Source: Lentibacillus persicus
Lineage (GTDB): Bacteria > Bacillota > Bacilli > Bacillales > Amphibacillaceae
NCBI RefSeq assembly: GCF_900112705.1
Contig: NZ_FOMR01000004.1
Span: 186,001-250,000, forward strand
DNA length: 64,000 bases
Reading direction: 5' to 3'
Numbering within the stretch: position 1 is the first letter of the stretch; each line of letters begins with the position of its first letter. The notes below the pieces were generated by a model. The model did no database searches and had not been told where the DNA came from. It saw nothing but the letters and a program-made list of their open reading frames with translations. Positions 1 through 64,000 of the stretch are shown piece after piece. The position numbers were made by a program, and so were the translations under genes.

Positions 1-355
1 AGGATTGTTGATTAATGTAAAATTCACTCTCACCTGAGCGATAGACGCGTCTTTTGACACTGATTTCATCATAGTCGAGCGGCAATTCTTTATCGCTGTT
101 ATCCAGAACGAGTGTCACTTCAGCAACATTAAGCGCCCGCCTTGTATCACTGCCCTGGAAAATAACGTCCTCCATTTTTGAGCCGCGCAAGGAGCGTGCG
201 GACTGCTCACCCAATACCCATCTGATAGCATCGGTTATATTGCTTTTTCCACTCCCATTCGGGCCGACAACGGAGGTGACACCCGGCACAAAATCTAAAC
301 TGATTCGCTCAGCAAAAGACTTAAACCCTACACTTTCCAATCGTTTCAAATACAT
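1..355 (-). CDS. smc: Chromosome partition protein SMC, N-terminal fragment
   Basis: N-terminal 118 residues of the SMC ATPase, the core of the condensin-like complex that compacts and segregates the chromosome with ScpA and ScpB. The Walker A motif GPNGSGKSN lies at about residues 31-39 and is followed by the typical head-domain stretch with [10 protein letters not shown]. The gene runs off the left edge, so the coiled coils, hinge and Walker B are not seen. I prefer the second of two close ATGs (355) because the AGGAG ribosome site sits only about 1 base from the first (361) but 7 bases from the second. In B. subtilis smc directly follows rnc; here a small opposite-strand gene lies between them. 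Confidence 0.96.
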
Positions 356-506
356 AAACATTCTCCTAGTTTCTTTCATGAATCGTTCAATTATGTCAGC
401 CAGGGTTGGCATTTTAACGCATTTATTTTATCATAAAGAGAAGCTCAAAAGAAGGCTTAACTCCAATACATAAGAGTTTGGGGATTATTTAAAAAGGAGT
501 GTTCAA

Positions 507-731
507 ATGAATCTGGAAACAGCTAGCACAGAAAATATGAAATTTATGCTGGATGAACTGGCTGATCAATTGGGTGTCGTCAATCGTGAAGTGATGGATG
601 CGGACGATTATGATTTAGACAAATACGAAGATATTAAAGACATGTATGAAATGGTTAAACAGAAGGGTCAGCTGAGCCCGTCTGAGACACAGGCTTTTAT
701 TGCTGAACTGAGATCTGTACGGAAATCTTAG
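507..731 (+). CDS. DUF1128 / UPF0435 (YfkK-like) small protein
   Basis: A 74-residue acidic, soluble protein with a strong AAAAAGGAG ribosome site before the ATG. The sequence pattern (N-terminal NLE..S.EN..FM, then VVNREV, then YEDIKDMYEMV, then SPSETQA and a basic end) resembles the DUF1128/UPF0435 family typified by B. subtilis YfkK, whose function is unknown to me. Its length matches that family. It is on the plus strand between two minus-strand genes, smc and rnc, and is followed by its own hairpin terminator. The family assignment rests on recalled similarity only. In B. subtilis this gene is far from smc, so its place here suggests insertion. Confidence 0.8.
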   Translation: MNLETASTENMKFMLDELADQLGVVNREVMDADDYDLDKYEDIKDMYEMVKQKGQLSPSETQAFIAELRSVRKS

Positions 732-744
732 CATGTAAACAGTA

Positions 745-781
745 CAAAAAACTGGCCTCCTAGTAGATGGCCAGTTTTTTC
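745..781 (+). terminator. Rho-independent terminator after the DUF1128 gene
   Basis: Perfect 7-bp stem ACTGGCC/GGCCAGT with an 11-base loop, followed by six Ts on the plus strand. A run of As on the other side means it could also stop minus-strand transcripts leaving rnc. Confidence 0.85.
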
Positions 782-862
782 TCAAGAGTTTCTCATAATC
801 AGCAGCTGTTCGGACAATTGATTTCACTGCTAGGATTGTTTCCATGAAAATTGGTTTCACCG

Positions 863-1546
863 TTATGCTTCAAAGTTATCCAGTGCCTGTTTTGCGGCGC
901 GCTGCTCTGCTTCTTTTTTCGTATGACCATTACCTGTTCCGGCTACATTGCCGTTTATAATTACTTCTGCAGCAAATTCTTTGTCATGAGATGGTCCTTT
1001 TTCGTCTGCAATTACATAGTCAATGCTATAGTTGCGATGCTGCTGAACTTGTTCCTGCAGCTTGCTTTTGTAATCCATCGCATGCGAAAAAGCACCTGTG
1101 GTTATTTTCGGATAAACATGCTTTTTGAGAAACTGGATAACAGCATCATACCCTTGATCTAAATACAATCCGCCAAGGAAGGCTTCGAATACATCTGCCA
1201 AAATTGCTGGTCGTTCACGGCCTCCCGACTGTTCTTCTCCTCGCCCCAATAGCAAGTAATCCCCAAAATTTAATTCACGGGAAAACTCAGCAAGCGATGG
1301 CTCACACACAATTGAAGCACGGAGCTTAGTCAAGTCGCCTTCTTCCAAACGTTCTTGATGCTTATACAAATATTGGGATACCCCCAATTCAAGTACAGCG
1401 TCCCCCAAAAATTCCAAACGTTCATTATCCGAAATATTTTGATCCCGATGCTCATTCACATAAGATGAATGTGTAAATGCTTGCTTAAGTAGGTCATGAT
1501 CACTAAACGCAACATCCAGTTGATTTTCCAATTGGGAAAGATTCAT
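863..1546 (-). CDS. rnc: Ribonuclease III
   Basis: Double-strand-specific endoribonuclease that processes rRNA precursors and structured RNAs. The RNase III signature [14 protein letters not shown] is at about residues 41-54 and a double-stranded RNA-binding domain fills roughly the last 70 residues, ending in [14 protein letters not shown] prefer the ATG at 1546, which has a GGTG-type ribosome site, over the in-frame GTG pair upstream (1561), which has none; this gives 227 residues, shorter at the N-terminus than the roughly 249-residue B. subtilis protein. It lies downstream of acpP as in other Bacilli but is separated from it by a repeat element. Confidence 0.96.
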
Positions 1547-1585
1547 GCCACTATTCACCACTTAACGTTTAAAATTAGAATGTAA

Positions 1586-1828
1586 GAGACTGGGACAAAA
1601 GGTTTAAAGATAAAATGAAAGAACGAACGGTTATTAGGGGGGAAGCGGGATACACCGCTCTGGAAATATGCTTCGCTTTCCGCGGGCGGCTGGTGAGCCA
1701 ACTTGTGCCAAGGCACTTCGTTGTCTCACCTATGCCTCTCTTCCCGCAGGAGTCTACGCATATTTCCTCCGCTAACCTACATTATCGTTCGTCTTTTATA
1801 TAAGATATATAAGTTATGTCCCAGCCTC
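1586..1828. repeat. Dispersed palindromic element with GAGxCTGGGACA ends
   Basis: A 243-bp intergenic element between rnc and acpP. Its ends are inverted copies of GAGRCTGGGACAWAA (1586-1600 and the complement of 1813-1827). Just inside lie a second pair of inverted segments around ACGAACG. The core (1662-1767) is a palindromic unit with GGAAATA...TATTTCC arms and the words GCTTTCCGCGGGCGGCTGG and CCCGCAGGAGTC. The same core recurs at 13479-13583, 25229-25333 and, inverted, 42424-42528, but there inside elements with different ends. No coding capacity is apparent. Confidence 0.85.
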
Positions 1829-1844
1829 CTCGGGTTATTTGGAG

Positions 1845-2081
1845 TCAGGATTGGCTGCTGTTTATGTAGTTTACAGCATCACCAACTGTATTAATTTTTT
1901 CAGCTTCTTCATCCGCAATTTCCATATCAAACTCATCTTCCAGTTCCATGACAAGTTCTACCACATCAAGTGAATCTGCTTCAAGATCATCTTTAAATGA
2001 TGCCTCCATGGTCACTTGCGATTCTTCAACTTCAAGTTTATCTACAATAATTTCTTTTACTTTATCAAATACGTCTGCCAT
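1845..2081 (-). CDS. acpP: Acyl carrier protein
   Basis: A 78-residue, strongly acidic acyl carrier protein that carries growing fatty acids on a 4'-phosphopantetheine arm. The attachment serine is Ser37 in the ADSLDVVEL motif. Length and helix pattern are normal for the family. It follows fabG after 78 bases and is preceded by an AGGAGGTG ribosome site, consistent with being the last gene of the fapR-plsX-fabD-fabG-acpP unit. Confidence 0.98.
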
Positions 2082-2159
2082 TGTTCGTCACCTCCTTTCA
2101 AGAAAATTATAATTGAAGAGCTCCGCGGATAGAGACAACCGATAACCGGCAGAGCTTGC

Positions 2160-2900
2160 CTACATTACCATTCCGCCATCAATGTTAATCGTCTGACCGG
2201 TGATATATTTTGCATCCTCAGAAGCGAGGAAGCGGACAACACGTGCCACGTCTTCCGGCTCGCCCAATTTCTCCAATGGAATCATGCTGAGCATGCCCTC
2301 TTTTTGTTCATGCGTCAACTCATCGGTCATGTCGGTTGTAATAAAACCTGGCGCAACTGCATTAACCAGAATGTTACGGGAAGCAAATTCCTTAGCAGTC
2401 GACTTTGTCAACCCGATGACCCCTGCTTTCGCGGCCGTATAGTTTGCCTGACCGGCATTCCCGCTCACACCAACAACCGATGAAACATTAATGATACGGC
2501 CGCCTCTTTGCTTCATCATTTGTCTCGAAACAGCTTTAATACATTGGAAGACACCTTTCAGGTTGGTATCAATAACCTGATCAAATTCATCTTCTTTCAT
2601 TCGCATTATTAAATTATCCCGGTTAATACCCGCATTATTCACTAAAATATCAACACTGTCAAATTCGCTTACAACTTCTTTCACCATGGCTTTTGTTTCC
2701 TTTTCATCTGCCACGTTTGCCTGTATCTTAAACGATTTTACACCGAATTGTTTTATTTCTTCAACAACAGCTTGTGCCTTATCTTCGCTGCCAGCATAAT
2801 TCACGGCTACATTTGCCCCTTGTTTTGCCAACTCAAGAGCTATGGCGCGACCAATGCCGCGCGAGGCGCCCGTAACCAATGCACTTTTTCCTGAAAGCAT
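2160..2900 (-). CDS. fabG: 3-oxoacyl-[acyl-carrier-protein] reductase
   Basis: NADPH-dependent short-chain dehydrogenase that reduces 3-oxoacyl-ACP in type II fatty acid synthesis. The cofactor motif TGASRGIG is at residues 10-17, NNAG at 88-91, and the catalytic Ser140/141, Tyr154 and Lys158 are all present. Its 246 residues match the family. The ATG shares one base with the fabD stop codon (TGATG), so the two are probably translationally coupled. Confidence 0.98.
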
Positions 2901-3841
2901 CAGGATTCCTCCCTATACCATGTTATAAATTCAGCAAGTGAATCCGGATCTTGAATAGCAAATGTTTTAGCCTTGCGGTCAATTTTCCGGACAAGCCCGC
3001 TCAGTACTTTCCCTGTTCCCAATTCCACGAAAGCGTCCACGTCCTCATCCATCATATTGCGGATGGATTCTTCAAAGCGTACGGGAGAATATAACTGTCT
3101 GACCAGCAGTTCTTTAATAGTACTTCTTTCTGTAACAGGGGCAGCCGTTACATTGGCATAAACAGGGATACTTGCATCGCTGAATGTGATACGATCAAGT
3201 TCCTTTGCAAACTGTTCATTAGCCGACTTCATTAGTCTTGAATGGAACGGACCGCTCACATTCAGCGGCATCACCCGTTTGGCACCATTTTCCTTCAAAA
3301 GCGGTACGGCTGCATCGATTCCCGCTTTAGATCCGGAAATAACGATCTGGCCCGGACAGTTAAGATTGGCAATATCAACAACTTCCTCATCTTTCAGCTG
3401 CTGAAGTGTTTGTTCAATTTCCGATTGATTCATGCCCAGTACAGCAGCCATCGAGCCCTGACCTTTCGGAAAAGCTTCTTCCATTAGTTTCCCGCGTTTT
3501 GCCACCAGCGGCAATGCTTCTTCGGTCGATAGCGCTTCGGCAGCTACTAAAGCACTGTATTCACCAAGACTATGACCAGCAGTTGTTACCGGGTGGATAT
3601 CTTCCTTTTGTAGTAACCGCTGAACAGCAATACCGGCAAGCAATAGTGCGGGCTGAGCGTTTTCTGTTTCAGTCAGTTTTTCTTTCGGGCCATTAAACAT
3701 CATTTGGGTCAGTTCGTTTCCCAAAAGCTCATCTGCCTGTTGAAATAACTTCTTCACTTCGTCATAGTCGTCATAAAAGGCTTTACTCATACCGACTGCC
3801 TGTGAGCCCTGGCCGGGAAATAAAAATGCCACTCGCTTCAT
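2900..3841 (-). CDS. fabD: Malonyl-CoA:ACP transacylase
   Basis: Transfers malonyl groups from CoA to the acyl carrier protein. The nucleophile motif GHSLG has Ser91, and a GPFHS motif supplies the histidine partner near residue 200. I chose the ATG at 3841 because it is preceded by AAGGGGGG and begins with the conserved [14 protein letters not shown], rather than an upstream in-frame start lying inside plsX. It begins one base after the plsX stop codon. Confidence 0.97.
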
Positions 3842-3842
3842 A

Positions 3843-4847
3843 TTAACCCCCCTTGTTTTGTTCAATCGATTCGACGGTTGTTTTTATTGTTTCGCTTACA
3901 TCGTATTCAACCATGTGAGCTGCTTGCTGAATCGCGTTGTAGATCGCACGGCTGTTGGACGAACCATGTGCTTTTATCACCGGGGACTTGAGGCCAAAAA
4001 GCCCTGCTCCGCCATATTCTGAATAATCGAGCTTGCTCTGTAGCGTTTTTAAATCAGGTTTTACCATTCCTGCTGCAACCTTTGTTTTAACTGAAGACAT
4101 CAGTGTCTCTTTAAGCATTGAAAACATTGTCATAGCGGTTCCTTCAATCGTCTTCAATGCAATATTGCCACTGAACCCATCAGTCACAACAACATCAGCT
4201 GCACCTGACAGAATATCACGGGCCTCTACATTCCCGATAAAATTAACCGGCGCTTCCTTCAACTGGTTAAAAGCCTTTTTCGTCAGTTCATTCCCTTTTC
4301 CCTCTTCAGTTCCAACGTTTAACAGACCAACAGTCGGGCGGTGGATTGATCGAACCTGTTCCGTGTAAATAGATCCCATAATCGCATACTGCACAAGATT
4401 ATGAGCCTTAGCATCAACGTTGGCCCCGACGTCAAGCAACAGAAAGCCTTTCCCATCAGTAGTAGGCAACGTCGGACTTAATGCCGGGCGGTCAATGCCA
4501 CGTATTCTCCCAACAACAAATAATCCTGCACTCATTAGCGCCCCAGTATTACCTGCTGATATACAGGCATCAGCCCGGCCTTCTTTTACTTCTTTCGCCA
4601 TCAGGACCAACGATGAATTTTTTTTGCTTCTGACGGCCCTTACCGGCTCATCCTCAGCTGTGATAACCTCTTCGGTATGAATGATATTAATTCGGTTATT
4701 TGAACCGGATAGATATTGTTTAACCTTCTTTTCATCGCCAACCAGTGTAATGTCTAAATCATCAATGTGGGATATTGCCTCTTCTGCACCTTTAACAATT
4801 GCCTCGGGCGCATGATCGCCTCCCATGGCGTCAATTGCTATCTTCAT
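3843..4847 (-). CDS. plsX: Phosphate acyltransferase PlsX
   Basis: Makes acyl-phosphate from acyl-ACP for the PlsX/PlsY route to lysophosphatidic acid, the first step of phospholipid synthesis in Gram-positives. The N-terminus [15 protein letters not shown] and the internal [12 protein letters not shown] and [10 protein letters not shown] stretches are family hallmarks, and 334 residues is normal. It overlaps the end of fapR by 17 bases and abuts fabD, so it is the second gene of a tightly packed operon. Confidence 0.98.
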
Positions 4848-5424
4848 GTCTTATGTCCCCTTTTGAATCGTTTGAACGATACATATGGAATAATCCAGTA
4901 AACACTTTTTCATTATCAACAAAACTATCAACCCGAACGGTCGTTAAGCCTTTTGTGCTTACTTCTTCGACATAAGCTTTTGCTACGACACGTTCACCAG
5001 CCTTGACTTGTCTTGTGAACTTAATTTCGGATTTCGCCGTCAATGCAAGTTCATCATTTATCACTGCCACTGCCAATGAATTTGCCTGGGCAAACAGATG
5101 GTGGCCGCGGGCTATCTTATTCCGGGAGAAAACATGCTCTTCTTTAATCTCCAGTATTGATATAGCACGCCTATCAAGATCAAGATCAATAATCTCGCCT
5201 ATGACTTCATCCAGCGGAAGTGCTTTGACCGTCTCCTTCCATTGATCTGCAGCAACCGATTTAATCCTCACGCGAAGCTCCGGTATGGAAAGTTCCATGC
5301 GATCAAGTCTTATCGTCTGAATACTGACATTAAATTTTTCTGCTAATTTTTCATCCGTTATAAATGGTGTGGCTTCAATCGTCTCTCTTAATAACCGCTG
5401 CCGCTTCACTTTACTGATTTTCAT
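4831..5424 (-). CDS. fapR: Transcription factor FapR
   Basis: Global repressor of membrane lipid genes in Bacilli that releases DNA when it binds malonyl-CoA. The 197-residue protein has an N-terminal DeoR-like helix-turn-helix ([20 protein letters not shown]) and a C-terminal hotdog-fold effector domain. It is the first gene of the fapR-plsX-fabD-fabG-acpP unit. A promoter and a FapR-like operator lie about 95-140 bases upstream, so autoregulation is expected. Confidence 0.97.
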
Positions 5425-5515
5425 TTTTTCACAGCACCATCCAGTAGGAAAAACTTCTTAAGCCGGGTATAATTCTGACGGCTGTGTTTTCCTTATAATT
5501 AATATGTGTATAATC

Positions 5516-5565
5516 CTATGACTTGGTACTAATAGTAATATATAATACCACGTCTGGTTATGCAA
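5516..5565 (-). promoter_or_regulatory. fapR promoter with overlapping FapR operator
   Basis: On the minus strand TTGCAT (5560-5565) and TATATT (5537-5542) are 17 bases apart, a good sigma-A promoter. Immediately downstream lies TTAGTACCAAGTCATAG (5516-5532). Its first half, TTAGTACC, is identical to the FapR consensus as I recall it, and the second half is degenerate. The box covers the expected transcription start, a repressing position. Confidence 0.8.
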
Positions 5566-5603
5566 ACCATCTCTCATTATATCGGATTATTTGGATGATA
5601 CGT

Positions 5604-7646
5604 TTAGTCTAATTTTTCATGGAAAACGGCATCCTCTTGCAATTGCGTGTACAATTGCCTGAAAGAAGGGTCATTATCCAGCCAATTATTCTCAATAATC
5701 TCTTCTGCGTCCTGACGGGCTGTTTCCAAAGCCCGGTAATCGTGGATCATGTCAGCCACTTTAAATTCGGGGAGACCACTCTGTTTCTTACCAAAAAAGT
5801 CACCAGGTCCACGGAGTTTTAAATCCTGTTCGGAAAGTTCGAAGCCGTTATTCGTTTCGGTCATGATCCGCATGCGTTCTTTTCCAGTTTCCCCTTTTGG
5901 ATCTGCAATCAGAATGCAATAGCTTTGCTTTTTCCCGCGGCCAACACGCCCTCTTAGCTGGTGTAACTGAGAAAGCCCAAACCGTTCTGCATCATATATG
6001 ACCATAATTGTGGCATTCGTGACATTCACACCGACTTCTACAACTGTAGTGGACACAAGGACGTCCACCTCACCACTTGCGAATTGCTTCATCATGTTAT
6101 CTTTTTCATCGGTGGCAAGCCTTCCATGCATCAAGCCTACATTCAGTGAACCACCATAAAAATCCTCGAGCTGCTGGTATAAGTCAACAGCATTCTGTAT
6201 ATCAAGCTTGTCCGATTCCTCGATTAAAGGGCAAATGACATAAGCTTGCTCACCTTGCTCCACCCGTTTGGCGATAAACTGCAATATCCGCTCAAATGTA
6301 TTTGCTTTAGCCCAATGTGTTTCAATTGCTTTGCGTCCTGATGGCATTTCGTCAATTACAGAGACGTCCATGTCCCCGAATGCCGTAATTGCCAAAGTTC
6401 TAGGAATAGGCGTTGCGGTCATGAACAGCACGTCCGGATCAAGACCTTTTTCACGCAAGGCGCGCCGTTGTGCGACACCAAACCGATGCTGCTCATCCAC
6501 AATCACAAATCCTAAGTCATTAAAAAAGACGTCGTCCTGAATCAAAGCATGCGTGCCGACGACAATATCGACGTCATGTTTTTCAATTGCTGCAAGCGTT
6601 TCTTTTCGCTTTTTCCCCTTAACAGATCCAGTCAATAAAGCAATCGTAGCTTTATCAGCAAACGTTTCCTTAAGTGACTGAAAATGTTGCTCAGCAAGTA
6701 TTTCAGTCGGGACCATGAATGCACCTTGCTTGCCGGCGCTGATCGAAGCGTAAAGACACACCTCAGCAACCGCTGTTTTACCTGAGCCGACGTCTCCCTG
6801 TAGAAGGCGGCTCATTCGATATGGTGATTTCATATCGGCTAAAATTTGATTCAACGATCTTTGCTGTGCTGTTGTGAACGAAAAAGGAAAACTGTCTATA
6901 AACGCATTCAGCCTTTGGGCATTAAAATGCTGAGCATTTCCGCTGGTTGATTCCCGCTTTATCTTTCTCAGCATTTGCATTTTTAGCTGAAACAACAGAA
7001 ATTCTTCATATATAAAACGCCGCCGGGCATGTTTTAAGTCAATTCTGCTTTTAGGAAAATGCATGATGCTGACAGCAGAAGCTCTGTCCGGCAGTTTATA
7101 AGCCTTAAGATAACGTTCCGGAAGAATTTCCTCTATATCGTTGCGATAAGCATCCAACGAACTGCTGATCGCTTTCTTTAATTTATAATTTGTGACATCA
7201 CCTTTCAATGAATACATTGGCTGAATCGCAGTTTGTTCATTTGCAGGTCCTTTTTTATAATTGCTGACTGTGATTTGCAGTCTGTGTGCATCCCATTTGC
7301 CTGTCAATGTTACAATATCACCAGTATCCAGCTGTTTTTGGGCAAATGCTCTGTTAAACATGACAGCTTTTACGGCAACGCCTTCCACTTCAACGTTAAA
7401 AGACAATCTGGATTTCTTCTTACCATAAAAGTTGAGGGAAGGCTTATGAAGAACCTTTCCCTCAATCGTAACCTTATCTTCATGAATCAACTCGTCAAGG
7501 GGCTTAATTTCAAACACGTCATAGCGATAGGGAAAATAATTAAGCAAATCTTTCACTGTATGAAGTCCCATTTCTGCCAAATCTGAGGCAAATTTATCGC
7601 CGACACCCTTAATTGCTGTTACAGGATCCGTAATCACGTTAATCAC
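5604..7646 (-). CDS. recG: ATP-dependent DNA helicase RecG
   Basis: Branch-migrating helicase that processes stalled forks and Holliday junctions. The order is an N-terminal wedge/OB region, a helicase core with Walker A GDVGSGKTA, a DEQH box (VIVDEQHRFG), the FMTATPIPRTLA motif and C-terminal helicase motifs including QLRGRVGRG. 680 residues is normal. The open frame begins with a GTG at 7646; a second GTG three codons in is equally possible because the AGGAAG ribosome site is closer than usual to the first. Confidence 0.97.
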   Translation of the reverse strand: MINVITDPVTAIKGVGDKFASDLAEMGLHTVKDLLNYFPYRYDVFEIKPLDELIHEDKVTIEGKVLHKPSLNFYGKKKSRLSFNVEVEGVAVKAVMFNRAFAQKQLDTGDIVTLTGKWDAHRLQITVSNYKKGPANEQTAIQPMYSLKGDVTNYKLKKAISSSLDAYRNDIEEILPERYLKAYKLPDRASAVSIMHFPKSRIDLKHARRRFIYEEFLLFQLKMQMLRKIKRESTSGNAQHFNAQRLNAFIDSFPFSFTTAQQRSLNQILADMKSPYRMSRLLQGDVGSGKTAVAEVCLYASISAGKQGAFMVPTEILAEQHFQSLKETFADKATIALLTGSVKGKKRKETLAAIEKHDVDIVVGTHALIQDDVFFNDLGFVIVDEQHRFGVAQRRALREKGLDPDVLFMTATPIPRTLAITAFGDMDVSVIDEMPSGRKAIETHWAKANTFERILQFIAKRVEQGEQAYVICPLIEESDKLDIQNAVDLYQQLEDFYGGSLNVGLMHGRLATDEKDNMMKQFASGEVDVLVSTTVVEVGVNVTNATIMVIYDAERFGLSQLHQLRGRVGRGKKQSYCILIADPKGETGKERMRIMTETNNGFELSEQDLKLRGPGDFFGKKQSGLPEFKVADMIHDYRALETARQDAEEIIENNWLDNDPSFRQLYTQLQEDAVFHEKLD

Positions 7647-7670
7647 TCTTCCTAGTATGATTGGTACAGG

Positions 7671-8546
7671 TCAAACTGACATTCCAAATATTTTGTCTTT
7701 CAAAAGACGGCCGGTAGGTGTATCTGCAAGTCCGCCTTCCCCTGTCTCACGCAAACTGGATGGCATTTGTTTTCCAATCCGGTACATAGCGCCAATCACT
7801 TCATCACACGGAATTGTACTTGTAACACCGGCCAGTGCCATATCAGCGGAAACAATAGCTAGCGAAGAACCTCCCGCATTTCGTTTAACACAAGGGACTT
7901 CAACAAGCCCGGCAACAGGGTCGCAAACAAGTCCGAGCATATTTTTTAGCGTCATGGCAAATGCTTCCGCTGACTGCTGCGGTGTACCGCCTGCCATTTC
8001 CACAATGGCTGCGGACGCCATGGCACCCGCCGAACCAACTTCTGCCTGACAACCGCCGGCTGCACCGGAGATAAATGAATTATTGGCAACAACAAAGCCG
8101 AATGCACCTGAGGTGAACAAATAACGGACCATTTGTTCACGCGACGGGTTAAGCTGGTTTTTAACGGCAAATAATGTTCCGGGAACACATCCGGCACTTC
8201 CTGCTGTCGGGGTCGCACAAATTGTTCCCATTGCAGCGTTCACTTCATTCGTACCCATCGCTTTGCTGACCGCATCCATCATCAGGTTGCCTGACAGTGG
8301 TGTATTTGATTTCATGTATTCCTGAACTTTCACTGCGTCACCACCGGTTAAACCCGTAACAGATTCTACCCCTTTCAGACTGTCCTCAACAGCTTTTTCC
8401 ATAACATCGAGATTTCTTTCCATTTCGGAAAAAACTTCTTCACGCGTTTTCTCTTTCATATCCATCTCTTGTCGAATCATTACTTCTGAGATTAATATAT
8501 TCTCATTTTCAGCTGTTTCCACTAATTCAGCAACTGTACGAAACAT
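7671..8546 (-). CDS. sdaAA: L-serine dehydratase, alpha subunit
   Basis: Catalytic subunit of the two-subunit iron-sulfur L-serine deaminase that converts serine to pyruvate and ammonia. Cysteines expected to hold the cluster are seen in CATPTAGSAGCVPG, GLVCDPVAG and VPCVKRNA. 291 residues is normal for the alpha subunit. It lies downstream of sdaAB with a 136-base gap. Confidence 0.96.
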   Translation of the reverse strand: MFRTVAELVETAENENILISEVMIRQEMDMKEKTREEVFSEMERNLDVMEKAVEDSLKGVESVTGLTGGDAVKVQEYMKSNTPLSGNLMMDAVSKAMGTNEVNAAMGTICATPTAGSAGCVPGTLFAVKNQLNPSREQMVRYLFTSGAFGFVVANNSFISGAAGGCQAEVGSAGAMASAAIVEMAGGTPQQSAEAFAMTLKNMLGLVCDPVAGLVEVPCVKRNAGGSSLAIVSADMALAGVTSTIPCDEVIGAMYRIGKQMPSSLRETGEGGLADTPTGRLLKDKIFGMSV

Positions 8547-8682
8547 ATAGGGTGCTCCTCTCCAATTGTACCGTTATTAAAAGCAACAGCTCTAAGACGC
8601 CCGGTAAAAGTAGCTGCCAGGCCATCTGTACATAAATCACAGATTCGCGCGACAATATCAGGCCATCTGTTTCAAAACAAAG

Positions 8683-9345
8683 TCAGCTAACAATCTTAGA
8701 AATGTTCTCGATATGGTCAGCACCTTCAAGTTCTTCAAGTACATGATCTTCAACGTTCTGATCAACTTCAATAACCATCAATGCCTCTTTGCCGACATCC
8801 TTACGATTCACTTCCATATGACCAATATTAATTTCATGTTTGGCCAGTATTTTCGTAACCGACGCGATTGCTCCAAATCGATCATTATGCATAATTAAAA
8901 TCGCAGGATGATTACCAGATAAACGAAGCTCAAAACCATTTAATTCAATGATTTCAACCTTGCCTCCGCCAATTGAGATACCGACTAATTCTATCTTATC
9001 GTTGTCATCACCTATAATAAGCCTTGCAGTGTTCGGGTGGTCCACACCCGCACTGTCTTCAATGAATTCAATTTCCAACCCGCGCTCATCAGCAATTTCA
9101 AGGGCACGATTCATACGCGGATCATCGGTTTCAAACCCTAATAACCCGCCTGCTATAGCAAAGTCAGTCCCATGACCTTTATACGTTTTTGCAAATGATT
9201 CATATAAATGAATTTTAGCCCATTCAGGTTCTTTTCCCAATAAATTGCGTGCGGCCTTTCCAATCCGTGCAGCCCCTGCCGTATGCGAACTCGACGGACC
9301 TATCATAACCGGACCAATTATATCAAATACAGAATTATATTTCAC
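8683..9345 (-). CDS. sdaAB: L-serine dehydratase, beta subunit
   Basis: Partner of SdaAA. The N-terminal domain has the substrate-loop motif GPSSSHTAGAARIG (about residues 17-30), and the C-terminal third is an ACT domain (ILIMHNDRFGAIASVTKIL), a likely regulatory module. 220 residues is normal. The gene is divergent from the adjacent purine permease, with about 140 bases of shared upstream DNA. Confidence 0.96.
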   Translation of the reverse strand: MKYNSVFDIIGPVMIGPSSSHTAGAARIGKAARNLLGKEPEWAKIHLYESFAKTYKGHGTDFAIAGGLLGFETDDPRMNRALEIADERGLEIEFIEDSAGVDHPNTARLIIGDDNDKIELVGISIGGGKVEIIELNGFELRLSGNHPAILIMHNDRFGAIASVTKILAKHEINIGHMEVNRKDVGKEALMVIEVDQNVEDHVLEELEGADHIENISKIVS

Positions 9346-9488
9346 AATACACTCTCCCTTTCAGGATGTATAGTATCTTTATCTTTGCTAATTATAACAA
9401 AAAACGCTATAATAATCACTTGTGGATTGTACGGAAAACAAATGTATAATCGGGCGGGAGAGGGATATTAAATTATCGAGGAATTAAC

Positions 9489-10772
9489 ATGTCTTATCAC
9501 AACAACACGAAATTGCAAAGCAACGGGGGAGCATGGCCTAAAGAGATACTTGCCGGGCTAATTGGTTACTTGACGACGGTGTATATTGTGGCCGTAAATG
9601 GGTCGATTCTGAGCGAAGCAGGAGTTTCTCTTGAAACCGGCATGATTGCAACCATTCTTGCCAGTTTCTCGGGCACGCTTTTGATGGGACTATATGCAAA
9701 ACTGCCTCTCATTCTCATACCTGGGATGGGCATAAATGCTCTGTTTGCATTTTCAATCGTCGGAAGCACCGAGCTGACTTTCCAGGAAGGACTGGCAGTG
9801 GTTTTCGTAGCCGCCTTGCTGTTTCTTATCACAGCGTTCACTAAAATTGGTGTTATATTAAAAGAAGCAATCCCTGAATCATTGAAGCACGCTATCACAG
9901 TCGGACTCGGCTTCTTTCTAATCCTCATTGGCCTGGAAAAAAGCGGCCTGGTCGTCAGCGGCGAACAAACAATTATTGCGATTGGTGATTTCACCTCACC
10001 CGAGTTTATAGCCAGCCTGCTGACACTTTTTGTGGCTATATTTTTATTTATGAAAAATATCCCGGCTAACTTTCTCGTTACAATGGTCGCCGGAACATTT
10101 ATTGCTTATTTGTTTGGGCTGGTGGATATGAGCCAGCGTTCCATTGATATGAATTCCAATGATGTGCTATTCATTCCATCTTTTACCGCGGCTGGAGATT
10201 TTGAATTTTGGCTGGCCGTCTTTCCGTTAACCCTCATTCTTATTTTTGAAAATATGGGATTACTGCACGGACAGCTCCACATGCTGAGGCGGCAAAACAG
10301 TTACAATAAAGCGTATCAGGCTACGGCTTTCTCAACTTTATTAAGTGCGTTTTTTGGAACTTCTCCTACTGTTTCAGCAGCTGAAAATGCAGCTGTGATA
10401 AATTCAGAAGGAAAAACTGAGAAAGCTGCTCTGACTGCCGGTTTATTGTTTCTGGCAACATTATTTATTATACCTTGGATTTCAATGATTCCCAATTCAG
10501 CTATCAGCCCAATCCTGGTGATTGTCGGTGTATTGATGGCTCAGAACTTGCGGAATATCCCATTGGATGATTTATCAGAAGCGCTCCCCGCATTTCTGAT
10601 AACAGCGATGATTCCATTTACTTACAGTATCGCTGACGGAATGGCCTTCGGGTTTATTGCCTATCCCATCGTTAAAATTGCTATGAAAAAACATAAAGGC
10701 CTCTCACCTGTGCTCATTGTTATTTCTGCATTATTTCTATTGTACTTTGTGATGAAAATTGCAGGGATTTAA
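9489..10772 (+). CDS. NCS2/AzgA-family purine permease
   Basis: Polytopic membrane transporter of 427 residues with about 12-14 hydrophobic segments. The motifs LTTVYIVAVNGSIL, PGMGINALFAF and GTSPTVSAAENAA place it in the AzgA branch of nucleobase permeases (PbuG/PbuO-like, hypoxanthine/guanine or adenine uptake); the exact substrate cannot be read. It is on the plus strand between sdaAB and fakA, which are neighbours in B. subtilis, so it is an insertion relative to that order. A TATAAT at 9445-9450 may be its -10 box, without a convincing -35. A bidirectional terminator follows. Confidence 0.9.
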   Translation: MSYHNNTKLQSNGGAWPKEILAGLIGYLTTVYIVAVNGSILSEAGVSLETGMIATILASFSGTLLMGLYAKLPLILIPGMGINALFAFSIVGSTELTFQEGLAVVFVAALLFLITAFTKIGVILKEAIPESLKHAITVGLGFFLILIGLEKSGLVVSGEQTIIAIGDFTSPEFIASLLTLFVAIFLFMKNIPANFLVTMVAGTFIAYLFGLVDMSQRSIDMNSNDVLFIPSFTAAGDFEFWLAVFPLTLILIFENMGLLHGQLHMLRRQNSYNKAYQATAFSTLLSAFFGTSPTVSAAENAAVINSEGKTEKAALTAGLLFLATLFIIPWISMIPNSAISPILVIVGVLMAQNLRNIPLDDLSEALPAFLITAMIPFTYSIADGMAFGFIAYPIVKIAMKKHKGLSPVLIVISALFLLYFVMKIAGI

Positions 10773-10806
10773 AAAAGACCTTCCTATTAAGGAGGGTCTT
10801 TTTTTG
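10771..10806. terminator. Bidirectional terminator between permease and fakA
   Basis: Stem AAGACCTTCC/GGAGGGTCTT (one G-T pair) with a 6-base loop, As before and seven Ts after. It separates the convergent permease and fakA transcripts. Confidence 0.9.
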
Positions 10807-10810
10807 GTTA

Positions 10811-12475
10811 TTATTCCACTGAGAAAATAAATGAATAAATTGGCTGGTTGCCCTTATGGTGCTCAATCTCGAGATCCTCGAACCGATCTTCAACGTATTT
10901 CGTTATCAGTTCAGCATCTTTTGAGCTGGCATCCTCACCTTCTAAGATGGTCAGAATCTCATCATCTTCAGAAATAAGTTCATCGAGCAAAGATTTAACC
11001 GTTTCAAGCTGCTCTTTATTGGACGCTTTAATTTCACCGTCCGCCAGCCCCATAAAATGATCCTTTTCAATTGTAATGCCGTCGATTTGGGTGTCACGGA
11101 CTGCATATGTAACTTGTCCTGACTTAACCTCTTTGCCGGCAGCTTCCATACGCTCTTGGTTTCCATTTATTGTTGCGTCCGGATGAAAAGCCAGCATTGC
11201 GCTGATGCCTTGTGGTATTGTTTTGGTAGGTACCACGGCAACATCTACAGCCGCTAAATCAGCAGCCTGCTCAGCCGCCATGATAATGTTTTTATTATTC
11301 GGCAGGATCAGCACATTATCCGCATTTGCTTCGGTGATTGCTTCGGTAATATCTTGCGTGCTTGGGTTCATGGTTTGCCCACCTTCAATAACAACAGTCG
11401 CCCCAAGACTTTCAAACATTTCTTTGATCCCCGAACCCATTGCCACCGTTATAACGCCATATTTCGTTCGCTCGGTCTGAACCGGCTGTTTTTTATCATC
11501 ACCTACAATGGCTGTATGCTGATCACGCATGTTTTCGATTTTCATATTGGTCAAGGAACCAAAACGCTGGCCAAGCGTCATAACCTCACCGGGGTATTCA
11601 GCATGAACGTGCACCTTTACAAGATCCTCATCGGAAACAACAAGCAATGAATCACCATGCTTGCTCAATTCGTTACGAAAAGTCTCTTCATCAAAAGGGT
11701 GTTCTTTGAGTTTCTCGTCTTCAAACCGCACCATAAACTCCGTGCAGTAGCCGTACTCGATTTCAGAAGTATCCATATAGTCCTGAGCAATCTTATGGTG
11801 TTCAGCATTAACCATTTCACCCATCTCAATGTCGTCTGCATCCGCTGCAGGCACTTCTTCCCCTTTAAGCGCAGCCAGAAAACCTTCATAAATTGTTACA
11901 AGACCTTGACCGCCCGAGTCGACAACACCAACTTCTTTAAGAACAGGCAGAAGGTCCGGTGTACGCTTCAAAGATGCTTTTGCCTCACTGACGACCTTTT
12001 CCATTAAAGCGATTACATTTTTTTCTGTTTCCGATTCAACCACTGCCAATTCTGCGGCATCTTTGGCAACTGTTAAAATCGTGCCTTCCACAGGTTTCAT
12101 AACCGCTTTATAAGCCGTAGCAACCCCACTGTCAAAAGCATTCGCCAAGTCTTCTGCTGTTAATGTCTCTTTCTTCCCCATGCCTTTGGCAAATCCACGA
12201 AACAACTGCGATAGTATAACACCTGAATTTCCCCGTGCGCCCATTAACAATCCTTTGGAAAAGGCGTTGGCAACTTCTGATATGTTGTCGCTGCTCAGTC
12301 TTTTGACCTCATCCGCACCGGAAGTAATGGATAAATTCATGTTTGTCCCGGTGTCACCGTCAGGGACAGGGAAAACATTCAATGTATCAATTTTTTCTGC
12401 ATTATTTTTCAAATGCTGAGCCCCTGAGAGCACCATTTGTGTAAACATCTTGCCGTTTAATTCTTCTGACGCCAC
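10811..12475 (-). CDS. fakA: Fatty acid kinase catalytic subunit FakA (YloV)
   Basis: DAK2/DhaL-domain kinase that phosphorylates FakB-bound fatty acids so that exogenous fatty acids enter phospholipid synthesis. The metal/ATP motif FPVPDGDTGTNM lies at about residues 35-46, and ARGNSGVILSQLFRG follows. About 554 residues is normal. I prefer the GTG at 12475, preceded by GGGAGGAAAG, over the in-frame ATG at 12493 that lies upstream of that ribosome site. It follows the Asp23 gene by 57 bases, the usual pairing. Confidence 0.95.
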   Translation of the reverse strand: MASEELNGKMFTQMVLSGAQHLKNNAEKIDTLNVFPVPDGDTGTNMNLSITSGADEVKRLSSDNISEVANAFSKGLLMGARGNSGVILSQLFRGFAKGMGKKETLTAEDLANAFDSGVATAYKAVMKPVEGTILTVAKDAAELAVVESETEKNVIALMEKVVSEAKASLKRTPDLLPVLKEVGVVDSGGQGLVTIYEGFLAALKGEEVPAADADDIEMGEMVNAEHHKIAQDYMDTSEIEYGYCTEFMVRFEDEKLKEHPFDEETFRNELSKHGDSLLVVSDEDLVKVHVHAEYPGEVMTLGQRFGSLTNMKIENMRDQHTAIVGDDKKQPVQTERTKYGVITVAMGSGIKEMFESLGATVVIEGGQTMNPSTQDITEAITEANADNVLILPNNKNIIMAAEQAADLAAVDVAVVPTKTIPQGISAMLAFHPDATINGNQERMEAAGKEVKSGQVTYAVRDTQIDGITIEKDHFMGLADGEIKASNKEQLETVKSLLDELISEDDEILTILEGEDASSKDAELITKYVEDRFEDLEIEHHKGNQPIYSFIFSVE

Positions 12476-12532
12476 AATACTTTCCTCCCTCATAACAACA
12501 ATAAGCCGAAACAGGGTCCATATATATATAAA

Positions 12533-12895
12533 TTAGTCTTTAGACACGCGGACACCCTGTATGTAGATATTAACTGAATCAATTTCCAGTCCTAACGATT
12601 TACTAAGCGTATATTTAACCTGCGACTGAACATTATGGGCGATTTCTGAAATTTTTGTGCCATAACTGACGATAATATACATATCAATATGGAGGTGGTC
12701 TTCTTCCTGTCTGACGATAACACCTTTTGAAAAGTTCTCTTTTCTGAGAATTTCAGCTATTCCGTCTCTGATTTGACTTTTAGATGCCATGCCGACTATT
12801 CCATAGCATTCTACAGCCGCCCCACCGGCAATCGTAGATATTACTTCATTTGTAATGGTTACCATACCATCGCTCGTATTCAATTCTATGGACAT
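12533..12895 (-). CDS. Asp23/Gls24 family protein (YloU)
   Basis: A 120-residue Asp23/Gls24 family protein, related to staphylococcal alkaline-shock protein 23. The central IVSYGTKISEIAHNVQ stretch and the early ISTIAGGAAVECYGIVGM stretch are typical. The B. subtilis orthologue YloU sits next to fakA in the same way; its exact function is not settled. An AGAGGAGG ribosome site precedes the ATG. Confidence 0.93.
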   Translation of the reverse strand: MSIELNTSDGMVTITNEVISTIAGGAAVECYGIVGMASKSQIRDGIAEILRKENFSKGVIVRQEEDHLHIDMYIIVSYGTKISEIAHNVQSQVKYTLSKSLGLEIDSVNIYIQGVRVSKD

Positions 12896-13062
12896 AATGA
12901 TCCTCCTCTGATAAAACGCTCTTTTTGAACATTTATATCAATATTTTACTATAACGACGCCCATATTAAAAGCATTCACTGCGTAATCGGATGATAATCC
13001 CTTATAACGATGAACGATTTAAATATATCTGTCAAGTTATTTTTCTTTAAACACAGTAATAA

Positions 13063-13091
13063 TTGCGTTTGGCGCGTATCTGTGTTAAATT
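13063..13091 (+). promoter_or_regulatory. Sigma-A type promoter of rpmB
   Basis: TTGCGT (13063-13068) and TAAATT (13086-13091) with exactly 17 bases between, 43 bases upstream of the rpmB start. Confidence 0.65.
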
Positions 13092-13134
13092 GAATTAGTG
13101 ATTATTGGAAACAAGTGTAACAGGAGGGATCATC

Positions 13135-13323
13135 ATGGCTAAAAAATGCACTGTAACCGGACGTAAAACCCGCACAGGAAATAATCGTTCTCACGCTATG
13201 AACGCGACAAAACGCAATTTTAAATCAAATGTGCAGAAGGTTCGTATTATGGTAGATGGCAAGCCAAAACGTGTTTATGTATCTGCCCGTGCCTTAAAAT
13301 CAGGCAAAGTACAGCGTGTGTAA
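13135..13323 (+). CDS. rpmB: 50S ribosomal protein L28
   Basis: Ribosomal protein L28, 62 residues, starting [23 protein letters not shown] with AGGAGGG seven bases upstream. An in-frame ATG ten codons earlier is rejected because it lies upstream of the ribosome site. The single CxxTG start lacks the second cysteine pair of zinc-ribbon L28 forms, so this looks like the C-minus type. As in B. subtilis it runs opposite to its neighbours. Confidence 0.97.
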
Positions 13324-13336
13324 TCATAAAGTACCC

Positions 13337-13369
13337 GAAAAAGCATCCCAGTCATAGGATGCTTTTTTA
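13337..13369 (+). terminator. rpmB terminator
   Basis: Stem AAGCATCC/GGATGCTT flanked by As and Ts, 14 bases after the rpmB stop codon. Confidence 0.88.
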
Positions 13370-13375
13370 TTTAGG

Positions 13376-13930
13376 CTGTTTTCGCATAGATTGTTGTCAT
13401 TTACTTCGCCCCCGATGTAAACTGCGACCTTGTGAAAATTCTTCCTTCTGATGCCAGTTAGTTCTATGACACCGCTCCGGAAATACACGCCGCTTTCCGC
13501 GGGCGGCTGGTAAGCCTCCTCGGGCTGCGCCCTGCGGAGTCTCACCTATGCCTATGCTCCCGCAGGAGTCGGCGTGTATTTCCTACGCTGGCGTTGCACT
13601 CTATAATCTACTTGCTTGGTACTAACAAAAATCACGTGTGAATGTTGATTGGAGTGGAAGACAGTCGACTCCTGCGGTCGTCGGCTAAATGCGATCACGT
13701 CCTGTGACCAACGCCGATACTAGAACATCGTGTTCGTCGAAGCAACGGCTGAAGACCCCACAGGAAGCGCTAAGGTTCAAAGGCTAAGAACGCCACGTCC
13801 TGTGGCAACGCCTTTATGACCAACATCGTGTTGGCCCGAGGCTGAAGCGTTGCCCGCGGAAAGCGACTGCCTGGAACGGAAATCAACAAGCACTTTGTCG
13901 CAGTTTATGGGAACTGTGAAGGTTACAAAG
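13376..13930 (-). repeat. Polar modular repeat element, copy E2
   Basis: Non-coding element filling most of the 690-base gap between rpmB and spoVM. The left limit is an R-type end (GATGTAAACTGCGAC at 13414, with TTTTCGCATAGAT outside it) and the right limit an inverted L-type end (complement of CATAAACTGCG at about 13899-13909). Inside are a type-1 palindrome (13479-13583) and a large type-3 palindrome (about 13650-13880). The latter holds four mini-hairpins at 13695-13707, 13723-13735, 13793-13805 and 13820-13834. Open frames across it are repeat translations, not genes. Confidence 0.85.
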
Positions 13931-14016
13931 CAACAATGTTTACGAAAAGAGCCTTTGTTTTCATTTGTAAAAAAAATAGCTTCTGCCATTTAATGACAAA
14001 AGCCAAATAGAGATAA

Positions 14017-14100
14017 TCATTTATCTTTTTTAAACACACCCGCAATGACCCTTACAAAACCGCCGATAAATCTTGGGAGTTTAATAGTATAAAATTTCAT
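14017..14100 (-). CDS. spoVM: Stage V sporulation protein M
   Basis: A 27-residue amphipathic peptide (MKFYTIKLPRFIGGFVR then VIAGVFKKDK) that marks the convex forespore membrane and recruits SpoIVA for coat assembly. It closely matches the 26-residue B. subtilis peptide in length and in its N-terminal KFYTIKLP motif. An AGGAGGCGG ribosome site precedes the ATG. It sits between thiN and rpmB exactly as in B. subtilis, which supports the call despite the small size. Confidence 0.96.
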   Translation of the reverse strand: MKFYTIKLPRFIGGFVRVIAGVFKKDK

Positions 14101-14147
14101 GAGTTCTCCGCCTCCTCTGTATCCAAACAAAGCTTTCAATCACCTAA

Positions 14148-14795
14148 TCAGATATCTCGGCTCTTTATTACTAATAATATGCCTTCATCGTATGAAAAAG
14201 TACCAAAATCTGAAATAAGCTTATTTGAAATACAAAGTGTTGAACCCCAGGAAACTGTTTGATCAGCTAATTTATAATAAAACCCGTCCAAAGTCAGTCC
14301 CTTCACAAAACGGGTGAAAGGTATGAAAGAAACCGCAGAATAATCCGGGTCATGCTTGATTGTATGTGTGCCCGGGCCTGTTATCTCAACAATATTTTGG
14401 CAATCAACAATAATACCTGATATACCCTGTCCCACTATCGAATAGAGTAATTGGATGTTAATTAGGGCATGATCAAGACGGCCGCCTGTTACACCTAACA
14501 AAAACACTTTATCAGGCTCTAATCTATAGGCTTGTTTAAGTGCTATCTCCATGTCTGTTTCGTCTTTCTCAGAAGGAAATTGATTAAAAACTTCTGCACT
14601 CTTTCTGACCTTATCTATGTCAGCAGCAGGCATGGAATCAAAATCCCCCACAGCGTAATCCGGCGTTATGTTATTTTCCAATAATGTCAAAGCACCCCGG
14701 TCTGCACCAATCCACACATCAACCATTGTCTCATAACGGGAGAGATCGGGTAATAATTCTTGTGGACCGTTGCCCATAATTGCGACGCGGCTCAC
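14148..14795 (-). CDS. thiN: Thiamine pyrophosphokinase
   Basis: Transfers pyrophosphate from ATP to thiamine to make the cofactor. The motifs GADRGALTLL, VGDFDSM, EKDETDMEIAL and GGRLDHAL are those of the family. I chose the GTG at 14795, four bases after the rpe stop codon, which gives 215 residues, the expected length; the longer frame would read through the end of rpe. Translation is probably coupled to rpe. Confidence 0.93.
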   Translation of the reverse strand: MSRVAIMGNGPQELLPDLSRYETMVDVWIGADRGALTLLENNITPDYAVGDFDSMPAADIDKVRKSAEVFNQFPSEKDETDMEIALKQAYRLEPDKVFLLGVTGGRLDHALINIQLLYSIVGQGISGIIVDCQNIVEITGPGTHTIKHDPDYSAVSFIPFTRFVKGLTLDGFYYKLADQTVSWGSTLCISNKLISDFGTFSYDEGILLVIKSRDI

Positions 14796-14799
14796 GGTA

Positions 14800-15462
14800 T
14801 TACTCGGCCTTTTCTGCTGCAAGCACAATTTCTTCAATTGCTTGGCTGCGGTTTTCCCGTTTATAAACCGCACTTCCGGCAACCAGGACATCTGCACCGG
14901 CTTCTGCGCAGGTTTTTGCTGTTTTTTGATCAACCCCGCCATCCACTTCGATCTCAAAGTCCAGTTGACGTTCTTTACGCCACTCAGCTATTTGTTCTAC
15001 TTTATTTAGAACTTCCGGAATAAATGCCTGGCCTCCGAACCCAGGATTGACGGTCATTAGCAGTACAAGGTCGACCTCCGGCAAAATGTGGCGAATCATC
15101 TCAGCAGGTGTTGCTGGATTGATAACGACTCCGGCTTTCGCACCATGGTGCTTTATAAGCTGAATCGTTCTATGAAGATGCGGGCAAGCCTCTTGGTGGA
15201 CCGTAATAATTGAGGCACCGTTTTCAGCAAATGCCGGTATATATTTGTCAGGATTTTCAATCATCAAATGGACGTCCAATGGCAATTTTGTGTGCGGTCT
15301 TATGGCTTCCACAATCAAAGGGCCAATGGTAATATTCGGAACAAAATGACCATCCATGACATCTACATGTATATAATCGGCCCCACCTCGCTCAACGTCC
15401 TGAATTTCTTCTTTCAGTTTCGAAAAATCAGCGGATAATATGGAAGGTGCTATTTTAGTCAT
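14800..15462 (-). CDS. rpe: Ribulose-phosphate 3-epimerase
   Basis: Pentose-phosphate enzyme interconverting ribulose-5-phosphate and xylulose-5-phosphate. A TIM barrel of 220 residues with the signature HVDVMDGHFVPNITIGP and the later VNPGFGGQ and EVDGGV motifs. The ATG at 15462 follows a GAGGT ribosome site, and the start lies one base from the rsgA stop codon. Confidence 0.97.
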   Translation of the reverse strand: MTKIAPSILSADFSKLKEEIQDVERGGADYIHVDVMDGHFVPNITIGPLIVEAIRPHTKLPLDVHLMIENPDKYIPAFAENGASIITVHQEACPHLHRTIQLIKHHGAKAGVVINPATPAEMIRHILPEVDLVLLMTVNPGFGGQAFIPEVLNKVEQIAEWRKERQLDFEIEVDGGVDQKTAKTCAEAGADVLVAGSAVYKRENRSQAIEEIVLAAEKAE

Positions 15463-15463
15463 A

Positions 15464-16345
15464 TTAATACCTCGGCTTTCGTGATTGTATTTCATTCATA
15501 AAACGAAGATAATGATTATAGCGGCTTTGGGCGATTTCCCCTTCCGCTACCGCTTGTTTGACTGCACATTTTGGCTCCTTATTATGAAAGCAGCCGCGAA
15601 ATTTACAGTCGGCCTTCCGTTCGCTTATTTCAGGGAAGCAGTCCGGGAGCTCATCAAGCATAATATCATCAAAATCGAGTGTGCTGAAACCTGGTGTGTC
15701 GGCCACAAGTCCGCCACCAACTTCGACGAGCTCAACATGTCTGGTTGTATGTTTCCCTCTGCCCAAGCTTGCTGAAATATCATCCGTTTTTAGCTTCAAC
15801 GATGTATTTAAAGCGTTTAAAAGTGATGACTTTCCAACACCCGACTGTCCGGCAATGACGGATACGCGTCCGGCAAGTTCGTGTTTTAATCCGCCTGACT
15901 CTTCTGATTGCAGTGCAGATATCAATTTAACCGAATACCCAATGTTTTCATATATTCTCTGGTAGTGGTAAATAGACGCCAGTTCGCTTTCATCCTTCAA
16001 ATCTTTTTTCGTAATCAAAATAATCGGTTCGATTCCTTTTGACTCAATCATGACAAGAAAACGGTCCAGCAGTAACGGATTAAAATCGGGCTTGGCCGCA
16101 GAACTGACAATAATCGCCTGATCAATATTTGCTACCGGCGGCCGAATGAGCATATTACGCCTTTTTTTAATGGAAAGTATATAGCCTTCATCAGGATTCT
16201 GGCTGTCAAACTCTACAAAATCCCCTACAAGCGGTGTAATATTTTGTTTGCGGAAGTTCCCCCTCCCACGGCACTGAAAAATATCGTCTCCTGATTTCAC
16301 ATAATAAAATCCGCTTAATGCTTTTATAATTCTGCCTTCAGTCAT
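15464..16345 (-). CDS. rsgA: Ribosome small subunit-dependent GTPase A
   Basis: Circularly permuted GTPase acting late in 30S subunit assembly. An N-terminal OB-fold precedes the G domain in permuted order: ITKKDL (G4), then GQSGVGKSSLLNAL (G1), then DTPGFS (G3). A zinc-binding C-terminal segment has Cys, Cys, His and Cys in CKFRGCFHNKEPKC. 293 residues is normal. It directly abuts prkC with no spacer. Confidence 0.97.
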   Translation of the reverse strand: MTEGRIIKALSGFYYVKSGDDIFQCRGRGNFRKQNITPLVGDFVEFDSQNPDEGYILSIKKRRNMLIRPPVANIDQAIIVSSAAKPDFNPLLLDRFLVMIESKGIEPIILITKKDLKDESELASIYHYQRIYENIGYSVKLISALQSEESGGLKHELAGRVSVIAGQSGVGKSSLLNALNTSLKLKTDDISASLGRGKHTTRHVELVEVGGGLVADTPGFSTLDFDDIMLDELPDCFPEISERKADCKFRGCFHNKEPKCAVKQAVAEGEIAQSRYNHYLRFMNEIQSRKPRY

Positions 16346-18376
16346 CTAGTCACCTGCCGCTTCTTCGTATGGTATTGATTTATCGATAACCACTTCATCA
16401 TCGCGCATCACCCGGTAGTTAGCCACACTGTCCGGCGCTATCATCAATGTGATTGTAAATTCTCTGTCTTCTGTTATGGTATATTCTTCATGCACTTCTG
16501 ACAGCGAACGGTTATTGTCACCAATATAAACTTTAACGGTCTGTTCCACAGGTTCTTCAGAAGTATTTTCCTGACTTGGGTTGTAGGAAACGTCAAATGT
16601 CTCCTCATGACTTACGGGCGGCTTTTCCTCTGGTCCTGTCGAGATATACACATTCACCTTTTCGCCTGATTCCATCTCAGTTCCCGGCCCCGGTTCCTGA
16701 CGGATAACATTACCTTCAGAGGTATTTTCAGAGTTTTCTTCCCGAATTTCATGCGTAAGTCCTTGGCTTTCCAGTGTATCAATTGCCTGCTGTTCATTCA
16801 TCCCTGTCAAGTTGCTTAAATTTACCGGAGCAGGTCCTAAGCTGACATCAAAAATGACTTCGGTTTCATCCGGTACGACCTCTGTTCCCGGGGAAGGATA
16901 AATTTGCGAAATAATCTGTCCTGCTTCATACTCATTTGAGTGCTCTTCTTCGGCTGATATATTGTCAAACCCTCGGTTACCCAAAATCCTTCGCACTTGA
17001 TCATAATTCTCGCCGACATAATCATCAAAAGCTACGGCTTCTTTTCCCTGACTGACGATTAATGTGACAGTGTCTTCTTCTTTTACAGTCCGTCCTGCTT
17101 CAGGTTCAGATTGAATAACTACATTTTCCTCCACTTCATCCGAGTAGATATCTTCCCGCTCTGTTTGCAAATTTAACTCATGTAATTCATTTATAGCCTC
17201 TTCATATTGCATGTCGCTGATATCAGGGATTTCAACCTCATCCGGCTGAAGCCAGCCAGGCAGTACAAACAGTGAAACTGCTGCTGCTGCCAGCAATAAC
17301 AAAAACGCAGTGAGCAAGATTGGCCATTTTTTTCGCTTTTTTTGTTTTCCATTCTTGGTTTTCTTTTGATTGTTTTTGGCGCCGTCTTGATCAGTTCCAT
17401 TGTTGTTCGTATAAGCCATTGTTTCGCCATTTGTCTGAGGGATGATTGTATCTTCGCCTGTGTGCTGTTGCAATTGATCGTCGGTTATAATCGGAATGGC
17501 TTTTGTCTCTTCACCCTCCTGAGCCGGCGGTATAAATTTTTCTTCATTAAGCCGGTCCGGATCAAGGGCTGTGGCCAAATCTTCTTCCATGCTGTAAACT
17601 GAATCATAACGATGGAAAGGATCCTTTGCAGTCGCTTTTAAAACGATATTTTCCACGCTTTGCGGGACCTCGGGGTTAAATTGATTAACGGATGGTGTCT
17701 CATTCTGCAAATGCTTTAACGCAATTGAAACGGGTGATTGACCTGAAAAGGGCATCTCTCCCGTCAGCAATTCGAATAATACAATCCCGAGCGAATATAT
17801 ATCAGAAATTTTCGTTGCAGTGCCGCCTCGTGCCTGCTCAGGAGACAAGTAATGAACCGATCCAAGAATTGAATTGGTCTGTGTAAGCTGTGTAGCACTT
17901 AAAGCCATAGCAATGCCGAAATCGGTAACTTTTACTTGACCATCATTATCGATCAAAATATTTTGAGGCTTGATGTCACGATGGATAATGTCGTTCGCAT
18001 GTGCATGCCCGATAGCCGATGCGATTTGCTTCATAATATCCAAAGCTTCTTGAATATCAAGCGGGGCAAAACGTTGTATGTATTCTTTCAAAGTCATGCC
18101 TCTCACATATTCCATGGCCATAAACAATACCCGGTCATCTTCCCCGACATCATATATGTTAACGATATTAGGATGAGCCAGACTCGCTGCTGATTGGGCT
18201 TCCCGATCAAAACGTGCAATAAACTCTTCATCATCAGCATAATCCATGCGTAATGCCTTAATGGCCACATCACGATCCAAAATCAAATCAGTTGCTAAAT
18301 AAACGTCAGCCATACCTCCGCCGCCGATCGTTTGCTTTATTTTGTAACGCTCATTCAGCAAACGGCCATTCAACAT
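16346..18376 (-). CDS. prkC: Serine/threonine protein kinase PrkC with PASTA domains
   Basis: Membrane kinase that senses peptidoglycan and governs spore germination and cell-wall homeostasis in Bacilli. The cytoplasmic kinase domain has GGGGMADVY, Lys40, HRDIKPQN (132-139), DFG (152-154) and an activation loop with several threonines. A Lys-rich stretch and one membrane helix follow (about residues 348-370). Outside are three PASTA repeats (about 375-580) and a C-terminal domain. 676 residues is slightly longer than the roughly 648 of B. subtilis. The start overlaps the stp stop by one base (TAATG). Confidence 0.97.
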   Translation of the reverse strand: MLNGRLLNERYKIKQTIGGGGMADVYLATDLILDRDVAIKALRMDYADDEEFIARFDREAQSAASLAHPNIVNIYDVGEDDRVLFMAMEYVRGMTLKEYIQRFAPLDIQEALDIMKQIASAIGHAHANDIIHRDIKPQNILIDNDGQVKVTDFGIAMALSATQLTQTNSILGSVHYLSPEQARGGTATKISDIYSLGIVLFELLTGEMPFSGQSPVSIALKHLQNETPSVNQFNPEVPQSVENIVLKATAKDPFHRYDSVYSMEEDLATALDPDRLNEEKFIPPAQEGEETKAIPIITDDQLQQHTGEDTIIPQTNGETMAYTNNNGTDQDGAKNNQKKTKNGKQKKRKKWPILLTAFLLLLAAAAVSLFVLPGWLQPDEVEIPDISDMQYEEAINELHELNLQTEREDIYSDEVEENVVIQSEPEAGRTVKEEDTVTLIVSQGKEAVAFDDYVGENYDQVRRILGNRGFDNISAEEEHSNEYEAGQIISQIYPSPGTEVVPDETEVIFDVSLGPAPVNLSNLTGMNEQQAIDTLESQGLTHEIREENSENTSEGNVIRQEPGPGTEMESGEKVNVYISTGPEEKPPVSHEETFDVSYNPSQENTSEEPVEQTVKVYIGDNNRSLSEVHEEYTITEDREFTITLMIAPDSVANYRVMRDDEVVIDKSIPYEEAAGD

Positions 18377-19131
18377 TATCCATCCCCCTCTTCAGCTGCA
18401 GCTCTATGATGCACAACAATGATGGATATATTGTCTTCGCCGCCTCGGGCATTGGCCAGTTCTACCATCTCATTGCAAATGGCTGCAATGTCAGTGGGTT
18501 TGTTAAGAATAGTTGATAGTTCGTCATCTTTTATTTTGTCAGTCAGTCCATCAGAACACAACAACAACCTGTTATCAGAGTTCCACTGTGCAGTTTGAAC
18601 ATCTGCTGTTATATTTTGTTCGGTTCCGACTGCTTTTAATAATACATTCTTCCGCGGGTGCTCTTCAGCGTCTTCTTTACTGATTTGCCCAGTTTTAACG
18701 AGTTCATTCACCAGTGAATGGTCGGTCGTTATTTGCCTGAAACCCTTGTCATTCAATATATAACAACGGCTGTCACCAATATGTGCAACAGAAAAAAACG
18801 TCTCAGTGCAGATGACAGCTACAACAGTCGTCCCCATACCTGCACATTCCTCATGTGTTCGGGAATAATCCAGGACAACCACATTCATTTCGTGAAGACT
18901 TGTTCTCAGCCAACTTTCAGCTGAATCAGGTAATGAAAAAGCATCCGTTTTTTCCCATCTCTCCTGCATAAATGATGTTGCTAATCTGCTGGCAACATCC
19001 CCTGCCTGATGACCGCCCATTCCATCTGCAATCACCGCCAGCATTTGTCCGGTTTGATTATAAAATACGCCGCCTGAATCTTCATTATGACTTCTGACTT
19101 TCCCGGGATCCGTCTGAAAATAACCCTTCAT
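18376..19131 (-). CDS. prpC: PP2C-family protein phosphatase, partner of PrkC
   Basis: Metal-dependent Ser/Thr phosphatase that removes the marks set by PrkC. The motifs ADGMGGHQAG (metal-binding Asp36), HIGDSRCYIL, SDGLTD and GGEDNISIIVV are all present. I chose the ATG at 19131, preceded by GAGGTGAAAAG, giving 251 residues. It is one-base coupled to prkC. rlmN, which lies upstream in B. subtilis, is absent. Confidence 0.96.
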   Translation of the reverse strand: MKGYFQTDPGKVRSHNEDSGGVFYNQTGQMLAVIADGMGGHQAGDVASRLATSFMQERWEKTDAFSLPDSAESWLRTSLHEMNVVVLDYSRTHEECAGMGTTVVAVICTETFFSVAHIGDSRCYILNDKGFRQITTDHSLVNELVKTGQISKEDAEEHPRKNVLLKAVGTEQNITADVQTAQWNSDNRLLLCSDGLTDKIKDDELSTILNKPTDIAAICNEMVELANARGGEDNISIIVVHHRAAAEEGDG

Positions 19132-19176
19132 CTTTTCACCTCGCATTTATACAACCTTTTAAATTGTATCAACTAT

Positions 19177-20523
19177 TCATACGCGTTTTAGCCTTGTCAG
19201 AAAAAAACCATCTGTGGAAAAACTATGCGGGAATAACTGCAAACCAATTTCAGAAACGCCTGGTGAAGTCTGAACTTTATCAGGCAATTCTTCAAAGAAC
19301 GTGTTATCAACCTGGAATTCAGGGTTATTCGCTAAGAACCTTTTAACCAGATCCTCATTTTCCATTTTATCCACAGTACATGTACTATATATCAATAGAC
19401 CGTCCTTTTTTAATAAAGGAGCGACCGAATTCAATATTTCTGCTTGAATTTTTGCAAGATGCTCAATATCTTCTTCCTGCTTGTTGTATTTAATATCGGG
19501 TTTGCCTCGTATAACACCGAAACCACTGCATGGCGCATCGATTAAAATACGGTCGAACGTTTCCTTATCATGCAATTCCTGCAATTCCCGGGCGTCGGCT
19601 GCTTTGGCATTAATAATAGTAAGATCGAGCTGATCTGCCTTTTTTTGAATTTGTTTTGCTTTTTTGGCATGAAGATCGTACGCCACAATTGTTCCTTCAT
19701 CCCGCATTTTTTCAGCTGTATGTGTCACCTTACCGCCAGGAGCACTGCACGCATCTAAAACAGTCATACCAGAATCAGCATTAAGCATTTCAGTTACCAA
19801 CATTGAACTCTGATCCTGAATCGTTACATAACCTTCCTCAAAAAGCCGTGTATGTAAAATATTTCCTTCATCAACGATAACCCCTTGCTCAGAGAAATCT
19901 GATTTCCTTGTTTCAAACCCTAGCTCTGCAAGTTCTTCCATAATAGCTTCACGTGAGATTTTAAGCGGCTGAACACGCACAGAGAGTGGTTTTCGTTCAA
20001 GGTTGGCATAGCACATGCTGCGGGTTAATTGGAAACCGTACATGTTCTTCCAGCGTTTGACAAGCCATTCTGGATGACTGGTCTCAATAGCAAGCCGCTT
20101 TGTGTCATCTTTAATCTTAGCAGTATCAGGAACACCTTTGCGCTGCACGCTTCTCAGCACACCGTTTACCAAGGAAGCAATTCCTTTATGTCCACGATGC
20201 TTCGCAATTTCGACTGCTTCATGAATAATCGCGTGATCCGGCACTTTATCGAGGAATTGCATCTGATAGAGCGACATTCGCAGAAGCATTCGCACCCACA
20301 GCTTCAACTTTTTCTTTCTGTCCACGAAGCTTTCTAAATAGTAGTCGATTGTTAACTTGTGCTGGATAGTGCCATAAACGATCTCTGTCATCAGTGCTTC
20401 ATCTTTTGGTGATATGTCACGTGTTCTTATTTCGTGGTCTATCAGTAAATGGCTGTAACCACTATCCTGTTCAATTCTTACAAGCAAATCAACGATAGCT
20501 TCTCTTAACTGAAAACTTTTCAT
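19177..20523 (-). CDS. rsmB: 16S rRNA (cytosine-967-C5)-methyltransferase RsmB
   Basis: S-adenosylmethionine-dependent methyltransferase acting on C967 of 16S rRNA. The N-terminal NusB-like domain covers about residues 1-140; the catalytic domain has DACSAPGGKVTH, IDAPCSGFGVIRGKPD and the nucleophile cysteine in STCTVDKMENE. 448 residues is normal. It starts directly after the fmt stop codon. Confidence 0.96.
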   Translation of the reverse strand: MKSFQLREAIVDLLVRIEQDSGYSHLLIDHEIRTRDISPKDEALMTEIVYGTIQHKLTIDYYLESFVDRKKKLKLWVRMLLRMSLYQMQFLDKVPDHAIIHEAVEIAKHRGHKGIASLVNGVLRSVQRKGVPDTAKIKDDTKRLAIETSHPEWLVKRWKNMYGFQLTRSMCYANLERKPLSVRVQPLKISREAIMEELAELGFETRKSDFSEQGVIVDEGNILHTRLFEEGYVTIQDQSSMLVTEMLNADSGMTVLDACSAPGGKVTHTAEKMRDEGTIVAYDLHAKKAKQIQKKADQLDLTIINAKAADARELQELHDKETFDRILIDAPCSGFGVIRGKPDIKYNKQEEDIEHLAKIQAEILNSVAPLLKKDGLLIYSTCTVDKMENEDLVKRFLANNPEFQVDNTFFEELPDKVQTSPGVSEIGLQLFPHSFSTDGFFLTRLKRV

Positions 20524-21465
20524 TTAATCACCCATCATATCGCCCTTTTTAATTCTGTCCGGCGAACCTTGCAAATATTGCTTCACCGTCATTCGTTTCT
20601 TGCCGGCGGGCTGTATCTCTTCCACTTTAATGCCCTTTTGGTTACCGCAGACAACAATAAACGCTTCGTTGTCAATTATTTGAACAATCTCTCCGGGTCT
20701 ACCTTTGTAATGATGATCATCGATTTCAGCCCACCATAGTTTCATGACGTCTCCCTTATAAGTCGTATACGCCACCGGCCAGGGGTACAGCCCTCTTATA
20801 TGATTGTAGATAACGTCGTTTGCATTTTGCCAGTCTATTTTTTCCTGATTCCGTTTAATGTTCGAAGCAAAAGTGGCCAGGGTTTCATCTTGTTTTTCAG
20901 GAGTGACTCGCTCTGCAAAAATAGCCGGCAATGTCCTGGTTAAAAGTTGTGCACCTGTAATTGATAATTTATCATGAAGCGTTCCCACATGATCGCTGTG
21001 GGCAATCGGGACGGTCTCTTTTGCAATAATGTCGCCGGCATCCAGCTTTTCAACCATATACATAATTGTAATACCAGTTTCTTTTTTTCCTTGCAGAATG
21101 GCATGATGGATGGGAGCTCCGCCTCTAAGTTCCGGCAACAATGAAGCGTGAACATTCACACAGCCAAATTCAGGTGTATCCAGTAATTCTTTCGGCAAAA
21201 TTTGTCCATAAGCAGCTGTGATAATGATATCGGGTTCATAAGCCAGTATTTTTTTGTATTCATCCCGTACCTTTTCAGGCTGCAACACCGGAATTTGGTG
21301 CTCATCGGCCGTTTTTTTCACAGGCGGAGGTGTCATAACCTTCTTCCTGCCTTTAGGCCGGTCAGGCTGCGTGACGGTCAATACGACATTATAGTCTGTC
21401 TTAATCAGCGCTTCTAATATAGGCACTGAAAAGTCCGGTGTTCCCATAAAAACGATTCGTTTCAT
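20524..21465 (-). CDS. fmt: Methionyl-tRNA formyltransferase
   Basis: Formylates initiator Met-tRNA using 10-formyl-tetrahydrofolate. The family motifs [16 protein letters not shown] and [16 protein letters not shown] are present, and 313 residues is normal. In B. subtilis the deformylase gene def sits between priA and fmt; here only 32 bases separate fmt from priA, so def is not at this locus. Confidence 0.97.
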
Positions 21466-21497
21466 CGGAGAGCACTCCTTTTTAGTCTCGTCTTGTT

Positions 21498-23906
21498 TTA
21501 CATTAATTGGTATGGCTGCATATCTACAGAGATCAGTAAATCGTTTTTTCGCACGTCCTCATCAAATTGTTGAACAATCTTATTAATCAATGTCCTAAGT
21601 TCGGGCTCATGCCTGTATTTTATCATGCATTGATAACGATATCTATCTTTCACCCGTGTAATCGGAGATGGTGTTGGACCTAAAATAACACTATCGTGCT
21701 GAAGAAGCGGCCATAACGCTTGCACAATTTGCTGCGTCGACTTTACAGCTGTTATATGATTTTTATGGGAGACTGTTATTAACGCGAGAAAGACATATGG
21801 CGGATACTGAAATTTTTTGCGGATTTGCATTTCCTGTTTATAAAACGCCATATAATCATATTGACTCGCAAGTTCAATACTGTAATGCTCCGGTGTATAC
21901 GTTTGAACAATTACCTCACCGGGGAGTTCGTGTCTGCCCGCCCGTCCGCTGACCTGTGTTAAAAGCTGAAAAGTTTTTTCTGCAGACCTGAAATCAGGCA
22001 GGTGCAACATCGAATCAGCTGTCAATACGCCCACCAATGTTACATTTTCAAAATCGAGCCCTTTTGCGATCATCTGGGTGCCGAGCAATATATCTGCTTC
22101 TTTATTGGCAAATTGATTCAACAGCTTTTCATGTGACCCTTTTCGTCTTGTTGTGTCAACATCCATCCGCAGAACGCGGGCTTCCGGAACGAGCTGTGTC
22201 AACGCTTCTTCTATTCGCTGTGTCCCTGTTCCGAAAAAGCGGATCAAATCGCTGCTGCATGAAGGGCAGTACATTGGCATTGGTTCCTCGTAGGAGCAGT
22301 AATGACATTTAAGCTGATTATGAAGTTTGTGAAACGTAAGCGCGATATCACAATGCGGGCACTCCTTAACATGACCGCAGTCCCGGCACATGACAAACGT
22401 TGAGTAGCCGCGCCGGTTGAGGAGAAGAACAGCTTGTTCACCACGGTTGATACGCTGGTCAATAGTCTCTTTAAGTCTTCTTGAAAACATCGAACGATTC
22501 CCTGCATGCAATTCTTCCCGCATATCAACGATGTCAACTTCAGGCATCGCTTTTTCATTTGTTCGCTTCTCGAGTACAGCCAGCTTGTAGACACCTTTTT
22601 GGGCTCTCGCATAAGATTCCAATGTTGGTGTCGCACTTCCAAGTATAACCGGGCATCGATGATTTTCACCGCGGCGAATGGCTGCATCACGGGCATGATA
22701 ACGTGGCTGATCCTCCTGTTTATAACTGTTTTCATGCTCTTCGTCAATGATAATAATACCGAGGTTTTCAAAGGGGGCAAAAACAGCAGATCGCGCGCCT
22801 ACTACGACCTGAACTTCTTTTCTATGAACGCGCCGCCATTCATCATATTTTTCACCATAAGATAAAGCACTATGTAAAACAGCAACGTTGGAACCAAAAC
22901 GTCCTTTAAACCGATTAACCATTTGTGGTGTCAAAGATATTTCAGGGACAAGCACAATTGCCTCTTCACCTTTATTTATCACATCCTGGATAGCCTGCAA
23001 ATATATTTCAGTTTTTCCGCTTCCTGTCACGCCATGCAAAAGGAACACATCGTGCTCATCATTTTTTATGTGTTGTTTTATCGGCTCAATAGCTCTCCGC
23101 TGCTCATTCGTTAATTCAAGAGCGGTTGTGGATTCAAACGCATCATCATTATATGGATTCCTGTAAACTTCTTTCTTAAATGACACGATCAAACCTTTGT
23201 CCTGTAACGCATTAATCGTCGAACGGGTAGTCTTAAACAATTTAATAAGCTGGTTTAACTCTATTTCCTCAGGGTGATCAATAAAGTAATCAATAATTTC
23301 TTTTTGTTTTTTGGCTCTGTCTGATATATCTTCAAAAGCTTCTGTAAGAAGTTGTGTTTCCACAGCCGGTCGTACAAACGCCACATGCTTCTTTGTAACG
23401 CGTGACTTAACGAGATAACGAACGGCAATAGCACCATCCTGAATCGCTCTCTGAATTTGGGAAAAGCTTACTGAGGTGTTTTCCAGCTCCTCATATGACA
23501 CACTGTCCCTGCCGGCAAAAAATGCTTCAAGCTGGTCTGAAAGCGGCTCATTTGAAATGCGTTCGAGTTCTTTTTTATAGTTTGCTTTCAATACTTGAGG
23601 CAGCATGGCCTGAAAAGCGGTAATGTATAAACTTAAGGTATACTCTGCCAGCCATTTGCCAAGCTCCAGCAGTTCAGGAGTCAGTACGGGAGTTAAATCA
23701 AGCACATCATTAATTTCTTTCAGGTTGTTAAAATCAGAATCATTTGTCCAGTCCACCACATAGCCCATTATCTTTCTGGGACCAAACGGCACAATAACGC
23801 GCATACCGGGTTTCAATATTTCAAGGAATCGTTCAGGAATTACATAATCAAACGTTTGGTTTATCGAACTTGCCGGAACGTCGACAATTACTTTTGCAAT
23901 ATTCAA
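21498..23906 (-). CDS. priA: Primosomal protein N' (replication restart helicase PriA)
   Basis: Superfamily 2 helicase that reloads the replisome at collapsed forks. Order: N-terminal DNA-binding domain, Walker [13 protein letters not shown], the DEEH box ([13 protein letters not shown]), and a zinc region with paired cysteines ([13 protein letters not shown], then [17 protein letters not shown]). The helicase C domain has QVSGRAGR. 802 residues is normal. Its start overlaps the coaBC stop by four bases. Confidence 0.97.
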
Positions 23907-25111
23907 TTCATGTCATCCTTCATATCACGGGAGATAAGCAATAAAATTTCTTTAGCGATGTCGTGTTTGGACCGCAGCGTTATATCTTTAGTTTCTTCCG
24001 TTTTATTCACATAAGTCACTGCGTTGGTATCACCTGCAAAACCCGCTCCTTCTGCTGCCACATCGTTAATAATGATTGCATCAAGATTTTTTTTCTTCAG
24101 TTTATTAAACCCATATTCAATCGGGTTGGTTGTCTCCGCTGCAAAGCCCGCCAAAAATTGATGTGTTTTTTGTTCGCCAAGCGATTGCAGAATGTCCTGT
24201 GTACGTTCCATTTCAACACGCCACCCACCGGATTGTTTTTTCATCTTTTCACTGAATGTTTGCTTCGGACGGTAATCCGCAACAGCAGCCGCTTTAATGA
24301 CGATATCGCTTGAAGGATAATGTTTATGCATCGTCTCATACATATCTGCAGCGGAAACGACGTCGACCCGCTTGATCTGTTTATTCTGCGTTTCAACACT
24401 GACGGGGCCTGTTACAAGCGTGACTTCTGCCCCTAGTTTTGCCGCTTCCTCAGCAAGCGCGAATCCCATTTTTCCTGAGGAGTGATTGGTGAAAAAGCGG
24501 ATAGGGTCTACCTTCTCCTGTGTTGGCCCGGCAGAAATTAACACTTTCTTCCCGCTTAATTCAGCTCTATTGTTTTGGTGCGTTTTAACAGCTTCAATTA
24601 TGGTTTCAGGTTCTTCCAGTCGCCCTTTTCCCACATAGCCACACGCCAAATACCCATCGCCCGGCTCAATAAAGTGGTAACCCCAAGTATCCAGCCGTTG
24701 CATATTTTCCATCACACCGGGGTGCGCATACATGTGTACATTCATTGCTGGTGCTATATAGACACTTGACTGTGTGGCCAAGAGCACAGTTGTCAGCATA
24801 TCATCAGCAATGCCGTTAGCCACCTTACCAATTAAATTTGCAGTTGCCGGAGCCAGAATTGTAATATCCGCCCAATCAGCCAAGTCAATATGCGCGACTT
24901 TAGCAGGATCTTTTTCATCGAATGTGTCAATATGCACCGGGTTTCGCGACAGTGCCTGAAATGTCAGCGGGGAAACAAATTTTGCAGCATTTTCTGTCAT
25001 AATCACTTTCACATCCGCGCCCTGCTGAGTTAATTTACTGGTTAACGCACACGCCTTATATGCAGCGATACCGCCTGAAACACCAAGAAGTATATTTTTA
25101 TTTAAAACCAT
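23903..25111 (-). CDS. coaBC: Bifunctional phosphopantothenoylcysteine decarboxylase/synthase
   Basis: Carries out two steps of coenzyme A synthesis. The N-terminal flavoprotein half (CoaC) has GVSGGIAAYKA, PAMNVHMY and the ACGYVGKGR lid motif. The C-terminal half (CoaB, from about residue 190) has SAGPTQEKVDPIR, HSSGKMGFALAEEA and the later KKKNLDAIIIND. I chose the ATG at 25111, preceded by GGGGGC, giving 402 residues. The remA-gmk-rpoZ-coaBC order is kept, but a repeat element splits rpoZ from coaBC. Confidence 0.95.
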   Translation of the reverse strand: MVLNKNILLGVSGGIAAYKACALTSKLTQQGADVKVIMTENAAKFVSPLTFQALSRNPVHIDTFDEKDPAKVAHIDLADWADITILAPATANLIGKVANGIADDMLTTVLLATQSSVYIAPAMNVHMYAHPGVMENMQRLDTWGYHFIEPGDGYLACGYVGKGRLEEPETIIEAVKTHQNNRAELSGKKVLISAGPTQEKVDPIRFFTNHSSGKMGFALAEEAAKLGAEVTLVTGPVSVETQNKQIKRVDVVSAADMYETMHKHYPSSDIVIKAAAVADYRPKQTFSEKMKKQSGGWRVEMERTQDILQSLGEQKTHQFLAGFAAETTNPIEYGFNKLKKKNLDAIIINDVAAEGAGFAGDTNAVTYVNKTEETKDITLRSKHDIAKEILLLISRDMKDDMN

Positions 25112-25159
25112 TTTCAAGCCCCCGATTTTTTTTATGATTAAGACTCTTTTCATAACTTT

Positions 25160-25646
25160 TTAACCTTCGCATTTTCCATAAACTGCGAACTAAGTTTGAG
25201 ATTGAGGTTGGGCGTGTTCCGCCGCTCCGGAAATACATGCCGCTTTCCGCGGGCGGCTGGTGAGCCTCCTCGGGCTATGCCCTGCGGGGTCTCACCTATG
25301 CCTTTGCTCCCGCAGGAGTCGGCATGTGTTTCCTCCGCTAAGGTTGTCTTGATTGTACTGCACCACAGAGACAGTAAACATTTCCAGCGCAGGCAATATA
25401 CGAAGACTCCAATGGGAACAGCACGCGTCCGAAGACCCCGCAAGAAAGGTTCAAAGGCTAAGACCGCCACGTCAATAGCCAACGCCTTTGTGACCAACAT
25501 CGTGTTGGCCCGAGGCCGTGCCCATGGAAAGCGAAGTATATTGCCGGAGCGATTTCAGAACTTAACGACAATCAGAAGGAAGAATTTTCACTGGTTCGCA
25601 CTTTACATCTAGTACGGAGCGGATAACAGCTATCTATGCGAAAACA
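25160..25646 (+). repeat. Polar modular repeat element, copy E3
   Basis: Fills the 600-base gap between rpoZ and coaBC. The L-type end CATAAACTGCG is at 25177 and the inverted R-type end (GATGTAAA/GTGCG on the other strand) ends at 25609, with a further shared outer segment (complement TTTTCGCATAGAT) to about 25646. Inside are a type-1 palindrome (25229-25333) and a type-3 palindrome (about 25389-25553) holding a mini-hairpin at 25494-25508. The polarity is opposite to copies E2 and E4. The 138-codon open frame across it is not a gene. Confidence 0.85.
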
Positions 25647-25675
25647 TTCCTGGTTAATGACAGATTTGGTTTATC

Positions 25676-25712
25676 TAAAAATCTGACCCTCGCAGATAAG
25701 AAGCGAGGGTCA
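25676..25712 (-). terminator. rpoZ operon terminator
   Basis: Perfect 10-bp stem TGACCCTCGC/GCGAGGGTCA followed on the minus strand by a T run, six bases after the rpoZ stop codon. Confidence 0.88.
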
Positions 25713-25718
25713 TCAGGT

Positions 25719-25928
25719 TTAATTGCTATCATTTTTTACATGCAGCTTATCGGCCATAATCTCTTCAAGCGCCAACCCGACGTATTTATTTGATTTAGGG
25801 TTGTCAACCAACACTTTTTTATTTTCTTCCCTGATTTGACGTGCCCTCCTGGCGGCGATTGTGACAAGCGTGTATTTGGATTTAATTTTTGTTTGCAGAT
25901 CGTCGATGGACGGCTCCAACATTGACAT
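25719..25928 (-). CDS. rpoZ: RNA polymerase omega subunit
   Basis: Small RNA polymerase subunit of 69 residues that helps assemble beta'. It begins [15 protein letters not shown] and contains [16 protein letters not shown] and YVGLALEEI, the conserved core. Three bases separate it from gmk. A terminator follows at once, so this is the end of the remA-gmk-rpoZ unit. Confidence 0.97.
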
Positions 25929-25931
25929 ATT

Positions 25932-26546
25932 TTATTCCTCCTTCAATAATTGTTTGTATTGACTTGCAATTCGCTCGCGCCTGCAATGTTCACTTTGAAT
26001 AATTGATTGAATTTTGGTAACGGCAGAATTAACATCATCATTGACAACGACATAATCATATGCATCCATCATGTGAATTTCATTTCGCGCTTCTTTCAGC
26101 CGTTCAAACACTAAATCCTCGGATTCCGTGCCCCTATCAACGATACGGTTTTTTAATTCCTCCAGGCTGGGCGGGAATAAAAAGATAAAAACACCTTCCG
26201 GGAAATTTTCTTTCACTTGCATAGCACCCTGTACTTCAATCTCGAGAAATACATCCTTGCCTGATGCAAGCGTATCCTCCACATATTTCCGTGGTGTTCC
26301 GTAATAATTATTGACAAAACGAGCATATTCCAAAAGCTGACCCGCTTCGACCATATTCTCAAATTCTTCATTTGTTTTAAAGAAGTAATCAATACCTTCT
26401 TTTTCTCCGGAACGTTTCTCCCTGGTCGTCATTGAGATTGAATAAGCCAGGTCGTTTGCACGATTAAAAAGCTCTTTTCTCACAGTGCCTTTACCTACGC
26501 CTGAAGGCCCGGATAAAATGAATAAAATGCCTTTTTCATCAATCAA
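25932..26546 (-). CDS. gmk: Guanylate kinase
   Basis: Phosphorylates GMP to GDP with ATP. The P-loop [15 protein letters not shown] is near the N-terminus and the GMP-binding region has [12 protein letters not shown] and YFF. 204 residues is normal. It follows remA by 11 bases. Confidence 0.97.
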
Positions 26547-26557
26547 ATCATTTCCTC

Positions 26558-26824
26558 CTAGCTATTCTCATCTGCATCATCTTCATTACTGATGACTCGC
26601 TGACCGACTGTTTCGGGCTGTACAGCTGATAGCACAACATAATCACTGTCGGTTATAATAACAGCACGGGTGCGCCGTCCATAAGTTGCATCGACCAGTT
26701 TATTATTGTCACGCGCTACCGTTATAATTCGTTTAATTGGTGCTGATTCGGGCGACACAATCGAAATGACCCGATTTGCCGAAACAACATTACCGAACCC
26801 TATATTTATCAATCGTAAACTCAA
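26558..26824 (-). CDS. remA: Extracellular matrix regulator RemA (DUF370)
   Basis: DNA-binding regulator of biofilm matrix genes, also called YlzA, of 88 residues. It matches B. subtilis RemA closely through [34 protein letters not shown] and SAVQPETV. The start is a TTG at 26824, set by a GGGGGAG ribosome site five bases upstream. It is the first gene of its unit here: yicC, which normally precedes it, is absent and remA has its own promoter. Confidence 0.95.
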
Positions 26825-26875
26825 ATTGGCTCCCCCTTAAAAAATCCGTTTCAAATCTATGTAGCTATAAAATCC

Positions 26876-26905
26876 ATTATAGATTAAATAATCGCCAAAA
26901 TACAA
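26876..26905 (-). promoter_or_regulatory. remA promoter
   Basis: Minus-strand TTGTAT (26900-26905) and TATAAT (26876-26881) with an 18-base spacer, about 50 bases before the remA start. Confidence 0.65.
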
Positions 26906-26978
26906 GGATTTACTCCTTAATTTACGCCTATCCTTTGTTTGAACGCTTAAATCCTCACCCATTATAGCAATTCGTTTC

Positions 26979-27008
26979 CAAAATAAAAACCCTTCTTTGG
27001 CAGAAGGG
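26979..27008 (-). terminator. Terminator of the calcium ATPase gene
   Basis: Stem CCCTTC/GAAGGG, then TTTTTATTTT on the minus strand, directly after the ATPase stop codon. Confidence 0.82.
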
Positions 27009-27017
27009 CTGCTCGTA

Positions 27018-29672
27018 TTATTTTTTTGAGAAACCGAAAAATACACTCGGCAGAAAACTCAGCGCAAGAACCAGCATCCAGTCCAATATACTTAAAGCTG
27101 TCGTATGAAAAATTGGTTGGAGCGGCCCCCAGTAGACAACAATGAGCAATAATAGAACAGATGATAAGACCGCCATAACTAAATATTTATTCTCAAATGG
27201 ATTGCGTGAAAAAATTGAATGGTCGCTGCGACAATCAAATACATGAATCAACTGAGCTATCACTAATGTGGTAAAAGCAATTGTCTGTGCATAAATCAGA
27301 TTGTCCGGATTTCCCTGATAAGCTAATATAAACGCTATTAAAGTTGCAAAACCGATTAAGATACCGCGGCTTACAATTTTAAAACCAAGACCACGGGCGA
27401 ATACACCTTCCTTAGGGTGACGCGGCCCCCTTTTCATCACATCATCTTCTGACTGGTCAAGACCAAGGGCCATCGCAGGGAGCCCATCCGTCACCAAATT
27501 AACCCACAATATTTGTACGGGAACGAGCGGCAGCGGCATTCCCATTAGCATCGCCAGCAGCATGACTAAAATTTCACCGACATTTGAGGCCAGTAAATAA
27601 CGTATGAATTTCCGGATGTTTTCATAGATGTTTCGACCTTCGATAATAGCCGTTTTTATGGTAGCAAAGTTATCATCCATTAAAACAAGTGAGGACGCTT
27701 CTTTCGTCACGTCTGTTCCGCTTTCTCCCATGCTGATCCCAATATCACTTGCTTTAATGGCAGGTGCATCGTTGACACCATCCCCAGTCATCGCGACAAT
27801 ATGTCCCTCTTCCTGAAATGCTTGTACAATTTTTAGCTTATGTTCAGGTGTTACGCGCGCAAATACATAGACTTGATCAATAATTTCCCGCAGATCTGAA
27901 ACTGACATCGTATTCAGCTGATAGCCGTTAAGCACCATTCCATTTTCAGGAAGTAAATTCAACTGAGTTGCGATTGCCCGGGCTGTTTTTTCATGGTCCC
28001 CAGTTATCATCACCGATTTTATACCGGCTTCCCGTGATTCCTCGATGGCTTCTTTCACTTCTTTTCGTGGCGGGTCAGTCATGCCGTATAGACCTATCAG
28101 TGTCAAATCTTTTTCCAGAGATGCAGGATTCATTGAATCATCTTTTGATAATGGTTTCATGCCGATTGCCAGCGTACGCAGTGCTTTATTCGCCATATTA
28201 TCAACTGCTTGATCGATACCGGCTTTATCTTCTTTGTGAATCTGCTGCCTCCCCTGTTTTTTCATTATATAATTTGACCGTGGCAGGAGCACATCAGGGG
28301 CGCCCTTTGAAATCAGAAAACGCATTTTGTTTTCATCTTCAATGACAATGCTCATCCGCTTACGTTCAGAATCAAATGGCAATTCTTTAATGATCCGATA
28401 ATTGTCGCTCAATTGGTTCGTCAGTCCAATTTTTCGTGCGGCAATGAGCAGAGAACCTTCAGTTGGATCGCCATCAACGAAGTATTTTCCTTTTCTCACC
28501 ATAAGGGCAGCTTTGTTACATAACATGCCATATAAAAACATCGATTCAAGATTGGGATAATCTCTGTCAACTTCAGTTTCATTTAAAAAAACGCTGCCGT
28601 TCGCCTCATATCCATCGCCGGAAACTTGTAATATCTCCCCATTTAAATAAACCTCTTTTACGGTCATTTTATTTTCTGTCATGGTCCCTGTCTTATCTGA
28701 GCAAATGACTGAAGCGCAGCCTAATGTCTCAACTGCTGACAATTTTCGAACAAGCGCTTTTTTCCTGATCATCCGTTGAACACCCAGCGAGAGTGCAACA
28801 GTTACGATAGCGGGAAGGCCTTCAGGAATTGCAGCGACTGCAAGTGATACGCCAGCAAGGAACATATTATAGACGGGATGACCCTGGTAAACCCCTGCCA
28901 ATACGACCAGAGCTGTTAATAATAATGCTACAGCAATTAATACTTTGCCAAGTTCCGCCAATTTATGTTCAAGCGGTGTGGTTGTTTTCTCTGTTTTCAC
29001 CATCAGCGAAGCAATTTGCCCCATTACAGTGTTCATCCCCGTGCCAACTGCGATACCTGTTGCAGAACCTCGTGTAACTAATGTGCTCATAAAGCCCATG
29101 TTCGCTTGATCCTGGGCTTCAAGTGCATCAGCAGATAGTCGTGTGGCGTGCTTTAATACCGGAAGAGATTCTCCTGTCAGTGCTGACTCTTCTGTTTCCA
29201 GGCTATTTGATTTAACAATCCGCATATCTGCCGGGATGCGATCACCACTGTTTATTCTGACAACATCCCCTACAACTACTTCCCGGGAAGGAATTTTTAC
29301 CCATTCGCCCTCTCTTAAAACAGTAGCGGTCGGCGCTGACATTTCCTTTAATTTTGCCAGTGAGTTTTCAGCTTTTTGCTCTTGAAAATAACCAAGAAAA
29401 CCATTTACTAGCACAATAATCATTATCGCAACAGCATCAATATATTCTCCAAGCAAACCTGCTATCAATGTCGCGGCAAGCAAAACCAGAACCATGAAAT
29501 CCTGAAATTGCTTCAAAAACACGAGCCATCTGGAGGTTTTTGGAGCCGATTCCAGCTGGTTCGTTCCATATTGTTTGCGGCGCTGCTCCACTTGCTTAGC
29601 TGTTAACCCTTGTTTTGATGAGACATGTAATTTTTGTTCGACGACATCTGTATCCATCTGATACCATTTCAT
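27018..29672 (-). CDS. Calcium-transporting P-type ATPase (YloB-like)
   Basis: SERCA-like P2A ATPase of 884 residues that pumps calcium out of the cytoplasm. It has the actuator TGES motif, the phosphorylation site SDKTGTMTENKMT, the hinge TGDGVNDAPAI and the membrane motif AIPEGLPA. About ten hydrophobic segments are visible. B. subtilis YloB at the same locus is the closest recalled relative and is linked to calcium handling in sporulation. It is divergent from rqcH, with about 200 bases between. Confidence 0.95.
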   Translation of the reverse strand: MKWYQMDTDVVEQKLHVSSKQGLTAKQVEQRRKQYGTNQLESAPKTSRWLVFLKQFQDFMVLVLLAATLIAGLLGEYIDAVAIMIIVLVNGFLGYFQEQKAENSLAKLKEMSAPTATVLREGEWVKIPSREVVVGDVVRINSGDRIPADMRIVKSNSLETEESALTGESLPVLKHATRLSADALEAQDQANMGFMSTLVTRGSATGIAVGTGMNTVMGQIASLMVKTEKTTTPLEHKLAELGKVLIAVALLLTALVVLAGVYQGHPVYNMFLAGVSLAVAAIPEGLPAIVTVALSLGVQRMIRKKALVRKLSAVETLGCASVICSDKTGTMTENKMTVKEVYLNGEILQVSGDGYEANGSVFLNETEVDRDYPNLESMFLYGMLCNKAALMVRKGKYFVDGDPTEGSLLIAARKIGLTNQLSDNYRIIKELPFDSERKRMSIVIEDENKMRFLISKGAPDVLLPRSNYIMKKQGRQQIHKEDKAGIDQAVDNMANKALRTLAIGMKPLSKDDSMNPASLEKDLTLIGLYGMTDPPRKEVKEAIEESREAGIKSVMITGDHEKTARAIATQLNLLPENGMVLNGYQLNTMSVSDLREIIDQVYVFARVTPEHKLKIVQAFQEEGHIVAMTGDGVNDAPAIKASDIGISMGESGTDVTKEASSLVLMDDNFATIKTAIIEGRNIYENIRKFIRYLLASNVGEILVMLLAMLMGMPLPLVPVQILWVNLVTDGLPAMALGLDQSEDDVMKRGPRHPKEGVFARGLGFKIVSRGILIGFATLIAFILAYQGNPDNLIYAQTIAFTTLVIAQLIHVFDCRSDHSIFSRNPFENKYLVMAVLSSVLLLLIVVYWGPLQPIFHTTALSILDWMLVLALSFLPSVFFGFSKK

Positions 29673-29874
29673 CCAGCATTCCCTCCAGATTCATCTTGAA
29701 AAGCAATAATACGCAGTAATTGACTTCGCACAGAACTTCCTCTTATACACCAATACCTATGCAGACCTGTCCTAAAAAATGCTATAATGACGTTAAACAT
29801 GAATAATGCTTTTTTACTGTATTGCAGAATTGAATAATCGGAGATGTGCCGCTTTTTAGAGGAGAAGTGATTAT

Positions 29875-31581
29875 ATGCCATTTGACGGAATTGTGACCCG
29901 GGCGGTCATACAGGAGCTTAATGAAAAAATTACCCCGGGTAAGATTGCAAAAATTCACCAGCCGACAGACACGGAACTGGTTTTTACAATACGAAGCCAC
30001 GGACACAACCATTCGCTTCTGTTATCAATACATCCTGTGTACGCACGGATGCATCTAACAGACGACAACTATAAAAATCCAAAGCAACCACCGATGTTTT
30101 GTATGCTTCTTAGAAAACACCTGTCAGGCGCTGTCATTGATTCAATCGAACAGTATGGCATGGAAAGAATCGTTACGTTTTCAGTCCAATCCCGTAATGA
30201 AATCGGGGATATCACAACTAAAAAGCTAATTATTGAATTGATGGGCAAACATAGTAATGTGATGCTGATCGACGGGGAAAAAGAACATATCCTGGATAGT
30301 CTGAAACACGTTTCTCCAGCACAAAATCGCTATCGGACCGTGTTGCCGGGGCATGTTTATAAACTTCCGCCAAGCCAGAACAAACGTAATCCGCTTGAAA
30401 TTGACAGTAATGCATTTATACAGAAGCTGGACTTTAACACCGGCAAATTGGCCCAGCAAATTGTTAATATACTGGTAGGGTTCTCACCTTTTCTCGCTAA
30501 AGAGATCGTTTACCGGTCTAAGTTAGGTTCAATTGAAACGTACCAGGAAAAGTTTTCTGAATTACAGACACTGTTGAAAGAGCGTCGTTTTTCCCCGAGT
30601 ATTTATCGAAATGGCAGAGAAGATTTTCATGTACTTCCGATCACCCACACAGGCGGACGAACGGAAGTATTTACGGCAACAAATCAAATGCTTGATGCCT
30701 TTTATTCAGGGAAAGCCGAACGCGACCGGATCAAACAGCAAGCCAAGGACCTCTATCAATTTATTAAAAACGAAAAAGAAAAAAATGAACGCAAGCTGAA
30801 GAAACATGACAAAACACTTCAAAAGGCAAAGAACGCGGTAAAATACCAGCGGCTCGGTGAACTCTTAACAGCTAATATTCATCAGGTAAACCACGGTGAC
30901 GACACTGCGACGGTAATTGATTATTATGATCCCGGGCAAAATGAAATTACGATTGAACTGAACCCGAATAAAAGCCCAAGCGAAAATGCACAGGCTTTCT
31001 TTAAAACGTATCAAAAGCTAAAAACATCCAATGAAAAAGTTCAACAGGAAATTAAGAAAACGAACCGTGAGGTTAACTATCTTGAACAATTGCTGCAGCA
31101 AATTGATACAGCACGGGAGTCTGATATTGAGGAAATTCGCGAGGAATTAAGAGAGCAAGGCTATCTTAAAAAACAAAAACAAGGCAAAAATAAAAAGAAG
31201 CCGACAAAGCCGCAACCTGAAAAATTTCTGTCTTCAGACGGCACCCCAATCCTGGTAGGCAAAAATAATAAGCAAAACGAATATGTCACGATGAAGCTCG
31301 CAAATCGTGATGATGTCTGGCTCCATACGAAGGACATTCCAGGTTCACATGTTATAATCCGAGCGCAAAATCCCAGCGAGGAGACCTTGGTTGAAGCAGC
31401 ACAATTAGCTGCGTTATTCAGCAAATCGCATCAATCTTCATCGGTTCCGGTGGATTACACCACAATCAGGCACGTTAAAAAGCCTAATGGTGCAAAACCC
31501 GGTTTTGTCACTTACGATAACCAAAAAACATTATTTGTGACACCTGAAAAAGATTTAACTGAAAAATTAAAAGACGGATGA
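29875..31581 (+). CDS. rqcH: Ribosome-associated quality control factor RqcH (NFACT family)
   Basis: Bacterial NEMF/Rqc2 homologue that binds split 50S subunits and adds C-terminal alanine tails to stalled peptides; formerly annotated FbpA/YloA. The NFACT-N domain starts MPFDGIVTRAVIQEL, a long Lys/Glu-rich coiled coil covers about residues 280-430, and the C-terminal NFACT-R domain has DVWLHTKDIPGSHVII. 568 residues is normal. It runs opposite to its neighbours. The stop codon lies inside the 5' arm of the terminator hairpin. Confidence 0.95.
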   Translation: MPFDGIVTRAVIQELNEKITPGKIAKIHQPTDTELVFTIRSHGHNHSLLLSIHPVYARMHLTDDNYKNPKQPPMFCMLLRKHLSGAVIDSIEQYGMERIVTFSVQSRNEIGDITTKKLIIELMGKHSNVMLIDGEKEHILDSLKHVSPAQNRYRTVLPGHVYKLPPSQNKRNPLEIDSNAFIQKLDFNTGKLAQQIVNILVGFSPFLAKEIVYRSKLGSIETYQEKFSELQTLLKERRFSPSIYRNGREDFHVLPITHTGGRTEVFTATNQMLDAFYSGKAERDRIKQQAKDLYQFIKNEKEKNERKLKKHDKTLQKAKNAVKYQRLGELLTANIHQVNHGDDTATVIDYYDPGQNEITIELNPNKSPSENAQAFFKTYQKLKTSNEKVQQEIKKTNREVNYLEQLLQQIDTARESDIEEIREELREQGYLKKQKQGKNKKKPTKPQPEKFLSSDGTPILVGKNNKQNEYVTMKLANRDDVWLHTKDIPGSHVIIRAQNPSEETLVEAAQLAALFSKSHQSSSVPVDYTTIRHVKKPNGAKPGFVTYDNQKTLFVTPEKDLTEKLKDG

Positions 31582-31609
31582 TCAAATTGCAGATCATCCG
31601 TCTTTTTTC
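31572..31609 (+). terminator. rqcH terminator overlapping the stop codon
   Basis: Perfect 12-bp stem AGACGGATGATC/GATCATCCGTCT, 8-base loop, then six Ts. The rqcH TGA stop (31579-31581) is inside the left arm. Confidence 0.9.
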
Positions 31610-31674
31610 GCTCAGAGGGGAAAACGTTCACGGTCTATATACGGTTGCTATCCAATTTACTGCCAATTGTTACA

Positions 31675-32106
31675 TTAGCTGGGTTCATCTGATGGCTTAG
31701 CATTAAGATTCACTTCTATATTGCCGCGTGTGGCCTTGGAATAGGGGCACACCTGGTGAGCAGACTGGACAATTTCTTCGGCTTCTTCCGGATTGAGACC
31801 GTCAATTTTGACGTTCAACGTCACGCCAATTTTAAATCCGTCATCTTCCGGATCCTTTATAAGACTTACCTCAGCTGTTGTTTCCGAATCAATTTTTTTA
31901 TTTTGTTGTGATGCCACAAGGTTTACCGCACTATCAAAACATCCTGAGTATGCCGCAGCAAACAATTGCTCCGGATTGGAACCTTTATCATCGTTATTTT
32001 CCGCCGGATTAACCAGTTCTAAATCAATTATGCCGTCAGACGACTTAACATGGCCGTCACGGCCGTTTTTCGCGGTTGCTTTAGATGTGAAAATAACTTC
32101 ACTCAT
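31675..32106 (-). CDS. Organic hydroperoxide resistance protein (Ohr/OsmC family)
   Basis: Thiol peroxidase of 143 residues in the Ohr branch of the OsmC family. The two redox cysteines are visible: Cys in AAAYSGCFDSA and Cys in HQVCPYSKATRGNIEV. The NPEQLFAAA motif also supports Ohr. It lies downstream of, and in line with, a LysR-type regulator gene (61-base gap) rather than the MarR-type OhrR usually associated with it. This pair occupies the place of the cysH operon in B. subtilis. Confidence 0.92.
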   Translation of the reverse strand: MSEVIFTSKATAKNGRDGHVKSSDGIIDLELVNPAENNDDKGSNPEQLFAAAYSGCFDSAVNLVASQQNKKIDSETTAEVSLIKDPEDDGFKIGVTLNVKIDGLNPEEAEEIVQSAHQVCPYSKATRGNIEVNLNAKPSDEPS

Positions 32107-32167
32107 GTGTAATCACTCCTTAATTAACGGTACAGACATGTTCCTTTCTTTAAAGAATGTTAAACAT

Positions 32168-33028
32168 TTAAAGAAATTCTCTACTCAGAAGTGAGGATAA
32201 AAATTGGTCAACTTGCGGTAACTTGCGCACACCTTCCTGATAACACACCCATGTATCGCGGGTAACAGGCTTTCCGTCCAGCTGAAGCGCTATGTGCGGG
32301 TAATCGTCCATCAAGCCATGCGAAACACTTTTTGGGAGAACAGCCATACCGAGTCCCTGCTGCATAAATTGTTTGCACGTCTCAATCTGGTCAACATGCA
32401 ACATTTTTATCGGCTGAATCGCTTCCTGGTGGTGGTAAAGCCAATTATCCACCAACTCGTGCATACTATCATCACTCTTGAACGAAATTAATGGTCGTTC
32501 CTTCAATTGATTTTCAGGAAATGGCTCTGTATCAAACATATATAGCGGATCCTCAAACAATAATTCACTTACTGTTTCTTTCAATCTCTCACCGCGTATG
32601 ATACATACATGATAATTTTTATGCTCGCGCTTAATATCTTCACTGATACCCGTCACAAGATCTATTGCTACTTTTGGATAGGCACTTGTATAATCACCGA
32701 GTATTAAAGGCAAAAATCGCTGACTCACCAGAGATGAACACGCTATCGATAAAGATCCTTGGACTTCTCCACTGGATTGGGCAAGCGTATTTTTAATCGT
32801 CTTTTCTTTCTTAATAACGTTGCTCGCATGATCCAGGATCAGCTCCCCTGCAGGAGTGAGCACCAAACTTTTTGATGTCCGGATAAATATTGGATGGCCG
32901 AAATATTCTTCAATATATTTCAGACGCTGGGTTACAGCAGGCTGCGAAATTAAGATCGCTTTGGCCGTACCGCGAATTGTTCCGACTTCCTTTAATTTCA
33001 AAAGTAATTCATAGTCCTCTATTTTCAT
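32168..33028 (-). CDS. LysR-family transcriptional regulator
   Basis: A 286-residue LysR-type regulator. The winged helix-turn-helix covers about residues 1-60 (TIRGTAKAILISQPAVTQRL is the recognition region) and the rest is the periplasmic-binding-like effector domain. It resembles CysL/YwqM-type regulators, but I cannot tell the effector. Its gene precedes the ohr gene on the same strand, so it may control ohr, or itself, or a distant target. Confidence 0.88.
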   Translation of the reverse strand: MKIEDYELLLKLKEVGTIRGTAKAILISQPAVTQRLKYIEEYFGHPIFIRTSKSLVLTPAGELILDHASNVIKKEKTIKNTLAQSSGEVQGSLSIACSSLVSQRFLPLILGDYTSAYPKVAIDLVTGISEDIKREHKNYHVCIIRGERLKETVSELLFEDPLYMFDTEPFPENQLKERPLISFKSDDSMHELVDNWLYHHQEAIQPIKMLHVDQIETCKQFMQQGLGMAVLPKSVSHGLMDDYPHIALQLDGKPVTRDTWVCYQEGVRKLPQVDQFLSSLLSREFL

Positions 33029-33151
33029 AAGTCAATACCTCATTTTGATAAGTGATGGTTATTTAATTTTATTATAAGGGTATTTTTAACTTATTGCATC
33101 TAATGTAATCATGCGGTCCAATTTTACGGTGCATCCCTAAAGTATGATATG

Positions 33152-33766
33152 TTAAACATTATGACGCCATTCTGCCAAATCTTTTTGCACCTCTCTGCTG
33201 ATCATTCCATCATCGGCTAACAATGCCAGAACTTCGTTATAATCAGTAATTGTCCGGTACGCTAATTGTGCTTCACAAAACCGCTGTTCAGCTACTCTAA
33301 GACCATATGTAAAAATAGCTAGCACGCCAAGTACATTTGCATCCTCCTGTTTTAACACATTAGCAGCTTCAATCGAAGAACCGCCAGTTGATATCAAATC
33401 TTCAATAACCACCACTTTTTGACCTGCTTCAACCCTGCCTTCAATCTGGTTTTCTTTCCCGTGGCCTTTTGGCTTCGATCGCACATAGACCAGTGGCAAA
33501 TTAAGTTTTCCAGCCAGCCAGGCAGCATGCGGAATACCCGCCGTTGCACACCCGGCAATAACATCAGGCATCCACCCCAGCTGTTCAATTTGCTCAATAA
33601 ACGCGTCTGCAATTTTAGTACGCACACCTGGGTCCGACATCGTCAGCCGATTGTCACAGTAAATAGGTGATTTAATCCCGGAAGTCCAGGTGAAATAATC
33701 AGCAGGGCTGATTTGCACAGCCTTTATATCAAGCAGTTCTTTAGCTATGTCACGACTTTTCCCCAT
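33152..33766 (-). CDS. pyrE: Orotate phosphoribosyltransferase
   Basis: Joins orotate to phosphoribosyl pyrophosphate, the fifth step of UMP synthesis. The PRPP-binding motif VVVIEDLISTGGSS is clear, and GHGKENQIEG is the flexible loop. 204 residues is normal. It overlaps the end of pyrF by 17 bases and is the last gene of the pyr operon here. Confidence 0.97.
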   Translation of the reverse strand: MGKSRDIAKELLDIKAVQISPADYFTWTSGIKSPIYCDNRLTMSDPGVRTKIADAFIEQIEQLGWMPDVIAGCATAGIPHAAWLAGKLNLPLVYVRSKPKGHGKENQIEGRVEAGQKVVVIEDLISTGGSSIEAANVLKQEDANVLGVLAIFTYGLRVAEQRFCEAQLAYRTITDYNEVLALLADDGMISREVQKDLAEWRHNV

Positions 33767-34465
33767 GCGACCACTCCTTTTTTACTTCTTCATATGCAAT
33801 TTTTGGATTCTGAGCATTCGTAACAGTCCGCCCAACAACCAGAATATCTGATCCGTTCTTTCGGGCAACGGCGGGGGTGGCGATTCTTTTTTGATCATCG
33901 CCTGCAGCGTTTAATAAACGAATGCCGGGTGTAACTGTCAAGAATGATGGACCGCAAACTTTTTTGATTGCTCCGGCTTCATGAACAGCACAGACAACAC
34001 CATCAGCCCCACTTTCATAGGCGAGGTTCGATAAGTGAACGGTATTATTTTGTATACTCCCCTGTAAACCCAGTTCATTGTTCATAACGTGATTCTCCAT
34101 GGAAGTCAGAATGGTTACAGCAATCAATTTAGGATTATGCCCAGCTGCTGAACCAGCCGCTAACCCCTCACGAGCTGCCTTTATCATATCACTGCCGCCA
34201 AGCGCGTGGACATTAACCATATCAACGCCGAGCACGGCAAGATTTTTCATAGCTCTTTTAACAGTTGTCTGAATGTCATGAAGTTTAAGGTCAAGAAAAA
34301 TTTCATGATTGTTACGCTTCAACCAATCTATTAATGGCAGGCCTTCGCGGTAAAATAATTCCATACCTACTTTGACAGGCACACCCTGTAATTCATTCTG
34401 TTCAATAAAATCCTTTGCTTGCTCCAACACCGGAAAATCCAGTGCCAGAAATACGCTTCCCTTCA

Positions 34466-34466
<1 letters not shown>
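33750..34466 (-). CDS. pyrF: Orotidine 5'-phosphate decarboxylase
   Basis: Final step of UMP synthesis. The catalytic DLKLHDI motif is present at the expected place, followed by PGIRL and VGRTVT. 238 residues is normal. The start codon overlaps the pyrD stop by one base. Confidence 0.97.
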
Positions 34467-36122
<1,656 letters not shown>

Positions 36123-36126
<4 letters not shown>

Positions 36127-36194
36127 ATTAAAACCGCCTGTTTATCGATCATCGGCTGTGCATTGTACGTAGCTGTAAGCAGACGCTTAAGCAT
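36123..36194 (-). CDS. Short 23-codon ORF coupled to pyrK, function unknown
   Basis: An ATG at 36194, nine bases after a perfect AAGGAGG (36204-36210), opens a 23-residue frame (MLKRLLTATYNAQPMIDK then QAVLI). Its TGA overlaps the pyrK ATG (ATGA). It stands exactly where the two carbamoyl phosphate synthase genes would be. It could be a leader frame that feeds ribosomes to pyrK, or a scar joining the start of carA to the end of carB; I recognise no clear similarity to either end. The ribosome site and coupling make translation plausible. Confidence 0.45.
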
Positions 36195-36231
36195 ATGATG
36201 ATGCCTCCTTATACGTTTTTAAAAATAAATA

Positions 36232-37533
36232 TCAATTAGTAGTTATGGCATTATCTTCATTGGTGTTCTGATAAACCACTTTTCCTTCCGAAAGTGTTAA
36301 CACAGGAATACCTTCCACTTCCCAACCGTGAAAAGGTGTGTTTCTCCCTTTTGATAAAAACGTCGCTTTATCAACACGGGCACTTTTATTCAAATCTACA
36401 ACCGTCAAGTCTGCTACGGCACCTTCGTGCAACACGCCATAAGGCAATTGAAAAGCGTTGGCCGGTTTTACAGTTATCCAATCGATTAATTCTTTCAAAG
36501 TCGCCTTATTCGTTTTGACCAAATATGTATATAACAATGGAAATGCAGTCTCCAGTCCAACAATGCCAAACGGTGCCTGCCCAAAACCTGCTGCTTTTTC
36601 TTCTGCTGCATGTGGTGCATGATCTGTTGCGATAAAATCGATTGTACCGTCCAGAAGACCATCGATTAACGCCTGCTGGTCTGCTTTACTGCGCAACGGC
36701 GGGTTCATTTTAAAATCAGCATTATCGTCCCGGACTGCTTCTTCATACAACAATAAGTGATGAGGTGTTACTTCGGCCGTTACATGAATGCCTGCTTTTT
36801 TTGCATTACGGATAATTCTTACGGACTCTTTTGTACTTACATGACAGACGTGATAGTGACAACCGGCCGCTTCAGCCAGCAGCACATCCCGTGCAATCTG
36901 TACCGATTCACTGATAGAAGGGATTCCGGGCAGTCCAAGCCGCTCACTCACCTCGCCATTATGGAGAACGCCCTCATACACAAGTGAATTATCTTCGCAA
37001 TGTGCCACTACCGGCTTATTTTGAGCCGCTGCTTTCTGCATCGCCCGGAACATGAGATCAGCCGTCTGAATGCCCACGCCGTCATCGGTAAAAGCAAATA
37101 TACCATCGTCAACAAGGCGCGAAATATCAGTTAGCTCGTTACCTTTTAAACCTTTTGTAATTGACGCATATGGCAGGACACGCACACATGCATCTGCATC
37201 AATTTTGTTTTTCAATTCTTGGAGTGCCTCAGTATTATCCGGTACAGGATTTGTATTTGGCATGGCACATATCGTTGTAAACCCGCCCCGTGCAGCCGAT
37301 TCTGATCCCGTTTTAATCGTCTCTTTATGTTCTCCACCCGGTTCACGCAAATGAACGTGAACATCGATAAAACCCGGAAACACCATATAATTTTTACAAT
37401 CGATTCGCTGATCAGCATCTTCGTTTATTTCGGCCGCTATTTTACTGATTGTTCCTTTATCGATTAAAATGTCACAATCCTTCGTTTGAGTGTCATGTAG
37501 CAATCGTCTGGCGTTCTTTAGTAAAATTTTCAT
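36232..37533 (-). CDS. pyrC: Dihydroorotase
   Basis: Zinc amidohydrolase closing carbamoyl aspartate to dihydroorotate. The metal motif DVHVHLREPGGEHKE and the second signature ATDHAPHA are present. I chose the ATG of MKILLKNAR (37533) over one three codons upstream. About 433 residues is normal. Its start lies inside the end of pyrB, a 41-base overlap. Confidence 0.96.
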   Translation of the reverse strand: MKILLKNARRLLHDTQTKDCDILIDKGTISKIAAEINEDADQRIDCKNYMVFPGFIDVHVHLREPGGEHKETIKTGSESAARGGFTTICAMPNTNPVPDNTEALQELKNKIDADACVRVLPYASITKGLKGNELTDISRLVDDGIFAFTDDGVGIQTADLMFRAMQKAAAQNKPVVAHCEDNSLVYEGVLHNGEVSERLGLPGIPSISESVQIARDVLLAEAAGCHYHVCHVSTKESVRIIRNAKKAGIHVTAEVTPHHLLLYEEAVRDDNADFKMNPPLRSKADQQALIDGLLDGTIDFIATDHAPHAAEEKAAGFGQAPFGIVGLETAFPLLYTYLVKTNKATLKELIDWITVKPANAFQLPYGVLHEGAVADLTVVDLNKSARVDKATFLSKGRNTPFHGWEVEGIPVLTLSEGKVVYQNTNEDNAITTN

Positions 37534-38413
37534 AAACAGCATCCTTTCCGTTTAACAAGCTTAATAAAATAGCCATTCGTGCATACACCCCATTTTCCAT
37601 TTGCCGGAAAATCCGTGATCGTTTGCACTCTACAAGCCTTGTATCAATTTCCACTCCCCGGTTAACAGGTGCCGGGTGCAACACGATGGCATGATCCTGC
37701 ATTTTTCGTTCACGTTCCATTGTAAGGCCGTAATCATGAAGGTATGATTTCGTTTGATACGTTGACTTATGACGTTCATGCTGAACCCTTAGCATCATCA
37801 GCACATCACACATTTCGACAGCTTCATCCATCGATATATATGGCACATCAAATGAATAATCTTCAAATCCGGGGGTTGCCGCAAAAAAAACGTTTGCTCC
37901 AAGGGTAAGCAAAGCATAGGCATTGGAACGAGCCACTCGGCTATGCTTGATGTCACCTGCTATGACGACGGTCAAATCATTAAACGAACCAAACTCCTGA
38001 TAGATTGTTAATAGATCGAGAATGGCTTGGGTCGGATGCTCCCCTTTACCTGCGCCTGCGTTGATGATCGGGATCGAAATTCCGGCCAATTCGTCATACC
38101 AATGGTCAGAAGCATGCCGTACTACTAACAGGTCAGCACCAATCGCTTCATAGGTCCGTGCGGTATCATAAAGTGATTCACCTTTAGCCACGCTCGAACT
38201 CTCCATATGGAAATCCAGTGCATCCATTCCTAATTTTCTCTCGGCAACTTGAAAACTTGTTTTTGTTCGTGTACTTGGTTCAAAAAACAGATTGGCAGCA
38301 AACCAACCATGTTGTATCGTTCGCGTTTGTTTAGTTTGCAAAGCCTGCGCTGTCTCTAGAATACGATAAATTGAAGCAAAAGAAAGTTCACGCGTTGATA
38401 TGAAATGATGCAT
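37493..38413 (-). CDS. pyrB: Aspartate carbamoyltransferase, catalytic subunit
   Basis: Commits carbamoyl phosphate and aspartate to pyrimidines. The phosphate-binding motif FFEPSTRTKTSF and the later HPTQAILDLLT loop are clear. 306 residues is normal; no regulatory pyrI is present, as in Bacilli. An AAGGAGGATG ribosome site precedes the ATG. Only 33 bases separate it from pyrP, too short for the third attenuator found in B. subtilis. Confidence 0.97.
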   Translation of the reverse strand: MHHFISTRELSFASIYRILETAQALQTKQTRTIQHGWFAANLFFEPSTRTKTSFQVAERKLGMDALDFHMESSSVAKGESLYDTARTYEAIGADLLVVRHASDHWYDELAGISIPIINAGAGKGEHPTQAILDLLTIYQEFGSFNDLTVVIAGDIKHSRVARSNAYALLTLGANVFFAATPGFEDYSFDVPYISMDEAVEMCDVLMMLRVQHERHKSTYQTKSYLHDYGLTMERERKMQDHAIVLHPAPVNRGVEIDTRLVECKRSRIFRQMENGVYARMAILLSLLNGKDAVYENFTKERQTIAT

Positions 38414-38446
38414 CGTTTATCATCCTCCTTAAATTCAGCTATCGAT

Positions 38447-39835
38447 CTAAGCTACGTCACTGCGTTTCTTGCTTTTCTGAACCTCACTGTCTTCAAACAT
38501 CGCTCCATTGCCATAACCGCTTTCCTTGCCGGGCAGGACAAGATTTAACAACACGCCGATGATAGCCGATAATGCCATCCCTGCAATTTGCAAGTTGTCG
38601 GTAACCTGAATAAAAGCGCCCCCAACACCAATCACGAGAATGACAGATGATATAACAAGGTTTCGTTTATCACTTAAGTCGATTTGGTTATCAATTAACA
38701 TGCGCAGCCCGTTAGAAGCAATGATACCGAACAGCAGAATTGATACGCCGCCCATAACTGCAGATGGAATCGAGCTTATCGCAGCTGTGATAACACCGAC
38801 AAAACCGAAACAGATTGCTATGATAGCGGCACCCCCGATTACAAACACGCTGAATACTCGGGTAATCGAAAGTACACCGATGTTTTCCCCGTAGGTAGTA
38901 TTCGGTGGCCCTCCGAGAAAAGATGCAATCATGGTTGCTGCCCCGTCGCCGAGAATTGACCGATGCAGTCCTGGCTGTTTAAGGAAGTTTCGTCCGACGA
39001 CTTTTGATAAAACCATTTGGTCACCGATATGTTCAGCAATCGTGACAAGCGCAACAGGCACCATTAACAAGACGATTTCACCGCTTAAAATTTCAACCGG
39101 CGAGTAGTGAACAAATGGTACAACAAAGTCAGGTGATTTAAAGATTGCGGTAAAAAATTCACCAACCGAACCAGCTGAAATGATTGAAGCCCATTCTGCT
39201 TTTATTCCTGATGTATCCACCACTCCTTGGAAAAGAGCAAACACATAGCCTGAAACGATACCGATCAAGATGGGGATCAAGCTAAATAATCCTTTGAAGA
39301 AGATCGATGCGATAACCGTCACCGCCAATGTGAATAACGCAACACTGAAGTGTGTGCCACTGTAAACATCTTCATCAAGACCAGGCACATACATGGCCAT
39401 GTCGATTGCTGTTGAAGCAAGACCAAGCCCGATAACCATAATTACAGGACCGACCACGATCGGAGGTAAGATACGCATGAGCCAATTCAGACCTAAAAAT
39501 CGGATTAGCAAAGCAACAACACCATACACAACCCCGGCCAAAAATGTACCTACCATCGCTCCGGCGGGTCCCCCAGCCGAACTGGCTCCGATAATCGGCG
39601 CAATAAATGCGAAACTTGAACCTAGATAAGCAGGAATTTTACCTTTTGTAATCAATAGATAAGACAGTGTTCCAAGACCACTGGAGATCAATGCGACAGC
39701 AGGTGATAATCCGGTCAGAAACGGGACTAAAATTGTAGCACCAAACATTGCAAATAAATGCTGCAAGCTTAGTACAATCCATTTTTGCAGCTTCGGTTTT
39801 TCTTGTACGTCCAATACCATTTCGTGTTTATCCAT
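38447..39835 (-). CDS. pyrP: Uracil permease
   Basis: NCS2-family uracil:proton symporter with about 14 hydrophobic segments over 462 residues. The stretches QHLFAMFGATILVPFL and GGPPNTTYGENIG are typical of UraA/PyrP. It is the second gene of the pyr operon, after pyrR, with its own PyrR attenuator upstream. Confidence 0.96.
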   Translation of the reverse strand: MDKHEMVLDVQEKPKLQKWIVLSLQHLFAMFGATILVPFLTGLSPAVALISSGLGTLSYLLITKGKIPAYLGSSFAFIAPIIGASSAGGPAGAMVGTFLAGVVYGVVALLIRFLGLNWLMRILPPIVVGPVIMVIGLGLASTAIDMAMYVPGLDEDVYSGTHFSVALFTLAVTVIASIFFKGLFSLIPILIGIVSGYVFALFQGVVDTSGIKAEWASIISAGSVGEFFTAIFKSPDFVVPFVHYSPVEILSGEIVLLMVPVALVTIAEHIGDQMVLSKVVGRNFLKQPGLHRSILGDGAATMIASFLGGPPNTTYGENIGVLSITRVFSVFVIGGAAIIAICFGFVGVITAAISSIPSAVMGGVSILLFGIIASNGLRMLIDNQIDLSDKRNLVISSVILVIGVGGAFIQVTDNLQIAGMALSAIIGVLLNLVLPGKESGYGNGAMFEDSEVQKSKKRSDVA

Positions 39836-39877
39836 TTCGATCTGCCTCCAATTTTTTTATTAGTGCACCATAACCAT

Positions 39878-39993
39878 AAAAAAACCTCTTTGCGAAAAGC
39901 CGCAAAGAGGTACACGTGTCTCTTGCCATACAAAACACGAATTCCTAAAGCGACCTTTCAAACCTCTCCGGATTTAATTAAAGGTCCGTTTAT
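39878..39993 (-). promoter_or_regulatory. PyrR-dependent attenuator before pyrP
   Basis: On the minus strand a PyrR-binding loop AATCCGGAGAGGTT (39961-39974) is followed by a perfect 11-bp terminator stem ACCTCTTTGCG/CGCAAAGAGGT (39884-39911) and seven Ts. PyrR with UMP should favour the terminator. Confidence 0.9.
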
Positions 39994-40660
<667 letters not shown>

Positions 40661-40678
40661 CTCTATTCATTTCAGTTA

Positions 40679-40707
40679 ATTATGTCAGATTTTCAATCAG
40701 CTGTCAA
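40679..40707 (-). promoter_or_regulatory. pyr operon promoter
   Basis: Minus-strand TTGACA (40702-40707) and CATAAT (40679-40684) with a 17-base spacer, immediately after the rluD stop codon and about 30 bases before the PyrR loop. Confidence 0.82.
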
Positions 40708-40708
40708 T

Positions 40709-41611
40709 TCATTTTTCAAGTTGTGCCAGGAGATTTTTAAAATAAGAGGGTGGTTCAACTTCAAATTGCATTGTTTCATTTGTTGCGGGATGCCTAAAAG
40801 CAATTGATTTCGCGTGTAATGCCTGCCCGCCAATATCCAATGTTTTCCGTCTGCCGTATTTTGGATCGCCTGCGATCGGAAACGCAATATACTTCATGTG
40901 AACGCGAATCTGATGCGTTCGGCCCGTTTCCAGCTTACATTCCACATGCGTAAATTCAGCAAAACGTTTTAAAACCCGGAAATGAGTGACAGCAGGTTTA
41001 CCATTGTCGGTGACTCCCATTTTCTTCCGGTCGTTTGGATCTCTGCCAATCGGTGCATCAATCAGACCTGTTTCATGTTCAATAACACCGTGGACGATCG
41101 TCTCATAGCGCCGCTCGATGGACTTTTCGGACAATTGACCAGCAAGAACCGTATGGGCTTTATCATTTTTGGCAACTACCAGCAGCCCGCTTGTATCTTT
41201 ATCAATTCGGTGAACAATGCCAGGCCGATGGTCGCCATTAATTTGGGACAAACTTTCGCAGTGATAAAGCAAAGCGTTCACGAGAGTACCATGCTGATGA
41301 CCTGCAGATGGATGAACAACCATTCCTCTTGGCTTGTTAACAACTAAAAGATCTTCATCCTCATAAACAATTGAAAGTGGAATATTCTCCGCTTCTATTC
41401 TTAATGCGGACTGTTCAGGCTTTTTCCATTTGATGTCATCACCTTTTTGACATTTATAATTTGCTTTTACTTGTTTACCATTCACATAGACATATGAATC
41501 AGCAATCCACGTTTGAATCTCAGAACGTGAAACATCGGCGACCTTCAGAGCCAGCAATTTATCGATGCGCATATTTTGCTCAATTTCGGTTACTTTGTGC
41601 TGTTGAGTCAT
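40709..41611 (-). CDS. RluD-type 23S rRNA pseudouridine synthase (YlyB)
   Basis: Pseudouridine synthase of the RluA/RluD family. The N-terminal S4 RNA-binding domain (about residues 8-60) precedes the catalytic domain with [17 protein letters not shown], which contains the catalytic Asp. About 300 residues is normal. I chose MTQQHKV at 41611, with a GGAAAAGC ribosome site, which leaves a 32-base overlap with the end of lspA. The exact target uridines cannot be read. Confidence 0.94.
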
Positions 41612-42074
41612 GTTTAAGCTTTTCCTTTCTTTCATCGATGATGGTTATAATGATCACTAAAATAACCCCTATGGATAAGGCTGAATCGGCTATATTGAAT
41701 ATGGGAAAGTCATATCCAAAAATAACAAAATCAAAAAAATCAACCACTTCTTTCCTGAACAGTCTGTCTATAAAATTCCCTATTGCCCCGCCAAGTATAA
41801 GGCTCAGAGCTATTGCCAGCAATTGGTTGTCACGCGCGTATTTTTGCATGTAATACACGAGACCAGCAACGACAATTATCGTAATAATATAAAAAAATCC
41901 CATTTGCCCTTGCAGTATGCCCCAGGCTGCTCCGCTGTTACGATGTGATGTTAACGCGAAAAAATTCCCTATAATTGTTATTTGTTGACCAATTTCCATT
42001 GTACTGGCAATAAGCCATTTGGACAGCTGGTCAATTGCAATCACTACAATTGCTAATATGTAATATAAAAACAT
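41580..42074 (-). CDS. lspA: Lipoprotein signal peptidase
   Basis: Membrane aspartyl protease that cuts signal peptides from lipoproteins. Four hydrophobic segments are visible in 164 residues, with the catalytic aspartates Asp103 (GNFIDRL) and Asp130 (FNIADSALS). I chose the ATG at 42074, preceded by GGAGGAAATG; the upstream extension reads into intergenic DNA. ylyA, found between ileS and lspA in B. subtilis, is absent and a repeat element is there instead. Confidence 0.96.
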
Positions 42075-42135
42075 ACCATTTCCTCCGTTTATCTTAACCC
42101 TTATTGCTACAGAAAAAGTGTCTATTTTCACAATT

Positions 42136-42579
42136 GATGTAAACTGCGACACAGTGAAAATTAATTAGCCTCTCGAGCGACGCAGCTGGAATATACTCGC
42201 TTTCCGTGGGCTCACCACGAGCCTCCTCGCTCGCAAAGACCGCTCACTGTGGGGTCTCTTTGCTCCGACGCACAGGACGTGCTAGTGCAGGCGTTGCGAC
42301 AGGACGTCGCGAACTTAGCCTGCCTGTCCCACAGGAGTCTCGCATATTCCAGCTGCTGGTGTGAGTGTGTTAATCTCATATCTGATTAACTCTGTAAAAC
42401 TTCAATTAGCAATTGTCAGCGAAGGAAATACACGCCGACTCCAGCGGGAGCATAGGCATAGGTGAGACCCCGCAGGGCGTAGCCCGAGGAGGCTCACCAG
42501 CCGCCCGCGGAAAGCGGCGTGTATTTCCGGAGCGGTGGACTACAACCCACCCAAATTGAAAGTTAGTTCGCAGTTTATG
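42136..42579 (-). repeat. Polar modular repeat element, copy E4
   Basis: Fills the 625-base gap between lspA and ileS. An R-type end (GATGTAAACTGCGAC) is at 42136 and the inverted L-type end stops at 42579. Inside are a type-2 palindrome (about 42185-42355, words GCAGCTGGAATATA...TATTCCAGCTGC) and an inverted type-1 palindrome (42424-42528). The type-2 loop carries two mini-hairpins, 42270-42282 and 42296-42310, both closing on the same AGGAC loop. It has the same polarity as copy E2. Confidence 0.85.
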
Positions 42580-42656
42580 GGTTTTGTGTCATGACAAAAT
42601 GAGAAACACTCTATTCCACATTTTAAAGGGTGTGGTGATAGTTTACCACAAAAAGT

Positions 42657-42697
42657 TAAAAAGCGCCTTTTCCTAATGAAAGGACAGGCGCTTTTTA
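42657..42697 (-). terminator. ileS terminator
   Basis: Imperfect long stem AAAGCGCCT...AGGCGCTTT with inner TCCT/AGGA pairing, then Ts on the minus strand, three bases after the ileS stop codon. Confidence 0.88.
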
Positions 42698-42699
42698 TT

Positions 42700-45456
42700 T
42701 TATGCACTGTAATGTTCGCTCACGATGCCGGCGCAACGTGAACATAGATCCGGGTGTTCCTCATCACTGCCGACGGTTTCTGAAGCCGTCCAGCAGCGCG
42801 CACATTTCTCAGCTGGATGTTTTTGGACCTTAACATCCACATATCTGTACTCAGTTGCATCAGAGGCGTGATCAGTAACGTCTGCTTCTGAAACGATAAA
42901 CAACTGGTGAATATCATTGATGCCTTCAAGCACTTCTTTCGTCTTCTCATCTTTCGGAACGACCGTTATTTTGGCTTCGAGCGACTTGCCAATAACTTTG
43001 TCTTCACGCGCTTCTTCCAATGCTTTCAATACATCATCACGCACATGCATGAAATGATCCCACTTTTCATTCAATTGATCAAAACCGGTAATGTTTCTCG
43101 GTTCTGGGATATCTGTCAGCTGCACACTTTCTTCTTCAACATGAGGGATGTACTCCCACATTTCGTCAGCTGTGTGCGGAATGATTGGTGTCAACAATTT
43201 AACCAATGTCGTTACAATTTCATAATAAGCCGTTTGGATACTCCTGCGATTATGACTATTTGCTGGTTCAATGTATAAAATATCTTTAGCGAAATCAAGA
43301 TAGAATGAACTCAAGTCAATCGTGCAGAAGTTATGAATACGCGAGTAGATTGGTGAGTATTCATAGACGTCATAACTGTTTCTGACATCCTCCGTTAAGC
43401 TCTGCAAACGGTGAAGCATATAACGATCAACTTCACCCATCTCTGCTTCAGGGACCGCATCTGTTTCCGGATTGAAATCAGCAAGGTTGCCAAGCATAAA
43501 CCGGATCGTGTTACGAATTTTTCGGTAAACTTCTGAAATTTGCTTCAGAATTTCCTGTGAAATACGAACGTCAGCCTGATAGTCAACCGAAGCCACCCAC
43601 AAACGCAGTATATCAATACCTAGCTGCTTTTGTATTTTTAATGGGTCCATAACATTGCCAAGCGACTTGCTCATTTTGCGTCCGTTCCCATCAAGCGTGA
43701 AACCGTGGCTTACAATTGTTTCATATGGCGCTCTGCCTGTGACAGCAACCGCTGTTGAGATCGATGAGTTGAACCAGCCGCGGTACTGGTCACTTCCTTC
43801 CAGATAAACATCGGCCGGGCGTTTGTGATCTTCACGTCCCATTAAAACCGCTTCATGCGATGAGCCGGAATCGAACCAGACATCCATGATATCCGTTTCT
43901 TTCGTAAACTTACCGTTAGGGCTATGTTCAGATTCAAATCCTTCCGGCAGCAGATCTTTTGCTTCCCGTTCGAACCACACATTTGAACCATGCTCTTCAA
44001 ATAGCTTGGATACATGTTCAATCGTTTCATTCGTAATAATCGGGGTTCCATCTTCGGCATAAAAAACAGGGATTGGTACACCCCATGTCCGCTGCCGCGA
44101 AATACACCAATCTTCACGGTCACGCACCATATTGTATAACCGTGTTTCGCCCCAGGCAGGATACCAATTGATTCGATTGATTTCTTCAAGGATATCATCA
44201 CGAAAATCCTTAATCGATGCGAACCATTGGGACGTTGCACGGAATATCGTCGGCTTTTTCGTTCGCCAGTCATGTGGATATGAATGCGTTATAAACGACA
44301 GCTTAAGGAGTGTTCCTGTCTCATCCAACTTTTCCGTTATTGTTTTATTCGCTTTATCGTAAAACTCGCCTTCTAAACCAGGCGCTTCACTGGTAAAATA
44401 CCCTTGATTATCTACTGGGGACAGCGGTTCAATACCGTATTCACGCGACATATAAAAGTCATCTTCACCGTGTCCCGGCGCTGTGTGAACACAGCCTGTA
44501 CCTGCATCTGTCGTCACATGCTCGCCCAGCATCACAAGCGAATCACGATCATAAAAAGGATGCTTTGCAACAATTCTATCTGCTTCTGTGCCTTTAAATG
44601 TTTTGACAACTTCCGGGTTTTCCCATTCCAGCTCTTCTGTAATCGTCTCGACAAGCTCGTGAGCAATCACATATTTTTCACCATTCACATTCACAACTGC
44701 ATATTCCAGTTCAGGGTGCAGGGCAATTCCAAGGTTGGCAGGAATCGTCCACGGCGTTGTTGTCCAGATAATGATTTTCTCATCACCTTCGAGGACATCT
44801 TTGCCGTCAGTCACATCAAATGCCACATAGATGGACGGTGAGCGTTTGTCATGATATTCGATTTCTGCTTCTGCCAGTGCCGACTCAGAGGATGGTGACC
44901 AGTACACAGGCTTAAGTCCTCTGTAAATATAGCCCTTTTTAGCCATCTCACCGAAAACTTTGATTTGAGCAGCTTCATAGTCTTTCGTCAACGTAATATA
45001 AGGGTTATCCCAATCACCGCGAATGCCAAATTTCTTAAATTGTTCGCGCTGATTATCAAGCTGCCCCATCGCGTATTCAGCACACTTTTGTCTAAATTCT
45101 GCCACACTCATTTTTTTGCGGTCGACTTTTTTCTTCTTAGTCAGTGCTGTTTCAACAGGGAGACCATGTGTATCCCAACCAGGCACATATGGTGCGTGGT
45201 ATCCGCTCATTGATCTGTAGCGTGTGATGAAATCTTTCAGTATCTTATTAAGGGCATGCCCAATATGCAAATCACCATTCGCATACGGGGGGCCGTCATG
45301 CAATATGAAAAGCGGGCGTCCTTTCGTGCGTTCCTGCCCTTTTTCATAAATACGGTTTTCCTCCCATTTTTTTTGGCGCTCAGGCTCTTTATTCGGCAAA
45401 TTGCCACGCATCGGAAATTTTGTCTTTGGCATCAATAAGGTCTCTTTATAATCCAA
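42700..45456 (-). CDS. ileS: Isoleucyl-tRNA synthetase
   Basis: Charges tRNA-Ile, 918 residues. The class I motifs are DLHIGHAL and KMSKSLGN, the editing domain lies between them, and a C-terminal zinc site has CARCWTA and LCSRC. The end carries the bacterial-type zinc domain, unlike the eukaryote-like mupirocin-resistant form. The start is a TTG at 45456 after a strong AGGAGG, and a T-box leader precedes it. Confidence 0.97.
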
Positions 45457-45547
45457 TCTGTTTCCTCCTATTCATTTCAAAATGAAACTTTGCAAATATG
45501 ATTGTTTATTGAAATACGGGTTTTTTTAAGGGCTTTACTGCCCGAAT

Positions 45548-45800
45548 AAAAAAGCCTCCCCATCCCAAAAGGGACGAGAAGACTCGCGGTACCACCCTCA
45601 TAAATTTAAAATCATCAATCGACTCATTTAAATCCACTCGACATTCGTAACGTGAATAAACCGTCCACTCCTACTTTAATTCAGAATGGATACTCGGGAG
45701 TGATATTCAGAATGTTTTGCTGTACCAGGCTCGCACCACCCCTGATTCGCTTAAACAGTCATCCATTCCTACTGGCTCCGTCATCATAAAACATATTAAT
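45548..45800 (-). ncRNA. Isoleucine T-box leader
   Basis: tRNA-sensing leader occupying most of the 384-base gap before ileS. On the minus strand the specifier region GAATATCACTCC contains the isoleucine codon ATC at 45702-45704. The T-box sequence AGGGTGGTACCGCGAGTC is at 45581-45598 and overlaps the terminator arm GTCTTCTCGTCCC, whose hairpin ends in six Ts (45548-45585). Uncharged tRNA-Ile should stabilise the antiterminator and allow ileS expression. Confidence 0.95.
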
Positions 45801-45808
45801 ATATGAGC

Positions 45809-45837
45809 ATTATATGTAAATTGCTGACAGACGTCAA
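45809..45837 (-). promoter_or_regulatory. ileS promoter
   Basis: Minus-strand TTGACG (45832-45837) and TATAAT (45809-45814) with a 17-base spacer, just upstream of the T-box. Confidence 0.85.
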
Positions 45838-45840
45838 GTT

Positions 45841-46368
45841 CTATGCCCTTGACTCAGCGTAATCAGGCACCTCACTTACATTGTCTTCTGTTTCTTCATC
45901 ACTTTCTTCTTCAAATAGTCCTTCCCAATCATTGGCATCAATTACATCCAGCTGTGCCTCAACCAACATTTTCAATCGTGTGCGGAAAACTTTGGCTTGC
46001 TTTTTCAGTTCTTCAATATCCATTTCAATTCGGCGGGATTTCGTTAACGCTTCGTTAACAATACGGTCAGCATTTTTTTCTGCTTCTTTTATTATTAATT
46101 TAGACTCTTTTTGAGCATTACCTTTTAACTCTTCTGCTGTTTCCTGTGCAATCAGAATTGAATTGTTTAAAGTGCTTTCAATATTAGTAAAATGACCGAG
46201 TTTTTCATTCAATTGCTCAACTTTTTCCTGCAGATCTTTTTTTTCGCGGATTGTCATCTCGTAATCCTTGATTACCTGATCCAGAAATTCATTGACTTCA
46301 TCTTCGTCGTATCCGCGAAAGCTTCTTGTAAACTCTTTATTATGAATATCCAATGGTGTTAATGCCAC
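45841..46368 (-). CDS. divIVA: Cell division protein DivIVA
   Basis: Coiled-coil protein that marks curved membranes at poles and septa and positions division and chromosome-anchoring proteins. The N-terminal membrane-binding domain has LTPLDIHNKEFTRSFRGYD, with the exposed aromatic/basic tip, followed by long coiled coils to about residue 150 and an acidic tail. I chose the GTG at 46368 (AGGAGG eight bases upstream), giving 175 residues. Confidence 0.95.
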   Translation of the reverse strand: MALTPLDIHNKEFTRSFRGYDEDEVNEFLDQVIKDYEMTIREKKDLQEKVEQLNEKLGHFTNIESTLNNSILIAQETAEELKGNAQKESKLIIKEAEKNADRIVNEALTKSRRIEMDIEELKKQAKVFRTRLKMLVEAQLDVIDANDWEGLFEEESDEETEDNVSEVPDYAESRA

Positions 46369-46429
46369 ACAGGCCACCTCCTTAAGTGGTACAACCGTTT
46401 AATAACAAAAATGACTTTGATGACTCCAT

Positions 46430-46457
46430 ATTATACATTATTTCGACACAAAAACAA
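46430..46457 (-). promoter_or_regulatory. Possible divIVA promoter
   Basis: Minus-strand TTGTTT (46452-46457) and TATAAT (46430-46435), 16-base spacer, about 60 bases before divIVA. Confidence 0.5.
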
Positions 46458-46480
46458 AAAATCCTGCAACTTCATTTGCA

Positions 46481-47257
46481 TCATTTTAAAAGCCCTGCTG
46501 TAATACTTAAGTTGTCCTTTTTTGTACGGGCGTTTATTTGAATTATTTTACTGCGGCCTTTTCCCCTTAGTGAAAGCATGTCACCTTCGTCCAAAATCAA
46601 TTTACGATTATCGGCCACTTTATAATTCACTTTGACAAGCCCTTTTTTGATCAATTCTCCCGCATCTTTTCGCGACAGCCTGTAGATGGCCTTTACCACT
46701 GTGTCCAATCGCATGGATGAGACAATATAATTAGATTCAACCCAAGTGGTTTCTTTCTCTACAACGGATGAAAGCTGCTGTTCTTCCAGCTTGATTCTCG
46801 CCTGCTTGATGGAAGTTAAATTTGTCAGAACATAAGGAGCGATTTCACTCGCCATGATAATTTGTATCAGACCATCTTCTACGAGAATATCGCCAAGTTT
46901 CCCACGTTTAATTCCTTGAGACAGAAACGCTCCCATCACATCTCGATGGCTGAGCGATATAAATTTAGCGTGGTACGAGCCTTGAAGTAAAGCGAGCTGA
47001 AAATCGTCTTCGCTGACTTGTTCGTAAAACGGGGCGATAATAACCCGCTTTCGTTCAGCATTTTTGCTGCCACCATGTTTAAATACTTTCAATTCTTCCA
47101 GACTAGTCCCGGTCAACATATCCACAATCTGTTGTTCTCTCGGATCAAGAAAATCAGTAATCTTCATTTGGTAGGTTTTTTCAACATTGTCAATCCAGGA
47201 TAATACTTGATCAATAAATGGATGTTCATCCTGCCTGAAATGCTGGTATATATCCAT
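46481..47257 (-). CDS. ylmH: S4-domain RNA-binding protein YlmH (RqcP2-like)
   Basis: A 258-residue protein with a C-terminal S4 domain (about residues 180-245; RLDTVVKAIYRLSRKDAGELI is its first helix pair). The N-terminal two thirds is the YlmH-type domain. Recent work on B. subtilis links YlmH to ribosome-associated quality control as a partner that can act alongside RqcH; its older association is with cell division because of its neighbours. It follows ylmG by 13 bases. Confidence 0.92.
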   Translation of the reverse strand: MDIYQHFRQDEHPFIDQVLSWIDNVEKTYQMKITDFLDPREQQIVDMLTGTSLEELKVFKHGGSKNAERKRVIIAPFYEQVSEDDFQLALLQGSYHAKFISLSHRDVMGAFLSQGIKRGKLGDILVEDGLIQIIMASEIAPYVLTNLTSIKQARIKLEEQQLSSVVEKETTWVESNYIVSSMRLDTVVKAIYRLSRKDAGELIKKGLVKVNYKVADNRKLILDEGDMLSLRGKGRSKIIQINARTKKDNLSITAGLLK

Positions 47258-47270
47258 CAGCTACCACCTC

Positions 47271-47534
47271 TTAGAACCAGCTGAACAGAACAGGCAAACC
47301 GAAGACCCTGGCAAAATAGAGAACAAAAATTGCAACAATTGGTGAAATATCCATCATGCCAATTGGTGGAATTATTTTTCGGAATGGCTCCAGGTAAGGT
47401 TCGCATATTTTTGCTAAAAAGACGCCAAATGAAGACTCACGCGCTCCCGGGAACCAGGACATAAATATATAAATAATCAGAGCAAAACTATATAGCTCTA
47501 ATGCAAGATATAAAAAACTAAGTAACGATTGCAT
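47271..47534 (-). CDS. ylmG: YggT-family membrane protein YlmG
   Basis: An 87-residue membrane protein with two hydrophobic segments separated by a short loop holding [21 protein letters not shown], then PFRKIIPP, the YggT/YlmG signature. It lies between sepF and ylmH in the division cluster. Its role is not well defined; chloroplast relatives affect nucleoid and division organisation. Confidence 0.92.
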
Positions 47535-47540
47535 AAATTG

Positions 47541-47975
47541 CTACCATCCTTTACTGTATTCATCATTCTCTACGAAGGAATCCGTTATGGAACCTGATAC
47601 TTCAACATTATCAGGCGTACACAGGAATGTTCCGTCGCCAAGTTTCTGGATGTCACCCTTAATCGCATAAACAGTGCCGCTCAGGAAATCAACAATACGT
47701 TTAGCCTGCTGATGATCAACGCGCTGAAGATTAATAACCACCGCCCGCTTATTGACGACATTGTCAGCAATTTCCTGTGCTTCACTGTAATTACGCGGCT
47801 CATATAAGACGACTTTGGAAGACGGACCCTGCATTGTTGTCAGATTAACGACGTTTCCATTTTTGCCGCTTGCAGCTGATGATGTTTCATACGTATTCAT
47901 TTCTTCCTGCTCCTCTACATACTCGTAATCATCTTCCAACGTAAAAAATGTTTTAATTTTATTTTTCAAACTCAT
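47541..47975 (-). CDS. sepF: Cell division protein SepF
   Basis: Cytoplasmic protein that binds membranes through its N-terminus and aligns FtsZ filaments into even rings. The 144-residue protein has an N-terminal amphipathic helix ([11 protein letters not shown]), an acidic linker and the SepF fold with [17 protein letters not shown] and RIVDFLSG. It follows ylmE by 17 bases. Confidence 0.96.
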
Positions 47976-47992
47976 TCTTACACCCCTCTTTT

Positions 47993-48664
47993 TTAGGACC
48001 CAACAAGGCTGGAGCCGATCCGGACGTGGGTTGCACCTTCTTCAACAGCAAGGTGGTAATCATTGCTCATCCCCATGGACAAATATTGACACGGAGCATG
48101 GGGCAATTGCTCGGACTTGATGCTGTCTCTCAGCGAAGCCAACCTTCTGAAGACTTGTCGGAGTTCATTTTCATCCTCAATATGCGGCGCCATTGTCATT
48201 AAACCTATGACTCTTATATTGGCAAAGCCTTCCATATCCTTAATAAAAGCTAAGGTTTCTTCCGGCATAATACCATGTTTGGATTCTTCACCGCTTACAT
48301 TTACTTGAACAAAACAGTCCACCGGGTTTGCAGCACGTTTATTGATTTCTTTGGCAAGCGATTTTCTGTCCAACGAATGAACGGCATCTACTTTTCCAAT
48401 TACTTCTTTTACTTTTCGGGACTGCAACGTACCAATAAAATGCCATGTTGCATTATCTTGTATGTATTCATGCTTTTGGAGAAAACCGTCAAGACGATTT
48501 TCGCCAAGATTTTTAATGCCCGCGTTAATAAGTTCTTTCGTTCGTTCTATTGTAACATATTTTGTGACCCCGATTATGGTAATATCGTCCGGATTTCGAT
48601 TACTTTTTTCACAGGCTTGTTCAATATTCTGTCTTATATGCCGCAAGTTTGTTGCTACATCCAT
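47993..48664 (-). CDS. ylmE: PLP-homeostasis protein (YggS/YlmE family)
   Basis: Pyridoxal-phosphate-binding TIM barrel that balances vitamin B6 and amino-acid pools. The cofactor lysine is in IIGVTKYV, and [20 protein letters not shown] and SMGMSNDY are family motifs. I chose [10 protein letters not shown] at 48664, giving 223 residues. It follows pgeF by 26 bases in the ylm cluster. Confidence 0.95.
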
Positions 48665-48690
48665 TATACCATCGTCCTCCCCCAATATAA

Positions 48691-49500
48691 TCATATATTA
48701 TAACCAATGTAACCGAGCATTCTGCCTGTATTGCCCTGATCACGCCGATGTGAAAAAAACAATGATTCATCGCGGAATGTGCAATAATTTGTTACCTCTA
48801 TATTATGACTTAAAATACCATGTTGTAAAAGGATTTCCTTATTTAATTGTTTTAAATCAAGCAGAAACCGTTTATCTTCAAGTGAAACAACAGATTGGTT
48901 GCGTAATTCTGCCGGTATCTGACTGACAACCCGTTCGTCAACCTCATAATAATCAGAAGATATACAAGGCCCGATTATGACCAATAATTCAGACGGTTTA
49001 ACTCCTGCTGATTGTAAGGCATCAACCATCTTCTGGCTGATTCTGCTTACAGTTCCTTTCCAGCCGGCATGCGCAATTCCTATCCAGCCGGTTGATGGAT
49101 CAAAGAAAAATAGGGGCACACAATCCGCAAAAAAAGCCGTACATAATATGCCTCTTCGGTCAGTAATCAGTCCATCAATCTTTTTTATGGATGTCTCGTG
49201 TGCAAGTGATCCCTTCCCTTTATCCTCATCACGCACAATATGAATATTAGTCTGATGCGTTTGTTCCCCCGAAACCCATGAATCGAGTGGGATTTGAACA
49301 GCCTCAGCAAGCTTTTCTCTGTTGGCAATCACATCTTCAGAAGCATCCTGTACATGTAAGCCGAGGTTCAATGTATCAAACGGAGCCTCACTGACCCCGT
49401 CGTTACGTGTCGAAAAGCCAGCTTGCAATTCAGGATTAACCCGTTGCCAACTTTCGATAACTAAGTTAGTTTCTGTTAGCTTTTGAAATGGTTCAGACAT
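48691..49500 (-). CDS. pgeF: Peptidoglycan editing factor PgeF / purine nucleosidase-like YlmD
   Basis: A 269-residue member of the YfiH/PgeF family (former multicopper polyphenol oxidase label). The family zinc ligands are visible in SGEQTHQ, TAFFADCVPLF and IAHAGWKGT. In E. coli the homologue removes L-Ser-containing muropeptide precursors, and other members act on purine nucleosides; which applies here cannot be read. It is the second gene of the ylm cluster. Confidence 0.92.
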   Translation of the reverse strand: MSEPFQKLTETNLVIESWQRVNPELQAGFSTRNDGVSEAPFDTLNLGLHVQDASEDVIANREKLAEAVQIPLDSWVSGEQTHQTNIHIVRDEDKGKGSLAHETSIKKIDGLITDRRGILCTAFFADCVPLFFFDPSTGWIGIAHAGWKGTVSRISQKMVDALQSAGVKPSELLVIIGPCISSDYYEVDERVVSQIPAELRNQSVVSLEDKRFLLDLKQLNKEILLQHGILSHNIEVTNYCTFRDESLFFSHRRDQGNTGRMLGYIGYNI

Positions 49501-49556
49501 ACGCTGGCCTCCTTAACTCCATCTTGCTCATGTACCATCTTATCATATTTTGGCGA

Positions 49557-49829
49557 TTATTCGAGTAATTGCTGGTCAGGATATAATGCAGGGATAGTGA
49601 CCTCTCTGACTAATATAACATCAGACCCTATTACCTCAATATGTCCCCAAGGGATAACAAGTTCATCCGCTTTACCGAACAGGCCCGACTTTTTCTCTTT
49701 CATATCGAGCACCAACGCCGTTATTTTCCCAGTTCTGCCATCAATTTCCAAATCGGAAATATGACCAAGTCGCCTGCCGTCATTAATGACGATAACTTCC
49801 TTTATCTGTAATTCAGATAATGTAATCAC
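49557..49829 (-). CDS. PRC-barrel domain protein YlmC/YmxH
   Basis: A 90-residue single PRC-barrel protein (GRRLGHISDLEIDGRTGKIT and LVIPWGHIEVIGSDVILV). YlmC/YmxH proteins of sporulating Bacilli have this size and occur next to the sporulation sigma genes. Function unknown to me. It opens the ylmC-pgeF-ylmE-sepF-ylmG-ylmH run. Confidence 0.9.
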   Translation of the reverse strand: MITLSELQIKEVIVINDGRRLGHISDLEIDGRTGKITALVLDMKEKKSGLFGKADELVIPWGHIEVIGSDVILVREVTIPALYPDQQLLE

Positions 49830-49959
49830 GTTAGTTCACCTGCCTTATATAAATTTATATGCAGCCATATGCCAGAAATATTATCCTTCTTTTCAAGGCC
49901 CTCAAATTTGCTGCATGAATAAATCGAGCCAAAAACATTTAATATTATGACCTGAAACC

Positions 49960-50463
49960 CATAAACTGCGGCGTAAAGTTTCGTTGGATCGTTTGGGGTA
50001 ACTTTCTAGCGACGCAGCTGGAATATACATGGTGCTCGTCGTGTTGCATGCTCTTCTGTGACGCAGCACTCCTCGCAACTCGCAGCGGATTCGGTGGAAG
50101 ATTTGCTCGTCGCTTTCCGTGGGCTCACCACGAGCCTCCTCGTGAGCAAAAACCGCTCACTGCGGGGTCTCTTAGGCTCGCTGTCCCACAGGAGTCTCGC
50201 ATATTCCAGCTGCTTACGTGAGTGTTTAAATAACGTTGCGTTACTCGTTAAACAGACAAAACTACAGTAAGCATTTTTTAGCGCAGGCAATATACGCAGA
50301 CTCCTATGGGAACAGCACGTGTCCGAAGACACCTTGAAAAGCGGTCTTTGCTTTTCAAGATGGCTGAGGCCGTGCCCATGGAAAGCGAAGTATATTGCCG
50401 GAGCGGCTTTTAATGCTTATCGAACTTAAGAAGGAAGAGTTTTCACTGGTTCGCACTTTACAT
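49960..50463 (+). repeat. Polar modular repeat element, copy E5
   Basis: Occupies most of the 890-base gap between ylmC and sigG. The L-type end CATAAACTGCG is at 49960 and the inverted R-type end (complement of GATGTAAAGTGCG) stops at 50463. Inside are a type-2 palindrome (about 50016-50212) and a type-3 palindrome (about 50284-50404). The latter's loop holds its own perfect 10-bp hairpin CTTGAAAAGC/GCTTTTCAAG (50333-50359). Polarity is as in copy E3. The rest of the gap holds only the terminator at 50515-50559; I see nothing else in it. Confidence 0.85.
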
Positions 50464-50514
50464 CAACTGCGAAAGGGTTTCTTAATGAGTAGGATGGTAT
50501 AGTGAACTTTTCTG

Positions 50515-50559
50515 AATAATAAAAATCGACGCCAAATCAAATTAGATTTGGCGTCGATT
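50515..50559 (-). terminator. Terminator downstream of sigG
   Basis: Perfect 15-bp stem AATCGACGCCAAATC/GATTTGGCGTCGATT with a 6-base loop; the T run is on the minus strand, so it ends the sigG transcript about 160 bases after the stop codon. Confidence 0.85.
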
Positions 50560-50719
50560 CGAGCTTTTGTAATATGTGATTTTTTTGATAACGAAGCAAC
50601 TATCCCCTCCATTTCATAAAGCTGAACGCTGAATTTTAAATTGATAAGTGCGTTGTCTGTTTACTTCCGATTCTTTCGCTCTGAAAATACCAGCCGTTGT
50701 CATTCACCAACTGATTTAT

Positions 50720-51499
50720 TCATTCAAACATTTCCTTATTCATTTGATCAATGGCTGCCTTTTCCAGTCTGGATACTTGTGCTTGCGATATACCAATCTC
50801 GTCAGCAACTTCCATCTGTGTTTTCCCTTGAAAAAAGCGTTTGTTGAGAATCATTTTTTCCCGGTCGTTGAGCTGATACATGCCCTCCTTCAGAGAAAGT
50901 TTATCTACCCACATTGAATCTTTGTCTTTGTCATCACTTAACTGATCCATAACATAAATGGGGTCTCCTCCATCATTATAAATCGGTTCAAATAATGATA
51001 CAGGATCTTGAATCGCATCCATCGCAAAGACAATATCTGAGTGCTCGACTCCCATTTCATCAGCTATTTCTGCGGCTGTCGGCTCTTTGGATGTTTTACT
51101 GATCAGTTTTTCCCTAACTTGCAAAGCTTTGTATGCCGTGTCACGGAGGGATCTTGAGACCCTGATTGGATTATTATCCCGTAGATACCTTCTTATTTCC
51201 CCAATTATCATTGGCACCGCATAAGTGGAGAATTTAACATTATGACCTAAATCAAAATTATCAATTGATTTCATTAATCCAATGCAGCCGACCTGGAATA
51301 AATCGTCACCGTATTCACCACGATTATTGAAACGCTGGATCACACTTAGAACAAGACGCAAATTGCCATTTACCAACTTTTCTCTGGCGGTTATATCGCC
51401 AGCCTGCATTTGTTTAAATAACTCACGCATTTCGTCATTTTTTAGTACTGGTAATTTTGATGTATCTACTCCACATATTTCAACTTTATGCTTTGTCAT
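50720..51499 (-). CDS. sigG: Late forespore sigma factor SigG
   Basis: Sporulation sigma factor active in the engulfed forespore. The 259-residue protein has region 2 (LVNGNLRLVLSVIQRF, then GCIGLMKSIDNFD), region 3 and region 4 with GKTQMEVADEIGISQAQVSRLEK. The N-terminal segment VEICGVDTSKLPVL matches SigG rather than SigF. It lies downstream of sigE, and its own sigma-G type promoter and leader hairpin lie in the gap. Confidence 0.97.
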   Translation of the reverse strand: MTKHKVEICGVDTSKLPVLKNDEMRELFKQMQAGDITAREKLVNGNLRLVLSVIQRFNNRGEYGDDLFQVGCIGLMKSIDNFDLGHNVKFSTYAVPMIIGEIRRYLRDNNPIRVSRSLRDTAYKALQVREKLISKTSKEPTAAEIADEMGVEHSDIVFAMDAIQDPVSLFEPIYNDGGDPIYVMDQLSDDKDKDSMWVDKLSLKEGMYQLNDREKMILNKRFFQGKTQMEVADEIGISQAQVSRLEKAAIDQMNKEMFE

Positions 51500-51515
51500 G
51501 TTCTACCCTCCTGAT

Positions 51516-51543
51516 GGAGATGCTGTTCATGAGCAGTATCTCC
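51516..51543 (-). promoter_or_regulatory. Leader hairpin directly before the sigG ribosome site
   Basis: GGAGAT-A-CTG/CAG-C-ATCTCC stem with one mismatch and an 8-base loop; it ends three bases upstream of the sigG ribosome site (51507-51512). A comparable 5' leader hairpin has been reported to lower sigG translation in B. subtilis. Confidence 0.75.
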
Positions 51544-51580
51544 CCGTAGGAGGTTTTTTATGCAGAGAGGATTGGGATAT

Positions 51581-51609
51581 TATTATGCAAAATTGGGTTG
51601 AAAATATGC
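51581..51609 (-). promoter_or_regulatory. Sigma-F/sigma-G type promoter of sigG
   Basis: Minus-strand GCATA (51605-51609) and CATAATA (51581-51587) separated by 17 bases, matching the forespore sigma consensus, about 80 bases before the sigG start and beginning just inside the 3' flank of sigE. Confidence 0.8.
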
Positions 51610-51618
51610 TATAGCGGC

Positions 51619-52338
51619 TTATACCATTTTATTAAATTCTTTTTTAAGGCGGCGTATTATTTTCTTCTCCAGTCGGGAAATATAAGACTGGGAAATGCCT
51701 AGCATATCTGCTACATCTTTTTGGGTCTTTTCCTCTTTACCAACAAGGCCGAATCGAAGTTCCATAATTTGTTTTTCCCGTGGGTTCAACTGAGAAAGCG
51801 CATTTTTCAATAAATGTTTATCAACATTGGTTTCAATATCCCGCGTTATAATATCTTCGTCAGTTCCGAGTACATCTGAGAGTAATAGCTCGTTTCCATC
51901 CCAGTCGATATTTAACGGTTCATCAAATGAAATTTCCGACTTTAGTTTATTATTCCTTCTCAAATACATTAATATTTCATTCTCAATACATCGTGAAGCG
52001 TATGTCGCAAGTTTGATTTTCTTTTCAGGATTAAAGGTGTTAACCGCTTTAATAAGACCAATTGTTCCAATGCTGATGAGATCTTCAATATTAATGCCAG
52101 TATTTTCAAATTTTCGTGCAATGTATACAACCAAGCGCAAATTTCGTTCGATTAATACGGCTCTTGCCGATTTATCACCTTCTGAAAGCAATTCAAGCAA
52201 CCGTTTTTCTTCATCTTTCGAAAGCGGTGGTGGAAGCGCTTCACTGCCGCCTATGTAATAAATTTCATCCGTTTTCAGACCGAGCTTGAAGAGCAGCTTA
52301 TACCACCACAAACGCAAACGAAGTCTAACAAATTTCAC
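51619..52338 (-). CDS. sigE: Mother-cell sigma factor SigE (pro-form)
   Basis: Early mother-cell sigma factor, made as an inactive precursor that SpoIIGA cleaves. The basic, hydrophobic pro-sequence (about residues 1-28, [11 protein letters not shown]) leads into [18 protein letters not shown], where cleavage occurs in B. subtilis. Regions 2 and 4 are intact ([37 protein letters not shown]). 239 residues is normal. It follows spoIIGA by 43 bases. Confidence 0.97.
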
Positions 52339-52381
52339 ATCAACTCGCCCCTTTTATAAATAGTTTTTCAATGTGCTTCAA

Positions 52382-53302
52382 TTATGCCGAAACCTTAGTT
52401 GCCATTTTTATAATTTTAGGATGAAGCAAACAGTGATAAGATTGATCTTTCGTTAGCACCGCAAACTGGATACCGATCAATACTTTACGCGTCATAATTT
52501 CTTCAGTGTTGTAAACGATGGAGACATTATCCGGTTTGATAGCCATCATAAACGTACGATTGCCTTCCACTCCTTGAAAAGGAACAATCTGTATTCTTTT
52601 TTCCCAGCCGGCCGGCAGCTTTTCAAAATCCAGATGCGTGTGAGCCTGCTTCAACATATCCCATTCGTCGTCTGTAAACCATTGTTTTAGAAAATATTCA
52701 TCACATATAATAACGGGTTTGTTTGAGATAGGATCTGTGAGCTGATTGCCGCTGTCAATATATGCAGTAGTCGTTTTGCTTACCTGCTCAATTTGAATCG
52801 TCACTTGGCACAATTGATCATAACGAATTTTTTCGGTGGCGTGCTTGTCCATCCGCATTTTCGTAAAGTACCAGACAACCGGAAAACCAATCACGACGAA
52901 TAGCCAGCTTACCGGATCACCATAACCGCTGCTAACTGTCAAAATGCCATTTGCAGTTATACTGAACGGACTTTGAAATAGAAAATGTATTGCAATCAAT
53001 CCACCCCCTATAGTGAAAGTTACAAAATAGAATAAGAGCAGTAACTTAATCATCTGATAGAGTGAACGGATATGAAAACTGCAAACAATAATGATGATCG
53101 AAAACATCAGTTTACCTATCAAACTCGCAATAAACGAATCGGGATAATAAATGGTCAGCGGAACCGCCAATGAAGCAATAAAAGCTCCAACTACAATTCT
53201 GAGCTTTCTTGTGCTGTCCTTTGCTAAAGTCTGTGTCAGCATAAGAAGCATCAAATCCAGGAAAAAATTTAAAAGCCAGACAGCATCAAGATAAATCGTC
53301 AC
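52382..53302 (-). CDS. spoIIGA: Sporulation sigma-E processing peptidase SpoIIGA
   Basis: Septal aspartyl protease that activates pro-SigE after a signal from the forespore. Five hydrophobic segments fill about residues 5-145; the protease domain follows with catalytic Asp183 in AYIDSGNQLTDP, the same residue number I recall for B. subtilis. 306 residues is normal. It heads the spoIIG operon. Confidence 0.96.
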   Translation of the reverse strand: MTIYLDAVWLLNFFLDLMLLMLTQTLAKDSTRKLRIVVGAFIASLAVPLTIYYPDSFIASLIGKLMFSIIIIVCSFHIRSLYQMIKLLLLFYFVTFTIGGGLIAIHFLFQSPFSITANGILTVSSGYGDPVSWLFVVIGFPVVWYFTKMRMDKHATEKIRYDQLCQVTIQIEQVSKTTTAYIDSGNQLTDPISNKPVIICDEYFLKQWFTDDEWDMLKQAHTHLDFEKLPAGWEKRIQIVPFQGVEGNRTFMMAIKPDNVSIVYNTEEIMTRKVLIGIQFAVLTKDQSYHCLLHPKIIKMATKVSA

Positions 53303-53338
53303 ACTTATTTCTTCCTCCTTTAAAAATCCCTTACAGGA

Positions 53339-53371
53339 AGTATAGTGCTAACAAAGAGCAAAGTCTGTCAC
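53339..53371 (-). promoter_or_regulatory. spoIIG promoter with a long spacer
   Basis: Minus-strand GTGACA (53366-53371) and TATACT (53339-53344) lie 21 bases apart, 37 bases before spoIIGA. The B. subtilis spoIIG promoter also has an overlong spacer (22 bases) and needs Spo0A; I did not find clear Spo0A boxes by eye. Confidence 0.6.
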
Positions 53372-53472
53372 ATCATGAAAAATGAAGGGGGCTAATTTTA
53401 ACGACTTATCAGCTTGTTTGTCACATTGTAAATGATTTCTTCCGGAGGGCCGGCAGGATGTAATCACACAAC

Positions 53473-53513
53473 AAAAAGGGCAACCAGATTTAAAAATCTG
53501 GTTGCCCTTTTTC
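53473..53513 (-). terminator. ftsZ terminator
   Basis: Perfect stem AAAAAGGGCAACCAGATTT/AAATCTGGTTGCCCTTTTT with almost no loop, T-rich on both strands, 24 bases after the ftsZ stop codon. Confidence 0.92.
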
Positions 53514-53536
53514 AACATTAGCTTGCTGCCGCTGTT

Positions 53537-54676
53537 TTAACGATTCCGATTCCGATTACGCAAGAAGGTAGGAATGTCAAGTTCGTCTTCCTGCTGATTT
53601 GGGCGACTTTGCTTGTTCATGCTCTGTTCTTGTTCCCGAGGTGCTTCATCAGAAGGTCTTGCAGCTGCCTGCTGATTATGATTAATAGCCGGGCGCTGAC
53701 GCGGCTGAGTTTCTTCTTTTTTACTTTCATCAAAACCAGTGGCTATAACGGTCACAATGATTTCATCTTTCAAGTTTTCATTAATAACAGATCCGAAAAT
53801 CACATTCACTTCGTTATCGGCAGCTGATGTCACTAAGTCAGCAGCTTCTTGAACTTCATAGAGACTCAAGTTACTGCCGCCGGTTATATTCATCAAAATA
53901 CCGTGAGCGCCGTCAATTGATGTTTCGAGAAGTGGTGACGAAATAGCTTTTTTAGCTGCTTCAGTTGCGCGATTTTCTCCAGTCGCAATACCGATTCCCA
54001 TCAATGCTGAACCTTTATCAAACATAATTGTCTTCACATCAGCAAAGTCAACGTTAATTAAGCCTGGTTTTGCAATAAGGTCGGAGATACCCTGGACACC
54101 TTGACGCAATACATTATCGGCTTCGCGGAACGCCTCAAGCATTGGGGTATTTTTATCAACAATTTCAAGAAGACGATCATTCGGAATGACGATTAACGTA
54201 TCGACACTCGATTTTAGAGAGTCAATACCTGACACAGCTTGTGTTGATCTTCGTTTTCCTTCAAATGTAAACGGTCGTGTAACCACACCCACTGTGAGCG
54301 CACCAAGCTCTTTACCTATTTGCGCAATAACAGAAGCTGCACCTGTTCCCGTGCCGCCGCCCATCCCGGCAGTTACGAATATCATATCAGCACCTTGAAG
54401 CGCCTCTTCCAATTGTTCCTTATTTTCTTCAGCGGCTTTTCTTCCGACTTCAGGGTTTGCTCCGGCGCCTAACCCGCGTGTTAACTTTCCGCCTATTTGT
54501 AATTTGGTTTCTGCCTTTGCCAAATTTAATGCCTGTGCATCGGTGTTGACAGCAATGAATTCAACACCTTCCACACCATGTTCAATCATGCGGTTGACTG
54601 CATTGCTGCCACCACCGCCGACACCAATTACTTTTATCGTCGCAAGCTGGTCCATATTTGTTTCAAACTCTAACAT
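53537..54676 (-). CDS. ftsZ: Cell division protein FtsZ
   Basis: Tubulin-like GTPase that forms the division ring. The nucleotide loop GGGTGTGA is at residues 106-113, [15 protein letters not shown] opens the fold, and the C-terminal partner-binding peptide [16 protein letters not shown] is intact after a Gln-rich linker. 379 residues is normal. It follows ftsA by 96 bases. Confidence 0.98.
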
Positions 54677-54772
54677 ACATCCGTTCCTCCTAATATGCTG
54701 AATTACAACGCTTTAGATTTTAATTATGCCAATCATTGGGAATACCCGGGTCCCCCCGGCATTAAACCAATT

Positions 54773-56053
54773 TTAATCAAAGAAATATTTAAATAAATTT
54801 GCAATCTTTGATTCCTTTTTCTCTGCTTTAGCCGGGGCGTCAGAGTTCTCCGGATTTTTCGGTCGTTTTGACTTCATCTCACTGCTGTTGCCGGCAACAG
54901 ACGGTAATAGTTCTTTTCCTTGTATTTTCGCATTACGATAAGCAAATTGCAAGATGCCAACACCCGCAGTAAACTGGGGTTCTCTTACACCTATGTAATC
55001 AGGAATAGCAATACGAACATTCGACTGGAACAAATCTTGGGCAAGCTCCATCGCCCCTGGCATTTTCATTGTACCACCTGTCAGCACATATCCCCCAGGT
55101 AATTGCTGGTAACCCATTCGTCTGATTTCGCGTTCAGCATATGCATATATTTCTTCCATTCTGGCTTCTATCATATCAGAAATCTGCAGCTGATTATACG
55201 TTTCACTTTGATTGCTGCCTATAACAGATACTTGGAATGTTTCATCTTCCCGCGCGTCATCATAAAATGCATGGCCATAATTCAATTTAATATCTTCGGA
55301 TTCCTCTGTTGATGTCCTTAGACCGATGGATAAATCTTTTGTAATGTTGTCCCCGCCTAATGGAATTACACTTGTACCCGCCAGATGATCATTTTCAAAC
55401 ACAGAAACAGTTGTGGAGCCGCCGCCCACATCAATTAAAGTGACGCCCAAGTTCTTTTCGTCTTTGGATAAAGCAACTGTCCCTGCCGCAAGTGGCTGCA
55501 AACAAATATCGGAAATTTGCAATCCTGCACGTTCAACACATTTAAGCAAGTTATGCAGTACCGTTTTGGAACATGTGATAATTGTTCCTTCCATTTCAAG
55601 TCTTACGCCAATCATTCCCCGCGGGTCAGTTATTTCGTCCAGCCCATCCACGATAAATTGTTTTGGAATAACGTCAATAATTTCACTTTCAGGTGGAATT
55701 GACACGACTTGTGCCCCGTCAATCACCCGTTTAATATCCTCATCACCGATTTCACGGTTATCACTCTGGACGGCAACAACACCGTGACAAGGCTGTAATT
55801 GTACGTGTTTGCCGTTGACCCCGACTACTACACTGTCAATTTGCATACCAACCATTCGCTCAGCCTGTTCTACTGCACTTCTGATTGACTGAACAGTTTG
55901 ATCAATGTCAATAATTGCTCCTTTTTTCATACCATTTGATTCAGCAGTGCCAACGCCTATAATGTTGAGGGAATCGTTTAACACTTCTCCAATTATTACT
56001 TTAATCTTTGATGTTCCTATATCAAGACTTACTAGTATTTCGCTGTTGTTCAA
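54773..56053 (-). CDS. ftsA: Cell division protein FtsA
   Basis: Actin-like protein that tethers FtsZ to the membrane. The nucleotide-binding motifs SLDIGTSKIKVIIGE and VTLIDVGGGSTTVSVFEN and a C-terminal amphipathic helix (KIANLFKYFFD) are clear. 426 residues is normal. It is preceded by a sigma-H type promoter, so ftsAZ expression should rise at sporulation onset. Confidence 0.97.
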   Translation of the reverse strand: MNNSEILVSLDIGTSKIKVIIGEVLNDSLNIIGVGTAESNGMKKGAIIDIDQTVQSIRSAVEQAERMVGMQIDSVVVGVNGKHVQLQPCHGVVAVQSDNREIGDEDIKRVIDGAQVVSIPPESEIIDVIPKQFIVDGLDEITDPRGMIGVRLEMEGTIITCSKTVLHNLLKCVERAGLQISDICLQPLAAGTVALSKDEKNLGVTLIDVGGGSTTVSVFENDHLAGTSVIPLGGDNITKDLSIGLRTSTEESEDIKLNYGHAFYDDAREDETFQVSVIGSNQSETYNQLQISDMIEARMEEIYAYAEREIRRMGYQQLPGGYVLTGGTMKMPGAMELAQDLFQSNVRIAIPDYIGVREPQFTAGVGILQFAYRNAKIQGKELLPSVAGNSSEMKSKRPKNPENSDAPAKAEKKESKIANLFKYFFD

Positions 56054-56205
56054 AGAAAGGCACCTCCCGGCTCAGAAGCATCTGATAGTTTGCCTTTGAT
56101 CAATCAGATGGTTTGTCAATTTAGTTTTCAAGATTTCTAGATATTGTTTTCGTCTATAATCATTAATTTTAAAGCAATTTGCCATAAAAGAAAATATATA
56201 TAGGT

Positions 56206-56235
56206 TAATTCTACAATAAAAGAGGAAAATCCTTT
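56206..56235 (-). promoter_or_regulatory. Sigma-H type promoter of ftsA-ftsZ
   Basis: Minus-strand AAAGGATTT (56227-56235), 12 bases, then GTAGAATTA (56206-56214), an exact fit to the sigma-H pattern RnAGGAWWW...RnnGAATWW. The ftsAZ operon of B. subtilis also has a sigma-H promoter. Confidence 0.78.
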
Positions 56236-56268
56236 AATTTAATCTATTTTAATAGTGGAAATTTTTCC

Positions 56269-57057
56269 TTACTGCGCTGATTCATTACTGGATTCCTGAT
56301 TATCCGTATCCGCGTTAAATTCCTCAAAGTAAACACCCGCACCAATATGTATTACTCCCTTGCTTTCAGGGTCAAGCTGCGAAACAATTGAAGGATAAAC
56401 ACGCATCTTATCAGCGAAATTTCTGATAGTCCCATCTACCATGTAACCATCATTCATATAGAGTAATATTTTATGCTCATTTTTTTCACTTGGCTGCCAG
56501 TGTATCTCTGAGATCAGCTGCAAAACACTTTCCGGCAGCTTTTTCAGCTCCTCAGACATTTGATTTAAATAGCTTGTCTCTGAAAATCCCATGAGAAGCG
56601 GTGCGTTGCCATCAACAGTACGCTGTTTTACATTTTCAAGCACCTTGCCATCTCCTAAAACAGGGGAATAGCGGTCATCTCGTTTGATATAACCAACATG
56701 ACTGAATTCACTGACGTTAATATCAATTGTCCAGGGTAAATTCCGGTTGACTTCTGCTTTTTGAATGACCGGGTTTTCACTAATTGCCTGGCTAACCTCT
56801 GACTCACTTACCGACCAGATATTTGTTTTTTTTCCAATCGTGCTCGCTTCAATTATCACATCATCCTCAACAAAGGAATTTCCTGAAACTTCAATCGTCC
56901 TAACATAGCTTAATGGTGATTGAAGGTAGACAATGATGGAAATTAAAAAGAAAAAAATAGAAAGATAAAAAATCAGGCGACGGTTTGCCTTCTTTTTCCG
57001 CTCCTGTTTTAACTTTGGTATCCGATCTTCAATTGAAACGACATTTTTTTTCCCCAT
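56269..57057 (-). CDS. divIB: Cell division protein DivIB (FtsQ family)
   Basis: Bitopic division protein that stabilises the FtsL-DivIC complex at the septum. After a basic cytoplasmic tail (LKQERKKKANRR) comes one membrane helix (LIFYLSIFFFLISIIVYL), a POTRA domain starting VRTIEVSGNSFVEDDVI and the beta domain. I chose MGKKNVVSIEDR at 57057 (AAAGGAAG ribosome site), giving 262 residues; the 19-codon upstream extension reads into the tandem repeat. Confidence 0.94.
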   Translation of the reverse strand: MGKKNVVSIEDRIPKLKQERKKKANRRLIFYLSIFFFLISIIVYLQSPLSYVRTIEVSGNSFVEDDVIIEASTIGKKTNIWSVSESEVSQAISENPVIQKAEVNRNLPWTIDINVSEFSHVGYIKRDDRYSPVLGDGKVLENVKQRTVDGNAPLLMGFSETSYLNQMSEELKKLPESVLQLISEIHWQPSEKNEHKILLYMNDGYMVDGTIRNFADKMRVYPSIVSQLDPESKGVIHIGAGVYFEEFNADTDNQESSNESAQ

Positions 57058-57098
57058 TTCTATTTCTTCCTTTGTCTTATCAATATAATTGCAAACAA

Positions 57099-57610
57099 TA
57101 AAGTGAAACTTCATTCAGCGGGATGCTTTTCCCGCTGGATGTTAGTTGAACAGAATCGGACATTTAGGGACAGTTATCCGCCGTTCTTCGGCGGATTACT
57201 GTCCATTACATGCGGGATAAAACGGCATTATCCCATGCCGCTATCAATAGGTAGTTGAATTATATCATATATTTAAATGTTATACGTAGTAAACATCTAA
57301 CAATTTGATTAAAAATATTACATAAAGTGAAACTTCATTCAGCGGGATGGTTTTCCCCGCTGAATGTTAGTTGATCAGAATCGGGCATTTAGGGACAGTT
57401 ACTCGCCGTTTTCCGGCGAGTTACTGACCATTATATGCGGGGTAAAGTGAAACTTCAATCAGTGGGGTGCTCTTCCCCACTGATTGTTAGTTGAACAGAA
57501 TCGGGCATTTAGGGACAGTTACTCGCCGTTTTCCGGCGAGTTACTGACCATTATATGCGGGGTAAAGTGAAACTTCAATTAAAGGCGGAATTCACTTTTC
57601 CGCCTTTAAC
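57099..57610 (-). repeat. Tandem array of about 120-bp hairpin units with promoter-like junctions
   Basis: Array filling the gap between divIB and spoVE. Units start TAAAGTGAAACTTC at 57099 (A), 57323 (B, 120 bp), 57443 (C, 120 bp) and 57563 (D, truncated). A is separated from B by about 100 bases of unrelated AT-rich DNA. Each full unit has a first hairpin (CAGCGGG or CAGTGGGG stem), a constant middle GTTAGTTGAACAGAATC, and a second, nested hairpin inside GGGACAG...CTG(T/A)CC. At the D/C and C/B junctions the minus strand reads TTGAAG, 17 bases, TATAAT. No coding frame is credible. Confidence 0.88.
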
Positions 57611-58720
57611 CTACAATCTTGAGAATCTACTGATATTCAGTAAAATACCGGCAGAGCAAAGTGTTAATGTTAATGAGGAACCGCCATAGCTCAAAAATGG
57701 AAGCGTAATTCCTGTTACGGGAATCAAACCGATAACCACACTAATATTAATCATCACCTGTATCGAAAGCATTGACACGATACCAAGCGCCAGAAATTTT
57801 CCGTACACGTCTGGTGCTTCCAGCGCCACTTTTATCCCGCGCCAGAACAGCAGTGCAAATAAACTAATTACAAACGTACCGCCTAGAAAACCAAGTTCTT
57901 CAGCAACAATCGAGAATATAAAATCGTTTTGCGGTTCCGGCAAATAAAAATATTTTTGAATACTATCGCCAAGCCCTAAACCCATCAGACCTCCAGGACC
58001 GACCGCATAGAGTGACTGGATAATCTGAAAACCATCTCCCAATGGATCTTCCCACGGATTAATAAAGGCCGTTATCCGGCTTATCCGATATGGTGCCGAC
58101 ACGATTAAAAACAGAAAGCCGATGAGTCCAATGACGGCAAGCCCTAAAAAGTGACTCAGCCTGGCCCCTGCAGTAAAAATCATCACCATACATGTCGCGG
58201 CAAGAACTACCCCAGTTCCAAGGTCAGGCTGCAGCATAATCAGCCCGAATGCAGCAAAAACTAGAACGAGTGACGGGAGAAAGCCGTTTTTAAATGAAGT
58301 GATATATTTTTGATTGACTGAAAGATAGACTGATAAGTAAATAATTAAACCCAATTTCATAAATTCAGATGGCTGGATACTAAATGCACCGATTCCTATC
58401 CAGCTTTGAGCCCCGCCGCGTTCCATACCAATACCTGGAATAAGCACAATAAGCAGCAGCAAGAAACAGGCAAGTAAAAGCAGTTTGCTGTATTTTTTCC
58501 ATGTGTTATAGGGGAGGACAGTAAAAAAGAGCATCCCTATTAAACCGACACCACAAAATAACAACTGACGCTTAAGATAAAAAAATTGATCTCCGTATTT
58601 ATATTCAGCCCACACATACGACGAACTGTAAACCATCACTGCACCAACCACCAGTAATGATAGAATCACTGCGGCCAGTACTAAATCCGGTATATTTTTG
58701 GATTTAAATAAACGTTGCAA
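57611..58720 (-). CDS. spoVE: SpoVE/FtsW-family lipid II polymerase
   Basis: SEDS glycosyltransferase of about ten membrane segments that polymerises peptidoglycan at the septum and in the spore cortex. The motifs SWIGIGAFSIQPSEFMKL, QPDLGTGVVLA, NPWEDPLGDGFQIIQSL and GITLPFLSYGGSS are intact and closest, as I recall, to B. subtilis SpoVE. I prefer a TTG at 58720 with GGGGTG seven bases upstream, giving 369 residues as expected; the frame stays open to an ATG at 58789. Confidence 0.92.
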   Translation of the reverse strand: MQRLFKSKNIPDLVLAAVILSLLVVGAVMVYSSSYVWAEYKYGDQFFYLKRQLLFCGVGLIGMLFFTVLPYNTWKKYSKLLLLACFLLLLIVLIPGIGMERGGAQSWIGIGAFSIQPSEFMKLGLIIYLSVYLSVNQKYITSFKNGFLPSLVLVFAAFGLIMLQPDLGTGVVLAATCMVMIFTAGARLSHFLGLAVIGLIGFLFLIVSAPYRISRITAFINPWEDPLGDGFQIIQSLYAVGPGGLMGLGLGDSIQKYFYLPEPQNDFIFSIVAEELGFLGGTFVISLFALLFWRGIKVALEAPDVYGKFLALGIVSMLSIQVMINISVVIGLIPVTGITLPFLSYGGSSLTLTLCSAGILLNISRFSRL

Positions 58721-58886
58721 CAAAAAACACCCCACATCCAGTTTGTTTTGGAATAGGGGCTTTTTTGCTTTTATATCGCTTATCACCATTGAGTTTGTCC
58801 GAATCCAGGTTCACTAATTTTCAGCCAGTAACTTATTCTGCCGGTCAATTCAGTACCCTGTGCGATTTCATTACTTATACAAGCCC

Positions 58887-60236
58887 CTACAATAATGTAT
58901 GCACGGCTTGTATAAACATGTCACCTCTTTGTTCGAAGGTGCTGTATTGATCCCAGCTCGCACATGCGGGGGACAGTAAAACAACATCATCAACATCCGA
59001 GAGATGATATGCCTTTTCAACAGCATCTTTCATACTTTCTGCAGTTTCGATAACCGAAACACCTGCTTCGCGAGCCGCACGGGTCAATTTTGCCTGTGTT
59101 TCACCGATAAGAACCGCACCTTTTACATTTTCCATATACGGTTTCAAATCATCAAATACATTGCCCCGGTCAAGCCCGCCGGCAATCAGTACAATAGGTT
59201 GTTTGAATGAAGATAATGCTTTTTGGGTAGCCAGCACATTCGTTGCTTTCGAATCGTTATAAAACAATCGACCATTGACACTGGTGACAAACTGAAGTCT
59301 GTGATGCACTCCCTTAAATGTCGTTAACACATTGAAAATAGCTTGATTGGAAACACCGCTCAATTTAGCTGCACAGATGGCGGCAAGAATATTTTCTAAA
59401 TTGTGCGCTCCCGGAAGCACGATATTTTTTTTCTCGATGAGCTTTTCGTTTTTAAAATAAACACTTGTATCGTCTGTCCATGCACCATTTGTAACACTTT
59501 TTTTCAGCGAAAATGGTACTTTGGCTGATTTCGCTTCTTTAACAGCTTCTGAAACAGTGGTGTTATCCGCATTATAAATTAGGAAATCGTCTTCGGTCTG
59601 ATTTATAAATATGTTGCACTTAGCATTTTTATAGTTTTCAAATGTTTTATGATAATCAAGATGAGCCTCAAAAATATTCAGCAGGACAGCAATGCGGGGT
59701 TTAAACGTTTGGACTCCCAGCAATTGAAATGAGGACAACTCGAGCACCATTCGCTCATCTTTTTCCAGCGACTGCACAATTTCTGTAGCTGCATAACCTA
59801 TATTTCCTGCAATTTTTGCTGGCTTTTGACTTTCATTCAGCATTTCAGCTGTCAACGTTGTCGTTGTTGTCTTTCCGTTCGATCCTGTTATCCCAATCAT
59901 GTCCGACGTTGATAGATTACCGGCAAGTTCAACCTCCGTTATAATTGGAATTTTCCGCCTAAGCGCTTCTTCCAACAGAGGCATCTCATAAGGGATGCCC
60001 GGATTCTTTACGATGATTTCAATGTCATCCAGTACTGATAGCGGATGAGAACCGGTGATCACTTCTGCCCCGAGTACCATTAACTCCCGGGCATCATCAT
60101 CGGTTTGACTTGTATTTTTATCATTCACCCGTACGTATTTTCCGTTTTGCAACAAAAGTTTGGCAGCGGCAGATCCGCTTTTCGCCAATCCTAATACGAG
60201 TACATGACGATAGGGAAAATTTATTAGTTCCTTCAA
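58887..60236 (-). CDS. murD: UDP-N-acetylmuramoyl-L-alanine:D-glutamate ligase
   Basis: Adds D-glutamate to the peptidoglycan precursor. The N-terminal UDP-binding Rossmann motif [16 protein letters not shown], the ATP loop [14 protein letters not shown] and the later HRLQFV motif are present. The best start is a TTG at 60236, overlapping the mraY TGA and following GAGGTG; about 449 residues is normal. A GTG three codons upstream lacks a ribosome site. Confidence 0.95.
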
Positions 60237-61219
60237 GCTATCCACACCTCAATATAAACCCCGAGCGCTGCAAAAATCAGGCCTATCAGCCAGAAAGTTG
60301 CCACCACACGCCACTCTGACCATCCCAATAATTCATAGTGATGGTGTAACGGGCTCATTTTAAATACACGTTTGCCTCTTGTCTTGTAAGATATAACCTG
60401 TATAATGACCGACAATGTTTCAATTACAAATACCCCACCGATAACAACCAATATTATTTCGAGTTTTGTCAAAATGGCGATCGCAGCAAGTGCACCACCG
60501 AGCGCCAGTGAACCAGTATCTCCCATGAATACTTTAGCAGGATGTGCATTGAACACTAAAAAGCCTAGCAGTGCTCCGACTGCTGCCAATGAAAAGATCA
60601 TAACTTCGCTTTGCGGGAATCCATACCAGGCTAATATACCAAACGCTCCGAATGCTATCGCTGCAGTGCCTGCGAGCAGCCCATCCAGTCCATCAGTCAA
60701 GTTCACGGCGTTGGAAGCTCCCACGAGCATAAGAATGGTCAGCAAAGCGTAGCCCCATCCCAACTCCCATTGAATGGATGTTCCAGGGATTTGAATATAA
60801 GTGGCATAATCATTAACATGCAAAATAAAATAAAAAACAAGTGCTATCCCCAATTGACCGATCATTTTTTGTTTTGACGTTAATCCAAGATTACGTTTCA
60901 TAGCAACTTTAATAAAATCATCTAAAAAACCCAAAATACCGTACCCTGCCATCACAAAAATAAGGAGCCACATTTCATAGCCCATTGATTCAGTATTATA
61001 TTTGCCCGTCATAATAATTGTCGTAATAATGACGCTTATAACAATCATGATGCCGCCCATCGTCGGTGTTCCTGTCTTTTTAATATGTGACTTTGGACCC
61101 TCTTCCCGAATGCTTTGACCAAACTTCAAACGACGTAAAAATGGAATGAAAATTGGTGACAAAAGGACGGTAATCAGAAATGCTATTGCAATTGTCAACA
61201 TTAGAACGTATATATTCAC
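60233..61219 (-). CDS. mraY: Phospho-N-acetylmuramoyl-pentapeptide transferase
   Basis: Integral membrane enzyme that makes lipid I from undecaprenyl phosphate. About ten hydrophobic segments are visible, with catalytic motifs [29 protein letters not shown] and [12 protein letters not shown]. 328 residues is normal. The last codons overlap the murD start. Confidence 0.97.
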
Positions 61220-61252
61220 TAATTTTCCTCCTCTTACAGCAACCGTCCATGC

Positions 61253-62617
61253 CTAATTTGCAGAAGCTTCATTCACAAATGTTTCAAGCTTCATACCCCT
61301 CGAAGCTTTGAATAAGATTAATGTTCCCTCATTAATATAGTCTTTTAAAGCTGCGGATAATTCTTCTCTGGAAGTAAAATGTCTGCAATCAATTGATTGA
61401 TGCTGCGTTTTCACACGTGATGTAATCTCCCGCGAGTCTTCCCCAATGGTAAACACTGCATCCACCGAGTCATCAATGCTTTCGGCGACAGTTTGATGAA
61501 GGGATTTCGATTGATCACCCAGTTCAAACATATCACCCAAAACAAGTACCTTTTGCTTGAAACCATCGAGTGTTTTAACAACATCAACACTCGCTTTCAT
61601 TGAGGTCGGTGATGCGTTATAGGCGTCGTTGATGATTGACGCTCCATTCTTCCCATCGATCATTTCAAACCGCATTGAAGTTAATTCCAGTTCGGTCAGC
61701 GCTTGTTTAATTTTTGTTATTTCAATTCCTAAGCGTTTTGCAATGGTGACTGCGAAGGCGGCATTCAGCGCATGATGACTTCCCAGCAATGGGAGTTTAT
61801 ATTCCTCACCGGTTGCAAGCTGAAATTGTGTAGAATCCTGAAAAAGTTTAACATTTTTTATGTGGACATCGTTCGTATATTCAAAACCACAGGTAATAAC
61901 ATGCTTCTGATGACGGCACTGCCTCAATAGTATTTCGTCGCCATCAATTAATAAGTGTCCATCATTGTTCATTCCCTGAGCAATTTCCAGCTTTGCCTCA
62001 GCAATGCCCTCTCTTGAACCTAAATTTTCGATGTGTGATTCGCCGATATTCGTAATGACGGCATAATCCGGTTTTGCTAATTTACTTAGGGATTCAATTT
62101 CACCGGGATGATTCATGCCCATCTCCACTACTAAAACTTTTGTATCAGAGGGCATCGATAGAATGGTCAATGGCACACCGATATGATTATTTAAATTGCC
62201 TTTCGTATAATGCGTTTTAATCGATGGCGAAAGGACGGCGGCAATCAAATCCTTAGTCGTTGTCTTGCCATTGGATCCCGTCACACCAATCACCGTCGGG
62301 GCGACGCTTTCACGATAGGATTGCGCAAGCTGCTGCATGGCAGCCAGCGTGTCATTAACATAAAACAACGGAAAATCATCCGGCAAAAAATCAGGCACCG
62401 CTTTTCGTTTATCCCATATGGCCGCAACCGCTCCCTGGTTATATGCCTCTTCCATATAATGATGACCATCAAACTTCTCACCAATTATCGGTATAAAGAG
62501 TGACTTATCTGTTTTTTTTCGGCTGTCAGTCGTTACTTCATTTATATAGATTGAATCACTTGCATGTTCATTAACATTATCAAAAATAGCACCGAGCCAT
62601 TTTGTCGTAAATAACAT
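61253..62617 (-). CDS. murF: UDP-MurNAc-tripeptide:D-alanyl-D-alanine ligase
   Basis: Adds D-Ala-D-Ala to complete the pentapeptide precursor. The ATP loop [17 protein letters not shown], the motif GMNHPGEI and INDAYNASPTSM are family hallmarks. 454 residues is normal. It lies 33 bases before mraY. Confidence 0.97.
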   Translation of the reverse strand: MLFTTKWLGAIFDNVNEHASDSIYINEVTTDSRKKTDKSLFIPIIGEKFDGHHYMEEAYNQGAVAAIWDKRKAVPDFLPDDFPLFYVNDTLAAMQQLAQSYRESVAPTVIGVTGSNGKTTTKDLIAAVLSPSIKTHYTKGNLNNHIGVPLTILSMPSDTKVLVVEMGMNHPGEIESLSKLAKPDYAVITNIGESHIENLGSREGIAEAKLEIAQGMNNDGHLLIDGDEILLRQCRHQKHVITCGFEYTNDVHIKNVKLFQDSTQFQLATGEEYKLPLLGSHHALNAAFAVTIAKRLGIEITKIKQALTELELTSMRFEMIDGKNGASIINDAYNASPTSMKASVDVVKTLDGFKQKVLVLGDMFELGDQSKSLHQTVAESIDDSVDAVFTIGEDSREITSRVKTQHQSIDCRHFTSREELSAALKDYINEGTLILFKASRGMKLETFVNEASAN

Positions 62618-62712
62618 TCCCTGATTCTCCTTAATGTTCCTGGCTTAAAAAGCGATCACGATCCAGTGTTTTGCCAAAAGGAACGCCACCGGACCGGATG
62701 TTTTCCGCCTTT

Positions 62713-64000
62713 TTACGAATCTTTTTGCTTAATTGCTTCTTTTGCTACTAAGCGATCATCAAAATCATACCGCGTTTGACCGATTTCCTGATAGGGTTCA
62801 TGCCCTTTTCCGGCAATTAAAATGATATCGCCTTTTTCAGCCTTATCGACCGCATAAAAAATAGCATCCCGGCGATTTTCAATCACTTTGTAATGGTCCT
62901 CTTCAAGGCCATTTATCATATCGTTTAAAATAGCATGCGGGTCTTCTGTACGCGGATTATCGGAAGTGAAAATGGCCTCATCAGCGTACTGCATGGCAAT
63001 GGAAGCCATAAGTGGGCGTTTTGATGTGTCACGGTCACCGCCACAGCCAACCACAACATACACGTTGTTTTCGGCAAATTCTTTAATCGTCTGCATAACG
63101 TTTTCCAAAGAATCAGGTGTATGAGCATAGTCCACGAGTGTGGCAAATTCCTGTTCATCATCAACCGGCTGAAAACGGCCATCAACACCTTCAATTGATT
63201 CAAATGCCGTCTTGATTGTGTCGAGTGGCACACCTGCGCTGACAGCAGCTGCCCCTGCAGCAAGCATATTATAGACATTAAATTTACCGATAAGCGTACT
63301 GGTTATATCAATTGATCCAACCGGCGTCTCCATTGTAAACGCTGTTTTCGTTACTTCAAGGTTAATGTTTACAGCCTTTACCTGTGCATCACGTTGAAGG
63401 CCATACGTGATAACATGCTGTGCAGTGCTTTTTTCCAGGAATAAATGATGCGGGTCATCGTGATTAATGACTGCAAATTTCGTACGCTCATCATTATAAT
63501 TATTCCCTAACTGGGCAAACAAAAGACTTTTTGCATGCAGATATTCTTTCATGTCTGCATGATAGTCCAAATGGTCCTGGGATAAGTTAGTGAATACAGC
63601 AATATCAAACTCACACCCATCGGATCTCCCCATATCAAGCGCATGTGAGGAAACTTCCATGATAGCAGTTTCAACTTCTTCCTCTTTCATCTTAAAAAAT
63701 GACCTTTGTAAACTCAGTGCATCGGGCGTCGTATTATGAACAGGGTATGCCTCATCGCCGATTTTCATCTGGATGGTCCCGATTACTCCTGTTTTTCGAT
63801 TATATTGGTTAAAAATTGATTCAAGTAAATAAGTTGTAGTTGTCTTCCCGTTCGTGCCGGTCACACCGATTAGCGGCATGTCATGTGTGGGATAACCATA
63901 AAACTTTGCAGCAAGCATCGCCATTGATTTAGTAGTATCAGCAACACGTATAACCGGCACTTGGGCATTTATATCTTTTTCCGCAAGAATGGCCACAGCG
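62713..64000 (-). CDS. murE: UDP-MurNAc-L-Ala-D-Glu:meso-diaminopimelate ligase, 5' end missing
   Basis: Adds the third residue of the stem peptide. The ATP loop GVTGTNGKTTTTYLLES, the motif SSHALDMGR, and the substrate-choosing DNPRTEDP are visible. DNPR specifies meso-diaminopimelate rather than lysine. The frame stays open to the window edge, so roughly the first 60-70 residues are outside. The 95 bases between it and murF hold nothing I recognise. Confidence 0.95.
   Translation of the reverse strand, partial: AVAILAEKDINAQVPVIRVADTTKSMAMLAAKFYGYPTHDMPLIGVTGTNGKTTTTYLLESIFNQYNRKTGVIGTIQMKIGDEAYPVHNTTPDALSLQRSFFKMKEEEVETAIMEVSSHALDMGRSDGCEFDIAVFTNLSQDHLDYHADMKEYLHAKSLLFAQLGNNYNDERTKFAVINHDDPHHLFLEKSTAQHVITYGLQRDAQVKAVNINLEVTKTAFTMETPVGSIDITSTLIGKFNVYNMLAAGAAAVSAGVPLDTIKTAFESIEGVDGRFQPVDDEQEFATLVDYAHTPDSLENVMQTIKEFAENNVYVVVGCGGDRDTSKRPLMASIAMQYADEAIFTSDNPRTEDPHAILNDMINGLEEDHYKVIENRRDAIFYAVDKAEKGDIILIAGKGHEPYQEIGQTRYDFDDRLVAKEAIKQKDS

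Follow-up and report, generated by a model that had tools for sequence, protein, structure and literature searches.

The window analysed here is a stretch of 64,000 nucleotides from Lentibacillus persicus (contig NZ_FOMR01000004.1, positions 186,001 to 250,000), in which divIB directly follows ftsW (positions 56269-58789 of the window). The genes murG and murB are not at this place; in B. subtilis both lie between ftsW and divIB. The gap between the two genes holds four repeat units, A to D, which were delimited in a preliminary description together with their stems, and direct reading of the sequence confirmed the units, their coordinates and the stems (Table 1). A full unit follows the plan (AT)AAAGTGAAACTTCA, hairpin 1, TGTTAGTTGAACAGAATCGGRCATTTA, hairpin 2, WTTACATGCGGG. 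On the opposite, transposed strand, which is the reverse complement of the strand used in the preliminary description, this reads TTTAT followed by CCCGCATGTAA, hairpin 2, the linker, hairpin 1 and GAAGTTTCACTTTAT. Unit length is 118-120 nt in the window genome and about 96-156 nt in G011, another genome of the genus. Terminal inverted repeats were not found in the unit, as 3 of 20 terminal positions match and the best 16-nt window reaches 8 of 16.

Table 1. Features of the ftsW-divIB gap and the related module elsewhere in the window (window coordinates).
Feature	Position	Strand	Basis or remark
Unit A	57099-57218	+	read directly from sequence; 73% identical to B (repeat comparison)
Unit A insertion (AT + unit), single, 119 nt	57098-57216	+	precisely absent from G011 (L317)
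ATAAA, left edge of unit A, common to element end and junction	57098-57102	+	sequence; flank logo of 107 G011 units
ATAAA target (reverse complement TTTAT), right edge of unit A, single in empty site	57217-57221	+	
Unit A hairpin 1	57112-57141	+	arms 57112-57122 / 57131-57141, one T.G
Unit A hairpin 2	57168-57204	+	arms 57168-57183 / 57189-57204, one mismatch in 16
Host hairpin and T run (GCGGCAT..ATGCCGTTTTAT)	57217-57241	-	like hairpin by eye in the other 11 genus genomes
ATAAA, left edge of B-C-D array	57322-57326	+	sequence
Unit B	57323-57442	+	model span 57324-57441
Unit B hairpin 1	57336-57366	+	
Unit B hairpin 2	57393-57429	+	two mismatches in 16
Unit C	57443-57562	+	head-to-tail with B, 93% identical (repeat comparison)
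Unit C hairpin 1	57456-57486	+	12 bp, perfect
Unit C hairpin 2	57513-57549	+	identical to that of B
Unit D	57563-57610	+	truncated copy, hairpin-1 half only; adjoins ftsW stop
RF01690 module	13768-13834	+	inside a different composite repeat (L078)

Upstream of divIB (window 57210-57320, minus strand), GTTTACTACRTR and a following TRTGATATAAT are kept in all 12 genomes of the genus (L316-L327). A short hairpin comes next, mostly of the form CGGCAT..TGCCGTTT, with matched changes in L327 (GTGGCAT..GGTGTCAC). This region reads as a promoter-like motif with a leader that is very short and possibly terminated. Unit A is inserted at the 3' end of the T run of the conserved host hairpin.

The stems of neighbouring units differ by matched changes, as had been claimed from the letters. 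In hairpin 1, B reads CATTCAGCGGG/CCCGCTGAATG (11 of 11 pairs Watson-Crick) and C reads CAATCAGTGGGG/CCCCACTGATTG (12 of 12); in hairpin 2, two pairs are changed on both sides between A (..TCCGCC/GGCGGA..) and the other two full units (..CTCGCC/GGCGAG..). The wholly different, perfect hairpin-1 stem ascribed to unit D was recovered as well: the stem is exchanged for TTAAAGGCGGAA/TTCCGCCTTTAA, with 12 of 12 positions in Watson-Crick pairs. The wobble pair in hairpin 1 of unit A is absent from the preliminary description. Wholesale exchange of a stem was also found in another copy (C12:333456), and some copies carry longer hairpin-2 loops.

A genome-wide alignment of copies had been named as the test of whether pairing is really kept. 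Of 33 near-full units of the window genome 29 were aligned; the other four have a long hairpin-2 loop (two units), run off a contig end (one) or measure 100 nt (one). Standard pairs fill 96.1% of the 839 pair cells, far above the 84.7±0.6% of shuffled alignments and the 24.9-45.9% obtained when the partner column is slid by one to three columns. Likewise, the covariation score is 0.349, compared with 0.138±0.009 for shuffles and 0.027-0.124 for slid controls. Both sides have changed in 18 of 29 pairs (shuffled 8.8±1.4), although the shuffle counts are not probabilities because the copies are related. The outer stem within the seemingly constant scaffold covaries too, with A-T against T-A in 7 of the 29 units at columns 9-56; the scaffold pairs GT..AACT with AGTT..AC.

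A blastn search of the 3.31-Mb window genome with unit B (E ≤ 0.01) matched 61 places, counting both full and partial copies. Refinement within 167 kb of window-genome loci gave 76 pieces in 42 arrays, and additional loci hold further copies with a third module, X, described below. The search of the whole genome and of related genomes with a covariance model, proposed earlier, revealed a dispersed family whose pairs covary beyond shuffles: the unit is present in 29 of 60 genomes, its own included, by blastn and likewise in 29 of 60 by the model. The hosts belong to Lentibacillus, Virgibacillus, Oceanobacillus and Aquibacillus, and within one genus the copies range from none (G001, G004, G009 and G010, by model) to at least 150 model matches (G011). 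The model confirmed 49 of 51 pattern-matched loci. It missed L136 of Lentibacillus jeotgali and gave no support to a single Legionella match to a 20-letter pattern, a match at about chance expectation. Viral contigs gave no match to an 18-letter unit pattern, and among plasmids one record, from Pseudalkalibacillus hwajinpoensis, matched in part. The units are thus a dispersed non-coding repeat. A literature search returned no title or abstract on this family, which is weak evidence given that most subscription journals lay outside its coverage.

Units occur at the divIB locus in one of the 12 genus genomes searched with nhmmer, that of the window. In G011, whose DivIB is 80% identical, the site is empty and reads GCCGTTTTAT followed by TGTTTT. 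The filled site on the minus strand of the window reads GCCGTTTTAT, then CCCGC...CACTTTAT, then TGTTTGC, so that unit A directly follows TTTAT and the insert is exactly 119 nt. When the joined flanks of unit A were aligned with G011, two small gaps appeared, neither at the junction. A second insertion, the B-C-D array, lies between GTTAA and GTAATATT and leaves six host bases unaccounted for.

The target was examined further in 99 G011 arrays, merged from 107 of 122 matches after 15 weak or opposite-strand matches were dropped; this set differs from the 99 G011 arrays of the orientation test below. An exact ATAAA forms the right flank of 52 of the 99, compared with 924 of 335,016 background pentamers (0.28%), and the other 47 comprise 13 GAAAA and 34 further flanks. 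Joined-flank queries found a match across the junction for 18 arrays. Seven of these matches fell in sequence of the copies' own tandems or arrays and 11 resembled empty sites, seven in two other repeat families and four at single loci (L199 gap-free; L188, L211 and L224 gapped). The clean case is a G011 copy upstream of a ruvA-like gene, for which Lentibacillus sp. CBA3610 has a gap-free match of 83% over 106 nt with one ATAAA. The two other families are themselves dispersed in G011 (TTCAAAAAGGAGGATAAAAAGGACCGAG.. and CACAAAATCCATAAACTGCGACG..; loci L190, L198, L228, L231, L252 and others; L194, L214, L238, L248) and occur both with and without the unit, at ATAAA. Insertions in the first of them share a similar edge and subtype, and may therefore be one event copied as a composite. 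Many copies have ATAAA on both sides, which makes a 5-bp target duplication possible; the left one may instead be encoded by the element.

Orientation was analysed in two complete genomes, G011 and G007. Among the matches listed, 107 of 150 in G011 and 43 of 77 in G007 gave 99 and 34 arrays, and 6 of the 99 G011 arrays lacked context, leaving 127. Genes were called by a simple ORF rule (80 aa), and 6 of the 127 arrays overlap an ORF of at least 80 aa by more than 60 nt, making the family mostly intergenic. Fork direction was taken from the located dnaA and an assumed opposite terminus; the sign of the local GC skew matches it in 86 of 93 and 33 of 34 stretches. It was found that 88 of the 127 arrays point opposite to fork movement (p = 1.6e-5). 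With both flanking genes directed against the fork, the share is still 15 of 16; it is 41 of 67 with flanking genes that run along with the fork, 13 of 21 between convergent genes and 19 of 23 between divergent genes. Relative to genes there is no overall bias (42 of 83 antisense). A logistic fit gave a fork coefficient of -1.20 (95% -1.88 to -0.75) and a smaller gene effect of +0.40 (0.12 to 0.76), and gene direction does not account for the fork-linked orientation. If skew alone defines the leading strand, 54 of 83 and 21 of 30 arrays point against it.

Among the 93 G011 arrays with context, 60 of 81 un-nested arrays oppose the fork, compared with 4 of 12 nested in the two other repeats, both nested groups having been defined after the flanks were seen. 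The fork-linked orientation means that the strand with TTTAT on its 5' side is preferentially the lagging-strand template. The GC skew of the window is -0.10 to -0.14 on the plus strand, which places its own units in the common orientation.

The kept pairing, the dispersal, the preference for TTTAT, the precise empty site of unit A, the fork-linked orientation and the lack of terminal inverted repeats together suggest that the units are probably copies of a small non-coding, non-autonomous mobile DNA element, similar to bcr1 or to PATEs, that is moved as single-stranded DNA. Its movement is predicted from comparison of sequences. The element would insert 3' of a host TTTAT and itself end in TTTAT, so that a new copy could land at the end of the previous one and head-to-tail arrays would build up. 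As in IS200/IS605 elements and the gene-less derivatives of these, a transposase that works on single-stranded DNA at the replication fork would recognise the hairpins. The stems would then drift or be swapped in sequence and yet stay paired, through either selection or palindrome correction. We infer the single-strand mechanism, the role of the hairpins as transposase sites and the stepwise growth of arrays from this combination; tandem arrays are few in G011 (6 of 99).

In its combined features the unit would work like single-strand transposition of the IS200/IS605 type, an analogy that does not claim membership. According to the available part of one source, IS608 and ISDra2 bind subterminal hairpins and have their target flanking the left end (PMC6006769), and elements of this family are described, in the text accessible to us, as having no terminal inverted repeats (PMC7290912). 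IS608 and ISDra2 also insert in the lagging-strand template, and their orientation recapitulates replication, as stated in the accessible section of PMC5371812; the polarity of the unit on that template is the same as theirs (PMC5371812, PMC6006769, both as excerpted). PATEs, the gene-less derivatives of IS200/IS605, likewise have hairpins near both ends without inverted repeats (PMC7290912, same excerpt), insert 3' of a fixed pentanucleotide and are oriented along replication. Unlike PATEs, the unit has no same-ended parental element in the loci examined and no Y1 transposase match in G011. The motif TTTAT is itself given as a left-end motif of solo-tnpB elements of S. islandicus in the portion available of PMC10640517.

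Among known repeats, bcr1 of the B. cereus group comes nearest by description. Okstad is said to have reported in 2004 that bcr1 has TTTAT at each end and that its positions differ between strains. The unit resembles bcr1 in having TTTAT at its ends, a length within 100-400 bp, probable mobility and a mostly intergenic location. Repeats of group A (bcr1-bcr3) are likewise short, gene-less, present in many copies and able to form stem-loops, and the mobility of bcr1 is tied to TTTAT in the available text of PMC6542083 and PMC2267715. The same part of PMC6542083 confines bcr1 to B. cereus s.l., whereas the unit family is found in the four genera named above. The fork-linked orientation and a nested RF01690 module are reported here for the unit, in distinction from bcr1.

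The enzyme was sought in several ways. At E ≤ 0.001, no Y1_Tnp (PF01797) match was found in G011 despite its copy number, and G002 (6 copies) and G025 (11 copies) gave no Y1_Tnp match either. None of 26 TnpB/Y1 loci from 8 genomes carries both unit ends; these loci extend about 1.5 kb beyond the TnpB domain in either direction, and more distant ends may fall outside them. As candidates for an IS200/IS605 parent, the IS200-type element of the window genome (L031) and 24 TnpB loci (8 genomes) were rejected, as their ends do not match. One locus (L271) has a three-mismatch match to one unit end, and at another (L275) an ordinary unit copy lies beside a TnpB gene, which was taken as coincidence. 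Longer, gene-bearing versions were not seen in G011 when end positions were compared by eye among the matches listed. REP/BIME repeats, which are associated with RAYT (TnpA-REP), are likewise mostly intergenic, palindromic, many-copy DNA repeats, but the units stand head-to-tail where REP/BIME alternate in orientation. The RAYT-like locus examined in the window genome (L032) was rejected too. The RAYT-like gene there (positions 900-1900; 260 aa, Y1_Tnp) lies between different repeats, GGGGGACGCCGATCCCGTCCCC, which form a separate REP-like family of its own.

The lack of a Y1 match in G011 and the TTTAT at both edges would also agree with site-specific recombination at TTTAT, in place of single-strand transposition, as the way in which a bcr1-like element moves. 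This explanation is considered unlikely, as recombination by itself predicts neither the fork orientation nor conserved subterminal hairpins.

Somewhat less probable again is that the paired changes come from replication itself, through template switches or the correction of palindromes, with no selection acting on the hairpin. Changes on both sides outnumber the intermediates in the 29 aligned units (95 pair cells, compared with 20 changed on one side and 33 unpaired), and adjacent tandem units differ by whole matched pairs, as such a process would have it. It explains perfect stems but not why the hairpin slots, the scaffold, the target and the orientation are kept across genera. The same process can act together with the mobile element proposed here.

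The preliminary description had left open a structured RNA and a stem-loop recognised in DNA. The pairing it pointed to is kept, and of its two readings the DNA one is favoured by the insertions, the fork orientation and the symmetry of the hairpin-1 mispairs. Given insertion next to TTTAT and a tendency to face one way relative to the moving fork, the units resemble jumping DNA more than a novel RNA. Among the hairpin-1 mispairs of 107 G011 units, G·U and A·C are about equally frequent (32 and 36 of 1,772 cells), whereas 18 distinct parsed tRNAs used as a control gave 20 G·U and no A·C in 390 cells. This strand symmetry speaks against a strand-specific RNA for hairpin 1. In hairpin 2 of the same 107 units, without the innermost pair, G·U exceeds A·C (64 and 26 of 1,159 cells), and when the set is restricted to its 72 units no longer than 126 nt, for which better alignment to the model is expected, the counts are 35 and 21 of 777 cells; this excess speaks mildly for a strand-specific RNA.

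A structured RNA, cis-acting or small and dispersed in the genome, would also account for the strong covariation and the small residual effect of gene orientation. The minus strand of the window runs in the direction of the operon, with unit A between the promoter-like motif and divIB. The inner module of many copies is listed by Rfam as an sRNA, and mRNAs contain 84 of the 165 bcr repeats of one B. cereus strain and 62 of 155 in another (accessible part of PMC3446304). Set against this are the fork bias in place of a gene-orientation bias, the symmetric mispairs of hairpin 1 and the lack of units at divIB in all 11 other genomes of the genus that were searched. The unit has no Rfam match at the cut-off either, the best being IS128 at 31.4 bits compared with the required 80; IS128 and rliA matches, sought in the whole window and in the feature, were rejected as far below their thresholds. 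An RNA as the basis of the family is accordingly held to be improbable. The mobile element may have an additional, RNA-level effect on neighbouring genes.

Fork-linked orientation is not known as the usual signature of a DDE transposase and counts against a MITE. Although many copies have ATAAA on both sides and bcr1, the nearest known repeat, is classed with MITEs in the available excerpts of PMC3446304 and PMC3733652, a MITE whose DDE transposase duplicates a 5-bp ATAAA target is highly improbable, as MITEs carry terminal inverted repeats that the unit lacks, and the unit edges can differ (G011 flank logo).

Module X, which lies between hairpins 1 and 2 in many copies, is the Rfam family Bacillaceae-1 (RF01690), with 11 matches above the cut-off in 10 of 10 loci scanned. 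The units at 57.1-57.6 kb are 120-bp units without the module, and no RF01690 match at the gathering score was found there. Among the best 30 of 54 above-cut-off RF01690 loci in the window genome, all lie inside composite repeats, half of them (15) in the unit family and the other 15 in a second type, which has a main version (13) and a related one (2), as called by eye from 45-nt flanks. These observations suggest that RF01690 behaves as a repeat module in this genome. The survey by Weinberg et al. (2010), which described the family, marks it in the portion available with a Y as an RNA. The second composite repeat with RF01690, present at window positions 13600-13900 and among L059-L088, occurs in a ACTCCTATGGGAACAGCACGTGTCC.. 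version and a related ..CTCCTGCGGG.. version. At 170.0 kb of contig C4 of the window genome (L052, 380-1120), an insertion of about 60 bases (CGAAAAAGAAAAGCAC..TTCCTTRTCCT) lies inside the hairpin loop of RF01690 with GTCCT or a near copy on both sides, giving repeats within repeats.

Matched changes on the two sides of a stem are commonly taken to prove that an RNA is functional. In this family they occur in what is apparently mobile DNA, and it is the evidence of orientation and insertion site that separates the two. Comparing fork with gene orientation and G·U with A·C mispairs provides a usable test for other repeat-like RNA families, and the data suggest that RF01690 merits re-examination as part of mobile repeats. 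The question of what moves bcr1-like TTTAT repeats also becomes testable, as the orientation points to single-strand transposition while the known class of enzyme is missing from the copy-rich genome G011. A broader extension is tentative and, taken as a whole, doubtful: halophilic Bacillaceae might harbour an entire class of modular hairpin elements without genes that move as single-stranded DNA at forks by means of an enzyme other than a recognised Y1, and the Bacillaceae-1 'sRNA' might be a passenger module of these elements, as well as of the second composite repeat, conserved for the use of its DNA hairpin in transposition and not a working RNA.

Other extra sequence is found in the ftsW-divIB gap of two further genomes of the genus, G007 and G008 (L318 and L319), as if the gap were an insertion hotspot. 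The gap sequence of G008 resembles the first of the two repeats that serve as targets of the unit.
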